Origin: Antitrichia curtipendula
Lineage: Eukaryota; Streptophyta; Bryopsida; Hypnales; Leucodontaceae
Direction of reading: 5' to 3'
Length of the DNA: 64,000 bases
Assembly (NCBI GenBank): GCA_951230915.1
Contig: OX579637.1
Location: forward strand, 25,110,001 to 25,174,000
Shown here: positions 1-64,000 of the stretch, one piece after another
Layout: every line of letters starts with the position of its first letter
Position numbering within the stretch: position 1 is the stretch's first letter
Position numbers and translations under genes: made by a program
The notes under the pieces: model-generated
Told to the model about the DNA's origin: nothing
What the model saw: the letters and a program-made list of their open reading frames with translations, nothing else
Database searches by the model: none

Positions 1-3
1 CGG

Positions 4-20
4 TCTAACCCTAATCCGGT
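4..20 (+). repeat. 17-bp direct repeat, left copy (candidate target site duplication)
   Basis: TCTAACCCTAATCCGGT occurs here and again, identical and in the same orientation, at 14067-14083. The left copy directly abuts the left terminal inverted repeat. The right copy is separated from the right inverted repeat by six bases (CAATCT). This is the position expected of a target site duplication, but 17 bp is long for DNA transposons, so microhomology at the site is possible. Confidence 0.75.
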
Positions 21-42
21 AACATCATATTCGTTATTTTGG
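21..42 (+). repeat. Left terminal inverted repeat
   Basis: The sequence starts AACATCATATTCGTTATTTT. Its reverse complement is found at 14039-14060 with one mismatch (A versus C at the fourth base). It overlaps a hairpin: 33-44 (GTTATTTTGGGA) pairs with 56-67 (TCCCAAAATAAT) around an 11-base loop, with 11 of 12 pairs matching. Confidence 0.8.
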
Positions 43-564
43 GATTATGGGGCACTCCCAAAATAATATTAGGCTTTTGAAGGCACAATGAATGAATGAA
101 AATGGCCTACACTTTTGCTCCATAATCACTCATTTTATTAGTTCAACTAGTAATTTCCATTAAAATGGGAGTCTTGCAAGCAATACATGTCCTTCAATAA
201 ACATTGCATTGTTTCATGTCATAAACTACATTCAATTCACAACCATGTAAACATAATAATGTAAATACAAAATATATTAATACAGTATATATATTGTGTT
301 TGCGATATAAAGATCGCAAATACATTACCAAAACATATATTCACTACTACAAATCCATAACTCTAGTTGCACGCATGGAAATCAACACAGAAACACCTAT
401 GAAACTCCTAACTCACACCTGGGATAAAATATAATAGTATTATCTATATCCCACAAACATGTGAAAGCATAATTACTGTAAACATCTAGAAATCAAATAA
501 CATTCAATAACATATTACTAACATGTACTCAGAATTTCAGAAAATCAACAATCCACCGCCGCGT
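43..564. other. Left subterminal noncoding region
   Basis: AT-rich sequence between the left TIR and the end of the transposase. It contains the second arm of the terminal hairpin (56-67) and the 11-bp word at 163-173 that recurs inverted near the right end. No ORF was recognised. Confidence 0.6.
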
Positions 565-3408
565 TTAAGACGACGGAATTGAAGCCAAACTTTGCTTGAT
601 GACTTCAATTTGAGCAGCAGGAATCTTGATCATGCACTCTGTGGTATCTTTTTGAATTCTAGACTTCCACGCGGTCATCAATGCGTCTGTACGCTGCCAA
701 CGTGGTGGTTCGGTTTCATCAACCTTCCAACGCAGACCTCTTTCATTGTCCCATCCAGTGTAGAAGTTCTGAACATCCTCATCTCTTGATGTTGGACGGA
801 AATACTGAATGCGCACGCAATTTGGTTCCCAAGGGTTACAATGTAGATCAGACAATGCCCTTGCAATCCAAACTGGATGACTGTCACCATCTGCTGGCCT
901 TACCGCAAGGAAGTAGCCATCAAAAACATCTTGAATCGCCCTGAAAGACGGTTGTGGGTGCCCCCGTGAAGGTCCAACGTAGGCCTCATCTTCTCCAAAT
1001 TCTTCACGGTCTTCGCCGTCTTCGTCTAACCCATCTTCTTGAGTCGCTTGAACTCGAGTAGCCGGCCAGAAACCATCCTTCAAAATAGTAGATGCAGGTA
1101 GTGGGTCTTGCAGCGCAACCTTCACATCACGCCAATAGTGCACCACATGCTCATAGCGCCTCCTGCATTCCCCAGTGACGTCTGCATTGCACAAGTCCTC
1201 CCAGTACTTCACAAATCCATGTACACCCTTCACAATGTCATCTAAGCCCTTCATTGCCTTCTGAGGAACTGCCAATGGTACCCCTTCCGGCCACAAACTT
1301 TTTCCTTCAGCATCTTCTTTCCACAACTTAATGCCTGTGCCGTTTTCCCCTAACCAGTCAACATCAGTACACAATAGTTTGTACTTCATGACAGGACATC
1401 CCGTGGAATCTAGGTAGAACTTCACTTGTTGTGGTCGAGTGTGTCCAACGAAGATGTCACCACCGTCCACAAATGAACCTGCAATGAAATCCTTGAAATC
1501 AGGCACCTCTTCCACAAGGTGAGGGATAGTGGGAATGGATTCCACATCCATGAACGACTTCATAAGTGCAGGAACTGTAGGGAAGTTCTCCTTCTTCAGT
1601 TGCATACTCCATCTTCCGAACAGTGCATCAATGTCGTCGTGCGTGTGACCCACAATCATGAAGTTCTCGTATACTTCACGGAAGATCTTGTTTGCAACAA
1701 GTAGAGACTAGAAACAAAAAACATATCTATTCTTGTTGTCTCCAGTGGCATTGTCCATCTGCACAATGAGAATAGGTGGCAACGGTGATGCCGGAACCAA
1801 GTTAATTGGTGGTGGGGCAAGCGAGGCTTCGCTCATCTCTGCACCCTTCATAACTGCTTTGAACAAATTTGTTGACGGCGATCTCGCAAACAATTGCCGA
1901 GAAGAAGACTTCGGTGTCAACTCAAGATCTCGCAACAACTTTGCCATAGAGCCAATGGTATAGTTTGAATTGTGAGGAAACAAATCCAAACCATAATGCG
2001 CATATCGCACATCAGCATGCCCATGCGCAATCATACCAGTGACAGACACGGGCAACTTCATGAGACCATTAGTGTCTTTACTCTTGTGGGAAAAGACTAG
2101 GCAAGCGGTTTTGGAATGATCCATCTTGTCGTGCATGATAGTGAGGCACTCGTGCGGAAAAGTATGCGATCGATAACGGTTCGCATAGTACAACTCCCTG
2201 TGAGCGCGCGCAATAGCAAGATGCTTGTCCAACTTCAGCGACCACATCAAAGCGGTCTTAGAACCAGCAAGAGCACCCTTCCTCAACTCTTTTAGTTTGT
2301 CACAAGTAGCGCACCAAGCGAAATTGTCTCCTGGCTTCTTCACCTCATACTCCAAGAATTTGGAGGATCTGATCTTGCTTAAATTTGAAATTGAAACTTC
2401 AGGCAATCCAAAAGCTGCATTGGTATCATTGATTTCTTTCATCTTCCCCTTCCACTGAAACGTAGGCGGTAGACATATGGACACGACCTTCTCCCCCGAC
2501 TTCATAGTTCGAGTACGATGTGGCATGTGGTCGGCCTCCTTCTCAAGGAGACACTTCAAGGTAGCAGTAGCTTGTTCAGTGTGTTTCCTTGGCTTCACCA
2601 ATCCCGTATTGCCATGGTCCTTTGCTTCCCGACGACCCTTCATGTCCTTCAGATACCGAAAGAATGTAGTATCGGAGACACCAGCAATATGTCTCCAAGC
2701 CTGCATGCAAACCGGGACCTCTTCAACCGTCACCATGTGCTTTCCACGAGAGTCGCAATGAATATGTCTATGGACGTCCATCTTCATGAAGGCTCTCTGC
2801 TTAAACGTCGAATTCTGGTACATGCGCTCACGGAAGGCCCGAATCTTCTCCCTCGGAAACGGCTGAAAACAATTTCGGACACAGCAAACCTTGCTAGAAA
2901 CTGCGTTGATGGACACTTGTGTAAGAAGACTTTTCGACTTCAGGGAAGTCTCGCGATGAGGGTTTCTGAGGATACTTGAATAGGGTCTGCTAGAAGTCGA
3001 CGACGGTGGGTTGAGAAGATTCACTTGGCGACAATTGAATCTATCCCTGGCTTCATGATCATAAAGGCTTGCCCCACGGCAGTGGACAAGCTCAATAGGC
3101 CAAGCAATCAAAGAGTAAATTTGCTCATGGGATATGTCATCTTCTGAATGTGTCCTCGAAATGAATACTGCAACATGAGTGTTGCCCAGAGGACCATGAG
3201 CACCAAGAACCAAGTCCGAGTTTACACTATGGCAAGTACCTTCCCCAATAAGTACTCCACCCTCATTGTACAAGGTTACGCACTTTGTATTCCAATGCTT
3301 ACGCGGAATACCTTTGCAATCAGGAATGTCTTGAATCGATTCCTCAGGAATCTGGAGTTCCTCGTCCGAGTCCTCCATTACATCGTCAGGGTCGACTTCT
3401 GAGGCCAT
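565..3408 (-). pseudogene. DUF7869-like transposase, single in-frame TAG
   Basis: Transposase candidate for the 14-kb element. One frame runs from the ATG at 3408 to a stop at 565 (947 codons if the internal TAG is read as sense). The protein has an acidic N-terminus, a Cys-rich patch (CCVRNCF, about residue 185), VCMQAWRHIAGVS (about 240) and a CxxC pair (FAWCATCDKL, about 375). Further on are HDKMDHSK (about 435), QMDNATGDNKNR (about 550) and VGHTHDDIDALF (about 586). The paired QMDN...NKN and GHTHxDID motifs are the hallmark I know from DUF7869/transposase-like proteins of plants, algae and invertebrates; they probably form an acidic RNase-H-like active site. The TAG at 1708-1710 falls between the two motifs, and the 16 codons to VGHTH stay open and in frame. 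That points to one recent nonsense change. An upstream TTG at 3420 is not the likely start. Confidence 0.8.
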
Positions 3409-3420
3409 GGCACCTGACAA

Positions 3421-3879
3421 GAAAGTTGTTCCAATAAACGTGTAAAAAACATTGAATACCTATGAGTCACAATTATGCCCGGGTCGAGCAGAATGTATTA
3501 CGAACACCACTGAATCAGAATCCCAATTCTACGTTGTTAAGAGTCCAGTAATGACAGCAACCATGTAGTGTAAATCAGCTCGAACCGCGCTGAATTGCAT
3601 TCAAAGTCCAGAGTCAGAGATGTTCACATATCATAAATCAACACAATATCAGTAGATATGTCATTCTTCCCGGCGCGATCTGGCACCTAATACCAAGTTA
3701 GTAGTGTGATACGTCAAAGACTAATGATCTGCAGTATCCAAAAAACTATTTGTAAACAACATGTCAATAGAATAATCATGGCACCACGTCATTAAAATTA
3801 AGAAAGGGACATGCTATATTCTGAAACAATGGAACAATGCACTACACACACGTAATGAACAGCAGTTTAGAGATATGCG
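3421..3879. promoter_or_regulatory. 5' region of the transposase with two palindromes
   Basis: Noncoding sequence upstream of the minus-strand transposase. It contains a partial palindrome near 3479-3500 (gggtcgagcag) and a fuller one near 3576-3603 (cagctcgaaccgcgctgaa). These belong to the palindrome family that forms the array to the right and recurs in the introns of the plus-strand gene. A sequence like a 3' splice site (ttcttgtcag) lies just upstream of the ATG at 3408, so a 5' noncoding exon is possible. Confidence 0.45.
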
Positions 3880-4820
3880 CGCTGAAGTATAATATTAGGA
3901 TATATACTGTACATCTATGCAAGGTCGGCCCACTCTTGCAATTCAGCGCTAAGCGCGCTGAAATGCAACACTATGATGCACACTAATTATCTATGCGTAG
4001 TCGGTTTCAAATGCCATTCAGCACTAAGTGTGTTCACATGCAATACTATGTATAATCTACGTCTATTCATGACCGTTCGCAAATGCAATTCAGCGCTAAG
4101 CGCGCTAAAATGCAACACTATGATGCACACTAATTATCTATGCGTAGTCGGTTTCAAATGCCATTCAGCACTAAGTGTATTCACATACAATACTATGTAT
4201 AATCTACGTCTTTTCATTACCGTTCACAAATGCAATTCAGCGCTAAGCGCGCTGAATTGCAGTACTATGGTATACGTCATTGTAATTAGGGAAGGGACAT
4301 GCTATATTATGTAACACTGGATCAATGCACTGTAGACATGCAATGAACTACAGTTAGAGCTAAGCGCGCTGATGCACAATACTAAGATTCGTGCAGACCA
4401 TCTACGCAAGGTCTGCAGTTCAGCACTAAACGCGCTGAAACCCATTATCATGATGTACATGAATCAGATATTTATGCTCGATTCCCAAATGCAATTCAGC
4501 GCTAAGCGCGCTGAAATGCAATACTATGCTGTATAATAATTATCTTACTCGTACTCGGTGTCAAATGCCATTCAGCACTATGTGCGTTAAAATGCAATAA
4601 TGTGTATATTCAACGTCAATTCATGACCGGTCGCAATTGCAATTCAACGCTGAGCACGCTGAAATGCAGTAGTATGGTATATGTTAACCATGTTAGCGTC
4701 GTCGGTCCTCTATTGCAAATCAGCGCTATGTGCGCTGAAATGCAATTCAGAGGTATTGAAATCATGGACGATTCTCTGCTGCAATTCAGCACGGTCAGCG
4801 CTGAATTACAATTCCGTAAA
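3880..4820. repeat. Array of ~13 palindromes at ~74-bp spacing, in a 147-bp tandem repeat
   Basis: The core is TTCAGCGCTAAGCGCGCTGA followed by AATGCAA. I count sites near 3882, 3941, 4016, 4087, 4162, 4235, 4350, 4412, 4495, 4571, 4642, 4717 and 4783. Most gaps are 71-76 bp. A higher-order tandem repeat has a 147-bp period: ctatgatgca at 3971 recurs at 4118, and the flanking sequence matches over the whole unit. Alternate sites are of two types, GCGCTAAGCGCGC and GCACTAAGTGTGT. The short ORFs here are periodic artefacts. The layout resembles a protein-binding array. Confidence 0.85.
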
Positions 4821-6187
4821 ATAAGGGAACTTCAATGTCATTTTTATTGGTTACTGTCTCCGGGATTCACAGCGCCCATTTTGGTGATTGTCTTACATCA
4901 ATTGAACGCGGTTCTGAAGCGGTCTACGAATCGGTCTGCAATGCGGGCGGTGCAATACATGAAGACATGAAATGCGGTTTAGTGGAATACAGAGTTCATC
5001 AAACAACGTCACTGCCAAACAATGAATGAATAATGTCTATCCTGGTGAGTGACAAGCTTCCAATAATGAGTCGATGATAGCTTACAAGTAATAATCTGCA
5101 GTGAAGTGCCTCCTCTAACAACGCAAAAGACAATAACAACCCGACTTCAAGTCGATCACAAAACGATACTACTCTGAACTCTTCATAGAAATCTAACAGT
5201 ACAAGTCAACCGCGCAAATGAAGAGAGCAGCGTACGAGGAAGTCGATGCAGGTGAAGAGAGGGGGAAATGGCAAGTCCGCGAGTAGGGTGATGGCGCTCG
5301 CTTGATTTCCTGGCGGGAACAAACGAGCGAGAATGTTTTCAAAACTTCCCTCCTAATTCCTGATGTCCAGAGAATCAATGTGGCCTTTGCAGCTTTACAC
5401 CAAGAAAGCGTCCTCTACAGCGTGATTTATTCAGTGGTCCCACTGAAGTTATGGGCAAAATTCTGACAAGGGTTTCCTTTATAAATGCTCGTTGACTTTA
5501 TTAGCCTAAGGTGTCTCTCTCCTATTGGAAAGCTGTCATCCTTACCTCGAGATAGTTGCAAATCATTCCTTTATCCCCATCCAATTCGCATTGCCTGCTA
5601 CGCCATTAATGGTGATAGCTTCATATTAGAATCTGAAATACTATTATTGTACTTCAAAGAAACTGCCGGCACCTGCTGTTGTCGCTTATACAATACTTAA
5701 TTATCACAAAGCTGCAATTTTGAGTTGATTCTCAAAGAAAAATAGCTGTCCTACAATGCCTATTTCGGTATTTATATGCGGGAATTTCCTTTATCTTTAA
5801 TTGTGAATAAGTTCTGTGTTGTAAAAATTAGTATATATTAATGAACAAATTAAATGCCCGCTGAATTCCACTTTCATGGGAGAGAATTAAGGATTCAGAT
5901 TCTTGAAATTCTAGGTTTGGGGGTCTAGCGTTTAGGGTTTAGGGTTTAGGGTTTAGAACTCAGACCTTCGACTTCTAAGCCATCAAAATTGTTGAAGGCG
6001 GTGACAAAAGAAATGTTGCCGTACATTCATAACAATCTTTTAGTGCACACAAATTTGAATGAAACATAATGTATGTAGAGGAATCAATAATGTGCGTCTA
6101 AATTGTGCCTAGAACTTTATTCACTACAAACAGCAGAAGTCATGAAATGCGTTTGTGAAGAAATTACAAAAGAACACGTAGAAGTTG
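4821..6187. other. Intergenic region inside the 14-kb element
   Basis: I see no gene I trust. The two ORFs of 61-71 codons have no recognisable motif. The only marked features are the interstitial telomere-like repeat at 5931-5955 and the start of a satellite array at its right edge. Confidence 0.6.
5931..5955 (+). repeat. Interstitial telomere-like repeat (TTTAGGG)3
   Basis: Three perfect TTTAGGG units followed by a partial unit. This is the Arabidopsis-type plant telomere motif, and such short internal tracts are common in plant promoters and at repair junctions. A similar tract in the opposite orientation (CCCTAAA) lies near 41000-41020. Confidence 0.8.
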
Positions 6188-7370
6188 TTAATATTTCCTA
6201 GATTCAACATCTATTAAAATTTTCAATTGTTCTTCATTGTTAATTAATCTTTACATCATGAATAGTAAAAAAATAAGAATCAACGAGGCTTTGTATTATA
6301 ATACAACATAAAAAGCTAATGAATTTGTACGTAAAGTGCTTAATCTAGAAATGTAGAAGTTGTGAACATGATGAAGTTATTAAAATTGTGTGCACTTTCA
6401 ATGAATTTTAATGTGAATAAAAAAAAGGGAAAGAATTTGGCCCTAAACTTAATACACCATTATTAATACCAGAAGTCATGGATTGATACGTACAAGGCTC
6501 AAACCAAAAAATATTGAAGTTTCAGATATCATAAAGATTAAGAATCTCATAAAATATTTAATTTGAGCACATTTGTAATGAACAAGGATATGATGTATGA
6601 TTTGGAATAAATTCTGGCCTCATTGTGTTTTAATACACCTCTTGTTCCATGATACCAAATGCCATGGCATTGGTATATGAAGCATACAATTAACAAATGA
6701 AGGACTTCCAAATATCTAAAAGATTATAAATATTTACAAACATTTAATTCATGAGCAATTTCCATGAATTCCGATGGGAATTAAAAAAATGGGAATGAAG
6801 TCAACATTGTTTCCCAGTACACAACCAATACCAGAAGTCATGGAATTTGTACGTAGTAGGTTTAGTGTAAAAATATGTAGAAGTTCTAAACATCAATAAC
6901 ATTAAGAACTTTGAAGAAGTTTAACTCAAAGCCTTTTTATCAATCCCGACATGAATTAAAGAAATGGAAATAAATGTAGCCCAACATTTTAATACACATT
7001 CAAAATCAAAATTCATGGAATTGTTAAGTTATAAACTTCATCAAGAAAAGGTAAAAGTTGCAAATATCATGAAGATGAATAATCTTTGATGAAATTTAAT
7101 TCATGCGCATTTTTTATGATTCCCGACGTGCATATAAAAAATGCGAATGAACTTGGTCCTGTATTTTAGTAAATGACCAATATCCAAAGTCATGAAATTT
7201 ACACGTGAAAGGCGTAGTGAAAAAAAATGTAGAAGTTGCAAATATCATGGAGATGAATAATCTTTGATGAAATTTATTTCATGCGCATTTTTTATGATTT
7301 CCGACGTGCATATAAAAAATGCAAATGAACTTGGCCCTGTATTTTAATCACTACAAGAGAAAGGGGTGTT
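6188..7370. repeat. Degenerate ~178-bp satellite array, about seven copies
   Basis: A recurrent block (gtagaagttgcaaatatcatgga, tttgatgaaatttaattcatgcgcattt, cccgacgtgcatataaaaaatg) is anchored near 6188, 6367, 6525, 6710, 6884, 7062 and 7240. The gaps are 179, 158, 185, 174, 178 and 178 bp. The last two copies are the most similar, so the array has probably grown from its right edge. It lies between the palindrome array and the composite gene. Confidence 0.75.
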
Positions 7371-7534
7371 TTAAGTATAGTCCTAGAAATAACATTGTAA
7401 GTAATGACCTTTTTAGGAGATTTTCAGTAAGAATTTACAAGATATTTGTGTCTTTCTAGTAAAATTTTGTAAAGAAAGTTCAGACGAAGTCCTCGGAACA
7501 ATCTGAAGTCCATGATGGTAGCTTCGTTGAGGAG

Positions 7535-8191
7535 ATGGCAAATGTTCCTCACTCCCGGGCAACGGAGAGAAAGCCGAACTACAAGGCCATCAGCGAGGCA
7601 TACCAGAAGTACTGGAGAACATGCAAAGACACGTATGTCTTCGCGGTTGACGAGAAGAAGGTAGTGGACATCTCCCAGCTAATTGACGCACCGGTAACAT
7701 TCAACATTCGGTCAAAGTAGTAGAGAATAGTGGAAGACAACGTGACCTATCTGCTGAACATCCCCGACAAGAGTGCAAAGCAGACACTTTGCGTTATGCC
7801 CGTCGGCCTCACGAAAAAACCAGAGACGTGGGAAGAAATTGAAGCCGGACAGTTTTACGTCATTAACGGACAACATAGCGTTGAGGCAAGCAAGTTTATG
7901 TTCAACGACGAAAATGGTGTTGACCACGAGGAACGAGAACATTTCAGGAAATGGAACTGCTTCATCGTGTGGTCCCTGGACGGAGAGAAACTGCGAACTG
8001 TCTCCGCGTACTATAATCGGGTGATACACTTCATAGCCGTTCAGCCGTTGTGGGCGACTAATATTCTAAGAGCGCGGGCAGTCTGGGAGGCCATGGGCAA
8101 ACTAAAGAATCCAGCTCAGGTTCAGTTGGTCGGTACACTAGCCAATACCAAGCGAACCGTCGAAAATCGGAAGAACAAAGACGCTTTCCAG
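7535..8191 (+). CDS. Exon 1: ParB/sulfiredoxin-like (GQH) domain, with TAG TAG
   Basis: It encodes about 219 residues. The key motif is FYVINGQHSVEASKFM (residues ~109-124), preceded by strands such as TLCVMPVGL. This matches the ParB N-terminal/sulfiredoxin/DGQHR pattern (hydrophobic strand, [ND]G-x-H-R, then a helix starting xAA), which in bacteria and phages binds DNA or nucleotides. The usual Arg after GQH is Ser here, so enzymatic activity is doubtful. Two adjacent TAG codons at 7718-7723 (after FNIRSK) interrupt the frame. Sequence on both sides is clearly one domain, so they are decay or a missed splice. The donor is CAG|GTTTGT at 8191/8192. Confidence 0.5.
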
Positions 8192-11100
8192 GTTTGTCAT
8201 TCAGCGCGACTCGAGCTGATCTGCAATGGCTTTGTGCCTATCTGATTTGTAATTGTTGAGTCATTCTCACCGCAGATTAGCGCGGGTCGAGCTGAAGTGC
8301 TTGTATTGACAGTAATTTCTTGGAATCGGGTGCAGGCGTTCGAGAAGGCGATTTTGTTGCGGTTCTCCATGATCGAAGTAAACAAGAGATTGAAGATATC
8401 AAAGACGAAGGGAAAAGAGGAGAAGCTAAAAGTGATAAATGAACTAAAACTCATCACCGCTCCTGAGCATGTATACAAACTCTGGAGCAAGGTTATCTCC
8501 GCTGCAGCACATAGTCAACTGCTCAACCCCGACACGAATAAGTTGTTCAATGTGAAGGAAGACTGGAATCCGGATACGTTGGCACTTAATCGGGAGTTCT
8601 TTAAACATTTGGGCAATCTGAGCTATGACGAGCTGGAGAAATTGGCAGAGCACATTCTTAACCAGACGGGTACCAAGCGAACCCTCTCCTACCCCAAAGT
8701 GACGATTAAGTCCATCTCGTCCGTGCTTGAGAACTGCTACAACGTGAAGGAATGGGTAGAGAGACGGAAGAGGAAGCACCTTGTGAAGAAAGAGCTTCAC
8801 CAAATCGACCCCGAACTTGGTCTTCTGAATGCTAATAACGAGATCATCACGGAGAACTGGAAAGCCTTCAAGAAAGATCGATTCTTCTCGAGGGCAACCA
8901 TGGATGTCCTTCTCGACAGACCCGGAGAGGCGTACTTTGGGAAGGCGAAGCTTGTGAGTGCTAAGAACAAGTCATGCTCCGAGCTCTCAGACGAAGCTTT
9001 TCAGTTCTTCAAGGTGTTCCTCGAGCAGAAGAAGAAGTTCGTGAAGCCCGCTGCATTCGGCCACTATCGATCGTACGAGTTCGCTAAGAACTATTATCAC
9101 CAGTGGCCAGTGCAATCATGGACGGATGAGACCGTGAAGCGGCTGTCTCTTGGTGTCATGGACATCCGAAATTTTCCCGGGATTGAGAAGAAGGATGCGT
9201 CCACTGTGGACAGCCCTTTTTTTGTCGAAGCAATGGCAGCCATGCGGAAGAAGAAGAAACCGACACTTGAGGAGGTCCCCGCTTGGCTATTCATTTGCTC
9301 TGACGAGAAGGAGCAAGCGCAGGTTCTTAGATTTGTGGAGACGAATGAGGATCTGAACACCTATGCCCTGGATTTCGCGACATACACGCCAGGGAAGAAC
9401 GACCGCCTTGGTGACATTGCCGCTGCCAGGACACCAAAAAAAGTCTTGCTCACCTTTCTCCAGAACCCCAAAAACGTGAATCCCGTGGAAATTCCGGACG
9501 AATTTGAATGTCCGGAGACAGCCAGATATACAAAGGCGCGCGCATACAGTGAGCTCGAATATCGGATACACAACACGGAGCTGCGCATGGAGTTTTATCT
9601 GTGGATTGTCCGGAAGTTCTGCAATCCGGGGATGTGCTTCTATTCAGCATTCGCGGGAGGGAAGTTGACGTGTGCTGCCATGGTAAGACTCGCCAATGCG
9701 AATCAACGCGAGTCGCGCTGATCTGCTCCTCTGTACACATGTTCTATAATAGTTGTTAATTTCCCGAGATGTTGTTCCTCGTTTCAGCGCACGGCGCGTT
9801 GAAGTGCAATGAGTGTTCGCCGATGTAACTCCATTGAAATTGTCTCCTGCAGATGAGCTCTGTCGATGTCTACGCTTGTGGATTGTTAGAGCAGTCGTTC
9901 TGGTGGGAGGACATTTGTATGAAGGCCATGACATTAGACAAGGCCGATTTTCTGGAAGGCGGGTACCCTGTGAACATCGGAGCAGGACCAAGTTCGGCGC
10001 CCTCGCCCTCGAAGAAGAAGCTGCGGGCGAGTCAAGATTCTCCCCGTAAGAAGAAGGCGGACCCTGTCGTCGATCTTACGGAGGATGAGAGCGAAGAAGA
10101 GGTCGATCACGAGGACTACAACGACACCTTTGGGATCGACGATATCCAAACACCAACCAGTCGTCTGTCTTCGGAGGTGCCAGTTTCATCGGGTTCTTCT
10201 ATGCTGCCTCCGATGCCCCATACGCCAGTTACGCCGAGTCCATCTACTCGCCTCGCGAAAAAGAGGAAGCGGGAGTCGATTGCCAACGCAATGAGGAGCA
10301 TGGCCGAATTCCAAGCCCAGAGTGTGCAATCTCTGGCAAATATGCAGAAGCAAGCTGAGCTAACGCAGAGGCAAAATGAGCTTGCCTTGGCTCAAATTAG
10401 AGCCGACGCTAGCAAGGAGAGACAGGCGAACATGGAAATGCATAATACTAGCCAGGAGTGGATGCGGGAAGAATCTAGAAATAATAGGGAGCTGGCCATG
10501 CAGAATAGAGAGATGCTTCAAATATTTCTGGCGAAGGTTGGAATCGAACCACTCGCCTCGCTGCCACCCGCATCCCGGTCTCCCTCATTGCTGTTGGAGG
10601 GGCAACCGTCTAGCTCAAACATCAGCAATGCGTCGAGCCCCTCCAAAGCGGCGCAGGCCTCTCCACCTCTGTCGTCGAGCCCGCCCATTATGATTCCCCC
10701 ACCTCCAATTGATGAGAATATCGATCCTCTCGTTCCATGGTCAGGGAGTCCCGGTGTACCTCAGGAGCACCCATGTGTCGACCATGGAGCGACGGAGATC
10801 ACCGCGGAGGGAGTTGGAATTGGGCACAACCTAGTCGTGGATGCTTCCGAGGTTGAAGTTAGAGGTGCCGCACTACCTACCGGAGATCCACCAGCAGGTT
10901 GTGCTCAATAATCTCCTTGTGCCATCTTGTGTAGTTTCAGCTCGACTCGAGCTGATCTGTATGATAGAGTTTGACTTGTAGTATTCATTTCCTGGAGGCA
11001 GTATTGTTTTGTTCCGGAGCTCCATATTTAGTGGAGCCAACCGTAGTTTTGGAAGTGTTGCACTCAATTTTGTAATTTGTAAACCGAATGTGTAATATAT

Positions 11101-13161
11101 AAATTTCTCACTGAGAACTTTTTCTACATCTTGTAGCGCAGGCCCCACAAATCCTCCAAGTTTTCCTGATGTTTGTCATTCACCCTCCGCACAATCTCAA
11201 CCGCCTACGTCTCCAGGGCCCGTGTACGAAAATGACTTGTTGTCAAGTCCCGTCCAGTCTGTGGCATTAGGTGAGGATAGATCTGTCCGTGATCATGTTC
11301 AATCTGGTCGTGAAGGTCGTGATCGGCCATCAGGTTCCCCGTCGAGGAAGGTAAATTCCATCTACTCCAATCACTTTATCTATGTAGGCTTTTCATTTGT
11401 TTTGCGGTGGTCGTCTTTCGTATGATTTTCTGTGAGGCCTAGAATGTGCCAGTTCCACGGTCGTAACTGGCAATGCATTCTTCCTTTTGCTAGCAGGAAT
11501 TCAATCCTTTGTTAGCTCGTAAGGAATCATCGGAGGGCATCCATCAGCCATTGAGGTCCGCGGCGGCGGAGAAGTGGATAAATGTCGTCTTGGACCTCAA
11601 TGGCATTCTTTGTGTCAGCGAGGATTGGAAGTCCAAGGGGTCCTCCAAACAATTCAACCATCAGTCACAGCCACACTCCGCCACGGTTGGCGCGATTGTA
11701 GGGCCAAAAGCCGTCTACGTCCGGCCCAATTGCTCCGCATTTCTGAAGGAACTAGAGAAGATAGCCTTTGTCTCTGTTTGGAGCTCCATGAGAAAGCCCT
11801 CCACTGAAGGCATTTGCCTGTACCTTTTCCGGGACGGAGGGATGCCCTTCCTCATCCTTGGGCAAGACTCCTGCAAGACGGTTAAGTGCAGGGATAGATT
11901 TGGAAAATTGATCTCGTATAAAGAACCCGGAACCGATAAGGACTTGTTCTTAAAGAACATGGACGTGTTGTTCAGTGACTCGCGAGGGAATTTTTCATCA
12001 GACAACACCGTTATAGTAGACGATAGTCCTCGTAAGCACATCCTGAACAACCCAGAGAATGTTGTACTCTTCGACTCCTGGAGTAACCGAGGAAATGGTG
12101 ACAAGGACAATTTTCTCCTTGCGGTCCTACTTCTTTGGTTCCAAGGGTTGCACGCCAGCCGCGGCGTGGGACTTAAGTCATTCCGGAGTGATAAGAAATG
12201 GAGAATTGGGAGGCGGATGCTATGCGAGGAAAGAGGTCGTCGAGAGTTTGACAAACTCATGGAGGTGGTGTCAGGTTCTAGTAGAGTTATGTAGCTCAAA
12301 GGCTGGAGGTATGTCTTTCAGCTCGAATCGAGCAGAAGTGTATGTTTTATCCGTCTGTTTAAAATTGTGTACGGCTTCTGCATTTCAGCACGAGTCGCGC
12401 TGATTTGTGTAGCAAGTTTTTTCACTGTCCGTCGACCGGTTGTGAATGTGTGTGATTGCCTCTCGGTGTATGCGCACTCCTCAGTTTTGTGTGTTCCGAT
12501 TTTGATGTATGCTTTTTTGTGTCAGATGGGGAGTGCGTTAGAACCCTGTGCGCCAAACCAGGTTCTCCCATGCCAGGCTTCTGCGGATTCTATCCTAGAC
12601 TACGGGCAGTATGTAGTACTCAGCACTGGGAACTTTCTCTGCTCGGCACCCACACTGAATTCCAGTATGGATTTCTGTGTTAAGCCCATCGATGATGGTG
12701 TGGTGGACAGTCCACCAGATCGAAAGCCTCATCTGCCGGTTTCGTGCTCGCCATCTCCTTTGCGCTCAAGGGATAATCGAAATTCTTCAATGTCTCCAAC
12801 AGCTTTGGACAAGGGCACGCAAAGGAGGCTATACAGGGACGCCAACTATCCCATGTCGGCTGCAGAATTGGAGCTCAATGTCCTAGAGAAGCCACGTGAT
12901 ATAGTTGTTCTTGCTCCTGTTGTTCCGCCGTCGCTTCCTCGTCGACGTGCACAATCATATGGACTGGGATTAAAGAGGAAACATGATGAGCCATCGCGGA
13001 GTCAATGTTCTACTCCAAGTCGGGACTCCTGGGAGCTCAGATCGTTACAGGCGCAATGGGTGGAGCACATGCGTCATGCCGGGAAAATTGCTGAAGGTTA
13101 TAGTCGTGGGCCAGAGATTTTGAAGGCGTTGGAGAAGCTGAGGAGTACGCCTCGTATTTGA
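7535..13161 (+). CDS. Composite cargo gene: ParB-like / MTase-like / coiled coil / FCP1-like phosphatase
   Basis: Six exons can be joined in frame: 7535-8191, 8336-9682, 9853-10897, 11142-11350, 11497-about 12264 and 12526-13161. Together they give about 1,553 residues. Phases agree at the first four junctions (0, 0, 1, 0) with GT-AG borders. The fifth junction is less certain because only weak donors (GAG|GTGGTG) keep phase 0. The last exon could instead be a separate gene starting at its ATG. Only one interruption is seen, a TAG TAG doublet at 7718-7723. The gene is the main cargo of the 14-kb element and diverges from the transposase. Joining is inferred from splice signals and open frames; no transcript was available. 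The upstream 5' boundary is also uncertain because the frame is open for at least 50 bp before the ATG. Confidence 0.6.
8192..8335 (+). other. Intron 1 with two palindromes
   Basis: GT-AG intron of 144 bp, phase 0. It contains two members of the element's palindrome family: cagcgcgactcgagctgat at about 8201-8219 and agcgcgggtcgagctgaag at about 8279-8297. The first begins eight bases after the donor. Confidence 0.75.
8336..9682 (+). CDS. Exon 2: helical region leading to a methyltransferase-like FAGGK motif
   Basis: 449 codons, all open. The first half is lysine-rich and helical and unrecognised. Near the end come ELEYRIHNTELRMEFYLWI and CNPGMCFYSAFAGGKLTCAA. With the start of exon 3 (VDVYACGLLEQSFWWEDI) this resembles the C-terminal motif I of beta-class N6/N4 DNA methyltransferases: NPG-x(4)-FxGG, a helix, then an acidic residue. 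ParB-methyltransferase fusions are common in phages and plasmids, which makes the order plausible. However, no proper DPPY motif is visible; LDFATYTPG is the nearest. Any methyltransferase fold is therefore degenerate or only apparent. The donor is ATG|GTAAGA at 9682/9683. Confidence 0.5.
9683..9852 (+). other. Intron 2 with two palindromes
   Basis: GT-AG intron of 170 bp, phase 0, with a good donor (GTAAGA) and acceptor (tctcctgcag). It contains caacgcgagtcgcgctgat at about 9704-9722 and ttcagcgcacggcgcgttga at about 9784-9803. The second is followed by agtgcaat, as in the intergenic array. Confidence 0.8.
9853..10897 (+). CDS. Exon 3: nuclear, SIM-like, coiled-coil region
   Basis: 348 codons ending in phase 1. 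It starts with the completion of the methyltransferase-like motif (E-SFWWEDI). Basic patches (KKKLRASQDSPRKKK, about residues 55-70) follow. Next is VVDLTEDESEEE, a hydrophobic core plus an acidic stretch, which is the classic form of a SUMO-interaction motif. A proline/serine linker leads to KKRKRE (about 137, nuclear-localisation-like). A long Q/N/R-rich segment with heptad-like spacing (about 145-225) probably forms a coiled coil. The exon ends in a low-complexity Ser/Pro region. I infer a nuclear scaffold that links the upstream DNA-binding-like part to the downstream phosphatase domain. Confidence 0.55.
10898..11141 (+). other. Intron 3 with one near-perfect palindrome
   Basis: GT-AG intron of 244 bp, phase 1. 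About 37 bases after the donor it carries CAGCTCGACTCGAGCTG (about 10937-10953), nearly a perfect palindrome, followed by ATCTG as in introns 1 and 2. Confidence 0.7.
11142..11350 (+). CDS. Exon 4: short Ser/Pro/acidic linker
   Basis: It has 209 bases and joins exon 3 (phase 1) to exon 5 (phase 0) in frame. The product is low complexity: PTNPPSFPDVCHSPSAQ, then SPGPVYENDLLSSPV and RDHVQSGREGRDRPSGSP. It is probably an unstructured linker before the phosphatase domain. Acceptor ttgtagcgcag and donor AAG|GTAAAT support the borders. Confidence 0.6.
11351..11496 (+). other. Intron 4, different palindrome
   Basis: GT-AG intron of 146 bp, phase 0. It lacks the CAGC..GCTG palindrome but contains a separate inverted repeat, TGCCAGTT...AACTGGCA, at about 11448-11473. 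Confidence 0.7.
11497..12264 (+). CDS. Exon 5: FCP1/NIF-type HAD phosphatase-like domain
   Basis: 256 codons. The domain begins at WINVVLDLNGILC (about residue 27), the HAD motif I position. It continues with VYVRPNCSAFLKELEK, FVSVWSSMRK (motif II), DKDLFLKNMDVLF and NTVIVDDSPRKH (motif IV, the DD pair), ending near VVLFDSWS. This order is that of FCP1/SCP-like phosphatases acting on RNA polymerase II CTD and related substrates. The second Asp of DxD is replaced by Asn (DLN). I recall DLNG-type members as a common plant subgroup whose activity is uncertain. Capture of a host gene by the transposon is the simplest origin. The weak exon end (GAG|GTGGTG) may be wrong; without it the frame stops at 12294. 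Confidence 0.75.
12265..12525 (+). other. Intron 5 (uncertain donor) with two palindromes
   Basis: The acceptor (gcttttttgtgtcag) is good and ends at 12525. The donor is unclear. A near-consensus donor AG|GTATGT at about 12309 lies 14 bases past an in-frame TAG (12292-12294) and would not keep the phase with the last exon. Palindromes cagctcgaatcgagcag (about 12316-12332) and cagcacgagtcgcgctgat (about 12387-12405) belong to the element's family. Confidence 0.5.
12526..13161 (+). CDS. Exon 6: C-terminal part of composite gene, or a small separate gene
   Basis: 212 codons from an ATG to TGA. The product has no domain I recognise. It has a Cys/Ser/Pro-rich N-terminal part, then PVVPPSLPRRRAQSYGLGLK, a basic stretch (KRKHDEPSRSQ) and a helical end (RSLQAQWVEHMRHAGKIAEG, ending LEKLRSTPRI). 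Because a good acceptor lies immediately before the ATG and the phase can match, I treat it as the last exon. It could equally be an independent gene using that ATG. Confidence 0.5.
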   Translation: MGSALEPCAPNQVLPCQASADSILDYGQYVVLSTGNFLCSAPTLNSSMDFCVKPIDDGVVDSPPDRKPHLPVSCSPSPLRSRDNRNSSMSPTALDKGTQRRLYRDANYPMSAAELELNVLEKPRDIVVLAPVVPPSLPRRRAQSYGLGLKRKHDEPSRSQCSTPSRDSWELRSLQAQWVEHMRHAGKIAEGYSRGPEILKALEKLRSTPRI

Positions 13162-14038
13162 AAGCTTAGTTTAGTAAATGACTGAATAGTGTAGATTTAG
13201 TAGTAGTTAATGTTGTAGATATAGAAACATGTGAATAGATTTTTTATAGAACTAAATGTTTCCAAATATCTAGCAAAGGGGTAGTATATACATTGTGGTG
13301 AGGTCCATTACTGGATATTACAGAATCCTTTCCTGGGTATCCTCAAGATGTGAGCTATGCACACTGTTAGAATTCTACAAACCGGGTAGTCAAAATATGA
13401 TATCTTCATTGCTTGTAGTAGTCATGCAACTAGAAGTTTAAACAGATGATGATATGGTGACTGAAGAATGAAGTGGATGCTCAACTTTGACCTAGATCTG
13501 GGAACAAATGATGAAAAAATAAAACTGTCCAAACGTCGCTCTAAGGGCATTCATAAATGACGCTCCGAATTGCAACGTCTGGAGAGTGATTTCTGAGAGT
13601 CCTAAGGTGGCGTTCGTATGATTTGTTTCTTCACTATTTGTTCCCTGATCCAAGTTAAAGTTCAGCATCCACTTTGTTCTAAATTCACCATGCATTTGTC
13701 TTTCTAAGTAATCTATTTGTAGTGTCTTGCACATGCAATGATGATGTCATATTTAGATACCAGGAGTGTAACGGTAGGCTATGTTTCTTTTGGATTTTGT
13801 TGGGCAATGCAATCATCCATCATTTACGTGTACATGTCATGACATTTGTGAAGGAGTAGTATTACGTATGGCAAGTTGTAGATGACATTTCCATATTTTC
13901 CGTTCACAAACTCGTTTTACATGTAATTGCGTTCCATTTCATGTGCTGAATTCTTGAAATTCACGATTGTTTCTCAATTATATGACTCCAAATATTCCCA
14001 TGTCATTGGAATACGACTCCCATTTCACTGGAAAACTA
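13162..14038. other. Right subterminal noncoding region
   Basis: AT-rich sequence after the composite gene. The only ORFs are 71-80 codons with no motif. Near the right end is the inverted copy (14015-14025) of the 11-bp subterminal word. Confidence 0.6.
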
Positions 14039-14060
14039 CCAAAATAACGAATATGAGGTT
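14039..14060 (-). repeat. Right terminal inverted repeat
   Basis: Reverse complement of 21-42 with one mismatch. It is followed by CAATCT and then by the right 17-bp direct repeat. Confidence 0.8.
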
Positions 14061-14066
14061 CAATCT

Positions 14067-14083
14067 TCTAACCCTAATCCGGT
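14067..14083 (+). repeat. 17-bp direct repeat, right copy
   Basis: Identical to 4-20. The six bases between it and the right TIR (14061-14066) have no counterpart on the left, so the exact right end of the element is uncertain by six bases. Confidence 0.75.
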
Positions 14084-14908
14084 TCACTACTACATCCGGT
14101 ACAAGGTTTCGATTCCATTCCAGTTCTCAGTTTTACTGCTAGGACCGGATTCTCTCCAACTGTTCCACTACTTTAATGTCTTTCTTAATTTTCCGTTCCC
14201 TGCTGTTTCTAAGCGGAACCTGGATACTAACTAATGTTTCCGATTCATTTTCTAGAGAAACAAATGAAAACCAAAAATTCTGATTGCGATACCCAACCTA
14301 AGAACGGCTATCCTGCTCAGAAGACACCCAAGGAACTTCAACAACCAGAATTTATCCTAGAACACAATAGGTTTACCAACCAAATTCAAAGACTCTCAGA
14401 ACCGGATCCAGACAGAATTCGGGGGTAACTCCTCTCAAGTTTCCACCACCAAGCCGCTTGAACTAGCCGTGGTCAAAGCACCGCCTAACCCCTCACACAA
14501 GACCGAGACTTTTCAGACCAGTACTCAATGGAGTTGAAATCCAAGCTCTCTTTGCAAGATAGAATATGAAAAACAAGAATATAAAACTGTCCGGAGTTGG
14601 AACTAATTCCCAATCCCTAAATAACAAACTGAAAGGAAACCCTAAAGGTCCCCAGAAATCTAAAATCAGGACCAGAGAATGACACGCGTCATTCCCTATC
14701 CACTAACCGTTGACTTTCCTATCATCCTTCCCTTTCCGCAAAAAGTGGATCTCAGATCCAAAATTCCCGGAAAAGAGGAAGTCTAGGTGCATCCTCCTAG
14801 AAAGCACCTCACAAGTAGCTTTCTACCTACTTCCAATTCTGGTTTTCATCTAACTTCCTATAATTCTTCCTAAATAACTTCCTTCCTACCTCGGAAGCCG
14901 CTTTCTAT
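14084..14908. other. Flanking DNA right of the 14-kb element
   Basis: No coding signal I trust. The tract right after the insertion is rich in short words such as ATCCGGTAC and CCGGATT. It is probably older intergenic or intron DNA. Confidence 0.5.
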
Positions 14909-15112
14909 CTACTTCCTAAACCGTTTCGGGGAAGATTCCTCCTGTTTGATTAATCCTCTCCGAGCTGGCTGCTTCCTGCTTGCTGGTGGTTTCCCCTTTG
15001 CTGCCATCTTAACCTTCGATGGTGTTGGAGTCTTCCCCTTGAAGCATGCTGGAGAGATCGGCAATGGCTCTGACTCCTCTTCGGATCCGGATTCCGATAA
15101 AAACAGGAAGTC
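14909..15112 (-). pseudogene. C-terminal tail-like coding fragment, acidic then basic
   Basis: An open frame of 67 codons with no ATG at its start. It runs from SESGSEEESEPLPISPACF through KTPTPSKVKMAAKGKPPAS to KRFRK before a TAG at 14909-14911. The acidic-to-basic layout with Ser/Pro/Lys/Arg bias looks like the tail of a nuclear or nucleic-acid-binding protein, or of a gag protein. I cannot identify the family. An in-frame TAA lies just upstream, so the fragment is either an exon or a truncated remnant. Confidence 0.35.
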
Positions 15113-15369
15113 TTAACTTCTTGTTAACATAATTATCTCTCTACTACTACACCTATTATAAAGGAATGTTAATCTTCATAAGATTATTGATTTGTACTTC
15201 TTCAAACCAAAAAAATGTATCAATACTAACTCGTTCTTCCATCTTTCTAGGTAATTAGGCTAATCTCCACATTTTGGTCTACGACAGTACCAGTTTGTTA
15301 AGATGGGAGCCTTGTTGACAATACTTGTGCTGTGTCCATTTCTAATGTCAGTGTTGCTTGTTTTTGTAG

Positions 15370-15712
15370 ATGTGAAGATGCCAACCTCATTGATGTGCCC
15401 GTCAAAGTAGGCGATAAGGACCCAAGACTCTACTATGTTGCATTCTTTGCACAAGAAGACATTTCAGCATTTAAAGAGCTCACTTTTGATTATGGTTGTA
15501 CTTTTCAAAAGCCAGAAGTCAGTGTTGTAGATCTTGTAATTCCATTCTATTATAAATGTGGTAGCACTCACTGCCGTGACACAGTAATTGACGGTCCCTA
15601 CGTCATCACATCAACAATCTCTTGCCAAATGACCAAACATGTGGAAACATGCCGTAGCTTTCATTATGGAGAATCTACCTCGGTGGATTCTAACAAAACT
15701 AACCGCTGTTAG
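15370..15712 (+). pseudogene. SET/post-SET exon of a SUVR-like histone methyltransferase (fragment)
   Basis: The frame begins after a strong acceptor (gtttttgtag at 15369) with CEDANLIDVPV. It continues with YYVAFFAQEDISAFKELTFD, YGCTF, and FYYKCGSTHCRD. This is the end of a SET domain (ELTFDYG, the Tyr-containing cofactor/substrate motif) plus a post-SET-like zinc motif (CGSxxCRD), as in plant SUVR1/2/4-like H3K9 methyltransferases. The preceding NHxC part (RFINHR) would be in an upstream exon that I do not find within 1 kb. After CRD the frame runs on for about 46 unusual codons to a TAG. It is likely a gene fragment or the last exon of a gene split by insertions. It lies 1.3 kb from the end of the 14-kb element. 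Confidence 0.65.
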
Positions 15713-18700
15713 GTGGGTATCTGACACTTATTAAACTTCTATTGCAATGCAATATTCACAGCAGTCTCATATGTCTTGGTAGCCACCCAACACATGTTAA
15801 TATTTGTGGTACTTGAGGAAGGCAGCAACGTTCAACACATGTTAATATTTGTGGTACTTGAAGAAGGCAACAACATTCAAAGACAAAGGTGCACTGCCAT
15901 GGTATATCTGGTATATTGTTTGGTACCTCTTTGCAAAGTTCATAGGTTTTGTATCTAAGTGTACAAAAAAACAGTTTCCATGTATAAGTTGCAAACTACC
16001 GGGGGAACGCGGACCCGTGGATTATGTATATTTACTGATGAAAATAAATGATCAAAGGTAGGAAATGCATGAACTTAGTGAAAGCTGAGAAATGACCACG
16101 CACTCTATGAACTAATTGTGCCACAACTTTTGTAAGGTTGTATTTAAAGAAAAAGAACCGTGGTAAACCCGAAATATGAAGGCTGAAGATTGAATTGATG
16201 ATGACTTGTTCTACCTTCCACACATAGTACACCAAAAATTGATACTAGTGGAAAGACTACATCTTCAGAGCTGCACCCCCTGGAATACAACATCCACAAT
16301 AGCTTGTTGTCCATCAAAATACAGTGAGAAATTCATTCATGGGTGGATCCTTTACTGATAGAACTCATAGAAAAAAACAACCAAGGCACCCTCAGGCAAC
16401 TGGACGGTTGGAACGAGCAAAAGAGAAAGTAAACGCCAGAGGTTAATGAAAACAAAAAACAAACAGCACAAGCAAATATAGTTGCGGGTGGGCATGGATA
16501 GTGCAGTAGAGTACGGTATGCAAGTGATGGGGAAGTACTGTTGCTCTACAATGTCGTTGAAATTGTACCCCGAAAATCCCAGCTTGATGGGTCGGTCCAT
16601 AGCTTGGCTTGTCCCTCTTATCAAATTGGACTTGTGTACACAACTCCATAGTCCTGAATTTGTAATTTGCAGCTGCATTCCAATCCAATTTATTGGTGTC
16701 TGTCCATTGGCGGAGCAAAGAAGAAAGTGATCAATATTTTGTACTACTATCAGTATGAAAGGTACTAAAGGTACCACAAGTATAACTGTAAGTACACAAA
16801 ATCAGAAATGTATAGTTTTTGTACTCTATAGTAAGCTATTTTGACAGTAAAAAGTATAATGGTTACTCATGTAAATGAAAGATGATTGTTCCATAAGGAT
16901 TGATTAGTACTAACATAAGTACTGCAAGTGTACTTGTAAGTACACAGACTACAAACACTATGGTTTCTGAACTCAACTTAGTTTGAGAACTATAAACCCT
17001 ATACTCTGGTTTCAGTTAGTACAATTAGGACTGTTGAAACCATAGGATAGTACTGCAGTACTATACAAACATTCCTTTCATTTACCGCTATTGGTACAAA
17101 TGCAGTTGTCCTACTACAAACAGTAAGTTCATTACATTCCTTGAACAAAATGTAGTTCGAGAACTTTGAACCCTATACCTTGATAACAATTGATACAGTC
17201 CGTAATTCTTGAACCATAAGATGGTAGTGCAGCATTGTACTAGAATTTCCTTTCCTAAACCGCTATCAATACGAATGCCTCAGTCCTAGTACAAGTGGTA
17301 CCTCTTGTACAAAATAAGTACATAAACTAATGCAAAAATTGATTATGTATTAGGTGATGAGGTAACTTACAGAGTGCCTTTGCAGATAGTATGTCTCGAA
17401 CCTGGCTTCCAGTCCTGCCAATGTACAAAAGGTGAGTGCTTGAAACACAAAGCGTCTAATGCACGACTTGAAGGATGCAACTAAATCCGAACAATACGCT
17501 CATTTTCTAAGAATCAAACAAACCTTTTGAGAGGTAGATTGAAATTTTAGTCTTGTGCAATTAGAAGTAAAGTACGTATACAAACCTTCAAATACTTTGA
17601 TTCACTAAATCAAACGATAAAGTTGGGGCTTCTGCTGTCACTAATCGCTCAAACAATGCCTTGCTGCTCCTCACAATAGTAGTACTACAAATTCCTAGAT
17701 AATACGCAATGTCACCTTGCTTGGAAGTCGGAGTTTCATAGATATAGGATCCACCCGTCGAAGTGTCCGTCGAAGTAACCAAAGATTCAAACACACAATT
17801 TAAAGAACAATATCGAGTACTATAAAATGGGAAGTAAGTCGTGATGCACTATTGAACTAGGCTAGAGGTACGAAACAGAAAATAACCTGTGAGGCACTAT
17901 TGAATAAGTGTGCAACTAGTCACTAGAGGGTTAGACATCCTCAGAGTGCAAAATGAACTAATGCAAGACATGTTAAAAATGAGGACGCAAACACCACTAT
18001 GGCAGTAGAACCCACACCTCTGCACCTCGGCTAGCAAAATAGAGCAAAATGGTGCAGTAAGCAAAATGGCGCTAGCAAAGCGAAGTGGGAGAAGGTGACG
18101 AGGCTGTATGACGGAGCAGGTCTGTTTGCGGGGCTTTTGATGTGCCAACCAATTGAACGAGCAGAGGAAAAGCGGGTCCAGTGCGTCACTTCGCAAAAGC
18201 CTTTCGTAGAATCCACGGCGCCTTCCAAAATGGTTCGGTTAGATACGATGAACAAGAACAAACTTATACAAATTTTGTACAATAAGTACTTAGTTTTACA
18301 AAATGTACGGAACTGTGGACGGAGAGAAGTTCCGTAAGCTGAATTGAAATAGAAGTTTCCAAAATTAAAGATCATTGCTAAATTGATAACTAAAACTTTT
18401 CAGAGTACTCAATTACAAGTATAAATTATTCCTAGAATGCGTAAATAGTAAGTAGTGCACTAACTTCTTTGAGACCAAGATCTGCACTTAATAGTTTTTC
18501 TTCAATCCTAGATAACCTATTTGAATGACAAAACTCGCAATAGATATAATAAAAAGAGATGTGTAAAATGTATTGACACATCAATAGAATACACTTGTCG
18601 GTTTTGTCCAGCAAGTTCAGCAACCCACTTGACTGTTAGATCTCCCTCTGACACACCAAAACCATGTTTGTATACATATGAGGCATCAATAGAGACATGA

Positions 18701-20023
18701 GCGTAACCTGAATATGAGACCTCCAGCTAAACCGCAGTTGAAATTGACAATGAAGAATCATGGACCTTATATTGAGAGCAATTAAAGAAAAGTCCAAAAT
18801 GGAGAGAACGCATCAAACACAACAAATGATTCCGTGATAACCTATTACAAATTACTTTGAACAACAGTTGAAGGCCAAAAAACCTCTTGTATTTCCAATC
18901 CTTGTTGAATGCACATCCTTGCTCCATCACCACACCGTATGGAGAAGAATAACAGAGTACAAAACTATACAACACGTATCAAATTGTACATAAAGTATGA
19001 CTTTGTATAGAATGTATTTCTTACTACTTACAGAAAGTAAAGTTCAGGACAGTTTCCAGACCGTGCACAACAAAATTCAATGCAGTGAGATCTCTGATGG
19101 TATTATCTATGTAGTTTAGTTCAAGTCTAAGTTCTTCTGGACCTAAACATCGAAAAGGTTCTACTCCATGCACCACAATGTGATCCGGTCAGCTCCAACT
19201 AAGTCATGGAACTAACAATAATATTTCCATCCAAAATAAAACAAGACTTGTAGTTGTCCCCTCCTGGTGCAAGATACTTTCACATGGACTCCCAGCCAGT
19301 AAATTTTTCCAATATATCAAACTTTAACGACTCCTGGGAATTCAACTCTTTGAAACTCGTGTAGATACTTGCGGCAAAACCATGCGGGCAGCCTCTGCAT
19401 GGACCAAAATTGAGAGAACGTCCTTTCAAACTTTCAAGACCCCACCCCACACATTAAAATCAAAACTACACGTACAATTAAAGTTGCACTTACCAAATTC
19501 CGCAGGGATGCCTTCATCAAAGTCTTGTGGAAGGTGTCTCTTACAATTTCTCCATCCAGCCCTTGGACAGGCGCCACTGCCGTTGTAGGTACCGCAGCCA
19601 TGGAACCATATATTGTCTCCCAAAAACAACGTCAATCGATACCCTCGGCAAACTTAGCACAAGGAGACTAAAGTTAGGAAGCAACTAAAATCTGACAAAC
19701 TATGAAAGCAAAGGTTGTTTATAAGCCGTCATGAGGTGGAATTCTGCTCATCATGACTCATGAGCCCATTTATTGAATCCTTAGGCCTAAAGCTATTCAA
19801 ATAGGTGACGATGATGGCACTCTCAATGCCTTTTTAGCACCGCACATTCATGAACAAATGTGTGGACATGAAGTTTTGCGTTCAGGATAGTACAAACAAG
19901 AGATCATTAGGAGTTTACGAGTAATGCACAAGGAAGTCTACAAAATGGCATGCTGGTGTAAAAAACGGAATGTTAGTGTAGAAAACGTCGTGTTGTGTAC
20001 AAAACAATACATATAGTACAGTA
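15713..20023. other. Gene-poor tract with GTAC-rich repeats
   Basis: No gene recognised. Many ORFs of 60-140 codons overlap on both strands without motifs. Short palindromes built on TTGTACAA/GTACTTGTAC recur, for example near 16740-16800, 16920-16950, 17285-17330, 18262-18310 and 19965-20010. A direct repeat (cacatgttaatatttgtggt) occurs at about 15790 and 15836. These words also occupy the introns of the next gene, so the tract probably belongs to the same element. Confidence 0.5.
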
Positions 20024-22928
20024 CTAATCCTTGTCTTCCCGTTGTAAGCCAGTCCTAATAACAATGACATTGTCGACGCTCAATTCATAAGTGACCTCCC
20101 CACCCTTTTGCCTACTTGGCTTTGGAGTCATAGAAAATTTACCGTGGATAACAAGATTTGCATCATATGGGCTGGTTGGGAGTTGCCCAAAAATACATAA
20201 CCATTGTTCCACTTCTGATAATAAGTATCTCGTATGACGAAGTCGCCAGCTTCAAACTACGGACCCCATGCGCAAGTGAAGCTGTGATCAACCACATACT
20301 TCCCCTTGGTGCACTGCAAAATATAAAACTCCACTCCCTTGACATTGCCCTCCGCAGCATGGACAACAAAGTTGTCACCTGGCCGAATGAGGTTGCCAAT
20401 GCCTTTGTTTCTAACGGCCTCCTCCCAATCCTCATCATCTGGAACGTCGTGGTCCGTCATGTGATTAGCAACTTCTTGAAGATCATCTGGCTTCAACTTT
20501 ACCAAATCCCAGTTCTCAACGTGGGACTTGTTCCCATAGTTGACAAAATTGTTGTCGAGGCATTAAACACAGAAGCACGACAATTTGCGAACAAAAAGCT
20601 GTGTTGGATCCGCAACAGAAAAAGAGTAGATGGAATGTAGAGCCTGGGAACCTTTCACTGTTTCACAATGGTAACTACGCTCCCTTGTGACATCCTTCGG
20701 TATTTCCCAGAAATATCTCTAGACTTTTTTTATGCCGGTCTTCTCAAAGTTTGTGTCGACCTTTGCTCCCATCGTCTCCGTCAAGAACAAAACAGTATCA
20801 TGCGCATTTTGCATCCTCCTCCATGTGTTGTGTAACTTGGACTGCCGTAAAGCACGCTTGACGAAAACACCAACTCCGTCCCACTCTCCCTTCCCTTGGC
20901 ATGTTCCAAAGAAATTCCAATTTATCATGCATCCATTTGTTAATCCAAGATATCTGGCCACAAAATAGAATGGTCAAGCACCTTTGGACTGACCCGCACA
21001 GCCGTCCGACCACACTATATGGTGCTTGGGTCGAAAACCTGTCCATTTACGTATAATGTCAGTACACTCCATATCATTTTCAATTTCAGTACAAAATTGG
21101 TACAAAATCAATACATGTAATACAAAGTCAGTAGTACCTTGAGATTCTAGCCATCGCCAATGCTGCATCAAGAAGTGTTGTATAAATAAGGAATCATGGG
21201 TTGCATCATCTGTGATGTAGAAATGTGATTCTTTCACTATAGCTCCATCTGGTTTAAAGCGGTACGTGATGTGAACAAGAATACTAATCTGTGTGGAGCA
21301 CCAATACATGCTCTGGATTCGATTCTAAATCTCAAAGGTGTAGTTCTTGGCAAAGTCAACATGTGATAAAATCACATCTTTACCCAAATCTTGCATAGAA
21401 CCCTTGCACTGGTTGTCTTGCCACCTCGCAATGAAATTGTTCTTGACAAACTGTGGCAACTTAGATTTGAAATATTCAAAAAATACTTATGGAGAAGTCT
21501 CCTTGTACACTTCCACGATCCTCTTCCGGGGCTTCCCTTTCCATGTCACTCTAGTGACTTCATTTTCGAAACATTTCCAAGTAACATTTGAAGTCGAGGA
21601 TAATTCAAGAGGACAAATATGAAGCTTTGAAATACCGCAATCGCCGCATGCACCTATAACACAATGCAAAGCGTGCCACTCTTCATTTTGAGGCTTAGGG
21701 CAAAAAATGTCTTGCTACAGAGCCATCGTACTTGCATATGTCTTGAAATGTGCTTGACAATTTGCTTCTTCTTGAGTCGAAAAAGGCACACCTCAAACCT
21801 GCACTAGCAGTTCCCTGCAAAGTGGATTCCCTTCGTGCCGTCCTGAATGCAATTGAACCCTTCCCTCAACATCTCAATCTGTACATGGTACCTACAATAG
21901 CACACGTTTCTCTCATTGCAGGTTTTAACAAAGTAAGGCTTCAATTTCTCAAAGGCTCTCTGTTTGACGTTGACGACGGGGTGCGCCTCCGTAATCCTAT
22001 GAAAAAATGTGGTCTACGAGATGCAAAAGAATTTTGATAAACAGTATACAATGCTGAAATATTGTATACATGTGGTACATATTATACAATAATTAGTATA
22101 ATACGTACCTAAACTATTGTAATGAACGTATTGCAAAGCAGTCAAGTCATACTTGATTTTCCAATAAGTAGTGGGTGCAGTGCTTGTCATATGTATTCGG
22201 ACTCGTCCATTTTTGTACAATTTCCTTTCTGTTGGGGTTGACACGTGTCTCCTCTGTCCACCACTTTGTAACGAGGTTCTTAGTCTCGTCAGGCAACCCC
22301 GGCCTCTTTTTTCGTTTTGCAAGTGCAAAAGGTTTTGCGAGCAAACGCACAGTACTGTGGCGGGTTATGGCCACCCTCAAATTAGTTGGGTGAACGTTTA
22401 GAACCCATGACAAAGCTTTAGTGATTGTCACACTAGCAGAAGTAGCGGCGTCTAGGAGTACAGTCTTTCTAGCAAGCATGTTTGCTGACTGAACCCCCTT
22501 CACAACATCCAACTCCGATCGATAATTTCTGAGGAATTCAAATTGAGCTTTTGCATCCTCTCCATGAGGATAATATTCAGGAAGAAATGGAGAAATACGT
22601 TCATCCTCCAAAAAACGTTCTATGATTTTTAGCTTAGAAGATGCCTCCGGATAACCTTGCATCGTTAATGTGAAGAAATCCACAATTTTGACCAAAATAA
22701 GTGATTGCTCCCATGGAGACATCTCCCTTTGTACCCCCAATTCTTCATCTTGGACAATAAGCAAATGAGCTGCTTCTTCTCTCTCCCTCACCAATTGACG
22801 ACGTCGACGTTGCCTCTCTACCTCCTTGTCTCTGAGACCCTCCCTCATGGCATCATAATCCTCCGCCCTCCCACGAGGTCCCTTCCTCTTGAATCCAGCA
22901 CTTCGTTCTTGAAGCCTTCTATTCGCCA
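20024..22928 (-). pseudogene. Transposase, WSDG...GKGEWDG...VKR family, degenerate
   Basis: Probable transposase. From the ATG at 22928 (MANRRLQERS) the first exon (to about 22109) has an Arg-rich coiled coil and VTKWWTEETRVNPN and HYLLENQ. Exon 2 (21996-21138) has EAHPVVNVKQRAFEKLKPYF, CYCRYHV, GACGDCG, a SMQDLGKDV stretch, FAKNYTFEI and ILVHITYR. Exon 3 (from 21038) has HHIVWSDGCAGQSK, NWNFFGTCQGKGEWDGVG and VKRALRQ; its C-terminus is CAWGP.FEAGDFVIRDTYY. The motifs WSDG and GKGxxDG match DDE/RNase-H-like transposases I recall from plants, algae and invertebrates, without a firm family name. Intron 21039-21137 joins WLESQ to GFRPK in frame. Decay: TAG at 21803, 21715, 21325, 20719 and 20257 (lowest coordinate of each), TAA at 20563, TGA at 20974, and several frameshifts. 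Confidence 0.65.
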
Positions 22929-23863
22929 TCTCCGCATCCCCGAGAATTGAAGTCAACTTGCAAGGGCATGCCACTGGGCGTACAATTTGTATAGAAGCGT
23001 ACAAATGATCCTTGAATTTTCTCTAGCGGATCTCACGGATCCGTTTGTGCAAAGGCGAAAGAATTCGTGAGCTAGGAATGGAAGGTTTCATCGCTGCTAG
23101 AAGAAATTCAAGAAGCTTGAGAATACAAACACCCTAAACAAGACATAGGAAGACCCGTACAAAGCAAGTACCAAGACCAAGCACACCTCGTGAAGCACCA
23201 TTGCAAATGAGTTGCATTGGAGATGGCAATGGTGACCTCACAACATTTGGTGAATAGGACCATACTATTAAACAAACAATCATGATACCGTTACTGCGCC
23301 TTCCAAGATCATTTGCAGAGTACGTCCGGTCATTGGACAGTATGCTGGGTCACCTCATTGTATGCAGAAGAACAATCGAGAACAAATTTGTATGCGAAGT
23401 ATGGAAAATTGTACAGAAAATATCTATTAGTATTTACAAGAAGTAAATTCTTCACAGTTTCTAGATTGTACACAGCAAAATTTAGTGCAAAATTTAGTGT
23501 AGTTTTCGCTCATTGCAGGAGTCCCTACATTGTCATCTAGCACTATTTTCATTTGCACGTCCTGATTTACGTAGCGGATTAGCTAAATGGATGTTCTATG
23601 GCTTCTATGTTGTCTACCTCATGAAGCACTACAACGGTTACCCCAATCCTGGAGCTAGATCCTCACACACAATGAAAAAGTATGAAACTCAACCACCGAA
23701 GCATTCGCGACTATGGATGACCCCAAATTCACGATCATTTTGTCAAGCCGACCAAGAAAGCTGCCGGGATGCGCGACGTACCAAAGTTGTATAGTTTGTA
23801 CTGATCGCAGTTCACTGCACATCGGGGTGCGATCACCCGAGGGTAGGGTTTTGGGCATGGAAG
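22929..23863. other. Upstream region of the WSDG transposase
   Basis: No gene recognised. It contains GTAC/TGTACA words (for example 23385-23430) like those in the transposase introns. ORFs of 75-93 codons here have no motif. Confidence 0.45.
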
Positions 23864-24734
23864 ATGGCGCTCAATTTCAAGATTAGGTTGTACTTGGTGG
23901 AAGGTGATGTCGCACGATCAGAGCTACTGAGTCTTTTTTTTTGCCAAACAAGTGATACTTATGCTGATTTGTGTACGTGCTTGGAGAATTGGAATGCTTG
24001 GAATAGCCCTTCTTTTTCTGGGACTTCCAAGATGAATGTCAAAACCTCAAGAAGTTTGAGACCATGAATTATGACAGACCGTGACTATGTCATTCTTGTA
24101 TTGACTAATTGTAGAAGAGTAGACGACGGTTGACTTTAGAAGTGATGTTGTCTTTGGAAGCCAACTGAAGCGGGGAGTAGCAACTTTGCAGCGGAGCCCC
24201 AACTGAAAATTAGGGTTTTTGAAGTTGTCCAACCCTGTATTGCGGATGTCTTGGACTACGGTGTTGCCCCGACATTGAAGAAGGCAGAAGTTGGCGCATA
24301 ACAGAATCTAATCAAAGTTCCTGAAGAGGAAGAAACTTTGCTGCAATTGACATTCTTATCTGCTGACATGCTTGAGAATTACAAGCGGGGTGCTGAGAAA
24401 CTGAGAAGGGAACTAGAGTCCATGGATTTTGCTGATCACGTGTGGAACCTCAAGACTTACAATCACCATGGCATGGTAGTTGTGTCAATACTTTGCGGGG
24501 AGTGCAAGAAAGAAATCAAGGGTACAAGCCGTGATCACTCTCGGAGGTTCATGCAAAATCTGTTTGCAAACCTGTACAGATGATGTGTTGGAAAAGGGCG
24601 ACATGCCTATCAATGAACTACAATGGATTATGGCTTTTGCATTGAACATGGGGATTCAAATTTATAGCCTATGTGCAATGACTAATCGTAGAAGAGTGGA
24701 AATCGACTTGCCATCAATTAAAATTGTCTTGTGA
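23864..24734 (+). pseudogene. Degenerate coding fragment with a CxxC motif, unrecognised
   Basis: Frames on the plus strand look partly coding. At 24290-24583 there is KVPEEEETLLQL, ADMLENYKRGAEKLRRELES and ILCGECKKEIKG, a possible half zinc finger. The frame then shifts to LEKGDMPINELQWIMAFALN and ends at 24734. Amino-acid composition and the CxxC suggest a transposon accessory or host-like protein remnant. It has frameshifts and no homology I can name. It is adjacent to the divergently oriented WSDG transposase and may be the second gene of the same element. Confidence 0.35.
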
Positions 24735-26079
24735 CACTTGATTCATTGACAGTGTTTGTTGTTCCAGGTATTCTTCAAGTTTGCTTTTGAAATCTCTGAT
24801 AATATCCAGATGGGGCTTTTTTTTGGTCTAGTTCATTTTTGGCTCTGCAAAAAAATGCAGTGTTCTTCATAGATGTACATCATTTGTAATTAAGATTGGC
24901 CTCACATCCTCACATATGTTCATGAAACTCTAGTAACAAAACTTATTACATGACTGAATCTTGTAAATGCACTAGACTTGGAGCCAAATTTTGCCAAATT
25001 TTCAAAAATGCTCTAGAACTTATGTGTACTCCAAAGTTCTGTAAAGTGAATGTTGAATAGGTGCTAATGTGGCTAAGATGATGTTAAAAGGGTCCCAAGG
25101 TATCCCTTCCTGATGTAGTTGATTGCATGATGTGGGTGATAGATGAGACAAATTCTACAAGGAGGGTGCATCCTGGAGATTCTTCAGATTTGGATCTTGG
25201 ATTGCAGATTTGCCATGCTATCTCAGGTGGTTCAACATAGCATAGTAAGAACTCTGAATCCTAGTTTGTGATCTCCTTTGCACCTGTTTGTTTTGTTTAG
25301 CAGTCCTCCACACTCACTTAGAGACGTCTTGGAGAATTGTTTGGGTTTGTCTCAGCTCATTGTGTGTTTGTTTCTTTCTTAGACATTTCCATTGATGCAA
25401 GTGTGTATTTTTGCTGCAATGTAGGTGCAAAAATGAACGGGATTTTGAATCACGGTTACAGAAGTACATGTTGGAGTTTAGGTTTACAACCTTAGTTTTG
25501 TTCATGTCTCCATGATATGCATATTTTGTTTCACTTATTGTATTTGTAAACACAATGAGAACATTCTATTTCATACTACTATAATTGTGCACAAATACTT
25601 AGTACATCATATTTCATAATATGACTAATTTCATACTAAAGGTTTTTATTGTTTTTACATGATCTATACAAATTGCTTTTTGATATCAAATTCCCTTTAA
25701 CCTACATTGTTTGATTTCATGTATGTGTTTACAATCTGATGTAAGATACAAAATGTAGTAGAACTTCTTTTTAAATCTAGATTATCATATCATTTATTCA
25801 TATCAATTTGGAATTATAAGTAATGCAAGCTCCTTTTCTATTAACCCAAAGTAGAAAATTACATAATGATAGCAAGTGAAAAAAAGAAAAAAGAAAAGTG
25901 CTACCCCCCTATAAAATAGTGGTTGTTTGCACCTATGCCCTTATTTTCTTAACACACTGACCCCCCAAGGTAGGAGGAGAAAGTGTTGCTACAAAAGCAC
26001 CACATAACTTGGACATTTACAATTGAATTCCAATTTAGATTGAATGTGGTGGATGACTATTGGTACTTGATGTTCAACG
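24735..26079. other. AT-rich intergenic DNA
   Basis: No convincing ORF or repeat structure. Only a weak minus-strand ORF of 79 codons near 25314-25553. Confidence 0.5.
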
Positions 26080-27771
26080 CAGGGTTGCTAAAATATGAGC
26101 AGGGAGCAACGAGCGTTGAGCATTGAGAGACGAGCATTGAGCGTTAAACAGTGACTATTTTTTTTTTTAAATTTGATAAATTTAAAACTTTTCACCATAA
26201 GATGCCTATATCCGTGGTTAAGGGTAAACATTTATGGCTATAAATGAGTTTAAAGACGATGAATGGAGATGAATGGAGATGAATAAATTTCAATGAACTT
26301 TTTGTAGTTCACTTTGATGGATGAAATACATCTGTTGTTTATTGCATTAGATGATGAATGTATCTTGAATGGGATTAAAAACTTAGTTGTTTAAGATAGA
26401 GATCGATGTTCAAGTACCTTGAATTAAAGGTAGAGAAGTTGCCAAAAGACCTTCCCTATATTAATGTGGGAGTTTATTTAAACTGAAATTGAAATTTTAA
26501 AACTTCATAATTATTTTTTTCAAAAGAAAATTTCTATTTTGCAAAAAAATAATTAAAAAATAATAATACAGATGGCTCCTCGGATTTGAGGAGTAATTTT
26601 CTATTGCTAAAGGCACCTTTCCCATATTGATTTAGAAAAAATTTAAACTACTATTAAAAAAAATTCAATTATCTTTTTAGAAAAAAATTCAAAAAAAAAA
26701 TTTCAAAATTTTTTTTCAAATTTTTTTTTCTATTTCTTTTTTAATTTAAAAAATATATTTTTTTTTTAATTTAGAGCTCCTCTGATTCCGAGGAGCTCTT
26801 CCTTGCTACCAAAAGAAGCCTCCTCGATTCCAAGGAGCCTTTTTTGGGTGCCAAGAAAAGTTGTTTGGGGGTTATTTAAAGGTTTTAAGTCCTTTGTAAA
26901 GGTCCGTTTGCACTAATAGAAGGCTTTTTGGAGCCCAATGAAGGCTCCTCGGATTCCAATGAAGGCTCCTCGGATTTCCGAGGAGCCTTGAGCTGAATTG
27001 TTTTACTAATTTAAAAAAAATTAAAATTAAAATTTTTTAATTTAATTAAATTATAGTTCAAAGATTCTCTAAATGAATAGAGGGAAGGTGTCTCTAGCAG
27101 CAAAAAATTGCTCCTCGGATTTGAGGAACCATTTGTTGATTGAAAAAAAATTGAATATTTTTTTTTTTGGAAAAAAACAAATTTTGACCAAAAGATTAAT
27201 TATTTAAAAAAAAATCTTTCTTATACCAAAAAAATAATTTTGAACTTTTTTCTTTTAAATTACATTTTACCCCCCCCCCCCCCCCCAAACTCATAAAAGG
27301 AAGGTCCTTATGCAACAAGAAATGTCTCCTTGGATCTAATGAGCCGTTTGCTACATAATTTTTTTTGCTGTTAATTAATTCTCATAGTATTTGAAATTAT
27401 TTTTCAGTTATTTCAAAAAAATGAATGGATGACATGGATGAAATTCATTCGTACATCACTTCAATTGTACTACCTTTTATGTTGTGAGAGAGGTTAGGCT
27501 ATTATTTTTGGCCCTACCTACAACATTTGAGTGCTACATAACTACCTTAAATTAAACAAGTTTTAGCAATAAATTGATTTTTTTTAAATTTTTATTTTTT
27601 AAATTTTTTATTTGGGTAATTTTGACATTACTATTTTTGGATCTGACATCACTATTTATGACTCTGACATGTCTTTTTTAGTAAAAAAAGTCTTATTGAG
27701 CGTTCAAGTCTAAACGCTTGTCGCTCAACGCTCATCGCTCGTTGCTCCCTGCTCACATTCTAGCAGTGTTG
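26080..27771. mobile_element. 1.7-kb non-autonomous TIR element
   Basis: Left end: CAGGGTTGCTAAAATATGAG, then CAGGGAGCAACGAGCG and repeated TTGAGC/GAGCATTGAG units. The right end (to 27771) is the reverse complement of a similar sequence (TGAGCAGGGAGCAACGAGCG identical at both ends). The TIRs extend about 60 bp with decay. ATGTTCAACG at 26070-26079 and ATGCTCAACG at 27772-27781 form a 10-bp direct repeat with one mismatch, which would suit a Mutator-like element; hAT (8 bp) is the alternative. The interior has no ORF; it is AT-rich with short palindromes around GGCTCCTCGGATTCCGAGGA at about 26574, 26773, 26818, 26945-26992, 27112 and 27325. A poly-C run is at about 27271-27287. Confidence 0.75.
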
Positions 27772-27781
27772 ATGCTCAACG

Positions 27782-28800
27782 TGTACGCATAGTGCATTCA
27801 AAGTACAATGGGTAAACCCTAAAGGCTTCTACTAGGTTCAGGCTAAAATATGGAGTAAAAATCTACAATAGAAAAAACTGAAATTAAAATGCCATTTATA
27901 CCAAAATTCAATGTTGGCCCATCTGAATCAAAAGCTTTTCATAGATTCTCATATCTAAAATTTAAACAACAATAATATAAAGTCAAAATTTGGCCCTTGT
28001 ACCACAATCACACATTACTAGGATATTATTTTATATAGATCCTAAAATACTAACTAAGTGCCTTGTCTAAGTACTTAAACATTAGAGCATTGGATTTAGC
28101 TCTTTGAATTGTAGAAATGAAACCTTAAACTAGGTAATAAAAATATAGCAATGCTAATTTTGAATCTGTGATAACACAAACATTTAATGTTTGTACTCCA
28201 TACAATAAATTAATTGATGAAAGTCACTTTTCATTATGCAATTACCAATGTAGGTAGGATGTAAGACTCCTATCTTTTCTTTTCTTTTCTTTTTAAGTCA
28301 CAAATACTATAGTAAAATTGACTTCAAACTTTCATCATGTATAGAAATTTTGCCGTGACTATGATTTTGGACAAACGTAGTGTACTTTTATTTTTTGGTC
28401 ATATTGATTTGGTTTATTTTTTTATTGATTTATATCCAAATCAGTAGATTACTATTCAAATAAGCAAAAAAATAAATCAAATTAACACGACCAAATTAAT
28501 AGAAAAAGTGAATTTTCTAGTAGTAATGCTAGCATTGGAAAAGATGTTGTGGCCTTTGATCATGTTTCATAGTCTTTCAAATGTTACGTGTAACAATTTG
28601 AATCTTGCTTTAAACCTTATAGAGTTTATACAAAGTATATTGTTTGCCATGCGTGTTGAATTTACTTTTTTAGAATGTCTCTCTATCAAGTATCGTTGTG
28701 ATAAGATACAATTGTGAATTATAGAGACACTGTCCGTGAAGATCTCATTACCACTATTAGAAAGAGAATAATTGCTGATTATTCCATCTAAATTAGTAAA
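27782..28800. other. AT-rich intergenic DNA
   Basis: No gene or structured repeat recognised. The 69-codon ORF at 28508-28717 has no motif. Confidence 0.5.
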
Positions 28801-29016
28801 TACTAGAAGAAACCCATGTTTTTTTGACATGCCCAATATTTTTATGATGGATTTTTTTGGCCATCTATTTTGACATCTAGGTGTTTTCATGTCAACAATA
28901 ACATCCAATGAACATCATAAACAACATAAAAACAGCTAGATGTCAAAATAGATGGCCAAAAAAATCCGTCATAAAAATACTGGGCATGTCAAAAAAAACA
29001 TGGATTTCTTCTAGTA
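28801..29016. mobile_element. 216-bp foldback MITE
   Basis: Left arm 28802-28888 and right arm 28931-29016 are inverted repeats of about 86 bp with only a few differences. They start ACTAGAAGAAACCCATGTTT and include CCATCTATTTTGACATCTAG. The loop is about 42 bp. Flanking TAAA/AAAT words could be a short target duplication. The arms would form a long hairpin RNA, so it could feed small RNA production. Confidence 0.85.
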
Positions 29017-32000
29017 AAATGAAACTATCTTTTCTATAGAAATAGACATTGTACATACTACAAGATGGTTTTAAGTTCTTAAATAGCAAGCACTCATTTA
29101 TTGCATTGAAGCATGTTTACAAATGAAGAGTGCTTACAACGAATAATACGTAATATATAATTTCATGTATATATGTTCAATTGGAACTTGTAATGATGTA
29201 TATATACTAATACACACATATATATTCTACTAGAACTTTTGTGATGTAGAATAATTTGAAAGAGTTGACAAATCAATCTTTTATTTTATTTGGTTCTTTT
29301 ATTTTGTTTTATCAAAAATATCTTTTGATTTATTTCACTTTTATTTTTATTCTTTTACTTTATTGAATTGTACTCTTAGAAACTATATAAGAAAAGTTTG
29401 TGAATGCATTTTCAAACCAAATCATTACAAGATTCCAACAAATGTAGAATGATTTGTTGGAATTTTGTATAGAGTTTGTAAATGCATTTTCAAATCAATC
29501 TGCACTTTCATTTGTTCTTTGTTTATACTTTAAGAATTTTTGATTTCATGTGTTTCACTTTTATTTTTCTTCCATTAATTTATTAAATTATATTCTTTGA
29601 AATTATATAATAAAAATATATATTTTTTTTTCCACATGCAATAAATATTTCTTTAAAGTTTTAATATAAGAAACTCTTCAACATTTAATGATATGAATTC
29701 AAACTTTTGGATTACATCATGTTGTAGACAGCAAGCTACAATTAAACAAGCCCATTATATTATCCATTCAAGGTTGCAAAGGACTTACAAATATCAAGAC
29801 ACTAAAATAGACTTTATAAAAGGGAAAACAAAAATGTCAGGATGTAGCATTAAAAACTGTCTAACTTGACTAATTGGGTTTCTAAACTTTTGAAAATTAT
29901 CCCAATCAAGGTTCTAGGTAAACCCATTTTTTGCAACTTCCATTCTCCATGCTCTATACCAAAAAGGAATGTTAAACTTTCATGTGGAATGTCTCTTCAT
30001 TGGTCCCTATTTTCTCTCACCAACTTCTCATTCTTCAAAGAAGTTTGCTTTACAGAAAAGGTGTGACTATTCGTAATTCAATCACAATTTTTTTTTCCAC
30101 ATCCATTAGCGGTAGTCACACCTTCTTCACCAAGCAATTGGAGAATGGAGAATGGGAATGTGGTGGCTTAAGGTTTGTTTTACATTGGCATTTTGGATTG
30201 GTCCTTTGTAATAGAATATACCTATTTAGTTATATTTTGCAGATGCCCAATCTTCACCTCCAAAGGTGAAGATTATGCGTGCGCAAGATATAGCGAGATA
30301 AAAATCTTCTTTTGTAATCTTTAGTTTCACCATATCACTTCCAATTTCACCATCATTACTGCCAACTTAATTGCGGCTATCAATTTCACCTTCGTTGTCA
30401 ACTTCGCCTTTGTCTTTGGTGAAGAGCCCGAACATTGGAGAGCTTTCAGTGGCATGAGTTGCATGGATTGTGGTGGTAGCGGCTAATAAATTGAAGGTAT
30501 TATGCTCCTTTACAAAGTTGCAAATTTAGAATGCTACATTTCTCATATGCTTTTACACAAATTATGTGGACTTATGATTAGGATTTATAATTCTAGAGTG
30601 TCATTTGTGGTTTTAATGCTCAGTTATGTACTCAATTATTTGCTCAATCATGTTTAGGTTTGAATTTGGTACAAATCGCATGCAAGTATATTTCAAAGTT
30701 TAGAATGGAGTTAGTTTTTAGCTAATGCAATTTAAATCACTAGATTTATTTTGGACTACACATTTGTCCGATTTTTGAATGAGTTTACTATTGGAAATCA
30801 CAGCAATTTATAAGATTCATGTTTACATAATAGTAGATAAAAAGAGACGCGGATAGTAAGAGAGATTGCTACCTAGATAATAGTAGACACAAAGATATTG
30901 CATCCCACTAGGGTTTCAAAATCCATGACTTTTCATAAACTTGTTTGATAATAGACTTTTTGTGTGGCGATTGTTTGTGCTTGTACTTATAACTACAACA
31001 CTAATGAAATTCATAGTTTGTTTAGAATTGAATTTTGGTCCATAGGCCATTTTTTTCTAATAGTGCAAATTGTAACAACTAGATAGATACATATTTGCTA
31101 TTTTTTTAGGTGATCCTATTTGAATTCCAACTCCATTCCAACTAGATTTCTAGATTCTAGATATAAATTTATCTCTTCTCAAAAAATATAGCAATCTAGT
31201 TAAAATGACTTGATTCTCTCTTTTCATTGTAGGGTGTATAGAGTCTCATTTGGTACTGGACTTATTTGATTGTTCAATCTCTAGTACTAATTCTTCTTTT
31301 GTTCAATTTCTATTATTCTTTCTTTGATTTTTCAATCTTTAATTGTTCAATCTGTAGTACTGATTCTTTAATTTTTTACTCTGTAGATATACCTCTAGTA
31401 CTTAAGGCTATGCAATTGATAGGGACTTCCACTTTTAAACCTAAAGAGAAGAATAAGAAACCATAATCATTTCAAGAGTCTGTATAAGATATGCAAGAGT
31501 AGAACTACGTGTTCATAGAGAAAAAATTCTCCATGCAAAAAACTCATCAAAAGCAACGATATCTTGTATCTAGATCTTGAATTCATAAGGATGGACCAAC
31601 AATGATAGGACTCGCATGAAGAATGTGAACTGCAAATTCAAGAATCACATGTTTGTGTATTGCCTTTGTTGATTGTGCTAGAAAACCTTTGTAATTCCTA
31701 ACTCATATCTTACTTTTGCAATTAACATTTTTTTTATATTTTTGATTAGCTCCCAAGATTTGAGATGATGAATTATAAGTGTCTACTTGCATATGGAACT
31801 GCTATTCACAACACGATCAAGAAACTAATTGTGTAAGCATTGATTTGGGACTCCACATGCTTAGGCAATATTTTAGGTTGTGAGCTTGTGAAGAACTAGA
31901 ATTTTGCTTAAAAGGAAATTGTCGATTTCTTGCAATAGAGATGGAAGGTTGCTTGCTAGGAGATCTTTGTCACTAGCAATTATAAAAATTGATGAAGGTT

Positions 32001-34240
32001 GAATATTTAATTTTTTAAATTGATTTTTTTAATGTTCAAAATGCGAATATCTAATTTAATGATTTTTATAGATATTTTAAACATATGCATTTAAAGATAT
32101 TTTAAACATATTTTAAACATATTTTATTATTCAAATTTGAAGAAGTAGAAGTTTTGTATTTAGAATTTCCATTATTTCAATTCATATGCGTTTGGCATGG
32201 AGGAGCAATGAAGTAGAGTAAAGATTTTGTATGAAAAGATTTGTTGCATAATTGTCTCAATTGTAGGTTATGATAGTTATGAAGAATTCTAGTTTGCAGA
32301 TAGTTATAGAATCTCTTCTCTAAAAGAAATTTGAAGTCCTTCCGTGAATCCTTTATGTAACACAGAGTTTCATTATTTTTTGGAAAAAAATAAAATCTAA
32401 ACATTTCAACCATTATGGGTGGTGTTTTTTCAAGTCCATAACGAAGTCCTTATCAAATTAGGATTAAAAAGAAATTCTATTTCTTCCTACTTAATATTTT
32501 TTCTTGTATATTGTACAATTTTAAATGATCTAGATTTTTTCAAGCATGTAGCCAACTCACTTTGAAGAATGAATCCAAAAAAGCACCAACAGCATGGACA
32601 TTTTTTCATACACATATGACATTGTAATTTGCATGTTCATGATTTTATTACAGGGCCAAAAAAAAATTCACTTCAAAAGATAATATCTTGCAATCTGCAT
32701 GGTGTATAATTTTTGAATTCTTTTTTACATCTTTCCAAAGTAGCGAATTAGAAGATCCTCTGGTAATATGTGTACAAGAATATTTTTATTATATTTGATA
32801 CTTGTACAAGAAATGGAAGTTAGGGAGTTGTTTTGGCCTAAACACTGCAAAAGAAATCTTCAAAGAGCCCTAAATTTTGGAACACCACTAGTTGTAATGC
32901 TTTTGCAATCAACAAATGGGTATAAAGTTTGATTAAATCAATTAAGATGTGACATTTGATTCACAAGATTTTCTTAAGCAAAAAAGAGTTGACAAATATT
33001 GGAAAGTAGGAAATATTTGTTGTTTCACTTTATTAAAGTTTTTACAAGTTCATTGTAGAGAAGAGAATGGTTTTTTGAAGTTAGCATATTGCATATAGAA
33101 CAAAACATAGACTTTTGGACTTTGGCACATACTATGTCTATTCTATTCCAAAATAGCTCAATACTCGTATTGTAATATTTTTTTCTTGCGTCTAGCTAAA
33201 GTATCTTTGTAGGGAAGCACTAGATTAATACCTTGTAAAGTGTCCTCGGAAACAATGCTATTTGGATTTTAGTTCCACCTTCCTAACTCATATATTATCC
33301 TCCTAAAGAGGGAATTATATATAATGAAATAATTATGAATCTAAAGAAAAACAAGTGTGTTTTTTTTTTTCCCAATTATTGTAGACGTGCCTTGTAGGCT
33401 TTGAAACTTGCCCTTTAATTGTCCAATGGTATGTTTGGACTTTACAAGAATAGAAAATAGATGTTTACTAAAACATTGATTTTTCCTTATATTGGATGCA
33501 AGTTGCTGTAAGCAGGGTTGTCTTGTCGGACATGTTCGGGGATATTAGTGACATGTTGGACGTCTCACGTTGTGTGTTGTAAAGGACAAGTGTTGAACAA
33601 ACGGAAATGAGGCATTGCATAGAAATTTAGGGTTTCAATTCTTTTAATCCCGGACTGCCCGAATTTGTCTTACATGGTTGGTTGTCAAGAGTGACGTGGA
33701 AAGAGAGAACCACGTCATCTAAGGCGACTTTGGATTGAGACGCGTGTAGGTCTGAGTTGGGCGACTGTAGGTCCAAAAATCAAGGCGACTTTAGGTATAG
33801 GGGCGATTGTGGGTTTTGGATCCGCCCCTACTTGATGTCGACTCTATCCGAGGTCGCCCTAAACCAGCAGTCGCCCCTCCATGTCAGACCCGCACGTGCC
33901 CGTGAATGTGCCATGAGGCCGCCATATGGCATCTAGGTGGTCCAGGCAGTGAAAGATTTTTTTTGAAAAAGCCAAAGGTCAATTTGACTTTATTGGATGT
34001 TATAGAGGCTCTATTGGATGTCACGTGATGTTGGGGACGTTGCATGTTGCAATGTTTTGGAAGACAATTCTAGTTGTAAGGTAGTTAGACGATTGGAGTT
34101 AATCTCCAAAAGTTAGGAGGTTGGTCCAGCATAGATAGGTAAAAGTATTTTTTTAGGGATTAGGATGAAAATCTTTGAAGATGAGGATGAAAATCCAAGT
34201 TGATAAGGTTACTTTAGAGCTCTTGAGGGGGAAGTGGGGC
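29017..34240. other. Gene-poor AT-rich tract
   Basis: No coding region I can support over 5 kb. The sequence has long T and A runs and a repeated minisatellite-like word (TTTAAACATA) at about 32060-32125. The ORFs here are short and lack motifs. Confidence 0.5.
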
Positions 34241-34719
34241 CTTGGAAACCTATTTAAGGTCCCCATTTTTCTCTCTTGAACACACCCAATTCTTGTTTTG
34301 GGTCCGTGGGTCCAACTTATGTTGGGATTTTTGGCATTTTAGCCAAGAAACCTCTACGGTGTTTTTCGAGCTCTTTTTGAGCTTCATTGTTGTTGGAATT
34401 CAAGCTTTGAAGGTCCTTGGGGGTCCTTCTACCTTGCCTTGTACACACTTTGTGTGTGTTTGTGTATACTCTTGTTGTTATTCGGAAGTCTTTCTATCTT
34501 TGGTGTATCCTTGTGAACTAACTTGTTTGTTGAGAGTCTTTTGTCATTGTACTAACCCTAGAGCAACCCCCCACCGTACCTTGGCGATGCCGCTTTGGGA
34601 GGCCTTTAGTATGTGAAGCATTGCCATTAAGTATTCTTACCTTGTTTGTATGATTGCCTTGGATGTGAGCCCTAACCATAGTTACCTTTTCCATTGTTGT
34701 TGTGAGTGGACCCCACCTC
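34241..34719. other. LTR-like sequence
   Basis: The stretch just upstream has an initiator-like layout: cctatttaaggtccccattt near 34249 could be a TATA-like box and start. The 124-codon ORF at 34242 looks like noncoding sequence translated. I cannot find matching LTRs, a primer-binding site or a pol region, so a solo or decayed LTR is only a guess. Confidence 0.3.
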
Positions 34720-35060
34720 TCGAGAGACGGTGAAGCTTTGAACTCGTAGCTTATCCCAGTCTTAGAGTGTGTGTCAAAAACAGGCCCTATACGGCGCAGC
34801 TTTGAACCTGGGAACCTCACAAGTCTTAGAGTTGGTGTCAAAGCCAAACTACGGCGAAGCTTTGAACCCCCGTATATTGTAAGCTCCACAGTTTAGTTCC
34901 CAAAACCTTCTTGGGAAATCCCAAAATTTAGCCCCCAAGAGTAGCATTAGGTTGTAGAGAAGTGAAGAAAAGAGCCCGTCACGCATAGTTTTGTTTTAGT
35001 GGTGATTAAAGATTCTAGTCCACCCCCGCTACGGCGAAGCTTCGACCTTGAACCATCCAG
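34720..35060 (+). repeat. Dispersed short repeat, ACGGCGAAGCTTTGAACC
   Basis: About four copies of (C/T)ACGGCGAAGCTTTGAAC, with mismatches, at about 34728, 34793, 34852 and 35030. They are separated by 50-180 bp of differing sequence. No gene. Confidence 0.6.
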
Positions 35061-36107
35061 TTTAAAAATTGTATTAAGTGGGTTCCCATACAGGAATCCG
35101 AAAAAAATAGATTTTCAGAGAAAACGTCAAAACCAACCCAAGGGACCAACCAGTGAAGGCAGCAAGGAGGGTCGCTGGGGGGGTCGCTGAGTGAGTCCAA
35201 ATCGCTGGGGAGGGTCGCTGAGTGAGTCCAGGGAGTCGGGAGTCGGGAGCTGGGTGAGTCCAAGGGAGTCGGGAATCCAGGGAGCTGAGTGAGTCTAGGG
35301 GAGTCGGGCGTCCAAGGGAGTCAAGAGAAAAAAAAATAAACCTTGGACAAAAGAAAATCAGATCCTACAAAAGTCATATGCTAAACGATTTAGAGTTAGA
35401 GTCCGGGTGGGGAGTCGGGTTCGGTTTTTAACAAAAAACCGGACAAAATAGCGGTCGAGAGAAGAAAGGAATAGGAAATGGGGTCTAGTCCTGGCTAAGC
35501 TCCATGTGAAAAAATCATACATACTCAAAACCTGCAAAACCACTCCAAGATGAAAGAAGGAGGAAAGGGAGGAATGGTTATATGGGTAACTTAGATGAGA
35601 GTGACGATAAATAGTGACCTAGGTTTAGCTAAGTAGGTGTTAGGAGGAAAATCTCGAGAATTCGTAGTGACCATTAGAAGGCGGATTAGGATGATACAGA
35701 GACGAGGTAGTGTAAGAGGGTAGAGAGACATTAAAACCTCCTTGGGGTTTGAATCTATAGTTGTAAGACATCCATAAAGTTTAGGTAGAATAGTGCTAGT
35801 GTAGAAAGATAGGAAGGGAAAGAAAAGGAGAGAGAGAAGAGAAGGAAGGAAGAAAGGGAAGAGAAGGTTTAGATTGCACGGGACCGACTTCTCAAAACAT
35901 AAGCGGTGGATTTGGGAAAGATTTCCACAATCTAAGGGCCACCATGGAGTATGGAAATATACGCACGGATGCGGACGAGCGTATTTCCGAAACCGGTAGT
36001 GACGAGGTGAGTTTTTGAATCAATACTTGGTGTTTTCTCCTCATTAGCATTGATTTTCTTAATTAGCCCTTTTCACGTGAATATTAAACCACGATAAGGA
36101 AAGGAAA
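35061..36107. other. Repeat-rich noncoding tract
   Basis: A minisatellite of GGGTCGCTGAGTGAGTCCA / GGGAGTCGGGAG units lies at about 35170-35325. A GA-rich segment (gagagagaagagaaggaagg) lies near 35825-35870. No gene recognised. Confidence 0.55.
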
Positions 36108-36520
36108 GAAAAATTAGAAATAGAGGTTAAAAATTTAGAGTTAAATATTAGGAGTAAAAATTTAGAGTTAAATTTAAGAGTAAAAATTTAGAGTTGAATT
36201 TAGGAGTAAAAATTTGAAATTAAATTTAGGAGTTAAATTTAGAGTTAAATTTAGGAGTAAAAATTTAGAGTTCAAAGTTAGGAGTAAAAATTTAGAGTTA
36301 AATTTAGAAGTAAAAATTTAGAGTTCAAAGTTAGGAGTAAAAATTTAGAGTTAAATTTAGGAGTAAAAATTTAGAGTTCAAAGTTAGGAGTAAAAATTTA
36401 GAGTTAAATTTAGGAGTAAAAATTTGGAGTTAAATTTAGGAGTAAATTTTGGAGTTAAAATTAGGGGTACAACTTAGAGTAAAATTTAGGAGTAAAATTC
36501 TAGAGTTAAATAGTAAGAAT
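36108..36520 (+). repeat. 26-bp minisatellite, about 15 copies
   Basis: The unit is close to GTTAAATTTAGGAGTAAAAA followed by TTTAGA. Variants carry TTCAAAG in place of TTAAATTT. Copies are arranged head to tail and become less regular after 36460. Confidence 0.85.
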
Positions 36521-37233
36521 AAACATTTACTATTACTTGGGAATAAAAAACCGAGAGTAAAAGTCAAACTATAGAATCAAAAGCGGAAGCAAAACTTAGA
36601 GTTAGCATTCGAGAGTCAAAATCTAGAGTTGTATTTAGAAGTTGGGAATTAGAGGAAGAATTAAGCTTAGGATTAACCGCAGGGTTAAAACTTCTGAGAG
36701 AAGTGTCAACCCTCCAAAGATAGTCTTCGACACTCATGGAAGGAACGTAAGGGTTCCCTGCTCACGTAGTTAGAGACGTTAGAAATGACGCCAACTACCC
36801 AGCCAACCCTATACATAGGATAGACAATTAGGGAGTTAGGAATTACCAATCACCTTTGCTCATTACAATCATCTTGTTAGTTACCCATGCATTTCTAGTA
36901 GTATTCGCTGCCATCCACGACACTCAGAAAACGTTAGCACAAAAAAGATCCATTGCTTGGAAGGCACAGTGGACCGCGCTCACGACACCCCCATATATTT
37001 AAAAGGTGGATAAAGGCATAGAACCTGGTCGGTGTTCGCCTGATTACCGAGGGTGGGTAATCTGGCGCCCACAGTTTTGGTGCGTCTCCTGACTCCAAAC
37101 CAAATGTCATGAATTATTCCAATATGGCTATGATTTAGGCAGCGATTGTACTCCACAAAGATATAGACTGGCGCACAATTTACGGAAAAAATGTTGACAA
37201 TATGAAGCGCATTGATGCTGTTATTTATACGAG
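36521..37233. other. Noncoding tract before the 37-kb ORF
   Basis: No gene recognised. The word tggcgcccacagttttgg near 37062 looks vaguely like a primer-binding-site region, but there is no matching LTR. Confidence 0.45.
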
Positions 37234-37896
37234 TTGGATTCAACCGAGAGATTGTATGCAAATGTGGTCCAATCGAGGATAATTTGGATTTCCGCGCCGG
37301 TTGTATTGCCGGATGCTAAGGATGAATGGTTGGACGACAATGATGTAGAAGACAATCCAGCACCCGTAACATTTAAAGTGAGGCATGAGCGTCAAGAAGT
37401 TCAGGAAGACATCAAGTTCAATCAACAAATGCAAGAAGCTATGCGTAGAAGCATGGAGGATCGGTGTCAACAATACGGGCATGACAGGTCCTACCAACAT
37501 GATTGTACTGCATCTGGCTCACAAGATGATCAAAGGGTCTTACACTATGCTAACAACCCTCGAGGTACTTTTGACAACCCAGAAAGAAGTCATGGAACCA
37601 CACATGATTTTGGATCTAGCCAAGGAGGCTCCCAATACTATCCCGGATCTACTACGAGTAGTTCATATGAGCGCCACATAGGCTCTCGTCATGTCAGACC
37701 AAGGCAAGGAAGGTCTCAACACCGTGATATAGTTCCTCCTCCAACTTTTGGAGGTCCTTACTATGAAAATCCCAATCAAAGAGCTACACCAAGCAACTAT
37801 GGATGCACTTAGGGCGGAGAACCATATCTTGGCACTTATGGATCCGATTCCTCACCACCCAAACGCAGAGATGACATCCATTCAGATTCCGAGTAA
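37234..37896 (+). pseudogene. Tail of an unidentified transposon protein with in-frame TAG
   Basis: 192 codons ending in TAG at 37810-37812. The frame then continues open as GGEPYLGTYGSDSSPPKRRD to a TAA at about 37896. The product is hydrophilic: PDAKDEWLDDNDVEDNP near the start, a coiled-coil-like RHERQEVQEDIKFNQQMQEA, then a Gln/Ser/His/Gly/Tyr-rich stretch. The acidic DDEW-like piece plus a polar tail resembles C-termini of plant hAT proteins, but no catalytic domain is present upstream. The start given is not biologically supported. I infer a truncated 3' end of a TE gene. Confidence 0.35.
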
Positions 37897-38478
37897 AGTA
37901 GGTAGAGTTATTTTAGTCTTTGTCTCACAATCGAGTGGGCCTTGGAATCTTTTGCCATTGAATTATGGAGTGTGACAATTATAGTACAAAAATATTGGCA
38001 TCTCGGCAAATAGCATATACGTACTAATATACTTTGATTTAAATATATTGTATTAAAATGTATTTGAAGGTTGGTACTTGGTATCATCATAGCGATATCG
38101 TTCAAGTATTAACTGTATTGTTTTTCAATATAAAAAATATTTGCATACGATGAAATTCTATTATCATTATATGTGTACAACATTGATTATACAATTTTGT
38201 GCTCGACCATACCAAGCTAACATCCATCAACAATAATTGTTGCATTGCACTTCTCACCCAAGGATTCTATGCAAAACATATGATGAATGCATAAATAGAT
38301 GGTAGATATTGGAAAACACACAGACATTTCAAGACTTTATATCAATTATAAAGGTGCACATATATTGGCATACATTGATGGTGCATATATATACTAGAAA
38401 ATCCTTGCACACAATCATTTTGATTTTTGTATTCACTTTTACATTTACCTAATACTTCTATAGTTCTATGTAATCCAC
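37897..38478. other. AT-rich intergenic DNA
   Basis: No gene recognised. Confidence 0.5.
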
Positions 38479-38599
38479 TTACATCATAGACACTAATATG
38501 AGTGGCGGAAGCAACAAGTACCCCCTAGAAATCACACTCTTACCTTCCCTTTGAAAGGAGCTAATAGAAGATAAACCACCAAGCTCTCCGTTCTCTCTT

Positions 38600-38900
38600 A
38601 CATGACACAAGGGAGAAGATAAAAGTGAGGATTGGACGGGCCATCCGACTCTCTTATGCAAGGCGGACGCCTTGCCCGACCGCCACATCAGACGGACCCG
38701 ACGAGGCAATCGGACAATTGTTCGCCTTGTCAGGACCGTCCAATCAGCCAGACGCCACCCGTCCGACTCATCGGACGGCCTCGATGAATCAGACGATCGC
38801 CGTCCTATCTGGGCTGTCCGACTGATCGGACGAGTTCGGTGAAGGCGACGGAATATCGTACGGACCCGTCCGATAAGCGGGCTTTTGGGCAATCCGCATG
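38600..38900. repeat. G+C-rich CCGTCCGACTGATCGGACGG-type array
   Basis: A block of interspersed GTCCGA/TCGGACGG words in both orientations (for example gtccgactcatcggacggcc near 38769 and ctgtccgactgatcggacga near 38813). It contrasts strongly with its AT-rich surroundings. It is related to the arrays at 41520-41935, 44290-44640 and 61800-62060 and may mark the end of a deleted element. The overlapping 137-codon minus-strand ORF is an artefact. Confidence 0.65.
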
Positions 38901-41510
38901 ATCAAACAGCCCCTATGAAGTGCACATTAAAGTGGGACATTTTTCGAGGCCGTCCGACCAGGTAGACGGGTGGATCGTCTGACTCCTAAAATGGCCTCAA
39001 CCAGCGAATAATCACAAAGACGGGAAAGACAAAATTCTCATCGAGATCCAATTTCTTACTTAAAAAACTTGAATCATTAAACATAACTCAAGTGGTTTTT
39101 TAATGCAATGGTCTTCAATCTTATATCCTAAACCATATACCCTAATCCTAAATCTTAAATTGTATACCCTAAAGTCACAAATGTAAGAAATCATAACTAA
39201 TTTAAAATATGAAAACAAATGCAATTTAAGTTCTTCAAGAAATATATGGACCATCTTCAATTAAGGACTTAGCCTGAGGATTCTTGATTGGGTTTAGGTG
39301 TTTCTTGAATTCATAGCACGCACAAATCCACAAATAAAACTTTGAAGTCAATTTTTAATTTTTTATGTGAATATCTTTTGTTAAACAAATTCAACTACAG
39401 ACTTTTTATGTAACTTTATCAACACCATTGTCCCACAATTGTTGAATGAATTTCTACCTCAAAGAATTCACCAATGTGCAATTGTGCATAGAATTTAAAA
39501 ATTAAAATGTTTACTTCTCTAACTTTTTTAAAATGGGATGTTTGGTCATTCAACCCTTTTTGGAATATTCACGTATGTCTTCCACCTTCTGCATTTAGCC
39601 AAAATTTAGGCAATTGAATAAATGTGAAATGTTTAACCTCTAAGGTCCGAAGGCCATTTTTCCATCAAAAACCACTCAAAACTGCCATTTTTAGAGCAAA
39701 GAGCAAAGAGCAGTTTTATTTTAACTTTTTTGCATATATAATAATAGGATCTTCTATTAGACTAGTGTAAGAATGTGTGGTCAAAATTTCAGAAATTTTG
39801 ACCGTGTAGATTGCAAGATATTTGCATTTAAAGTGAAGGAATCTAGTTTTTAGGCACCTTGCTTAAATACATTTTTTGGCTTTGAACCTTTTTAACTAAA
39901 AAAGTCTGCTCTAATGATGGTGAATTTCTAATTTTATATGTAAACAGTTGAGTTGAGAATCTGGAAAAAAAGATATTTAAAAAGAAACACTTAGTTTTCA
40001 CTCATTAAAAAATTGTTAAGTAGAAGTAGATTCAAGATTGAAAGAAAAGTTAAATCATTATTAGCTCTAAGATAGAATTGAAATATACTAATCTCAACAA
40101 TGAGATTGTTCTAGCAAGAAATCTTAACCTCCTGAAACATTTTTTTTTTTAACTGTTAGAATTCAAATCAGAAATGAATCCTCCAAGTTATTTATTCTAA
40201 AAGACGCTCTAATTGCCCGAAAAATAAGATTGACCGTAATTTTTGCATAACAAATCCAAGTGGAATGAATCAAAGCTTGCCATGTAAATAAAAATAAAAT
40301 CTATATGAAACAAATTTTTAGAATTTTTAATTTAAAGTTTTTTTGAGAATTTTTTTCTGCCCGCCGAACTAAAATTTGGAATTTAGGTGCCATAACTTTT
40401 GCTCCCGGGCACCGAGTGAAATAAAAATCACATTTTTGGAAAGCTAATGTGATTCTCTATCTTCACAAAAACACTCAAAAAATCACAAAAAATATTGAGG
40501 CCGTAGGAGCCTGCTTGAAATCCATTTTGTCCCCCGATGGGACAATGGGACTTTAGGGGTTAAACTCAAAAGAACTACACATTCATTTTTTTGAATTTGT
40601 GAAGTAGAAATTGGTGCACTATTATATGAAAATTAATACGCGAATAACTTTTGGAAGAATTGAAGAATTGTTGATCCCAATGGAAAAAAAATTTTAATTG
40701 ACAATTAATATTCTTTGATATCAATTTTGAATTTTGAATTTTGAATTTTAGAAACATAAGACAACTCTATATGTAATTTCTAACTTCATGGTCCACACTC
40801 CGCAATATATAACTCCAAACGATTTTTGACAACATTATTTGACATTAAATGGGGCAATTTCTTATAAGTAGGTAATTAGGTATCAATCTATACTATCATG
40901 ACCAAAATGATTTTTTAATATTACATTAAAATATTATCACACATCCATTTTCAAAATACACTTCTAATTTGGCCAATATTTATATGAATGACATGAACCC
41001 TAAACCCTAAACCCTATACTATAACCTTGCATACAAATATCTTAAAAGATCGTGACTTTGATGCAATAGTATTATATAAGTACATAGCAATTGTTTCTAG
41101 TTTCATGACATTAAGTCGGATTTGGCTTACTTCAACAAATTTAAAATTGAGATGTCTTACAATATATAGTAATATATGATTAAAATCCAAATAAATTTTT
41201 GAATATTTAAATCTATGATCTATCGTAGAAAAATTAGGAAAAAAAATTTTAGAACTATAGGTAGCATTTCATTTTGATCTTTCAAGATGGTCATTTCAAA
41301 ATATCATTGAGATGTTTAATTTCAAGATTGAACTTAAAAATTTGATGTGCTTATTGAAGAATAAATTTTGAAAAAGGCCCAAAAAGAGTTCAATGTCTTT
41401 GAAGGATTCACATTGGATGCTTGTTGTCATGAAGGCACACTCTTTGGAGGTGTCCTGGCAATTTTAGGAATCCTATGCTTCACCAAAATGGGAAGAAAAC
41501 ATGAACTTCA
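38901..41510. other. Gene-poor AT-rich tract
   Basis: No gene recognised. The segment at about 39660-39850 shares words with 52590-52760 (aactgccattt, ataggatctt, aatttcagaaatttt, tagattgcaagata), so it is part of a diverged dispersed repeat. A (CCCTAAA)-like tract is at about 41000-41020. Confidence 0.5.
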
Positions 41511-41519
41511 AAATAAACG

Positions 41520-41935
41520 AACACCTGATCGGACGGTTGGACGAGGTAGTCTGAAGAGTGCTCGGATAGTTTGCGGAGCGGACGGGATGGTCCGACGGAC
41601 GATCGCACGCGAAGGTCCAACGGTCCAAAGGGGGGTCGGACAGTCCGAGGGTGGACGGGATGGTCCGAAAGCTAGACGGTCAGGAATCACAGCATGGTCC
41701 GGAGAGTGCTCGGACAATCCGCGGAGCGGACGGGATGGTCTGACGAAAAGTTAGACGGGAGGGTCCAACGGTCCGAAAGCTGGTTGAATAGTCTGTGGGA
41801 CGGATGGGATGGTCCGACGGGCGGTTGGACAGTCCGAAGGATGGACGAAAGTGACCAACGCGCAGACGGGCAACAAGGCGGACAAGCGGACACTTTGACA
41901 GGTGGACAGACAATCCAAATTCTTTTGAAAGAATA
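41520..41935 (+). repeat. GGACGG-rich array, left flank of hAT element
   Basis: Repeated words CGGACGG, GGACGGGATGGTCCGACGG, GGTCCAACGGTCCGAAAG and CAGTCCGAGGGTGGACGG occupy about 410 bp in an otherwise AT-rich region. A similar G-rich array, in the same strand orientation, lies on the other side of the hAT gene (44290-44640). Such subterminal arrays bind transposase in characterised hAT elements (Ac/Ds, with AAACGG units); equivalence here is inferred. Confidence 0.7.
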
Positions 41936-42089
41936 GGTATTTGAAAAAATAAAATTTTAATGGTATGCACAACATCAAAGAAGGAATTTGTATTACAAAT
42001 GAAAAGTTCAAATAATAAATTTTCATAACATAATGTGTTTAGGGGAAGAAACTAAACACCCAAGTTTACATCTTCTCAATCTTTATGGA

Positions 42090-44047
42090 CTAAGATTGGT
42101 AATCACTGTCTCCTTTCACTTCAGCCCCGCTACTATGACCTGCTCTATTCCATCCGGAATCATCGTCGTTGGATGAATTTTGCATACTATCTGATGAAGA
42201 TTGTACAATCTTCCTCCTTCTTCTTGTACTTGTTTTCATGCGCCTGATTTCATTGGTCTACCTAACTTATGGTCCCTTTTGGCTTTTAGTATAGACTTTC
42301 CAATACCTCCCTTAAGGTCGTGGATTGGTTTCACCTTTCGCTTAATAAGAGGCAGATTTGCATCAAGGAGGGTTCTATCTACATTTTGTTTTTTCAATGG
42401 AGAGATTGCAAAAGGCTCCATTACTCTTTTCCTCTTAGCTTTTTTGTACTCCTCCACCGCGGGTGGACGTGCTTCCGAATCTCCTGAATGTTTGTCTTCT
42501 CTGCGGACAAAGCTTCCACTATAGGGTTTGATGATTTGATCGGATAATGCTTTGCATGGCCAGAAAATTGAAAAAACATAGACTCCAATGTTTGCGCATC
42601 ATTGTTGTCTGATGAAATGGATGGATTTGGATTGGCACCAATGCGCAATTCTTTCAAATTGCTCAAATTTTGTTCTTTAAACCGTGAGTCTCCAAGACCA
42701 TTCAAAGTCGTGCTACCGCTTGTATATAGTGTATGTCGAGAACCACTACGTGATGGTAATTGAGGATCTCGCACGAGTTGCTTCATGTCTTTGGTATTGA
42801 GGTTTGGCATTGGGCACATGGACTCCAATACACATGGATTTTGACTTCCTACTATTCGAGGTGCATGGACATTTTGAATGCCTAAAAGTCCAATACTTTT
42901 ACAGACTTGCCAATGCCCCTGGTAATTCAATACTTTGGTTGACCACATTTGTGTGGGACTTTACCCCACACTCTCTCATGTCTTCATGTTGATCATTTTC
43001 TTCCGCTCCTACCATTGTCATGGATGGACACTCGGGAATTCAAATCACTTCATCCATTTGGGGAGTTTCATCACCTATGAACATTTCCTCATCTTCCTCC
43101 ACTACCTTCGCATGAATATTTTTCCTATTTGCTAGAATGTTTTCACTACGCAACAACCCGGTTCCATCTAAGTATTTAGCTATGGAAGGTCCACCTTCAT
43201 CATATTCACAGTTGTCAATCCATTATTCGTTTGCCCAATCTTTTAGCAACAAATTTAAGGCATGCACTACGCAACCTTGGAAAAAAATGTAGGCTTAGGT
43301 AGTAGATACCAAATTCAATGCTACTGGATTTACAGCCGCATTATCTGTACTCACCTGCACTATATTTGCAGGGCCCACTTTTTCTATGAAACTCTCTAAT
43401 ATAGAGGCCAAATATGGAGCATCTTTATTTTTCCCAGTTGTATCCACCAATTCTAAAAATTGCTCACCCGCGGATGACACAAGCATGGCATTTATCAATG
43501 GCCAATTCGAAACCGAGGTCCACCCATCAATAGACAATGTGGCTCCAAACTTTCTAATACTGATTTTTGTCCGCTTACAGAGATTGACTTCCAAGTCTAT
43601 CTTTGCTTGGTCAAGCAATTTATGACGTAAATCATGGTATGATGGTTGGCTATAAGGTTGGTGAAACTCCGCTTTTTTTGCACTGCTTTTTTGAAGGTTG
43701 GATTTCGGGTTACAGCAAATGGTATGTTTGCCGCATAAAAAAAATTGGCCCACAATGCATTCAAATTGCGTTTAAATAGCCATAAGCCATAAGTGCGTCA
43801 TTGCCATCCACATTGTGAGGAGTATCTCTTTGCGGAATCACTCCATTGCAATGAACAAATAGACCTTGAACTTCAGATGTCATTTGGATACAAAAGCTAA
43901 TTCTTTTGTTACGACTCCTCGATGTGCCTGCATATCCCAAATGGCTAAACATACGGACCGCCTTCTTATCAAAACCAAGTTGCAAGCCTTGCATTGTACT
44001 TTTCCATTTGATAGGATTTTGTACCAAGAAGACCAATCCTTGCTCAT
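42090..44047 (-). pseudogene. hAT transposase (BED + DUF659), internally deleted
   Basis: Starts at the ATG at 44047 with WYKILSNGKVQCKACN and, after a frameshift, FDKKAVRMFSHLGYA: the C-x2-C...H pattern of a BED zinc finger. Next come VQGLFVHCNGVIPQ and the DUF659 core: ATLSIDGWTSVSNWPLINAM, VDTTGKNKDAP, FIEKVGPANIVQVSTDNAAV (43295-43753). GCVVHALNLLLKDWA follows near 43260, then a TAA at 43223-43225. The usual hAT C-terminal half with the dimerisation motif is missing. The sequence jumps to a tail with acidic pieces (VVEEDEEMFIGDETP near 43070) and ends MKTSTRRRRKIVQSS...GDSDYQS at 42090. The core is therefore deleted or derived from a related non-autonomous element. Arrays at 41520 and 44290 flank it. 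Confidence 0.7.
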
Positions 44048-44289
44048 GGTGGTTGTTTTAGGCTCTTTATATTAGAATGAAAAGTTCAGAATGCAATGAT
44101 AATAGTTGGATAAAATTGTTGAAATGTTTATGCACAAAGCCTTGGAAAACAAGGCCCCTTTTTCCACTAAACTATGCATTACTAAGTAAGGGACACAAAA
44201 AATTGCAGCTCCTAGCCCTTGGAAATCTTAACGTTCAATTTCTTAGGAGTGCTTGTAAATGTCAATTTTAGAACTATTGATGACCGTTG

Positions 44290-44640
44290 CATATAGAAAA
44301 AAAAAATCCTTCCACAACGGTTGGGTGGACGGCGGATGACCAACTGGGCCGACAAAATAGCGGACGGGCGTACGGCAAATGGGAAGCTAGTCTGCCGGAA
44401 CAGCAGATGGGCGAACGGCGGACGGGAAGCTGGGCCGTTAGAACAGCGAACGGGCGAACAACGGACTAGATGACAGAATAGCAGACGGGTGGAGCAGTCG
44501 ACGGGCAGCGGACGGGCGGACGAGAAGATGGGCTGACGGAAAACCGAACAAGCGAATGGGATAACGGACAGGCGGTTTTTACAATTTCAGTAAAATGTTT
44601 GAAGTGTGCGGACATGCGGATAGGTGGATTACGCGAATAG
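44290..44640 (+). repeat. GGACGG-rich array, right flank of hAT element
   Basis: Words gcggacgggcg, gacggcggatg, gcgaacggcggacgggaagctggg and ggcggacgagaagatggg repeat over about 350 bp. Matches the style of 41520-41935. No clear TIR pair or target duplication was found around the two arrays. Confidence 0.65.
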
Positions 44641-44950
44641 AAATGTATGTACAAATGATAAGGAGTGACTCCTAGGCACGGGGTTATAGAAAATAACATA
44701 ACAATAACATAAAATGATCTTCTACAATAGGTACGCAAAAGAAATATATTTGACAAATAAATAAGTCCAAGTATATTTGTACCATGATGAAAAAACAAAT
44801 CCAAATATATTTGTATTGCATAAATATTTATACATTAATTAAAAGCAACTCATGACATACTATGAGTGTTGTGTATTACTAATATTGAATCCTCATGAGA
44901 TCCAAATAAGTACAAAACAATTTTCATTGCTTCACCCTCTAATACAAACA
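44641..44950. other. AT-rich spacer
   Basis: No gene or repeat recognised. Confidence 0.5.
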
Positions 44951-45205
44951 CTATTTTGCATCATCGCTGCTTTTTGCGAAAATATGAGAAGCACCCTCTT
45001 GTTCCTTAAGTCTTTGACTTGCTCTACAAGTTTGAGGACCATCCAACCTAGAGCATGTGCCCCCTCCTGATCGGACTTCCATGTCTATAGTAATGATATG
45101 TCGTTTGGTTTCTGGAGAATAGTCATCTTTGTCTTCAATCTTCCGTTTATTCTTCCTTGTGGAAGACAAATCTACTTCCTCTGCCTTTAACGCTCTCAAT
45201 GCCAA
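44951..45205 (-). pseudogene. Charged coding fragment, unrecognised
   Basis: An 84-codon frame, LRALKAEEVDLSSTRKNKRK followed by IEDKDDYSPETKRH and TCRASQRLKEQEG, ending at 44951. The strong charged composition and lack of low-complexity sequence suggest real coding sequence, such as the 3' end of a transposon gene. The frame starts next to the GC-rich array at 45230 and no domain is recognisable. Confidence 0.3.
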
Positions 45206-45224
45206 AAAGCTCTCCGGTTCGCCC

Positions 45225-45470
45225 GTTTATTAGAGGTCTCGCCCGTCCGATGTGGTCAACACTAAACTGACTTTCTGCCATTGAAAAAATAGGTGATGTG
45301 GCTGCCACTTTGACGCCACTTGGCTGCCAAATAGGATCCAGGGCGCAAACGTCACCGTTAGGAGCGCGGACAAAAGCCGAGGCAGGGACGATACTATGTC
45401 GGCGTGCAGATGTCAGACAAGGCGCGGACGGAAGTAGTTGGGGCGCTGACGTTTTTTGCTAGAACAATCT
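45225..45470. repeat. GGCGCGGACG-type array, left of kinase gene
   Basis: Words cgcccgtccgatg, gcgcaaacgtcaccg, agcgcggacaaaagcc and ggcgcggacggaag, i.e. the complement of the GTCCGCGCCC family found at 48170-48420, 54510-54620, 55725-55860 and 60000-60180. It lies downstream of the kinase gene. Confidence 0.6.
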
Positions 45471-46518
45471 TACCATTGGAATTAAAGAATTTTCATTCCA
45501 TATAAAAAATATTAATATTTTAGATTTTCCTACTATCTCCTACCTATTTCTACTTAACAATTCTTTTAATAATGAAAATGAAGCTTTTTTGAATTTTCTT
45601 TTTTTTGCTAGACTCTCAATTTAATTTTTCATTGTAAAGATTTAAAGCTCAAAACTTATTAGTGCAAAAATTTAGAGTTTAAAATGTTCAAAGTCACAAC
45701 ATCTAGTCACACAATGTACTGAAAAACTAATTTTTGGTAAATTTAAAAGTAAAGAGGACAAACCTTGCTCCGTGGACCCGTATAATTTTCCTTGTAGGCA
45801 AATGAATTTAATTCATTCGCCATTAACGAGTACTAAAAGGGCCCTTGTTCAGTTGAACCATATTTTTTTCTATTGTAGGCAAAAAGATAATAATTCCTTC
45901 TGAATTTATAAGCAACAAGTAATAACTTCTAACAAGGGATGACCCTTGTTCATGCGAACCACATTTTTTTAAATTAGACACAAATTCAAGTAGTTTTATT
46001 GGAAATGAAAGGGGGCCCTTATTCAATCAAACCATTTTTTTTCCATTGTGAATTTCAAAGTAAAGGTAAGGGGGCCCTTGTTGGCTTGCTCACTCACTCA
46101 CTCACTCACTTAGACCCGCTTTTTGTCGGAAGCTTGGTGAATTAAAACAATTAGGAATTCACTTCATTTTCATATTGAAAAGTATTATATATTTCAAAGT
46201 CATTCCTTCCTGCATCTTACAAGCTACGGGCTACGGTTCTTTCAAAATTTTAAGGTGCCCACAACATCTACCATATGCCCATGCTCTTTTGCATTCAAAA
46301 TTGTTTGCTTACTCAACATTCATAAATTCAAAAAAGTCATACAAGTGCTATGATGGGAGAAAGACCAAATTCTATATCACAAAATTTTTACCATACATTT
46401 GTGTCTTTATGTATGAAAGGTGTAGCAATTGCGAAATACGTATGCTTGATACTCTTCTAAATACAAAAGTGTGGGCTTTCTATAAAACTGCCACATACTA
46501 AACCTGAAAAAGTACAAA
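45471..46518. other. Intergenic tract
   Basis: No gene. A dispersed word (gggcccttgttca/agggcccttattcaa, with aaaccatttttt) recurs at about 45838, 45945, 46015 and 46070. A (CACT)n microsatellite is at about 46089-46111. Confidence 0.55.
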
Positions 46519-48105
46519 CTATATACAATAACAACAATCAAGCATAGTCCAACAGTGAGGTGCCTTCCTCAAAGTGTCTAGAACATCAGGCACAGACGCC
46601 CTTTTGCCTACATCTACTTTCTAGAGGCTCAACAGCTTAGTCTTCAAATACTGATACTACTTTGTTTTTTTGGTCGTAAAATACTTAAGAAAAACATTCT
46701 TCTTTCCAAATTTGATATGCTATCTACCCCGTTGCATATGCATCAGCAGCCATGGAATACACCTTCTTTTTTTGCATGACTTCAAGCAAGGTCTCTGACC
46801 CCTTCTCTCTGTACACGTAGAACAATTCAGGGTTGCATGTTTTCGTTGATTTTTCTTCCGTTCGAGCTCCTCTATGGTTCGATAACCATACCTTGATGGT
46901 TCCTTCTCTACAACTCGACCAGATAGCCCCTAGTCGCAAATCCCTATGTACACTGTGTTCTCTTTCCATTCATCAAAATGGAGCAAAACGTTGGATGGAG
47001 TAATGTCATTGTGTAAATATTGTGCTTCATGGCATTTTTCCACTGTGACAAGCAATGATAAAGCCAAATTCACAAAAATTTTGCGATAAGTTGCAACCCA
47101 ACCGAGTTCTTCTTGCGTCAAACTTGTATCATATTGTCTTGTGATGTTATCCACCTCCAATGATTCGCTCACTTTTGAGTTGTACTTGACTAAAAAAGAA
47201 ATTAAAGAGCCTCCATTCCACCATAGCGTATAGCCTTCCATTGTTTTGGGATGGATGTACGCAAGTCTTATGATATCCAGATGTATCACTGGACACCCTC
47301 CCGCCTCATTCACAATATCTTGGCACTTTTCTTTCTCATTTGAGGTCTTCAAAGTTTTTCCGGCGCAGCAAATCCAACTGGGAATGCTTTGCAGTCTTGT
47401 CAGCACCACCTTCCTCACGGTCCCATATGATCCAGTCGCGGTCTGATTTGGCATGGGATTCACTTTCATGCAACTTTCCAACCACTTGAATGTTTCTCTA
47501 ACGCAATGAGCTCGTATTTGGTCTTCAAGCGTTGCTTTCCATGGTGCTTGTTTCTTTCTACAGGAAGAAGAATATTGTTGGGAGAACTTTTGAATTTGGA
47601 TCAATCTCAAAGCAAACTCCTTGTCATGCGTGTCCCAGTCACTACCATCCTCCTTCTTCTTTGTGTGATAACACCAATTTGCCACAATATTGGTGGTCAA
47701 CTACGACACTTGTTTATCCAACCACTCAAAGTGCAACCAGTAATCCAGATAATTGTTGAATCGCTCTGATGTTCTAAATTTGGTCTCCAACTCTCGCCGC
47801 ACTTCACTAGTCAAGTTGTGGTATCTTTCTTTGTTGTAGTTCACGTATTCTCTGGACATCATTCCAGAGCTTCGTCGTTTGTAAAAGATTATCGCTATTG
47901 CTCTAGTCTTGAACACATATTTATGGGGGGGCATGTCTGGATTCGGTAAATTTTTGCACTTCGACCTGCCAGATGATGAGGGATTGGATGACCTTGAAGC
48001 CACTAATCCATTCGATGCTAGAGGTACCGCCTCAAAATTTGCATCCAAGTCTTCAAATACCGACCTAATGGAGTGACCTAATGACTAACCTCCTTCTCTT
48101 GCCAT
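46519..48105 (-). pseudogene. Protein kinase gene, cargo of a transposon, multiply broken
   Basis: Eukaryotic protein kinase fold. From the ATG at 48105 (MAREGG) there is a Ser-rich N-terminal region and a helical domain (EVRRELETKFRTSERFNNYL). Kinase motifs: GSYGTVRKV (G-loop), CAGKTLK (Lys), LHNDITPSNVLL (catalytic loop, HND for HRD), CD-stop-GLSGR (DFG position), NPELFYV (APE), AADAYATG-stop-IAYQIW (subdomain IX) and VDVGKRASVPDVLDTL (XI), ending at a TAG (46519-46521). In-frame TAGs lie at 48085, 47701, 46930, 46724 and 46621 (lowest coordinate of each). A frameshift sits in an A-run near 46855, and another is implied before 46623. The TAG at 46930 replaces one residue of the DFG-equivalent motif, most likely Trp. 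It diverges from the RING gene. Confidence 0.7.
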
Positions 48106-48169
48106 TGTACAATCTTTTAGAACCACCAAAACTCTGAAAAAAATTAAAAAAACCAAGTGCTATATGTGG

Positions 48170-48440
48170 GCCAAGCCCGATCACCCACCAAACTCACGTC
48201 CAAAGGTCGCTTTCGCAAACAAAGGTATGAGGCGTAGGGCGTGGACTTGGCAAAGATAAATGGGGGACCTATTGCAGTTTTATAGTCCCACGTCCGCACC
48301 CTGACGATGCTAGGGCGTGGACATCCCCGCCCCAGCTCGGGGAATGCGTGCCTGCCTCGACGTCGTTCGCGCCTTGGCTCAGAAAATTCTGAACTCTATA
48401 AAGGCGTCCCCGCCCCATTCGTCTCTACCCTGCATATTCT
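48170..48440. promoter_or_regulatory. Shared divergent promoter with GC array and TATA box
   Basis: The only sequence between the kinase start (48105, minus) and the RING start (48530, plus). It is rich in GTCCGCACCCTGACG, GGCGTGGACATCCCCGCCCC and GTCGTTCGCGCCTTGG words. A TATA box for the plus gene is at 48397-48403 (tctataaaggcg), 127 bp before its ATG. A minus-strand TATA box was not identified. The same array + TATAAAGGC arrangement occurs before the hAT gene at 56114 and before the gene at 61663. Confidence 0.6.
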
Positions 48441-48529
48441 AGATCTTCCACCTCTTCATTGAGCTGGTCGTTGGCATTGTGTAGGGTGACTTATTTTGAC
48501 ATACCGACTTTTTGCCTTCTTTCTTCACG

Positions 48530-50874
48530 ATGGCGACACCACCGAGTACTAACAAAGAAAAAAGAGACGTGAGCCGAGAAAGATACATCCAAAGAGATTA
48601 CACGTACTTTGAAATCCCAACAAACTTGCATTTAGGGGTTGGAATGAAGGACCTGACCCATGGAGTATTGAGACTTGCACCACTTACATCGAATGGTGCC
48701 ACATTGACAAGGCCTTCCCGGAAGAGCGGCACAACCATCACTGCTAGTTTCATAAAGCAAACTTGAAATACTGCATCGATGAGGCCTTCAAACAACGACG
48801 CATTGAAATATATCAGGTGTTGTACAACGTGCCTAATGCAAGAAGGAATGAAGTCCATCTTTTCATTGCACGAGGTGTGCATGCGAAGGTCAAATTGATC
48901 AAGCGGGTGGATTGGTCCACCTTGAAGAACACGCCATCTAAGATAAAAATACCGACACCATCCAATAAAATAATTGCAAGGGGGGTTATGAGGTATCCTG
49001 GAGGAGGGCTGGGTAGGTTCAACATACATATTGAGCCGTCCGACACTTATGAGACAGCAGACTCTACAACGGACAATGACTCTGATGGGACTCATAAATC
49101 AAAGGTATTAACCCATAGAGGAGAACAACGTACAAAGAGGTGGAGGGCTCAGCGTGCAGTTTGTGGAGAACCTCCGAAGCAAGATGCTTATGTGCAATTC
49201 CATGGCCCTGAGAAACTAGTGGTTGGAGTTCTTGCGGGGTAGGTCCAAGCGCCTGATGAACCAATTATTGGAATTGTTGATGTCATGACTGCTGCAGAAG
49301 ATATACAGAGCTTGAGGATGCAATTACAATATACAGGTGTTGAAATGCATGCTCTGTATGAAGATGTGGGCAACTTTGGGAAGAAATCAGGCGCAAAGAC
49401 GAAGTAATTGCTCAACAAGCACGTGAGATAGAGGAGCTTCGGCAATCTCTACAAGCACCACATATGATGAACAAAGGTCAGGATCCACGAGGACATGCAC
49501 AAGGACCTCCTCGCAATTCTTAGATTCCGGTGCAAAATGTGCACGATGCTGCTACCATGTCTACAGAAGAAGATTCATTGGCCTTTTCCAAACTTCCCAC
49601 AACCGCCAAATTACCAATGCAAACTGAAGTTGAAAGCATGGTTATGGACAATAGCTCTGAGCTGAATGACTTGCAAGCGGAAAACCAAAAATTAAAAAGT
49701 CGTTTGCATGCCTTGGTGGAGCAATACTACCAATGGAAGTTGGCATGCGTGTTCACCGTTGACAAAACCCGACAATTGGTAGCTGAATTTAAAAAAATGG
49801 ACCAGAGCTACAGTCAGCACAATCAAGAAAGGGTGTTTGGCTTGACTTCATGGGCCCTTGAGGATGATCATTTCACTCCCAACATGGAAACCATCGAGCT
49901 TGATTGTGGAAAAACAATCATTGATTGGTCCCAAGAAAGGTGGGATTACAAAAATCAGTTTGGATCAAAATTCAACTACAAAGGGGAGCCGTTGTTGGAG
50001 TGGCCAAATCCTTTAAGTTTTGTGCATGATGGAACCGTATGCCCCATTTGTATGAATTCATTTGACCCTGAAGGTGGAATGCACTTGGGCATGTGCAACC
50101 AATTATACCACCCATTTTGCCTCATTAGTTCCATGATTATTTGTTGTCAATGCGCATTGTGCAAGGCTCCTTTCCACAAGCGCTTGTACAAATTGTTTGG
50201 CTTGATCCAATATATGCCACCACATTGGGAATTCCATATCTTAAATGCCCCTGATCACTATAATATGTGGGGAACAGACTTGGTGTAGAGCTGGAAATTA
50301 CAAATGACATTGTTGGACAAGACATAGGTCGGTGTTGAAATTGGTTGGGAGAGTGACCCAGATCAAATTGTCCAAGTCTACACCACTTGATTCCAATGAA
50401 AGACAGGCAGAGCCAAGGACGACAGAATTTTTCTTCCAATGCTTCAGTGGACATTGGGACGAGGTTGGAAAGAAGTTTCAATTTGGACCTCATCCTAGGC
50501 GTTGGTTGTGGGGCGTTGATGGAGTCCGTGTCACTGATGACAATGCGGTTGGAATTGGGGAGGACCTTGACATGCCCACTCCGGCGGAGCTTGCTCAATT
50601 ATTAGAATCTGAGTGGAGGGAAACTTTCAGAAACGAAGGGCTGGATTTCTTCCTTCAGCAGTATAGCCCGGATACACGTTGAGCGCTAGAGAGCCTCAAG
50701 CAATCGCAAATTATGAGGGCCATTTTGGAAGAAGACGGACCAGTGAGGAGAACTCGGTCTGCGGTTCGTAGACTTCAAGTAGGCTCCGTTGAAGATTTTC
50801 CCATGCGGCACGACACACACGATGATGAGGCTGGACCCAGTGGCACTGCAAATAGTCCAATGAACATCGACTGA
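48530..50874 (+). pseudogene. RING-finger protein gene, cargo of a transposon, multiply broken
   Basis: From the ATG at 48530 (MATPPSTNKEKRDVSRERYI) the N-terminal part continues DYTYFEIPTNLHLGVG, then frameshifts to DPWSIETCTTYIEWCHIDKA. It ends in LIKRVDWST, a domain shared with the gene at 60204-61663. Next is RYPGGGLGRFNIHI, then coiled coils (EEIRRKDEVIAQQAREIEEL; ELNDLQAENQKLKSRLHALV). The RING-like finger is CPICMNSF...GMCNQLYHPFC...CALCKAPF (50040-50180): C-x2-C, C-x4-H-x2-C, C-x2-C, typical of E3 ubiquitin ligases. The C-terminus runs through WLWGVDGVRVT and QLLESEWRETFRNEG to MNID at 50874. In-frame stops: TAG at 48745, 49240, 49521, 50286 and 50325, and TGA at 50680. Frameshifts lie near 48635, 49375 and 50390. 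Confidence 0.7.
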
Positions 50875-53800
50875 GTGCATTTTCTAGTGTATAATTACTA
50901 AGTAGCTAATCATACACTTAGGCACTTACCATTATCGATGCGTATAGAATTGCTACTTCGGTAGTTTGGTTTCTTAAATAGTATTAGACAAAGACTTATG
51001 GATATGCATATATTCTCATAGAAAACGCGCTATATGCTTTTCCAATTTTGTAGTACATGATGCATATGAAATACATATATTGATTAATGATTATTGAATT
51101 GTTGAATTCCTTAGCATGATGCATGTATAATTCCTTGACTAAAAACTTCTTCAGTATAAGTTTATAAACTTATTATACTTTATGATTATCAACATTTCAA
51201 TGTGAGAAGTATTTTAACTATTTTAAAAAAAAATTACAAAATGTAGTGTAATAGAAAAAAGGAAGCAGACATAATTTTTTTTACATGAACAGAATAGTAG
51301 GGATGCAAAATATATATTCTTGGACATCCCTAATCATTAGTTCGCATAAACAAAGTGGTTACAGCCCAAAAAACAATTCAAATTTGGATTTTAAGGAAGT
51401 TCTAGAATTAAAATTTTAATTTGGTGCAATTAACCCCTAAGATAAGAGGCTCAAAAAGCGACCATCTAAGTGTTGATCTGCCTTTTTTATATATCTCCTC
51501 AGATGGAAGTATCTTTAGTTTATTTTTCAATCAAATAAAAATAGATGAAGAATCTAACTCAAGTTGTTTCATATTTTTTGAAGCATTATTGAATTAGTTA
51601 CGAATTTTTGAACACAATATGCTGTAGGTCCCTATTTGTGAACATAGGCCCTCAGAAACCCATCCATGCCTAGTTTGAAAAAAATCAGGCCTTGTTCGAA
51701 AACTAGCATTGCAACATGTACAAAGCAATTGAAATGGTTTCTAAAAGCAGCCCTTTCTAAATCTGAAATGAATGCTTGATTTAATCATTATTTCAAATTT
51801 TTCAATGCTTGTAAGAAGGTAGTTGAACAACAAACTCTAATTTTGAATTAAATTAGTAGACACCTAACCACTTGATTAGGAATGAACCCCATGTGGCTGT
51901 CTGGCTGGTACAACCACTTTTGAGTGTATTGTGAAACAGATGTCACAATGCACTCAAGAAAAAAAAAAATTGATTTTTTTTTCAATCCCCCTTGTTGAGC
52001 TCAATTAAATAAAAATTTATTTAATTAATAATTAATTTAATTATTAAGTTTTCAACCCCCCCACTTTATAAATTTCAGGGGAGGGTGGGGTGACAATTGA
52101 TATGGGACAAATCCCATGGTATTTCATATCCGTATATTTGTATGTATCCGTATCCGAATCTGTATAATACATATCATATCATGTATCCCGTACCGTATCC
52201 CGTATTCATATCAGTATTCGTACTAGTATCCGTATCCATGTCAATATCCGTATTTGTACTTTTTAATTTTTTAATATCAACGGTGTGGGAGAGGGAAGGG
52301 GTTTTTTTGTTTTTTTTTAATCGACGGCTCTCATTTTTTAGCACAGTGAGGGGGGTTGGTATGAACACACACAACTCAGCCAGCCTCTTTTCACCGGATT
52401 GAACTCCATGTGGCTCTTAAACCATCCATTGAAGAAATTAAAACAAATCTCATCAACCTCCATTGTAATTCACATTTCCATTTTCCACAATTCACATGTC
52501 CATTTCAGAGCCCCTACTGGATGGTTGAAAATGCTTGGGCTGTTTTAGAGCCCTCTTCCATAAAGGTTTCTGACTATGTTTTCAACAAAATCGCTCCAAA
52601 ACTGCCATTTCTAGTACAAGTACCAAGTTTTGGAGAAAAAAACATTTTTGGGCACATGTAACCATAGGATCTTGTAGTCAACTAGTTTGAGAAGATGGGG
52701 AAAAAATTTCAGAAATTTCTGCCTTATAGATTGCAAGATATAGGCGTCTAAAGTGACAAAAATCCCATTTTTTTCCATGTGAAAATCCGGGCAGCTGCAC
52801 TTCACATGGTCACAATTATATGAAAAAATGTCCAAAATGGTGGTGCTTTATTGGATTCATTCTTCAAGGCAAGTTGGCTACATGCTTCAAAAAATTTAGA
52901 TCACTTCGAACTCTACATCATATAGGAAAAAATTTGTAAGTAGAAAGAAGTAGAGAATGATTCAAAACACTAAATTGGTAACAATTTAGTTATAGAATTG
53001 AAAAATGTCAATCCCAATGGTTGCAATGTTATAATAAACTATCCACACCTAAATTTTTTATTTTTTTCCAAAAATATTGAAAATTGAGTTAAATGAAGGA
53101 CTTCAAAGTTTATTTTAGAGTGGAGATTCCTTAACTCACCGCTAATTCCCTTCAACTAAAACTCCTCATAACTTTCATCTCATTTTTTTATTTTTCTTGA
53201 AAGTGATTTAAAAAAAAGTTTTAATTGTTGTTTTGGTTGCCCGCCGAGCAATGAAAACTACAAATCATATAAAAAAATTTTAAGCGTATAGTGAAAAGTT
53301 ATGAAAACTGTTGGGCCTTAAAGCTACTCCTTGGAAAAATGTTTTGTTAAACTTCCAAATAAAAAAAATAAAAATTCCATTTGTAGTGAGCAGCCCAAAC
53401 TAACTATGTTGCCAACAAACGATGTTTGGTCCTTTAGGGATTAAGACTTAAGAATACAAAAATAGTTGGACTGATTCCAAATCTTTTGGAATCTTCCAAA
53501 CATTATGCTAATGTTCTATTGTTCAGTTCCAAACATTATGCTATTAGCTATCAATTATTAAATTTTAAAAGAATTGTATATACAAATTAAATTTTTTTTG
53601 GTATGATTCAATTCGGTTAATTCTGGCTTTCTAGTCCTTCTGTTTCCAAATTTGTATAAATTCTAGAGAATTTTTTATTTCTCATTTTAAAAAATAAAAA
53701 AATACTGCATTTGCCTTAGATTCCAAAACATTTTTTTCCCAAGGGGATAAAAGCATCATTCATCTTCTTATAATTTTTCATCTCCAAAAGCTGCATTTTT

Positions 53801-54233
53801 TGCCTCCATAATTAAGCATCAATAATTGTTAAAATCTTAAAATGCAATGGTTAATATCTTTTATAATTAATTCCACACATCCTACTATTCTAAACATAGT
53901 AGTCTTCTTTTTGGTACGCTTCTATTAAAAATTTCAAATACATCCCATACACAAATGAACCTTTGAAGTAGAATACAAAAATATTAACTTGTATTTGAAG
54001 GGATTTCCAAATCCTTATAACCCGTACTTCAACTTGAAGCCCTTGAAGTACAAGCACATAGCATTTAGCTTGTATTTGATTTGAAGTCTATATACTTAAA
54101 ACAACAATTTACCAACACCATAAATCCTTCAACACTTGAATTAAAAAAAAATATGTACCTTATCTTTTGTTATAAATCCAAAAACCTCTAGCGTCTACTT
54201 TAAAAAAAAATTTAATTGAATCGAGCAAGTCCA
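50875..54233. other. Gene-poor AT-rich tract with a pentamer/hexamer-rich patch
   Basis: No coding region supported. A degenerate array of GTATCCGTATCC / ATATCAGTATTCG words occupies about 52130-52260; the 101-codon ORF there is repeat-derived. The 52590-52760 segment is related to 39660-39850. Confidence 0.55.
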
Positions 54234-54540
54234 TTTTCATTTTCTGAAATTTCTTTTTGCGGGGTGGGTCCTAGTTCGCAAGTGCATGTTGAAGGCATGA
54301 AGGAGAGGTCCGGGCCCAAGAAGGGAGCAACATGCTTTCACACATGATCTTTGAACTCAAAAAGTAATTGGACCCTTTAATGCAACCATTGACTTGAAGA
54401 TATTCCCCAGAAATCAAATTAAAGGCTGGCTGCATTAATAGGTTCCCCCTCTCCATGGAAAAGAAGAATCCCATGACCAAGTTCAACTTCTATTTCAACT
54501 TCCTTCCATACTGTGGCTGAGGAGTGGGATGTCCGCGCCC
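54234..54540 (+). repeat. ~305-bp direct repeat, copy 1
   Basis: About 85-90% identical by eye to 55437-55741, in the same orientation, 1.2 kb away. Both end in gtggctgaggagtggga immediately before GTCCGCGCCC words. The 71-codon minus-strand ORFs in both copies are homologous but look noncoding. Confidence 0.8.
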
Positions 54541-54625
54541 TGTCCAGGCGTCCGCGCCCCTCCGTGATGTCCGTGCCCTAACATCCACGCCCTGACCAGA
54601 CGTTTGCACCTTGAACTGGGTGTAT
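54510..54625 (+). repeat. GTCCGCGCCC array fragment
   Basis: Words gtccgcgccctgtccaggcgtccgcgcccctccgtgatgtccgtgccc and acatccacgccctgacc. Same family as the arrays around the hAT gene. No transposase is attached on this side, so it is an isolated element end or duplicated tip. Confidence 0.65.
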
Positions 54626-55436
54626 GTGAGGAAACGTATCCAAGTAACAGACTTGAAATCCCTTCAAGCCAAGTTCGAACTCCCTTCAAGAAAAGTTTGA
54701 ACTCCCTCCAAGCCAAATTTGAACTCTCTCCATGACAAACTTGAACACGCAAACTCACAAACTTGAACACAAAAATACCTTAAGTAATACTTCATTGCAA
54801 TCCTAAACACTCTAGTAGCCCCTTACCCAAAAAAAATGTTGAAGGGGAATTCTACAAAAATCTTAGTAAGTATTTCATTTCTAGGATCATCCCATTGCAC
54901 AAATTAAATTTTCAAGTTGAATGATTGAATTCCAAAATAACATGACTAGTATTTAATTTCAATCCCCAAGACCCAAACTGGTTTGGTATCCCCATTACAA
55001 AAATATATTGTTGAACTTGAATTCCAAAATAACTTAAGTGGTATTTGATTTCTATCCCAAACCCTTCTAGGATCACCATTCTAAAAATACATCGTTGAAG
55101 TTTTGAAGACCCATATCCTTGTAGCCTCTTTGTACAAAAACAAATCCCTCTAATACATTTCAATGCATTATAATTTTAATTTGATTTCAATCCAAAACCT
55201 TGTAGCTATTTATTTCCAAAATAAAGCCTTCAACAAAAAGCCAAAAAAGTATAAGTTGGTTATGATTTGATTTGTATAACTCCAAACCCTAAATCCCAAA
55301 TAGGTTCTAATTAGAAGAATAAAAAATGAATCCTTAAAATTGAATATGAATAAATATGTACCTTGTCTTTCATCAGGACTCCAAACCCTTTGGAATTCTA
55401 CTCACACAAATTTTATCCTTCTTGTTTGGAAGTTCA
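54626..55436. other. AT-rich spacer between duplicated ends
   Basis: No gene. A short degenerate tandem of gaactcccttcaagccaagttt-like words lies at about 54658-54750. Confidence 0.5.
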
Positions 55437-55741
55437 TTTTCATTTTCAAAGTTATTATTCTTTGGGTGAGTCCTAGTATGCAAGTGCATGGTGAAGGCAT
55501 AAAAGGGGGTTCTGGGCCCAAGAAGGGAGCAGCATGCTTCCACACATGATCTTTGAACTCAAAAAGTAGTTAGACCCCTTAATGTAGCCATTGACTTGAA
55601 GATATTTCCCTGAAATCAAATTAAAGGCTGGCTGCATTACTGGGTTCCCCCTCTTCATGGAAAAGAAGAATCCCATGACCAAGTTCAACTTCTATTTCAA
55701 CTTCCTCCCATATTGTGGCTGAGGAGTGGGACGTCCGCGCC
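55437..55741 (+). repeat. ~305-bp direct repeat, copy 2
   Basis: See 54234-54540. This copy directly adjoins the promoter and array of the hAT gene at 56114. Confidence 0.8.
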
Positions 55742-55875
55742 CTTGCGTCGGCGCTATGTCATGCCGTCCATGCCCTGATAAAAAAAAGCATGACGTTTTT
55801 CACCAAAACTGCCCTTCTCTAACGTCCCCGCCCCTGCAAAATCCGTTTGCGCCCCTACACTCCCAGGATATAAAG
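55725..55875 (+). promoter_or_regulatory. GTCCGCGCCC array and TATA box of hAT gene
   Basis: Array words gacgtccgcgcccttgcgtcggcgct, gccgtccatgccctga and aacgtccccgcccctgc lead to a TATA box at 55869-55875 (ggatataaaggcaatcc). It lies 239 bp upstream of the likely ATG at 56114. Confidence 0.6.
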
Positions 55876-56113
55876 GCAATCCCACTGTTGTGACTTCCCT
55901 AAATTTGTCAACTTGGCCTCATATCTTGGACTTCAATTCAATTTGTGCTCCTTGTGAGTCTACTTGGGTGGCAAATGGCCTTGGTTTGCTGCAGGTGATG
56001 TAAAAATCAGTTCAAGCAGTGGATTGGCACTAACTATTATTTTGTCCTTTTGATTTGGTGTAACAGCCTCTTCTACGTCCTAGAAGAACACATTTCCAGT
56101 CGTCGTGAACGCA

Positions 56114-59100
56114 ATGGGAAGTCAACAAAAGCAAACAAAAGAATGGGATCCATAGTATAATTTCTTTGTTAATGGGAATAAAGTGAGCTGTGTTTTTTGC
56201 AATGCGACATTTAGCTATAAACGCGAGCGCGCGTTTGCTCACTTTGGATATGGAACGAAGTCCGAGAGGTCAATTTGTCTTAGTGCGCCATCGATTTGCA
56301 AATTGTGCAAACTTTGTCCCGCAACAATTGAGCCCCGAGGACATGTACAAAGGAAAATCAATTCCGGATGGTCCATCGAGAATGACTCCAGTCGCAAGTT
56401 CAAGCCAATCCACTCATAACAAAGTGACGGGAGGGGGCCCAGGTGGAGACCAAGCTGAAGAGGTTACTCTCCCTGATGGGAATGGCCCAATACAGAGGTC
56501 CCAAAGTCTTGCTGCATCAAATTCCACGAGATCTGGGACATTACTTCAGCAACGCATGAAAGATGCATTTAACATTGCAAAGAGGAAGGAGTTAGATGAC
56601 AAGTGGGCATTGTTTTTTTACGAGGCAAACGTGCCATTTAATGTGGCAAGGAATCCAGCCTTCATTGAGGCAGTGAGGGCAACCTCAGTGGCAAAGTTTG
56701 AATATAGTCCACCTTCTTATCATCAGTTCAGTCCGATTAGGTTGATTGAACCCAGGAGGTTGCAGATCAAGAAGCAAATTGAAACCAAAGTTGGTTTTGC
56801 AGTGAAGCATTATGGAATGTCGATATGCACTGATGGTTGGAATGACGTGAACCGGAGACCCCTAATGAATGTGATGATGTCGTGCCCTACCGGTGATGTA
56901 TTTTTGGGGTCCATTGACACTACCGGCAACAAAAAAGACATGCACTACGTAGCGGACTTGATGAAAGTATTCATTGAGAAAGTGGGTTTGAAACAGGTAA
57001 CACAGGTGTGTATGGATAATGCAAGGAACATGCTTGGGACATTGGACGATATCGTTCACACGTACCTCCACATTTTCAAGCAGGGCTGCATAGCACATGC
57101 CTTGAATCTCATGTTGGAAGATTGGGCCAAAGTACTTGAATTCAAAGATTTAATTGAGAGAGCAAGAAGATTGTGCCAGTACATGCGAAACCATCATGCG
57201 ACCATGTCTGCTTTTCGGGAGTTGAGTCCGAACCTTCAGCTTGTAGTGCCAAACGAAACCCGCTTTGCTTGTAATTTCCTCATGTTATACCGACTGGAGA
57301 AACTTCGAGGAGTACTACTACGGTTGAAAGATCATGCGTGCGTTCAAAATTACTTTGATGGTATGCGAAACACACAGAATGGACCGCAAGCAACTACGAC
57401 TGCACGTAATGTGGTGTCAACTGTTGAAGATGTGGGCTTCTGGAAACAATGCGTGAATTACAAACACATGACTGAAGACGTGTTGAAGGCATTGCGCATA
57501 TTTGATGGCAAAGAACCAGGTATGGGTTGGGCGTGGCTCGTAATGCACAGTTTGAAAAGCCATGTGTTTTCTTTAAAAGAGCCACCCTTCAACCTACGAG
57601 ATGACATAGCCACCACCATGGAAGAGTCTTTCCAAACAAGGTGGAACATGGTCTTTACGGATGTTCACTATGCCAGGGCCCTTCTAAATCCGTATCTCTT
57701 GGATAACGTGGCAATTAGGGCTGATGGAGTTGCCCTCCGTGCATTGTACCGAGTCATCCACAAAATGGCGAATGCAGTGGGTGTACAAGTTGACGACGTG
57801 CTGATGGAATTAATAGAATTTGAGGAAGGCACGGGGAAATCAAGCACTATCTAAGATTGTCGTGCGTATTTTGGCATTGACGTGTTCAGCATGCTCGTGT
57901 AAAAAGAATTGGAGTATGTATTCCTTTGTTGACAACAAGGTCCAGAATTGGTTAGCCCCCGAGAAGGCTGAGTCATTGGTATATATTTATACCAATAGCC
58001 GTATACTTCAGCAAAGACCGGGGGCTGATCCGGTTCATTGGTACTATGCTAATATCTACTCGGAGGATTCTGACCCAAATGCTCTTGGCTCCATTCCGGT
58101 AGATGAACACAATTGTAAATTTGATGTACTGGTAGCTGAGGAAGAGGATGATGTGGAAGCAAACCGAGCACCCCAAGAGTACCGACCAAATCCAAATTTG
58201 TGGAGGGCGGGGGCCGATCACCTTGAAGAAGCTAGAAATTACTACGGAGATGATGATGAAGTGGAAGAAGAAGTCCTCCATGGTCACTCGGGTCCTTGGG
58301 GACCCGATCCTTGCCGAAGTCCTCTTCCCTCTGGCCCTCAAAATCCAATTCTTCTTGAAGTACAACCTCTGCCTTTGGAGAGTGATGACCTGGATGCGAT
58401 GGACGCCGATGATGATAATGGTCCCTCCAAAAAACGAAGGGGGAAATGGACCTGGAAATGGTAGTGGAAATTTGAGGAACAATGCAACTCAAAATACTGA
58501 AGGATTTGTTTGCAATCAAGATGGTAGTAGGGGCTTGGAAGAGTGGGTGGTTGCAATCGCAATAGAGTTGTCGAAGGGCGGCATGGCCAGTACATTGAAA
58601 ATATAGGAATGGCACAACCGATCGCACAAAATGTCAGGGGGGGCCCGTAGCGGGAGCAAGGCGTTTTGACCCTGAACATTTAGATCCTAGTGATGTTTTT
58701 GCGTTTATTGACCCGCCTGAAGATGAAGACCGTATACCCCCACCGGTTGCAGTGCGTACTATTCTTCCTAACTGGAATACACCAGTGCAACGTTTCCTTA
58801 ACCCTTCTTCTCCCGCAACTTCGAGCGTTCAGCGTCAACCTTCTCAAGAAAGGCTAGGCTCAGTGGAAAATGTTGAATTGACGCCTCAAAGAATTTCAAA
58901 TGTTACAAGGGGTGGTAGACCCCCTACCTTTCCTTGACCCATAGTTCACCACACTATGGGTGAATATCAACAAGGATGTGGAAGGACTACTGTCCATGGA
59001 GGAACAAGGGGTCGTGCAAGGACCGGAGATGGTGCTGGGATTAGAGGTTGTGGTATTAGAGGTGGACAAATCAACAACGAAGCGTTATCATCTAGGCCTT

Positions 59101-59528
59101 CTAAACGCCCTCTCCTAGGAATTGGGGTCAGAGACCCAAATGTGGTGATAGAGCCATTCTTGAATACGTATGTTCTAGGACCAACTTTGTCCACTCTAGC
59201 ATATGTTGTTCCTCGAGTACAAGGAGGCCCCACTATAAATGATGATGCGGAGGACCCTAGAGTTCAACAACATAAGAGATTTAAACACAGTCGTAAGCAT
59301 GGTGAAATAGCTGTGGAGCTTTAAAATGAGAACTCCAAAGCAAAGGGCCACTACACCACAGACGGTGACGATGGAGGAGATGAACGTGGAGCTAGTGAAG
59401 GTGGTGATGATGAAGACGACCTTGATTGTGATGAGGCACCAACAAATGATGATGTGGTCATTCGAAATGCTGCATTAGGGGGTTCGGGTATACAAGAAGT
59501 CCACAAATCAAGTTGTTTCAACAATTAA
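56114..59528 (+). pseudogene. hAT transposase (BED + DUF659 + dimerisation), decayed
   Basis: The N-terminus MGSQQKQTKEWDP is followed by a TAG (56153-56155), then YNFFVNGNKVSCVFCNATF and RAFAHFGYG: a BED-type zinc finger. A frameshift leads into the long frame 56190-57854 with the DUF659 core: GMSICTDGWNDVNRRPLMNV, IDTTGNKKDMHYV, FIEKVGLKQVTQVCMDNARN. GCIAHALNLMLEDWAKV follows. A second frameshift or short deletion near 57835 leads to VRILALTCSACSCKKNWSMY (the hAT dimerisation motif, usually TCSASxCERNWS) and LVYIYTNSRIL, open to 58464. Beyond that the frames are broken but still look coding, with RG-rich (RGRARTGDGAGIRG) and acidic tails reaching about 59528. Length and domain order fit a full plant hAT protein. 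It is flanked by arrays at 55725 and 60000. Confidence 0.75.
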
Positions 59529-59999
59529 AGGGCACTCGTCACCATCTGTAGATCTTCATTCATCGTTAGTTAAAGACAGTTGCACCAACTGAAACATGAA
59601 GTAATGAAGATCTACAAGAACAAGAAGGAGGGTCTGAGATAACCAACGGAAGCGGAGGCGTATCTTGAAAGTATAGATTGATTGTGTTGTTAACTTGTTA
59701 TTGTACTGAACATCACTCAAAATTTATAAATGTTAATGGTTATCTGAAATAATGAACTCTCCAAATCTCCAATTGTGTTTGCAAAATTATTACATTTGCC
59801 ATGCATGTAGACTTGTTTATGATTTGATTTCCAAACCCTTATACAGTTGTACCCTTACATTTGTAAATCAACCCTTTTGAAGATGACTACAAAGAAGTCT
59901 CTTTGTATTGGATATGAATTTAAAACACTTGTAGCCACTATTTTTCAAAATAAAGTCTTGAACATGAACCTGGAAAAGTAGAACTTCTACTTCATCCGA
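59529..59999. other. 3' region of the hAT gene
   Basis: AT-rich noncoding sequence without ORFs of note, ending at the GC-rich array. Confidence 0.5.
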
Positions 60000-60185
60000 A
60001 TTAAAATGCAAAGTCCCCGCCTTGATGAATCCGTCCGCGCCCTATAAAGTCCCCGCCCTGACAATGACGTCCGCGCCTTGACATCCACGCCCCGACTTTG
60101 ACGTCCATGCCCTAATTCTGACATCCGCGCCCTGACGTCCACGCCCCGACTTTGACGTCCGCGCCCTGATTCCAGCGTGGACCGC
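60000..60185 (+). repeat. GTCCGCGCCC array, right flank of hAT element
   Basis: About a dozen units of GACGTCCGCGCCCTGA / GACATCCACGCCCCGACTTT over ~180 bp. Forms a pair with the array at 55725-55860 on the other side of the hAT transposase; both are in the same strand orientation. Confidence 0.75.
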
Positions 60186-60203
60186 CACCATGGAAGCCAG
60201 TTG

Positions 60204-61663
60204 TCAATTGGAAAATTGGAAAAATGAAAGGCATCCAGGCTGTCTGAGACATCCGGTTGTCTGATTCGGTTTGCCCATCCGTTCGTCCCATCCGATCACC
60301 TTGACCCGTCCACTATGACAACCTTGTTTATCAGTGTATTTGGTGAAGAGATTACTCGGATCGGCCTCATTTGCGATTTCACTTGAGCCCACTTCATTTG
60401 TGGGGTTACTAGAGTAGGCCTCGTTTGTCTCGATTACTCGGTTTGGGTGAAGAGAGATGTCTTGTTGATGTGCCCTAAACAAAAAAGAGGCTTCCAACAA
60501 GCTTTCCAATTCACTCGCCATTGGCAAATGACAAAGATCCTCCAATTGTGCCGTATTTTGAGTTGACAAATGCGGATAGCTCTTATCCAATGGGTTGTCA
60601 TCAATGGACACATTTTGCGCCATGCCATCGAGTTGCTTCCCATTTTTTGGCGACACCTGCCCTTCAACTCTTATGCTCAATACGGGGCATAGTAAGTGGC
60701 TCAATACGGGGCTCGATATGGGGCCCAATACGGGCTCAATACGAGGCTCGGTGTGGTTGGCAAGTCTTGATTGGAAGGTACTTGTGTCATAAAGTCAATA
60801 CCATTGCTGTCTATGAGATGATCAATTGATGCGATGGCCCTTGCCATTTGTTTGGGAGCAACCTCTTCCCAACGTTTTTGTGGTGCAAACGGGGCTACCG
60901 GTTCTTCAAAAATGGGCCGCATGCTTAGAGCACCACTTTGTTCACCCACGGATCTAAAATTGGGTGTGCATATCAAATCCGCCCGAGGAGTTAGAAACAC
61001 CTCTCCGTCAACACCTTCCACCGCGGCATTTGACATTGTAGTTGGAATCTTCGTAGAATCCAAATGTACTCCAATATTTTTTCCCTCCATAATCTCTTTT
61101 TTATATTGCATTATATCATCTTTTTGCCGCTTCTGTGATTTTGGTGCCTCACTTGGACTTGCCTTTAGATCATACAAATCGGGAATATCTTTCTGCCCTT
61201 CTCTAAGCAAAAGTCAAGCCACATTTGTTGTTGGAAATGTGCTCCAATCCACCTTCCGAGCCAATATGAGCTCAGCATACACCATAGAGGCCACGCTGTA
61301 GTTTATGTATTCCTTACTCATTGATTTGTCCCCGAAGAGGGACCACCAAACCTTAAGTGATCGATGGACAAAACGCCCATTCTTGCAATTTGATGGCTTG
61401 CAACAGAAACTCCGTGTGTGAATAATGTGGGCTTCACAAGGCCACAACTTGTTGATGTGATACATTTTCACATATTTTTTGCACATTTTGGAGGTCCAAT
61501 AATTTTCTTCCTCCTTCTCCCATTTGCTCTTTGCCTTGATATTTGGATCATCTAAAATGTCAAAGTGAAGCTCGTGGGTACCCCCCTTTGATTTTGTCTT
61601 CCCGTGGTTGCCAACTCTTGAAGTCATTGCTACAGTACCCTCGCTTGTACCTTTTGTCTTCAT
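60204..61663 (-). pseudogene. Transposon cargo gene sharing an N-terminal domain with the RING gene
   Basis: Starts at the ATG at 61663 (MTSRVGNHG... precedes a frame-consistent start at MKTKGTSEG). The N-terminal domain, DDPNIKAKSKWEKEEENYWT...LILARKVDWSTF, is followed by a TGA at 61214-61216. The frame then continues REGQKDIPDLYDLKASPSEA, a Lys-rich linker and RWEEVAPKQMARAIASIDHL. It enters a short tandem repeat around 60676-60752 (PYWAPYRAPY-like) and shifts frame into ELESLLEASFLFRAHQQD, ending near 60204. The domain with spaced Cys/His and a terminal [KR]VDWST matches the RING gene's first 125 residues in order and length. I do not know its name. No RING follows here, so the downstream parts differ. 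The 5' end carries array + TATA box. Confidence 0.5.
60676..60752. repeat. Short tandem repeat with 15-18-bp unit
   Basis: Four or more units of (C)TCAATACGGGGC / TCGATATGGGGCC in a row. It falls inside the minus-strand gene at 60204-61663 and scrambles its reading frame. Confidence 0.7.
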
Positions 61664-61799
61664 GACTAACAACAAGTGATATCAAAATAATTGACCCCAA
61701 CTCTCTAATCGTGTAGGAGCAACTAGCACAATGAAGCAACAGTTGTTCTTCCGACACGGGTTTAAGCTCTAAAAGAGAGAAAAATTGAGGAAGAATGCA

Positions 61800-62060
61800 A
61801 GTGGCCGTCCGCCTTTATACCCGTCCGCAACCAGATCTAATGTAGGTCCGGCGACGAACAGCCTCCCAAACCTCCCGAAGTGGACTCGGTCGTCCGATTG
61901 ATTGGACGAACCTACTGTCCGCTTGATTGGATGGCTGAACTATCCGAGTCAAATCCCTCGTCGGGCCGTCCGCCCCATTGCTCCTATGGCCCGTCCGCCG
62001 GTCTGCTTGACCGCATTGTCTAGTGGTTGCCGTCCGGCGGATGGTAACCACTATGTCCAC
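61800..62060. promoter_or_regulatory. CCGTCC array with TATA box (minus strand)
   Basis: Words gtggccgtccgcc, tacccgtccgcaacc, cgtccgattgattggacg, gggccgtccgcccc and ttgccgtccggcgg. A minus-strand TATA box (TATAAAG) lies at 61813-61819, 150 bp before the ATG at 61663. Belongs to the GGACGG family at 41520 and 44290 rather than to the GTCCGCGCCC family. Confidence 0.6.
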
Positions 62061-64000
62061 TGCATCTGGACATCCGATTTTTGGACGTGATTTGCCCCCG
62101 GACGTTCAAATTCATCAACCCTGACCAATACCCTTGAACATATTCGGCAAGACAAGCTTGGGTGTAGCAAGTGCTCTTTGGATCCTATTCAAATCCGGCT
62201 AGGATCTAGAGAGCACCTCCCAAAAGTGGTTACATCTAATATACACATTCATTTTTTTTTTAAATCTAAATATTTTTTCTTTTGTTGTTGTTGTTGAAAC
62301 CTCATGAACAATTTCCATCACAAGGGATTTTTTTGATGACTTCTACTTTATTATTTTAACACTTTGTGTAATGGAATTGTGAGACTACAATAATATGCTT
62401 TATAAACAACCATTAAAGGATTGGTCTACTTTATTCATAGACTTGCATGAATACAAAGAATTTTGAATTCATATCTTAGAGAAAGAAAAATAGATCCCAA
62501 ATGTAAAAGAAGTGATTTTGTATTTTTTGACTCAATTTTGAAGTAGTTATGAATTTTCAAAGATATCTGTTGTAAGTACCTATTTATGAGCATAAATATT
62601 TCAAAATGAATCTACTAGCAATTTCTTTGGGCATTTGAAGAAATGAAGGGCAAAAATTGGCTTTTGCATTAAAAAATATTTTTCTCTCGATGCAATAAAT
62701 TCCTGAAGACTTTTAATTAAGGACCAAATCATATCCATTAAATAACACTTAATAGAATCCGTTTCAAAGGGAGGGCGCTTTCAAAGCATCTCACCTCTTA
62801 CTTCGGGATTGTTTGATTGTGTTCCTCAATGAATGATTTGGAATGGCTAATTGGATACATTGATTGTTTCAATGTTATTATTGTGCATGGAGATGTTCTT
62901 TAAAATTTAGAGTACTACAATTTGCATTTGTATTAATATTGTTTTTTGTAAGTCTCCATGTATTTGGCACTAATATTTGTTTTTGTTCTCTTGATTAATT
63001 CCTTGAGATGAACCATGATGTAATAGATTATAATATTTCCTTTCATATTGATGTATTTCAAATGCAATTGCTTTTCTTTACTTTTCTATTGAACACTTCC
63101 TAAAATTGTCTTGTTTTTTTGTGCGAGTCTAAGTACAATGAGGAAAAAAGGGACAAGCCTTAGTGTCCATGATGCAGAAGGACATTGTTCCAGTTGTAGA
63201 TGTTGGTGGTCCATCGTAGGCAATGCCAATGGCACTTGCAATTACCAACATCAACAATTCAAGTGACAAACAGATGAAGATGATGACAAAGAAGACTTCA
63301 TAAGCTTCAATGATATCATGGACATTGTCAATTACACGGTAGATGAGTTTGAGAAGGAAGCAGTAGCTAGTTGTTTTCCAGACCACCTATGTTTCTGGAA
63401 AGGAAAGCAACCAGTCTTCTCCAATGAGAACTTAGAGACTAAGTACAACTCAAGGGAGGAGTCTTTTACAAATGTTACTAGTTCCAATTTTGAAGATAGT
63501 AGTGACAATGAGACTAGCATTCTTGTCAATAGGCCTAGAGTGGTGTTATTCCACTGTCTATAGCTCAAATGAGGATGTGGATGTCGATAGCCTCTTGATA
63601 CAGTTTACATCCTCTAAGAGTTGGTAGATCATTAATTCTTTTTGTAAAGCCTACTGAGGATAGTTATTTGATTACTTATATGTTTAAATCCATCCATCTA
63701 AATACAACATGTCATATCAAAGTTTATATTTATCATCAATTTAGAAGTTCATGATCTCTTATGCTTTCATTCAATTAGAATCTTGAGTTTACTTGATTTG
63801 TCATTGCAGATGGAGGAGTCTCCAATAAACGTGACACAGTTGGAGCGGATTGTAGAGACTCCAAGGATAGATGACACCATTCAACTTGAAATTGAGGGCA
63901 AAGACAAAGGAATTCATAAGGAAGAGGATGGCATTTAGGATAAAAAAAGATGAGCTCTGCCAATTGCAGAAGGTCAATTCAGTTGCTAGAATTGCTTCGT
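62061..64000. other. Gene-poor right end of the window
   Basis: No convincing gene. A short acidic frame at about 63318-63563 (EFEKEAVASCFPDHLCF, then NFEDSSDNETSILVNRPR) and one at about 63811-63940 (MEESPINVTQLERIVETPRI) look mildly coding-like. They could be exon or transposon remnants split by an intron-like gap, but I cannot assign a family. Confidence 0.4.

Follow-up and report, generated by a model that had tools for sequence, protein, structure and literature searches.

Escape of a plant transposon from silencing by means of its own protein has, in the literature seen, been worked out only for VANC. In Arabidopsis, VANC21 binds motifs in the introns and upstream regions of VANDAL21, and the motifs lie in tandem repeats that vary between families, according to the part of the report available to us (PMC5735166). 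Fungal transposons encode TET/JBP dioxygenases, for which the accessible part of another study proposes a role in escape from silencing (PMC12730594). In Physcomitrium patens, PpTc1 and PpTc2 are named as DNA transposons in the available portion of an expression paper (PMC7466625). Here we describe a transposon of about 14 kb from the moss Antitrichia curtipendula, at positions 21 to 14066 of the window (the whole 64-kb stretch of DNA analyzed), with two genes, one encoding a DUF7869 protein, the presumed transposase, and one encoding a large cargo protein. The initial annotation had stated that no described plant transposon has this cargo, and we too found none in the literature searched, which gives partial coverage.

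Results

The features of the element are collected in Table 1. Its terminal inverted repeats (TIRs) agree at 21 of 22 positions and match no other place in the 64 kb at three or fewer mismatches (0.00 expected); as first described, they are near perfect and are accompanied by an inverted subterminal word. The likeness of the two ends stops at the TIR and the subterminal word: when they were aligned over 300 bp the score was 37.0, and the best of 200 shuffles reached 35.5. A 70-bp inverted repeat (13454–13523 and 13622–13691, 80% complementary) is found near the right end. The 17-bp direct repeats reported to flank the element are indeed identical, with no third match in the window at two or fewer mismatches, and are plausible as a target-site duplication. 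That status is that of an unproven candidate, because 6 bp (14061–14066) separate the right TIR from the right repeat. Exact 17-bp repeats are not rare in the window, where 277 distinct 17-mers recur, many in tandem arrays. GGGTTTA, which we take to be plant-telomere-like, occurs five times within the element at 5921–5956; the flanking repeat likewise contains AACCCTAA.

Table 1. Coordinates of the element and its parts in the window
Feature	Positions	Strand	Remarks
Left direct repeat (17 bp), candidate target-site duplication	4..20	+	identical to right repeat; no further match in window
Left TIR	21..42	+	21/22 to right TIR
Left subterminal word	154..173	+	inverted 18/20 match to 14015-14034
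DUF7869 protein gene, presumed transposase	565..3408	-	Pfam, translation, homologs; in-frame stop 1705-1707
13-site palindrome array upstream of transposase-like gene	3569..4810		mostly 66-76 bp apart, partly 147-bp tandem repeats
Diverged 178-bp repeat units	6508..7352		about 65-75% match
Cargo exon 1 remnant, ParB-like domain	7463..8191	+	two adjacent TAG stops 7718-7723
Intron 1	8192..8335	+	two palindromes, 8195 and 8271
Cargo exon 2, helical region and MTase-like domain	8336..9682	+	
Intron 2	9683..9852	+	two palindromes, 9697 and 9778
Cargo exon 3, NLS-like and SUMO-interaction-like stretches	9853..10897	+	predicted long helix (in relative)
Intron 3	10898..11141	+	one palindromic site 10931-10961
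Cargo exon 4, linker	11142..11350	+	
Cargo exon 5, FCP1/NIF-like domain	11497..12294	+	DLNG motif, stop 12292-12294
Two palindromic sites past NIF exon	12312..12409		at 12312 and 12379
ORF of 211 codons, standing alone or used as alternative 3' exon	12526..13161	+	recognizable in copy 2
Right subterminal word	14015..14034	-	also in copy 2; exact 15-mer in contig L001 (E 0.18)
Right TIR	14039..14060	-	21/22 to left TIR
Right 17-bp direct repeat	14067..14083	+	exact copy of left repeat

The DUF7869 domain (PF25273) was identified by Pfam across two adjoining ORFs, with E values of 3.5e-19 and 1.6e-13 and scores of 69.6 and 51.1 bits against a curated cut-off of 26; the gene carries a single in-frame TAG, which falls within the domain. 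There are 110 homologs, at identities of up to 75–78%, and all 28 of those aligned match PF25273. A search of these 28 for known transposase superfamilies gave, besides DUF7869, two matches only (E 0.055–0.068), an absence that is no proof. We predict that the protein is probably an RNase-H-fold transposase, in keeping with the transposase originally assigned to the element; the literature searched held no mention of DUF7869. The closest named relatives of the window proteins are from P. patens and Ceratodon purpureus, and by homology both element genes are members of moss families. Two of the DUF7869 proteins, P0051 and P0062, have C. purpureus KC19_VG locus tags and lie on a 110-Mb contig; VG presumably denotes the V sex chromosome.

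The cargo gene has several exons, as annotated, and comprises 1,351 codons followed by a stop at the point where its moss relatives also terminate, rather than encoding the ∼1,550 residues first proposed; the ORF at 12526–13161 stands apart. Neither the phase nor the end point of the relatives agrees with a continuation of exon 5 into that ORF, and this reading was rejected. The ORF may represent an alternative 3' exon or else a third gene; a family search with the longer ORF containing it returned nothing better than E 0.1. An intron spanning the paired stops in exon 1 was likewise rejected, as relatives align straight across them. The N-terminal domain found in cargo relatives gave nothing better than E 0.09 in positions 3401–7460. 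Both ends of the element are present, as its description as complete would have it; with stops in both genes and the cargo N-terminal domain missing, it is, judged from its reading frames, a degenerate copy, and open relatives of its genes exist.

The initial annotation joined ParB-like, MTase-like, and FCP1-like parts in the cargo, and this composite was borne out by two kinds of evidence. The NIF/FCP1 domain was matched by Pfam (E 5.8e-15). The ParB and MTase parts had no match in Pfam, PHROGs, or PDB sequence searches; predicted structures, which are of P. patens relatives rather than of the window's own proteins, place a ParB-like N-terminal fold and a DNA-methyltransferase-like fold ahead of the FCP1/NIF domain, and Foldseek alone had no hit at E≤0.001 with either of the two models. 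The catalytic motifs of all three enzyme folds appear degenerate, with catalytic residues lost. ParB-type sequences have an arginine-bearing nucleotide-binding motif; the corresponding motif reads NGQHS in the window and NGQHN in P0145 and copy 2, and the arginine is absent. The catalytic motif of beta-class DNA N6/N4 methyltransferases is (D/S/N)PP(Y/W/F); at the expected strand end, placed by the model and by this motif, the 14 cargo sequences matched by a search pattern that itself demanded D.R have D[LIF]R[ENY]. FCP1/NIF phosphatases have DxDx(T/V), with two catalytic Asp residues, and the cargo motif reads DLNG wherever seen: in the window, five P. patens proteins (matched by script), copy 2, and contig L006. 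The RNA polymerase II CTD-type phosphatase chemistry once suggested for the cargo finds no support in this and is doubtful. Since the enzyme folds look dead, the protein more likely acts as a structural or recruiting factor than as an enzyme. Stretches that we take to be NLS-like and SUMO-interaction-like stand at matching places in the window and P. patens proteins; SUMO-linked nuclear localization had been suggested by the initial annotation.

The element contains a recurring palindrome that the initial annotation had overlooked, TGCAATTCAGCGC-N5-GCGCTGAATTGCA or its 21-bp core, in sites of 21 to 31 bp. At a threshold of at least 17/26, 19 sites lie within the element and one weak site elsewhere in the 64 kb (49319); 200 permuted half-sites gave a mean of 0.6 positions and a maximum of 4, against the 20 observed. 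A twentieth site in the element, at 10931, falls just short with a score of 16. All 20 lie clear of coding sequence: 13 form the upstream array, introns 1 to 4 hold two, two, one, and none, and two follow the NIF exon. Thirteen near-neighbor spacings average 73.8 bp, in a hand-picked set that omits longer gaps. A looser 21-bp motif (at least 14/20) occurs at 25 places in the window, 19 within the element, where one (925, 14/20) is in coding sequence, and six outside, against 4.5 expected and at most six in 10 resamples. An element-specific motif is dense in the non-coding parts, as in VANC systems, and the tie between DNA-site binding and the element suggested by the initial annotation gains strength from these sites and those of other copies, the binding itself being presumed.

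The palindromes might be RNA hairpins or splicing signals in introns: their arms pair over as many as 13 bases with 5 nt between them, and one or two sites occur in four of the five non-coding gaps past exon 1. We find this scarcely credible, as arrays are also found upstream of genes, as far as 1.4 kb ahead of the transposase start, and sites flank an uninterrupted transposase ORF in the contig L001 described below; several window sites, moreover, lose arm pairing, and intron 4 has none.

A second copy (copy 2) lies to the left of the window, at about 25,099,980–25,108,402, and aligns to it in six pieces at 63–71% DNA identity. Its cargo retains the N-terminal domain, matching residues 1–1127 and 1284–1541 of P0004 in four pieces. 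The right ends of the two copies align with a score of 22.5, where the best of 200 shuffles gave 12.0, and that of copy 2 (L009 7357–7402) combines the subterminal word with a window-like terminus. Its left end was not found in the DNA left of the window, nor was there a transposase match in the 79 kb on that side, ∼65 kb of which is a 178-bp satellite; the search for further copies with both TIRs and cargo thus yielded the cargo and one end. Controls for sites outside the window element were first-order Markov resamples. Copy 2 has 15 sites near a TTTAGG half-site (at least 15/20, with a motif derived from copy 2 itself), where 30 resamples gave a mean of 0.1 and a maximum of 1, and a scan free of any half-site found seven dyads. 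Read from coordinates, seven sites precede the gene, introns 1 to 3 hold two, two, and one, and three follow the NIF exon. Between the aligned copies, site positions are kept and the sequence differs.

These results bear on whether the locus is one unit at all. Chance could have placed a transposase gene next to a repeated gene family unrelated to it, and no second locus with both genes was seen, copy 2 having no transposase in reach. We regard this as very unlikely: common TIRs enclose both genes, one operator is shared by the cargo introns and the region upstream of the transposase-like gene, the rest of the window having a single weak match to it, and the right end is common to both copies. 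TIRs, Pfam matches, relatives, and folds agree on a single unit holding a transposase-like gene and a composite cargo, as first proposed.

The 178-bp tandem repeat extends for ∼65 kb or more, from 25031001 to about 25096500, and stands immediately ahead of copy 2; full 2-kb bins show an 88–96% match to themselves on a shift of 178 bp. One idea is that the satellite, possibly centromeric, grew from the internal repeat of the transposon. Elsewhere in the window, ORFs at 43295–43771 (−) and 56187–57854 (+) match DUF659 (E 2.4e-20 and 5.1e-31), which we assume to be hAT-transposase related. An ORF at 46930–47700 (−) has a weak protein-kinase match under the Pfam cut-off (E 1.8e-4), and an inverted repeat at 28819–28997, with many exact 16-mer pairs (e.g., 28849–28865 and 28936–28952), resembles a foldback or MITE-like hairpin.

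A scan of genome contigs found one moss-type locus, within a cyanobacterial bin; viral contigs scanned held no relative of the element's proteins. The record, uncultured Synechococcales cyanobacterium AVDCRST_MAG81, contains moss-type contigs with introns (L001, L006, L007, and L008), which are probably mis-binned eukaryotic DNA and are taken here to be from a moss. L001 (4.3 kb) has an open DUF7869 gene, 52–53% identical to P. patens, and 10 sites of at least 14/20, mostly with TTTAGC or TTTAGG half-sites and all outside the gene (resample mean 0.36, maximum 3); three of the 10 pass a strict dyad scan. The other three are cargo contigs. L006 has ParB-like, MTase-like, and NIF parts and eight dyads, one overlapping a called exon span whose source protein itself reads into the intron; L007 has seven dyads and L008 five with a different half-site, TTATCC, where resample means for all three were 0.02 or less. 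Among 41 added cargo proteins, 28 have read-through exon tails of at least eight residues (13 with shorter tails were dropped). In eight of the 28 tails, spread over three reading frames, compatibility with the palindrome reaches 18/20, a level attained by none of 410 exon 30-mers of unmatched length; on shuffling, p was <0.05 for 16 tails and not for 12 (15 of 28 with an earlier form of the motif), kindred tails not being independent.

The sites on both sides of the transposase-like gene of L001, with no cargo within its 4.3 kb, would suit a palindrome bound by the transposase or by a host factor, with the cargo as passenger. This is unlikely, as the window sites are internal rather than terminal, copy 2, L006, L007, and L008 have sites around cargo genes, and half-sites vary by lineage, unlike the site of a fixed host factor.

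Discussion

We consider it moderately probable that this degenerate element, moved by its DUF7869 protein, belongs to a family that encodes its own site-specific regulator, which binds the element's operators and keeps its genes active in the manner of VANC. Palindromic, element-specific, non-coding sites, alike in placement and varying between lineages, match the needs of a self-encoded DNA-binding regulator, and a ParB-type protein would be their natural binder. A probably RNase-H-fold transposase would move the family, and the regulator would be a nuclear fusion of N-terminal domain, ParB-like domain, helical region, MTase-like domain, predicted long helix, and NIF-like domain. It would most likely bind, as a dimer, the operators across promoters and introns and coat the element, and by analogy with VANC the outcome would be anti-silencing: the element's genes would stay active despite host silencing, and other DNA would be left alone, as VANC does for VANDALs. 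Protein and operators would coevolve, shifting the half-sites between lineages; operators conserved in place with lineage-specific half-sites fit such coevolution. A more elaborate version, in which a ParB-type clamp loads at the operators, spreads, and marks the element as self, with new specificities arising through joint change of protein and operator, is doubtful.

The same operators could instead serve repression: the ParB-like protein would hold down expression of the transposase and of its own gene, much as KorB does in the copy-number control of plasmid RK2. We hold this possible, though on the improbable side, as sites past the gene and in most of its introns are more than promoter repression needs; the intron sites favor protection from silencing. 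VANC sites show this intron placement, in the part of the report at hand (PMC5735166).

If the anti-silencing reading is true, the element would add a second such system, probably a moss one, whose protein is bacterial-looking and presumably unrelated to VANC. Natural protein-site pairs of differing specificity would make the coevolution of DNA-binding proteins and operators directly testable, and the DUF7869 family would gain an element with defined ends.

Known systems share parts of this design. The cargo has the Pfam NIF domain in common with FCP1/NIF-like phosphatases, with DLNG in place of DxDx. With the bacterial clamps ParB, Noc, and KorB it shares a predicted ParB fold, and with KorB dispersed palindromic sites; unlike them it has the NGQHS motif and sits in a eukaryotic transposon, and any CTP use by it would be putative. 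TTTAGC half-sites presumably resemble the KorB operator, a likeness that we looked for in the KorB paper and did not find there. The TET/JBP elements are, like the moss element, DNA transposons carrying an epigenetic regulator; there it is an enzyme, and the part of the study consulted held no operator system (PMC12730594). The moss cargo has degenerate folds. The closest parallel is VANC in the MuDR-type VANDALs: as far as the available text goes, both are DNA transposons with an additional gene, both have short sites concentrated in non-coding parts, in introns and upstream of the transposase and partly in tandem, and in both the specificity varies between families (PMC5735166). The moss transposase-like protein, unlike that of VANDAL, is DUF7869, and the sites, unlike those of VANC, are 21–31-bp palindromes; their binding by the moss protein is putative, as would be any demethylation. 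The moss regulator is a presumably unrelated ParB-MTase-NIF fusion, and the likeness to VANC would lie in the way of working.
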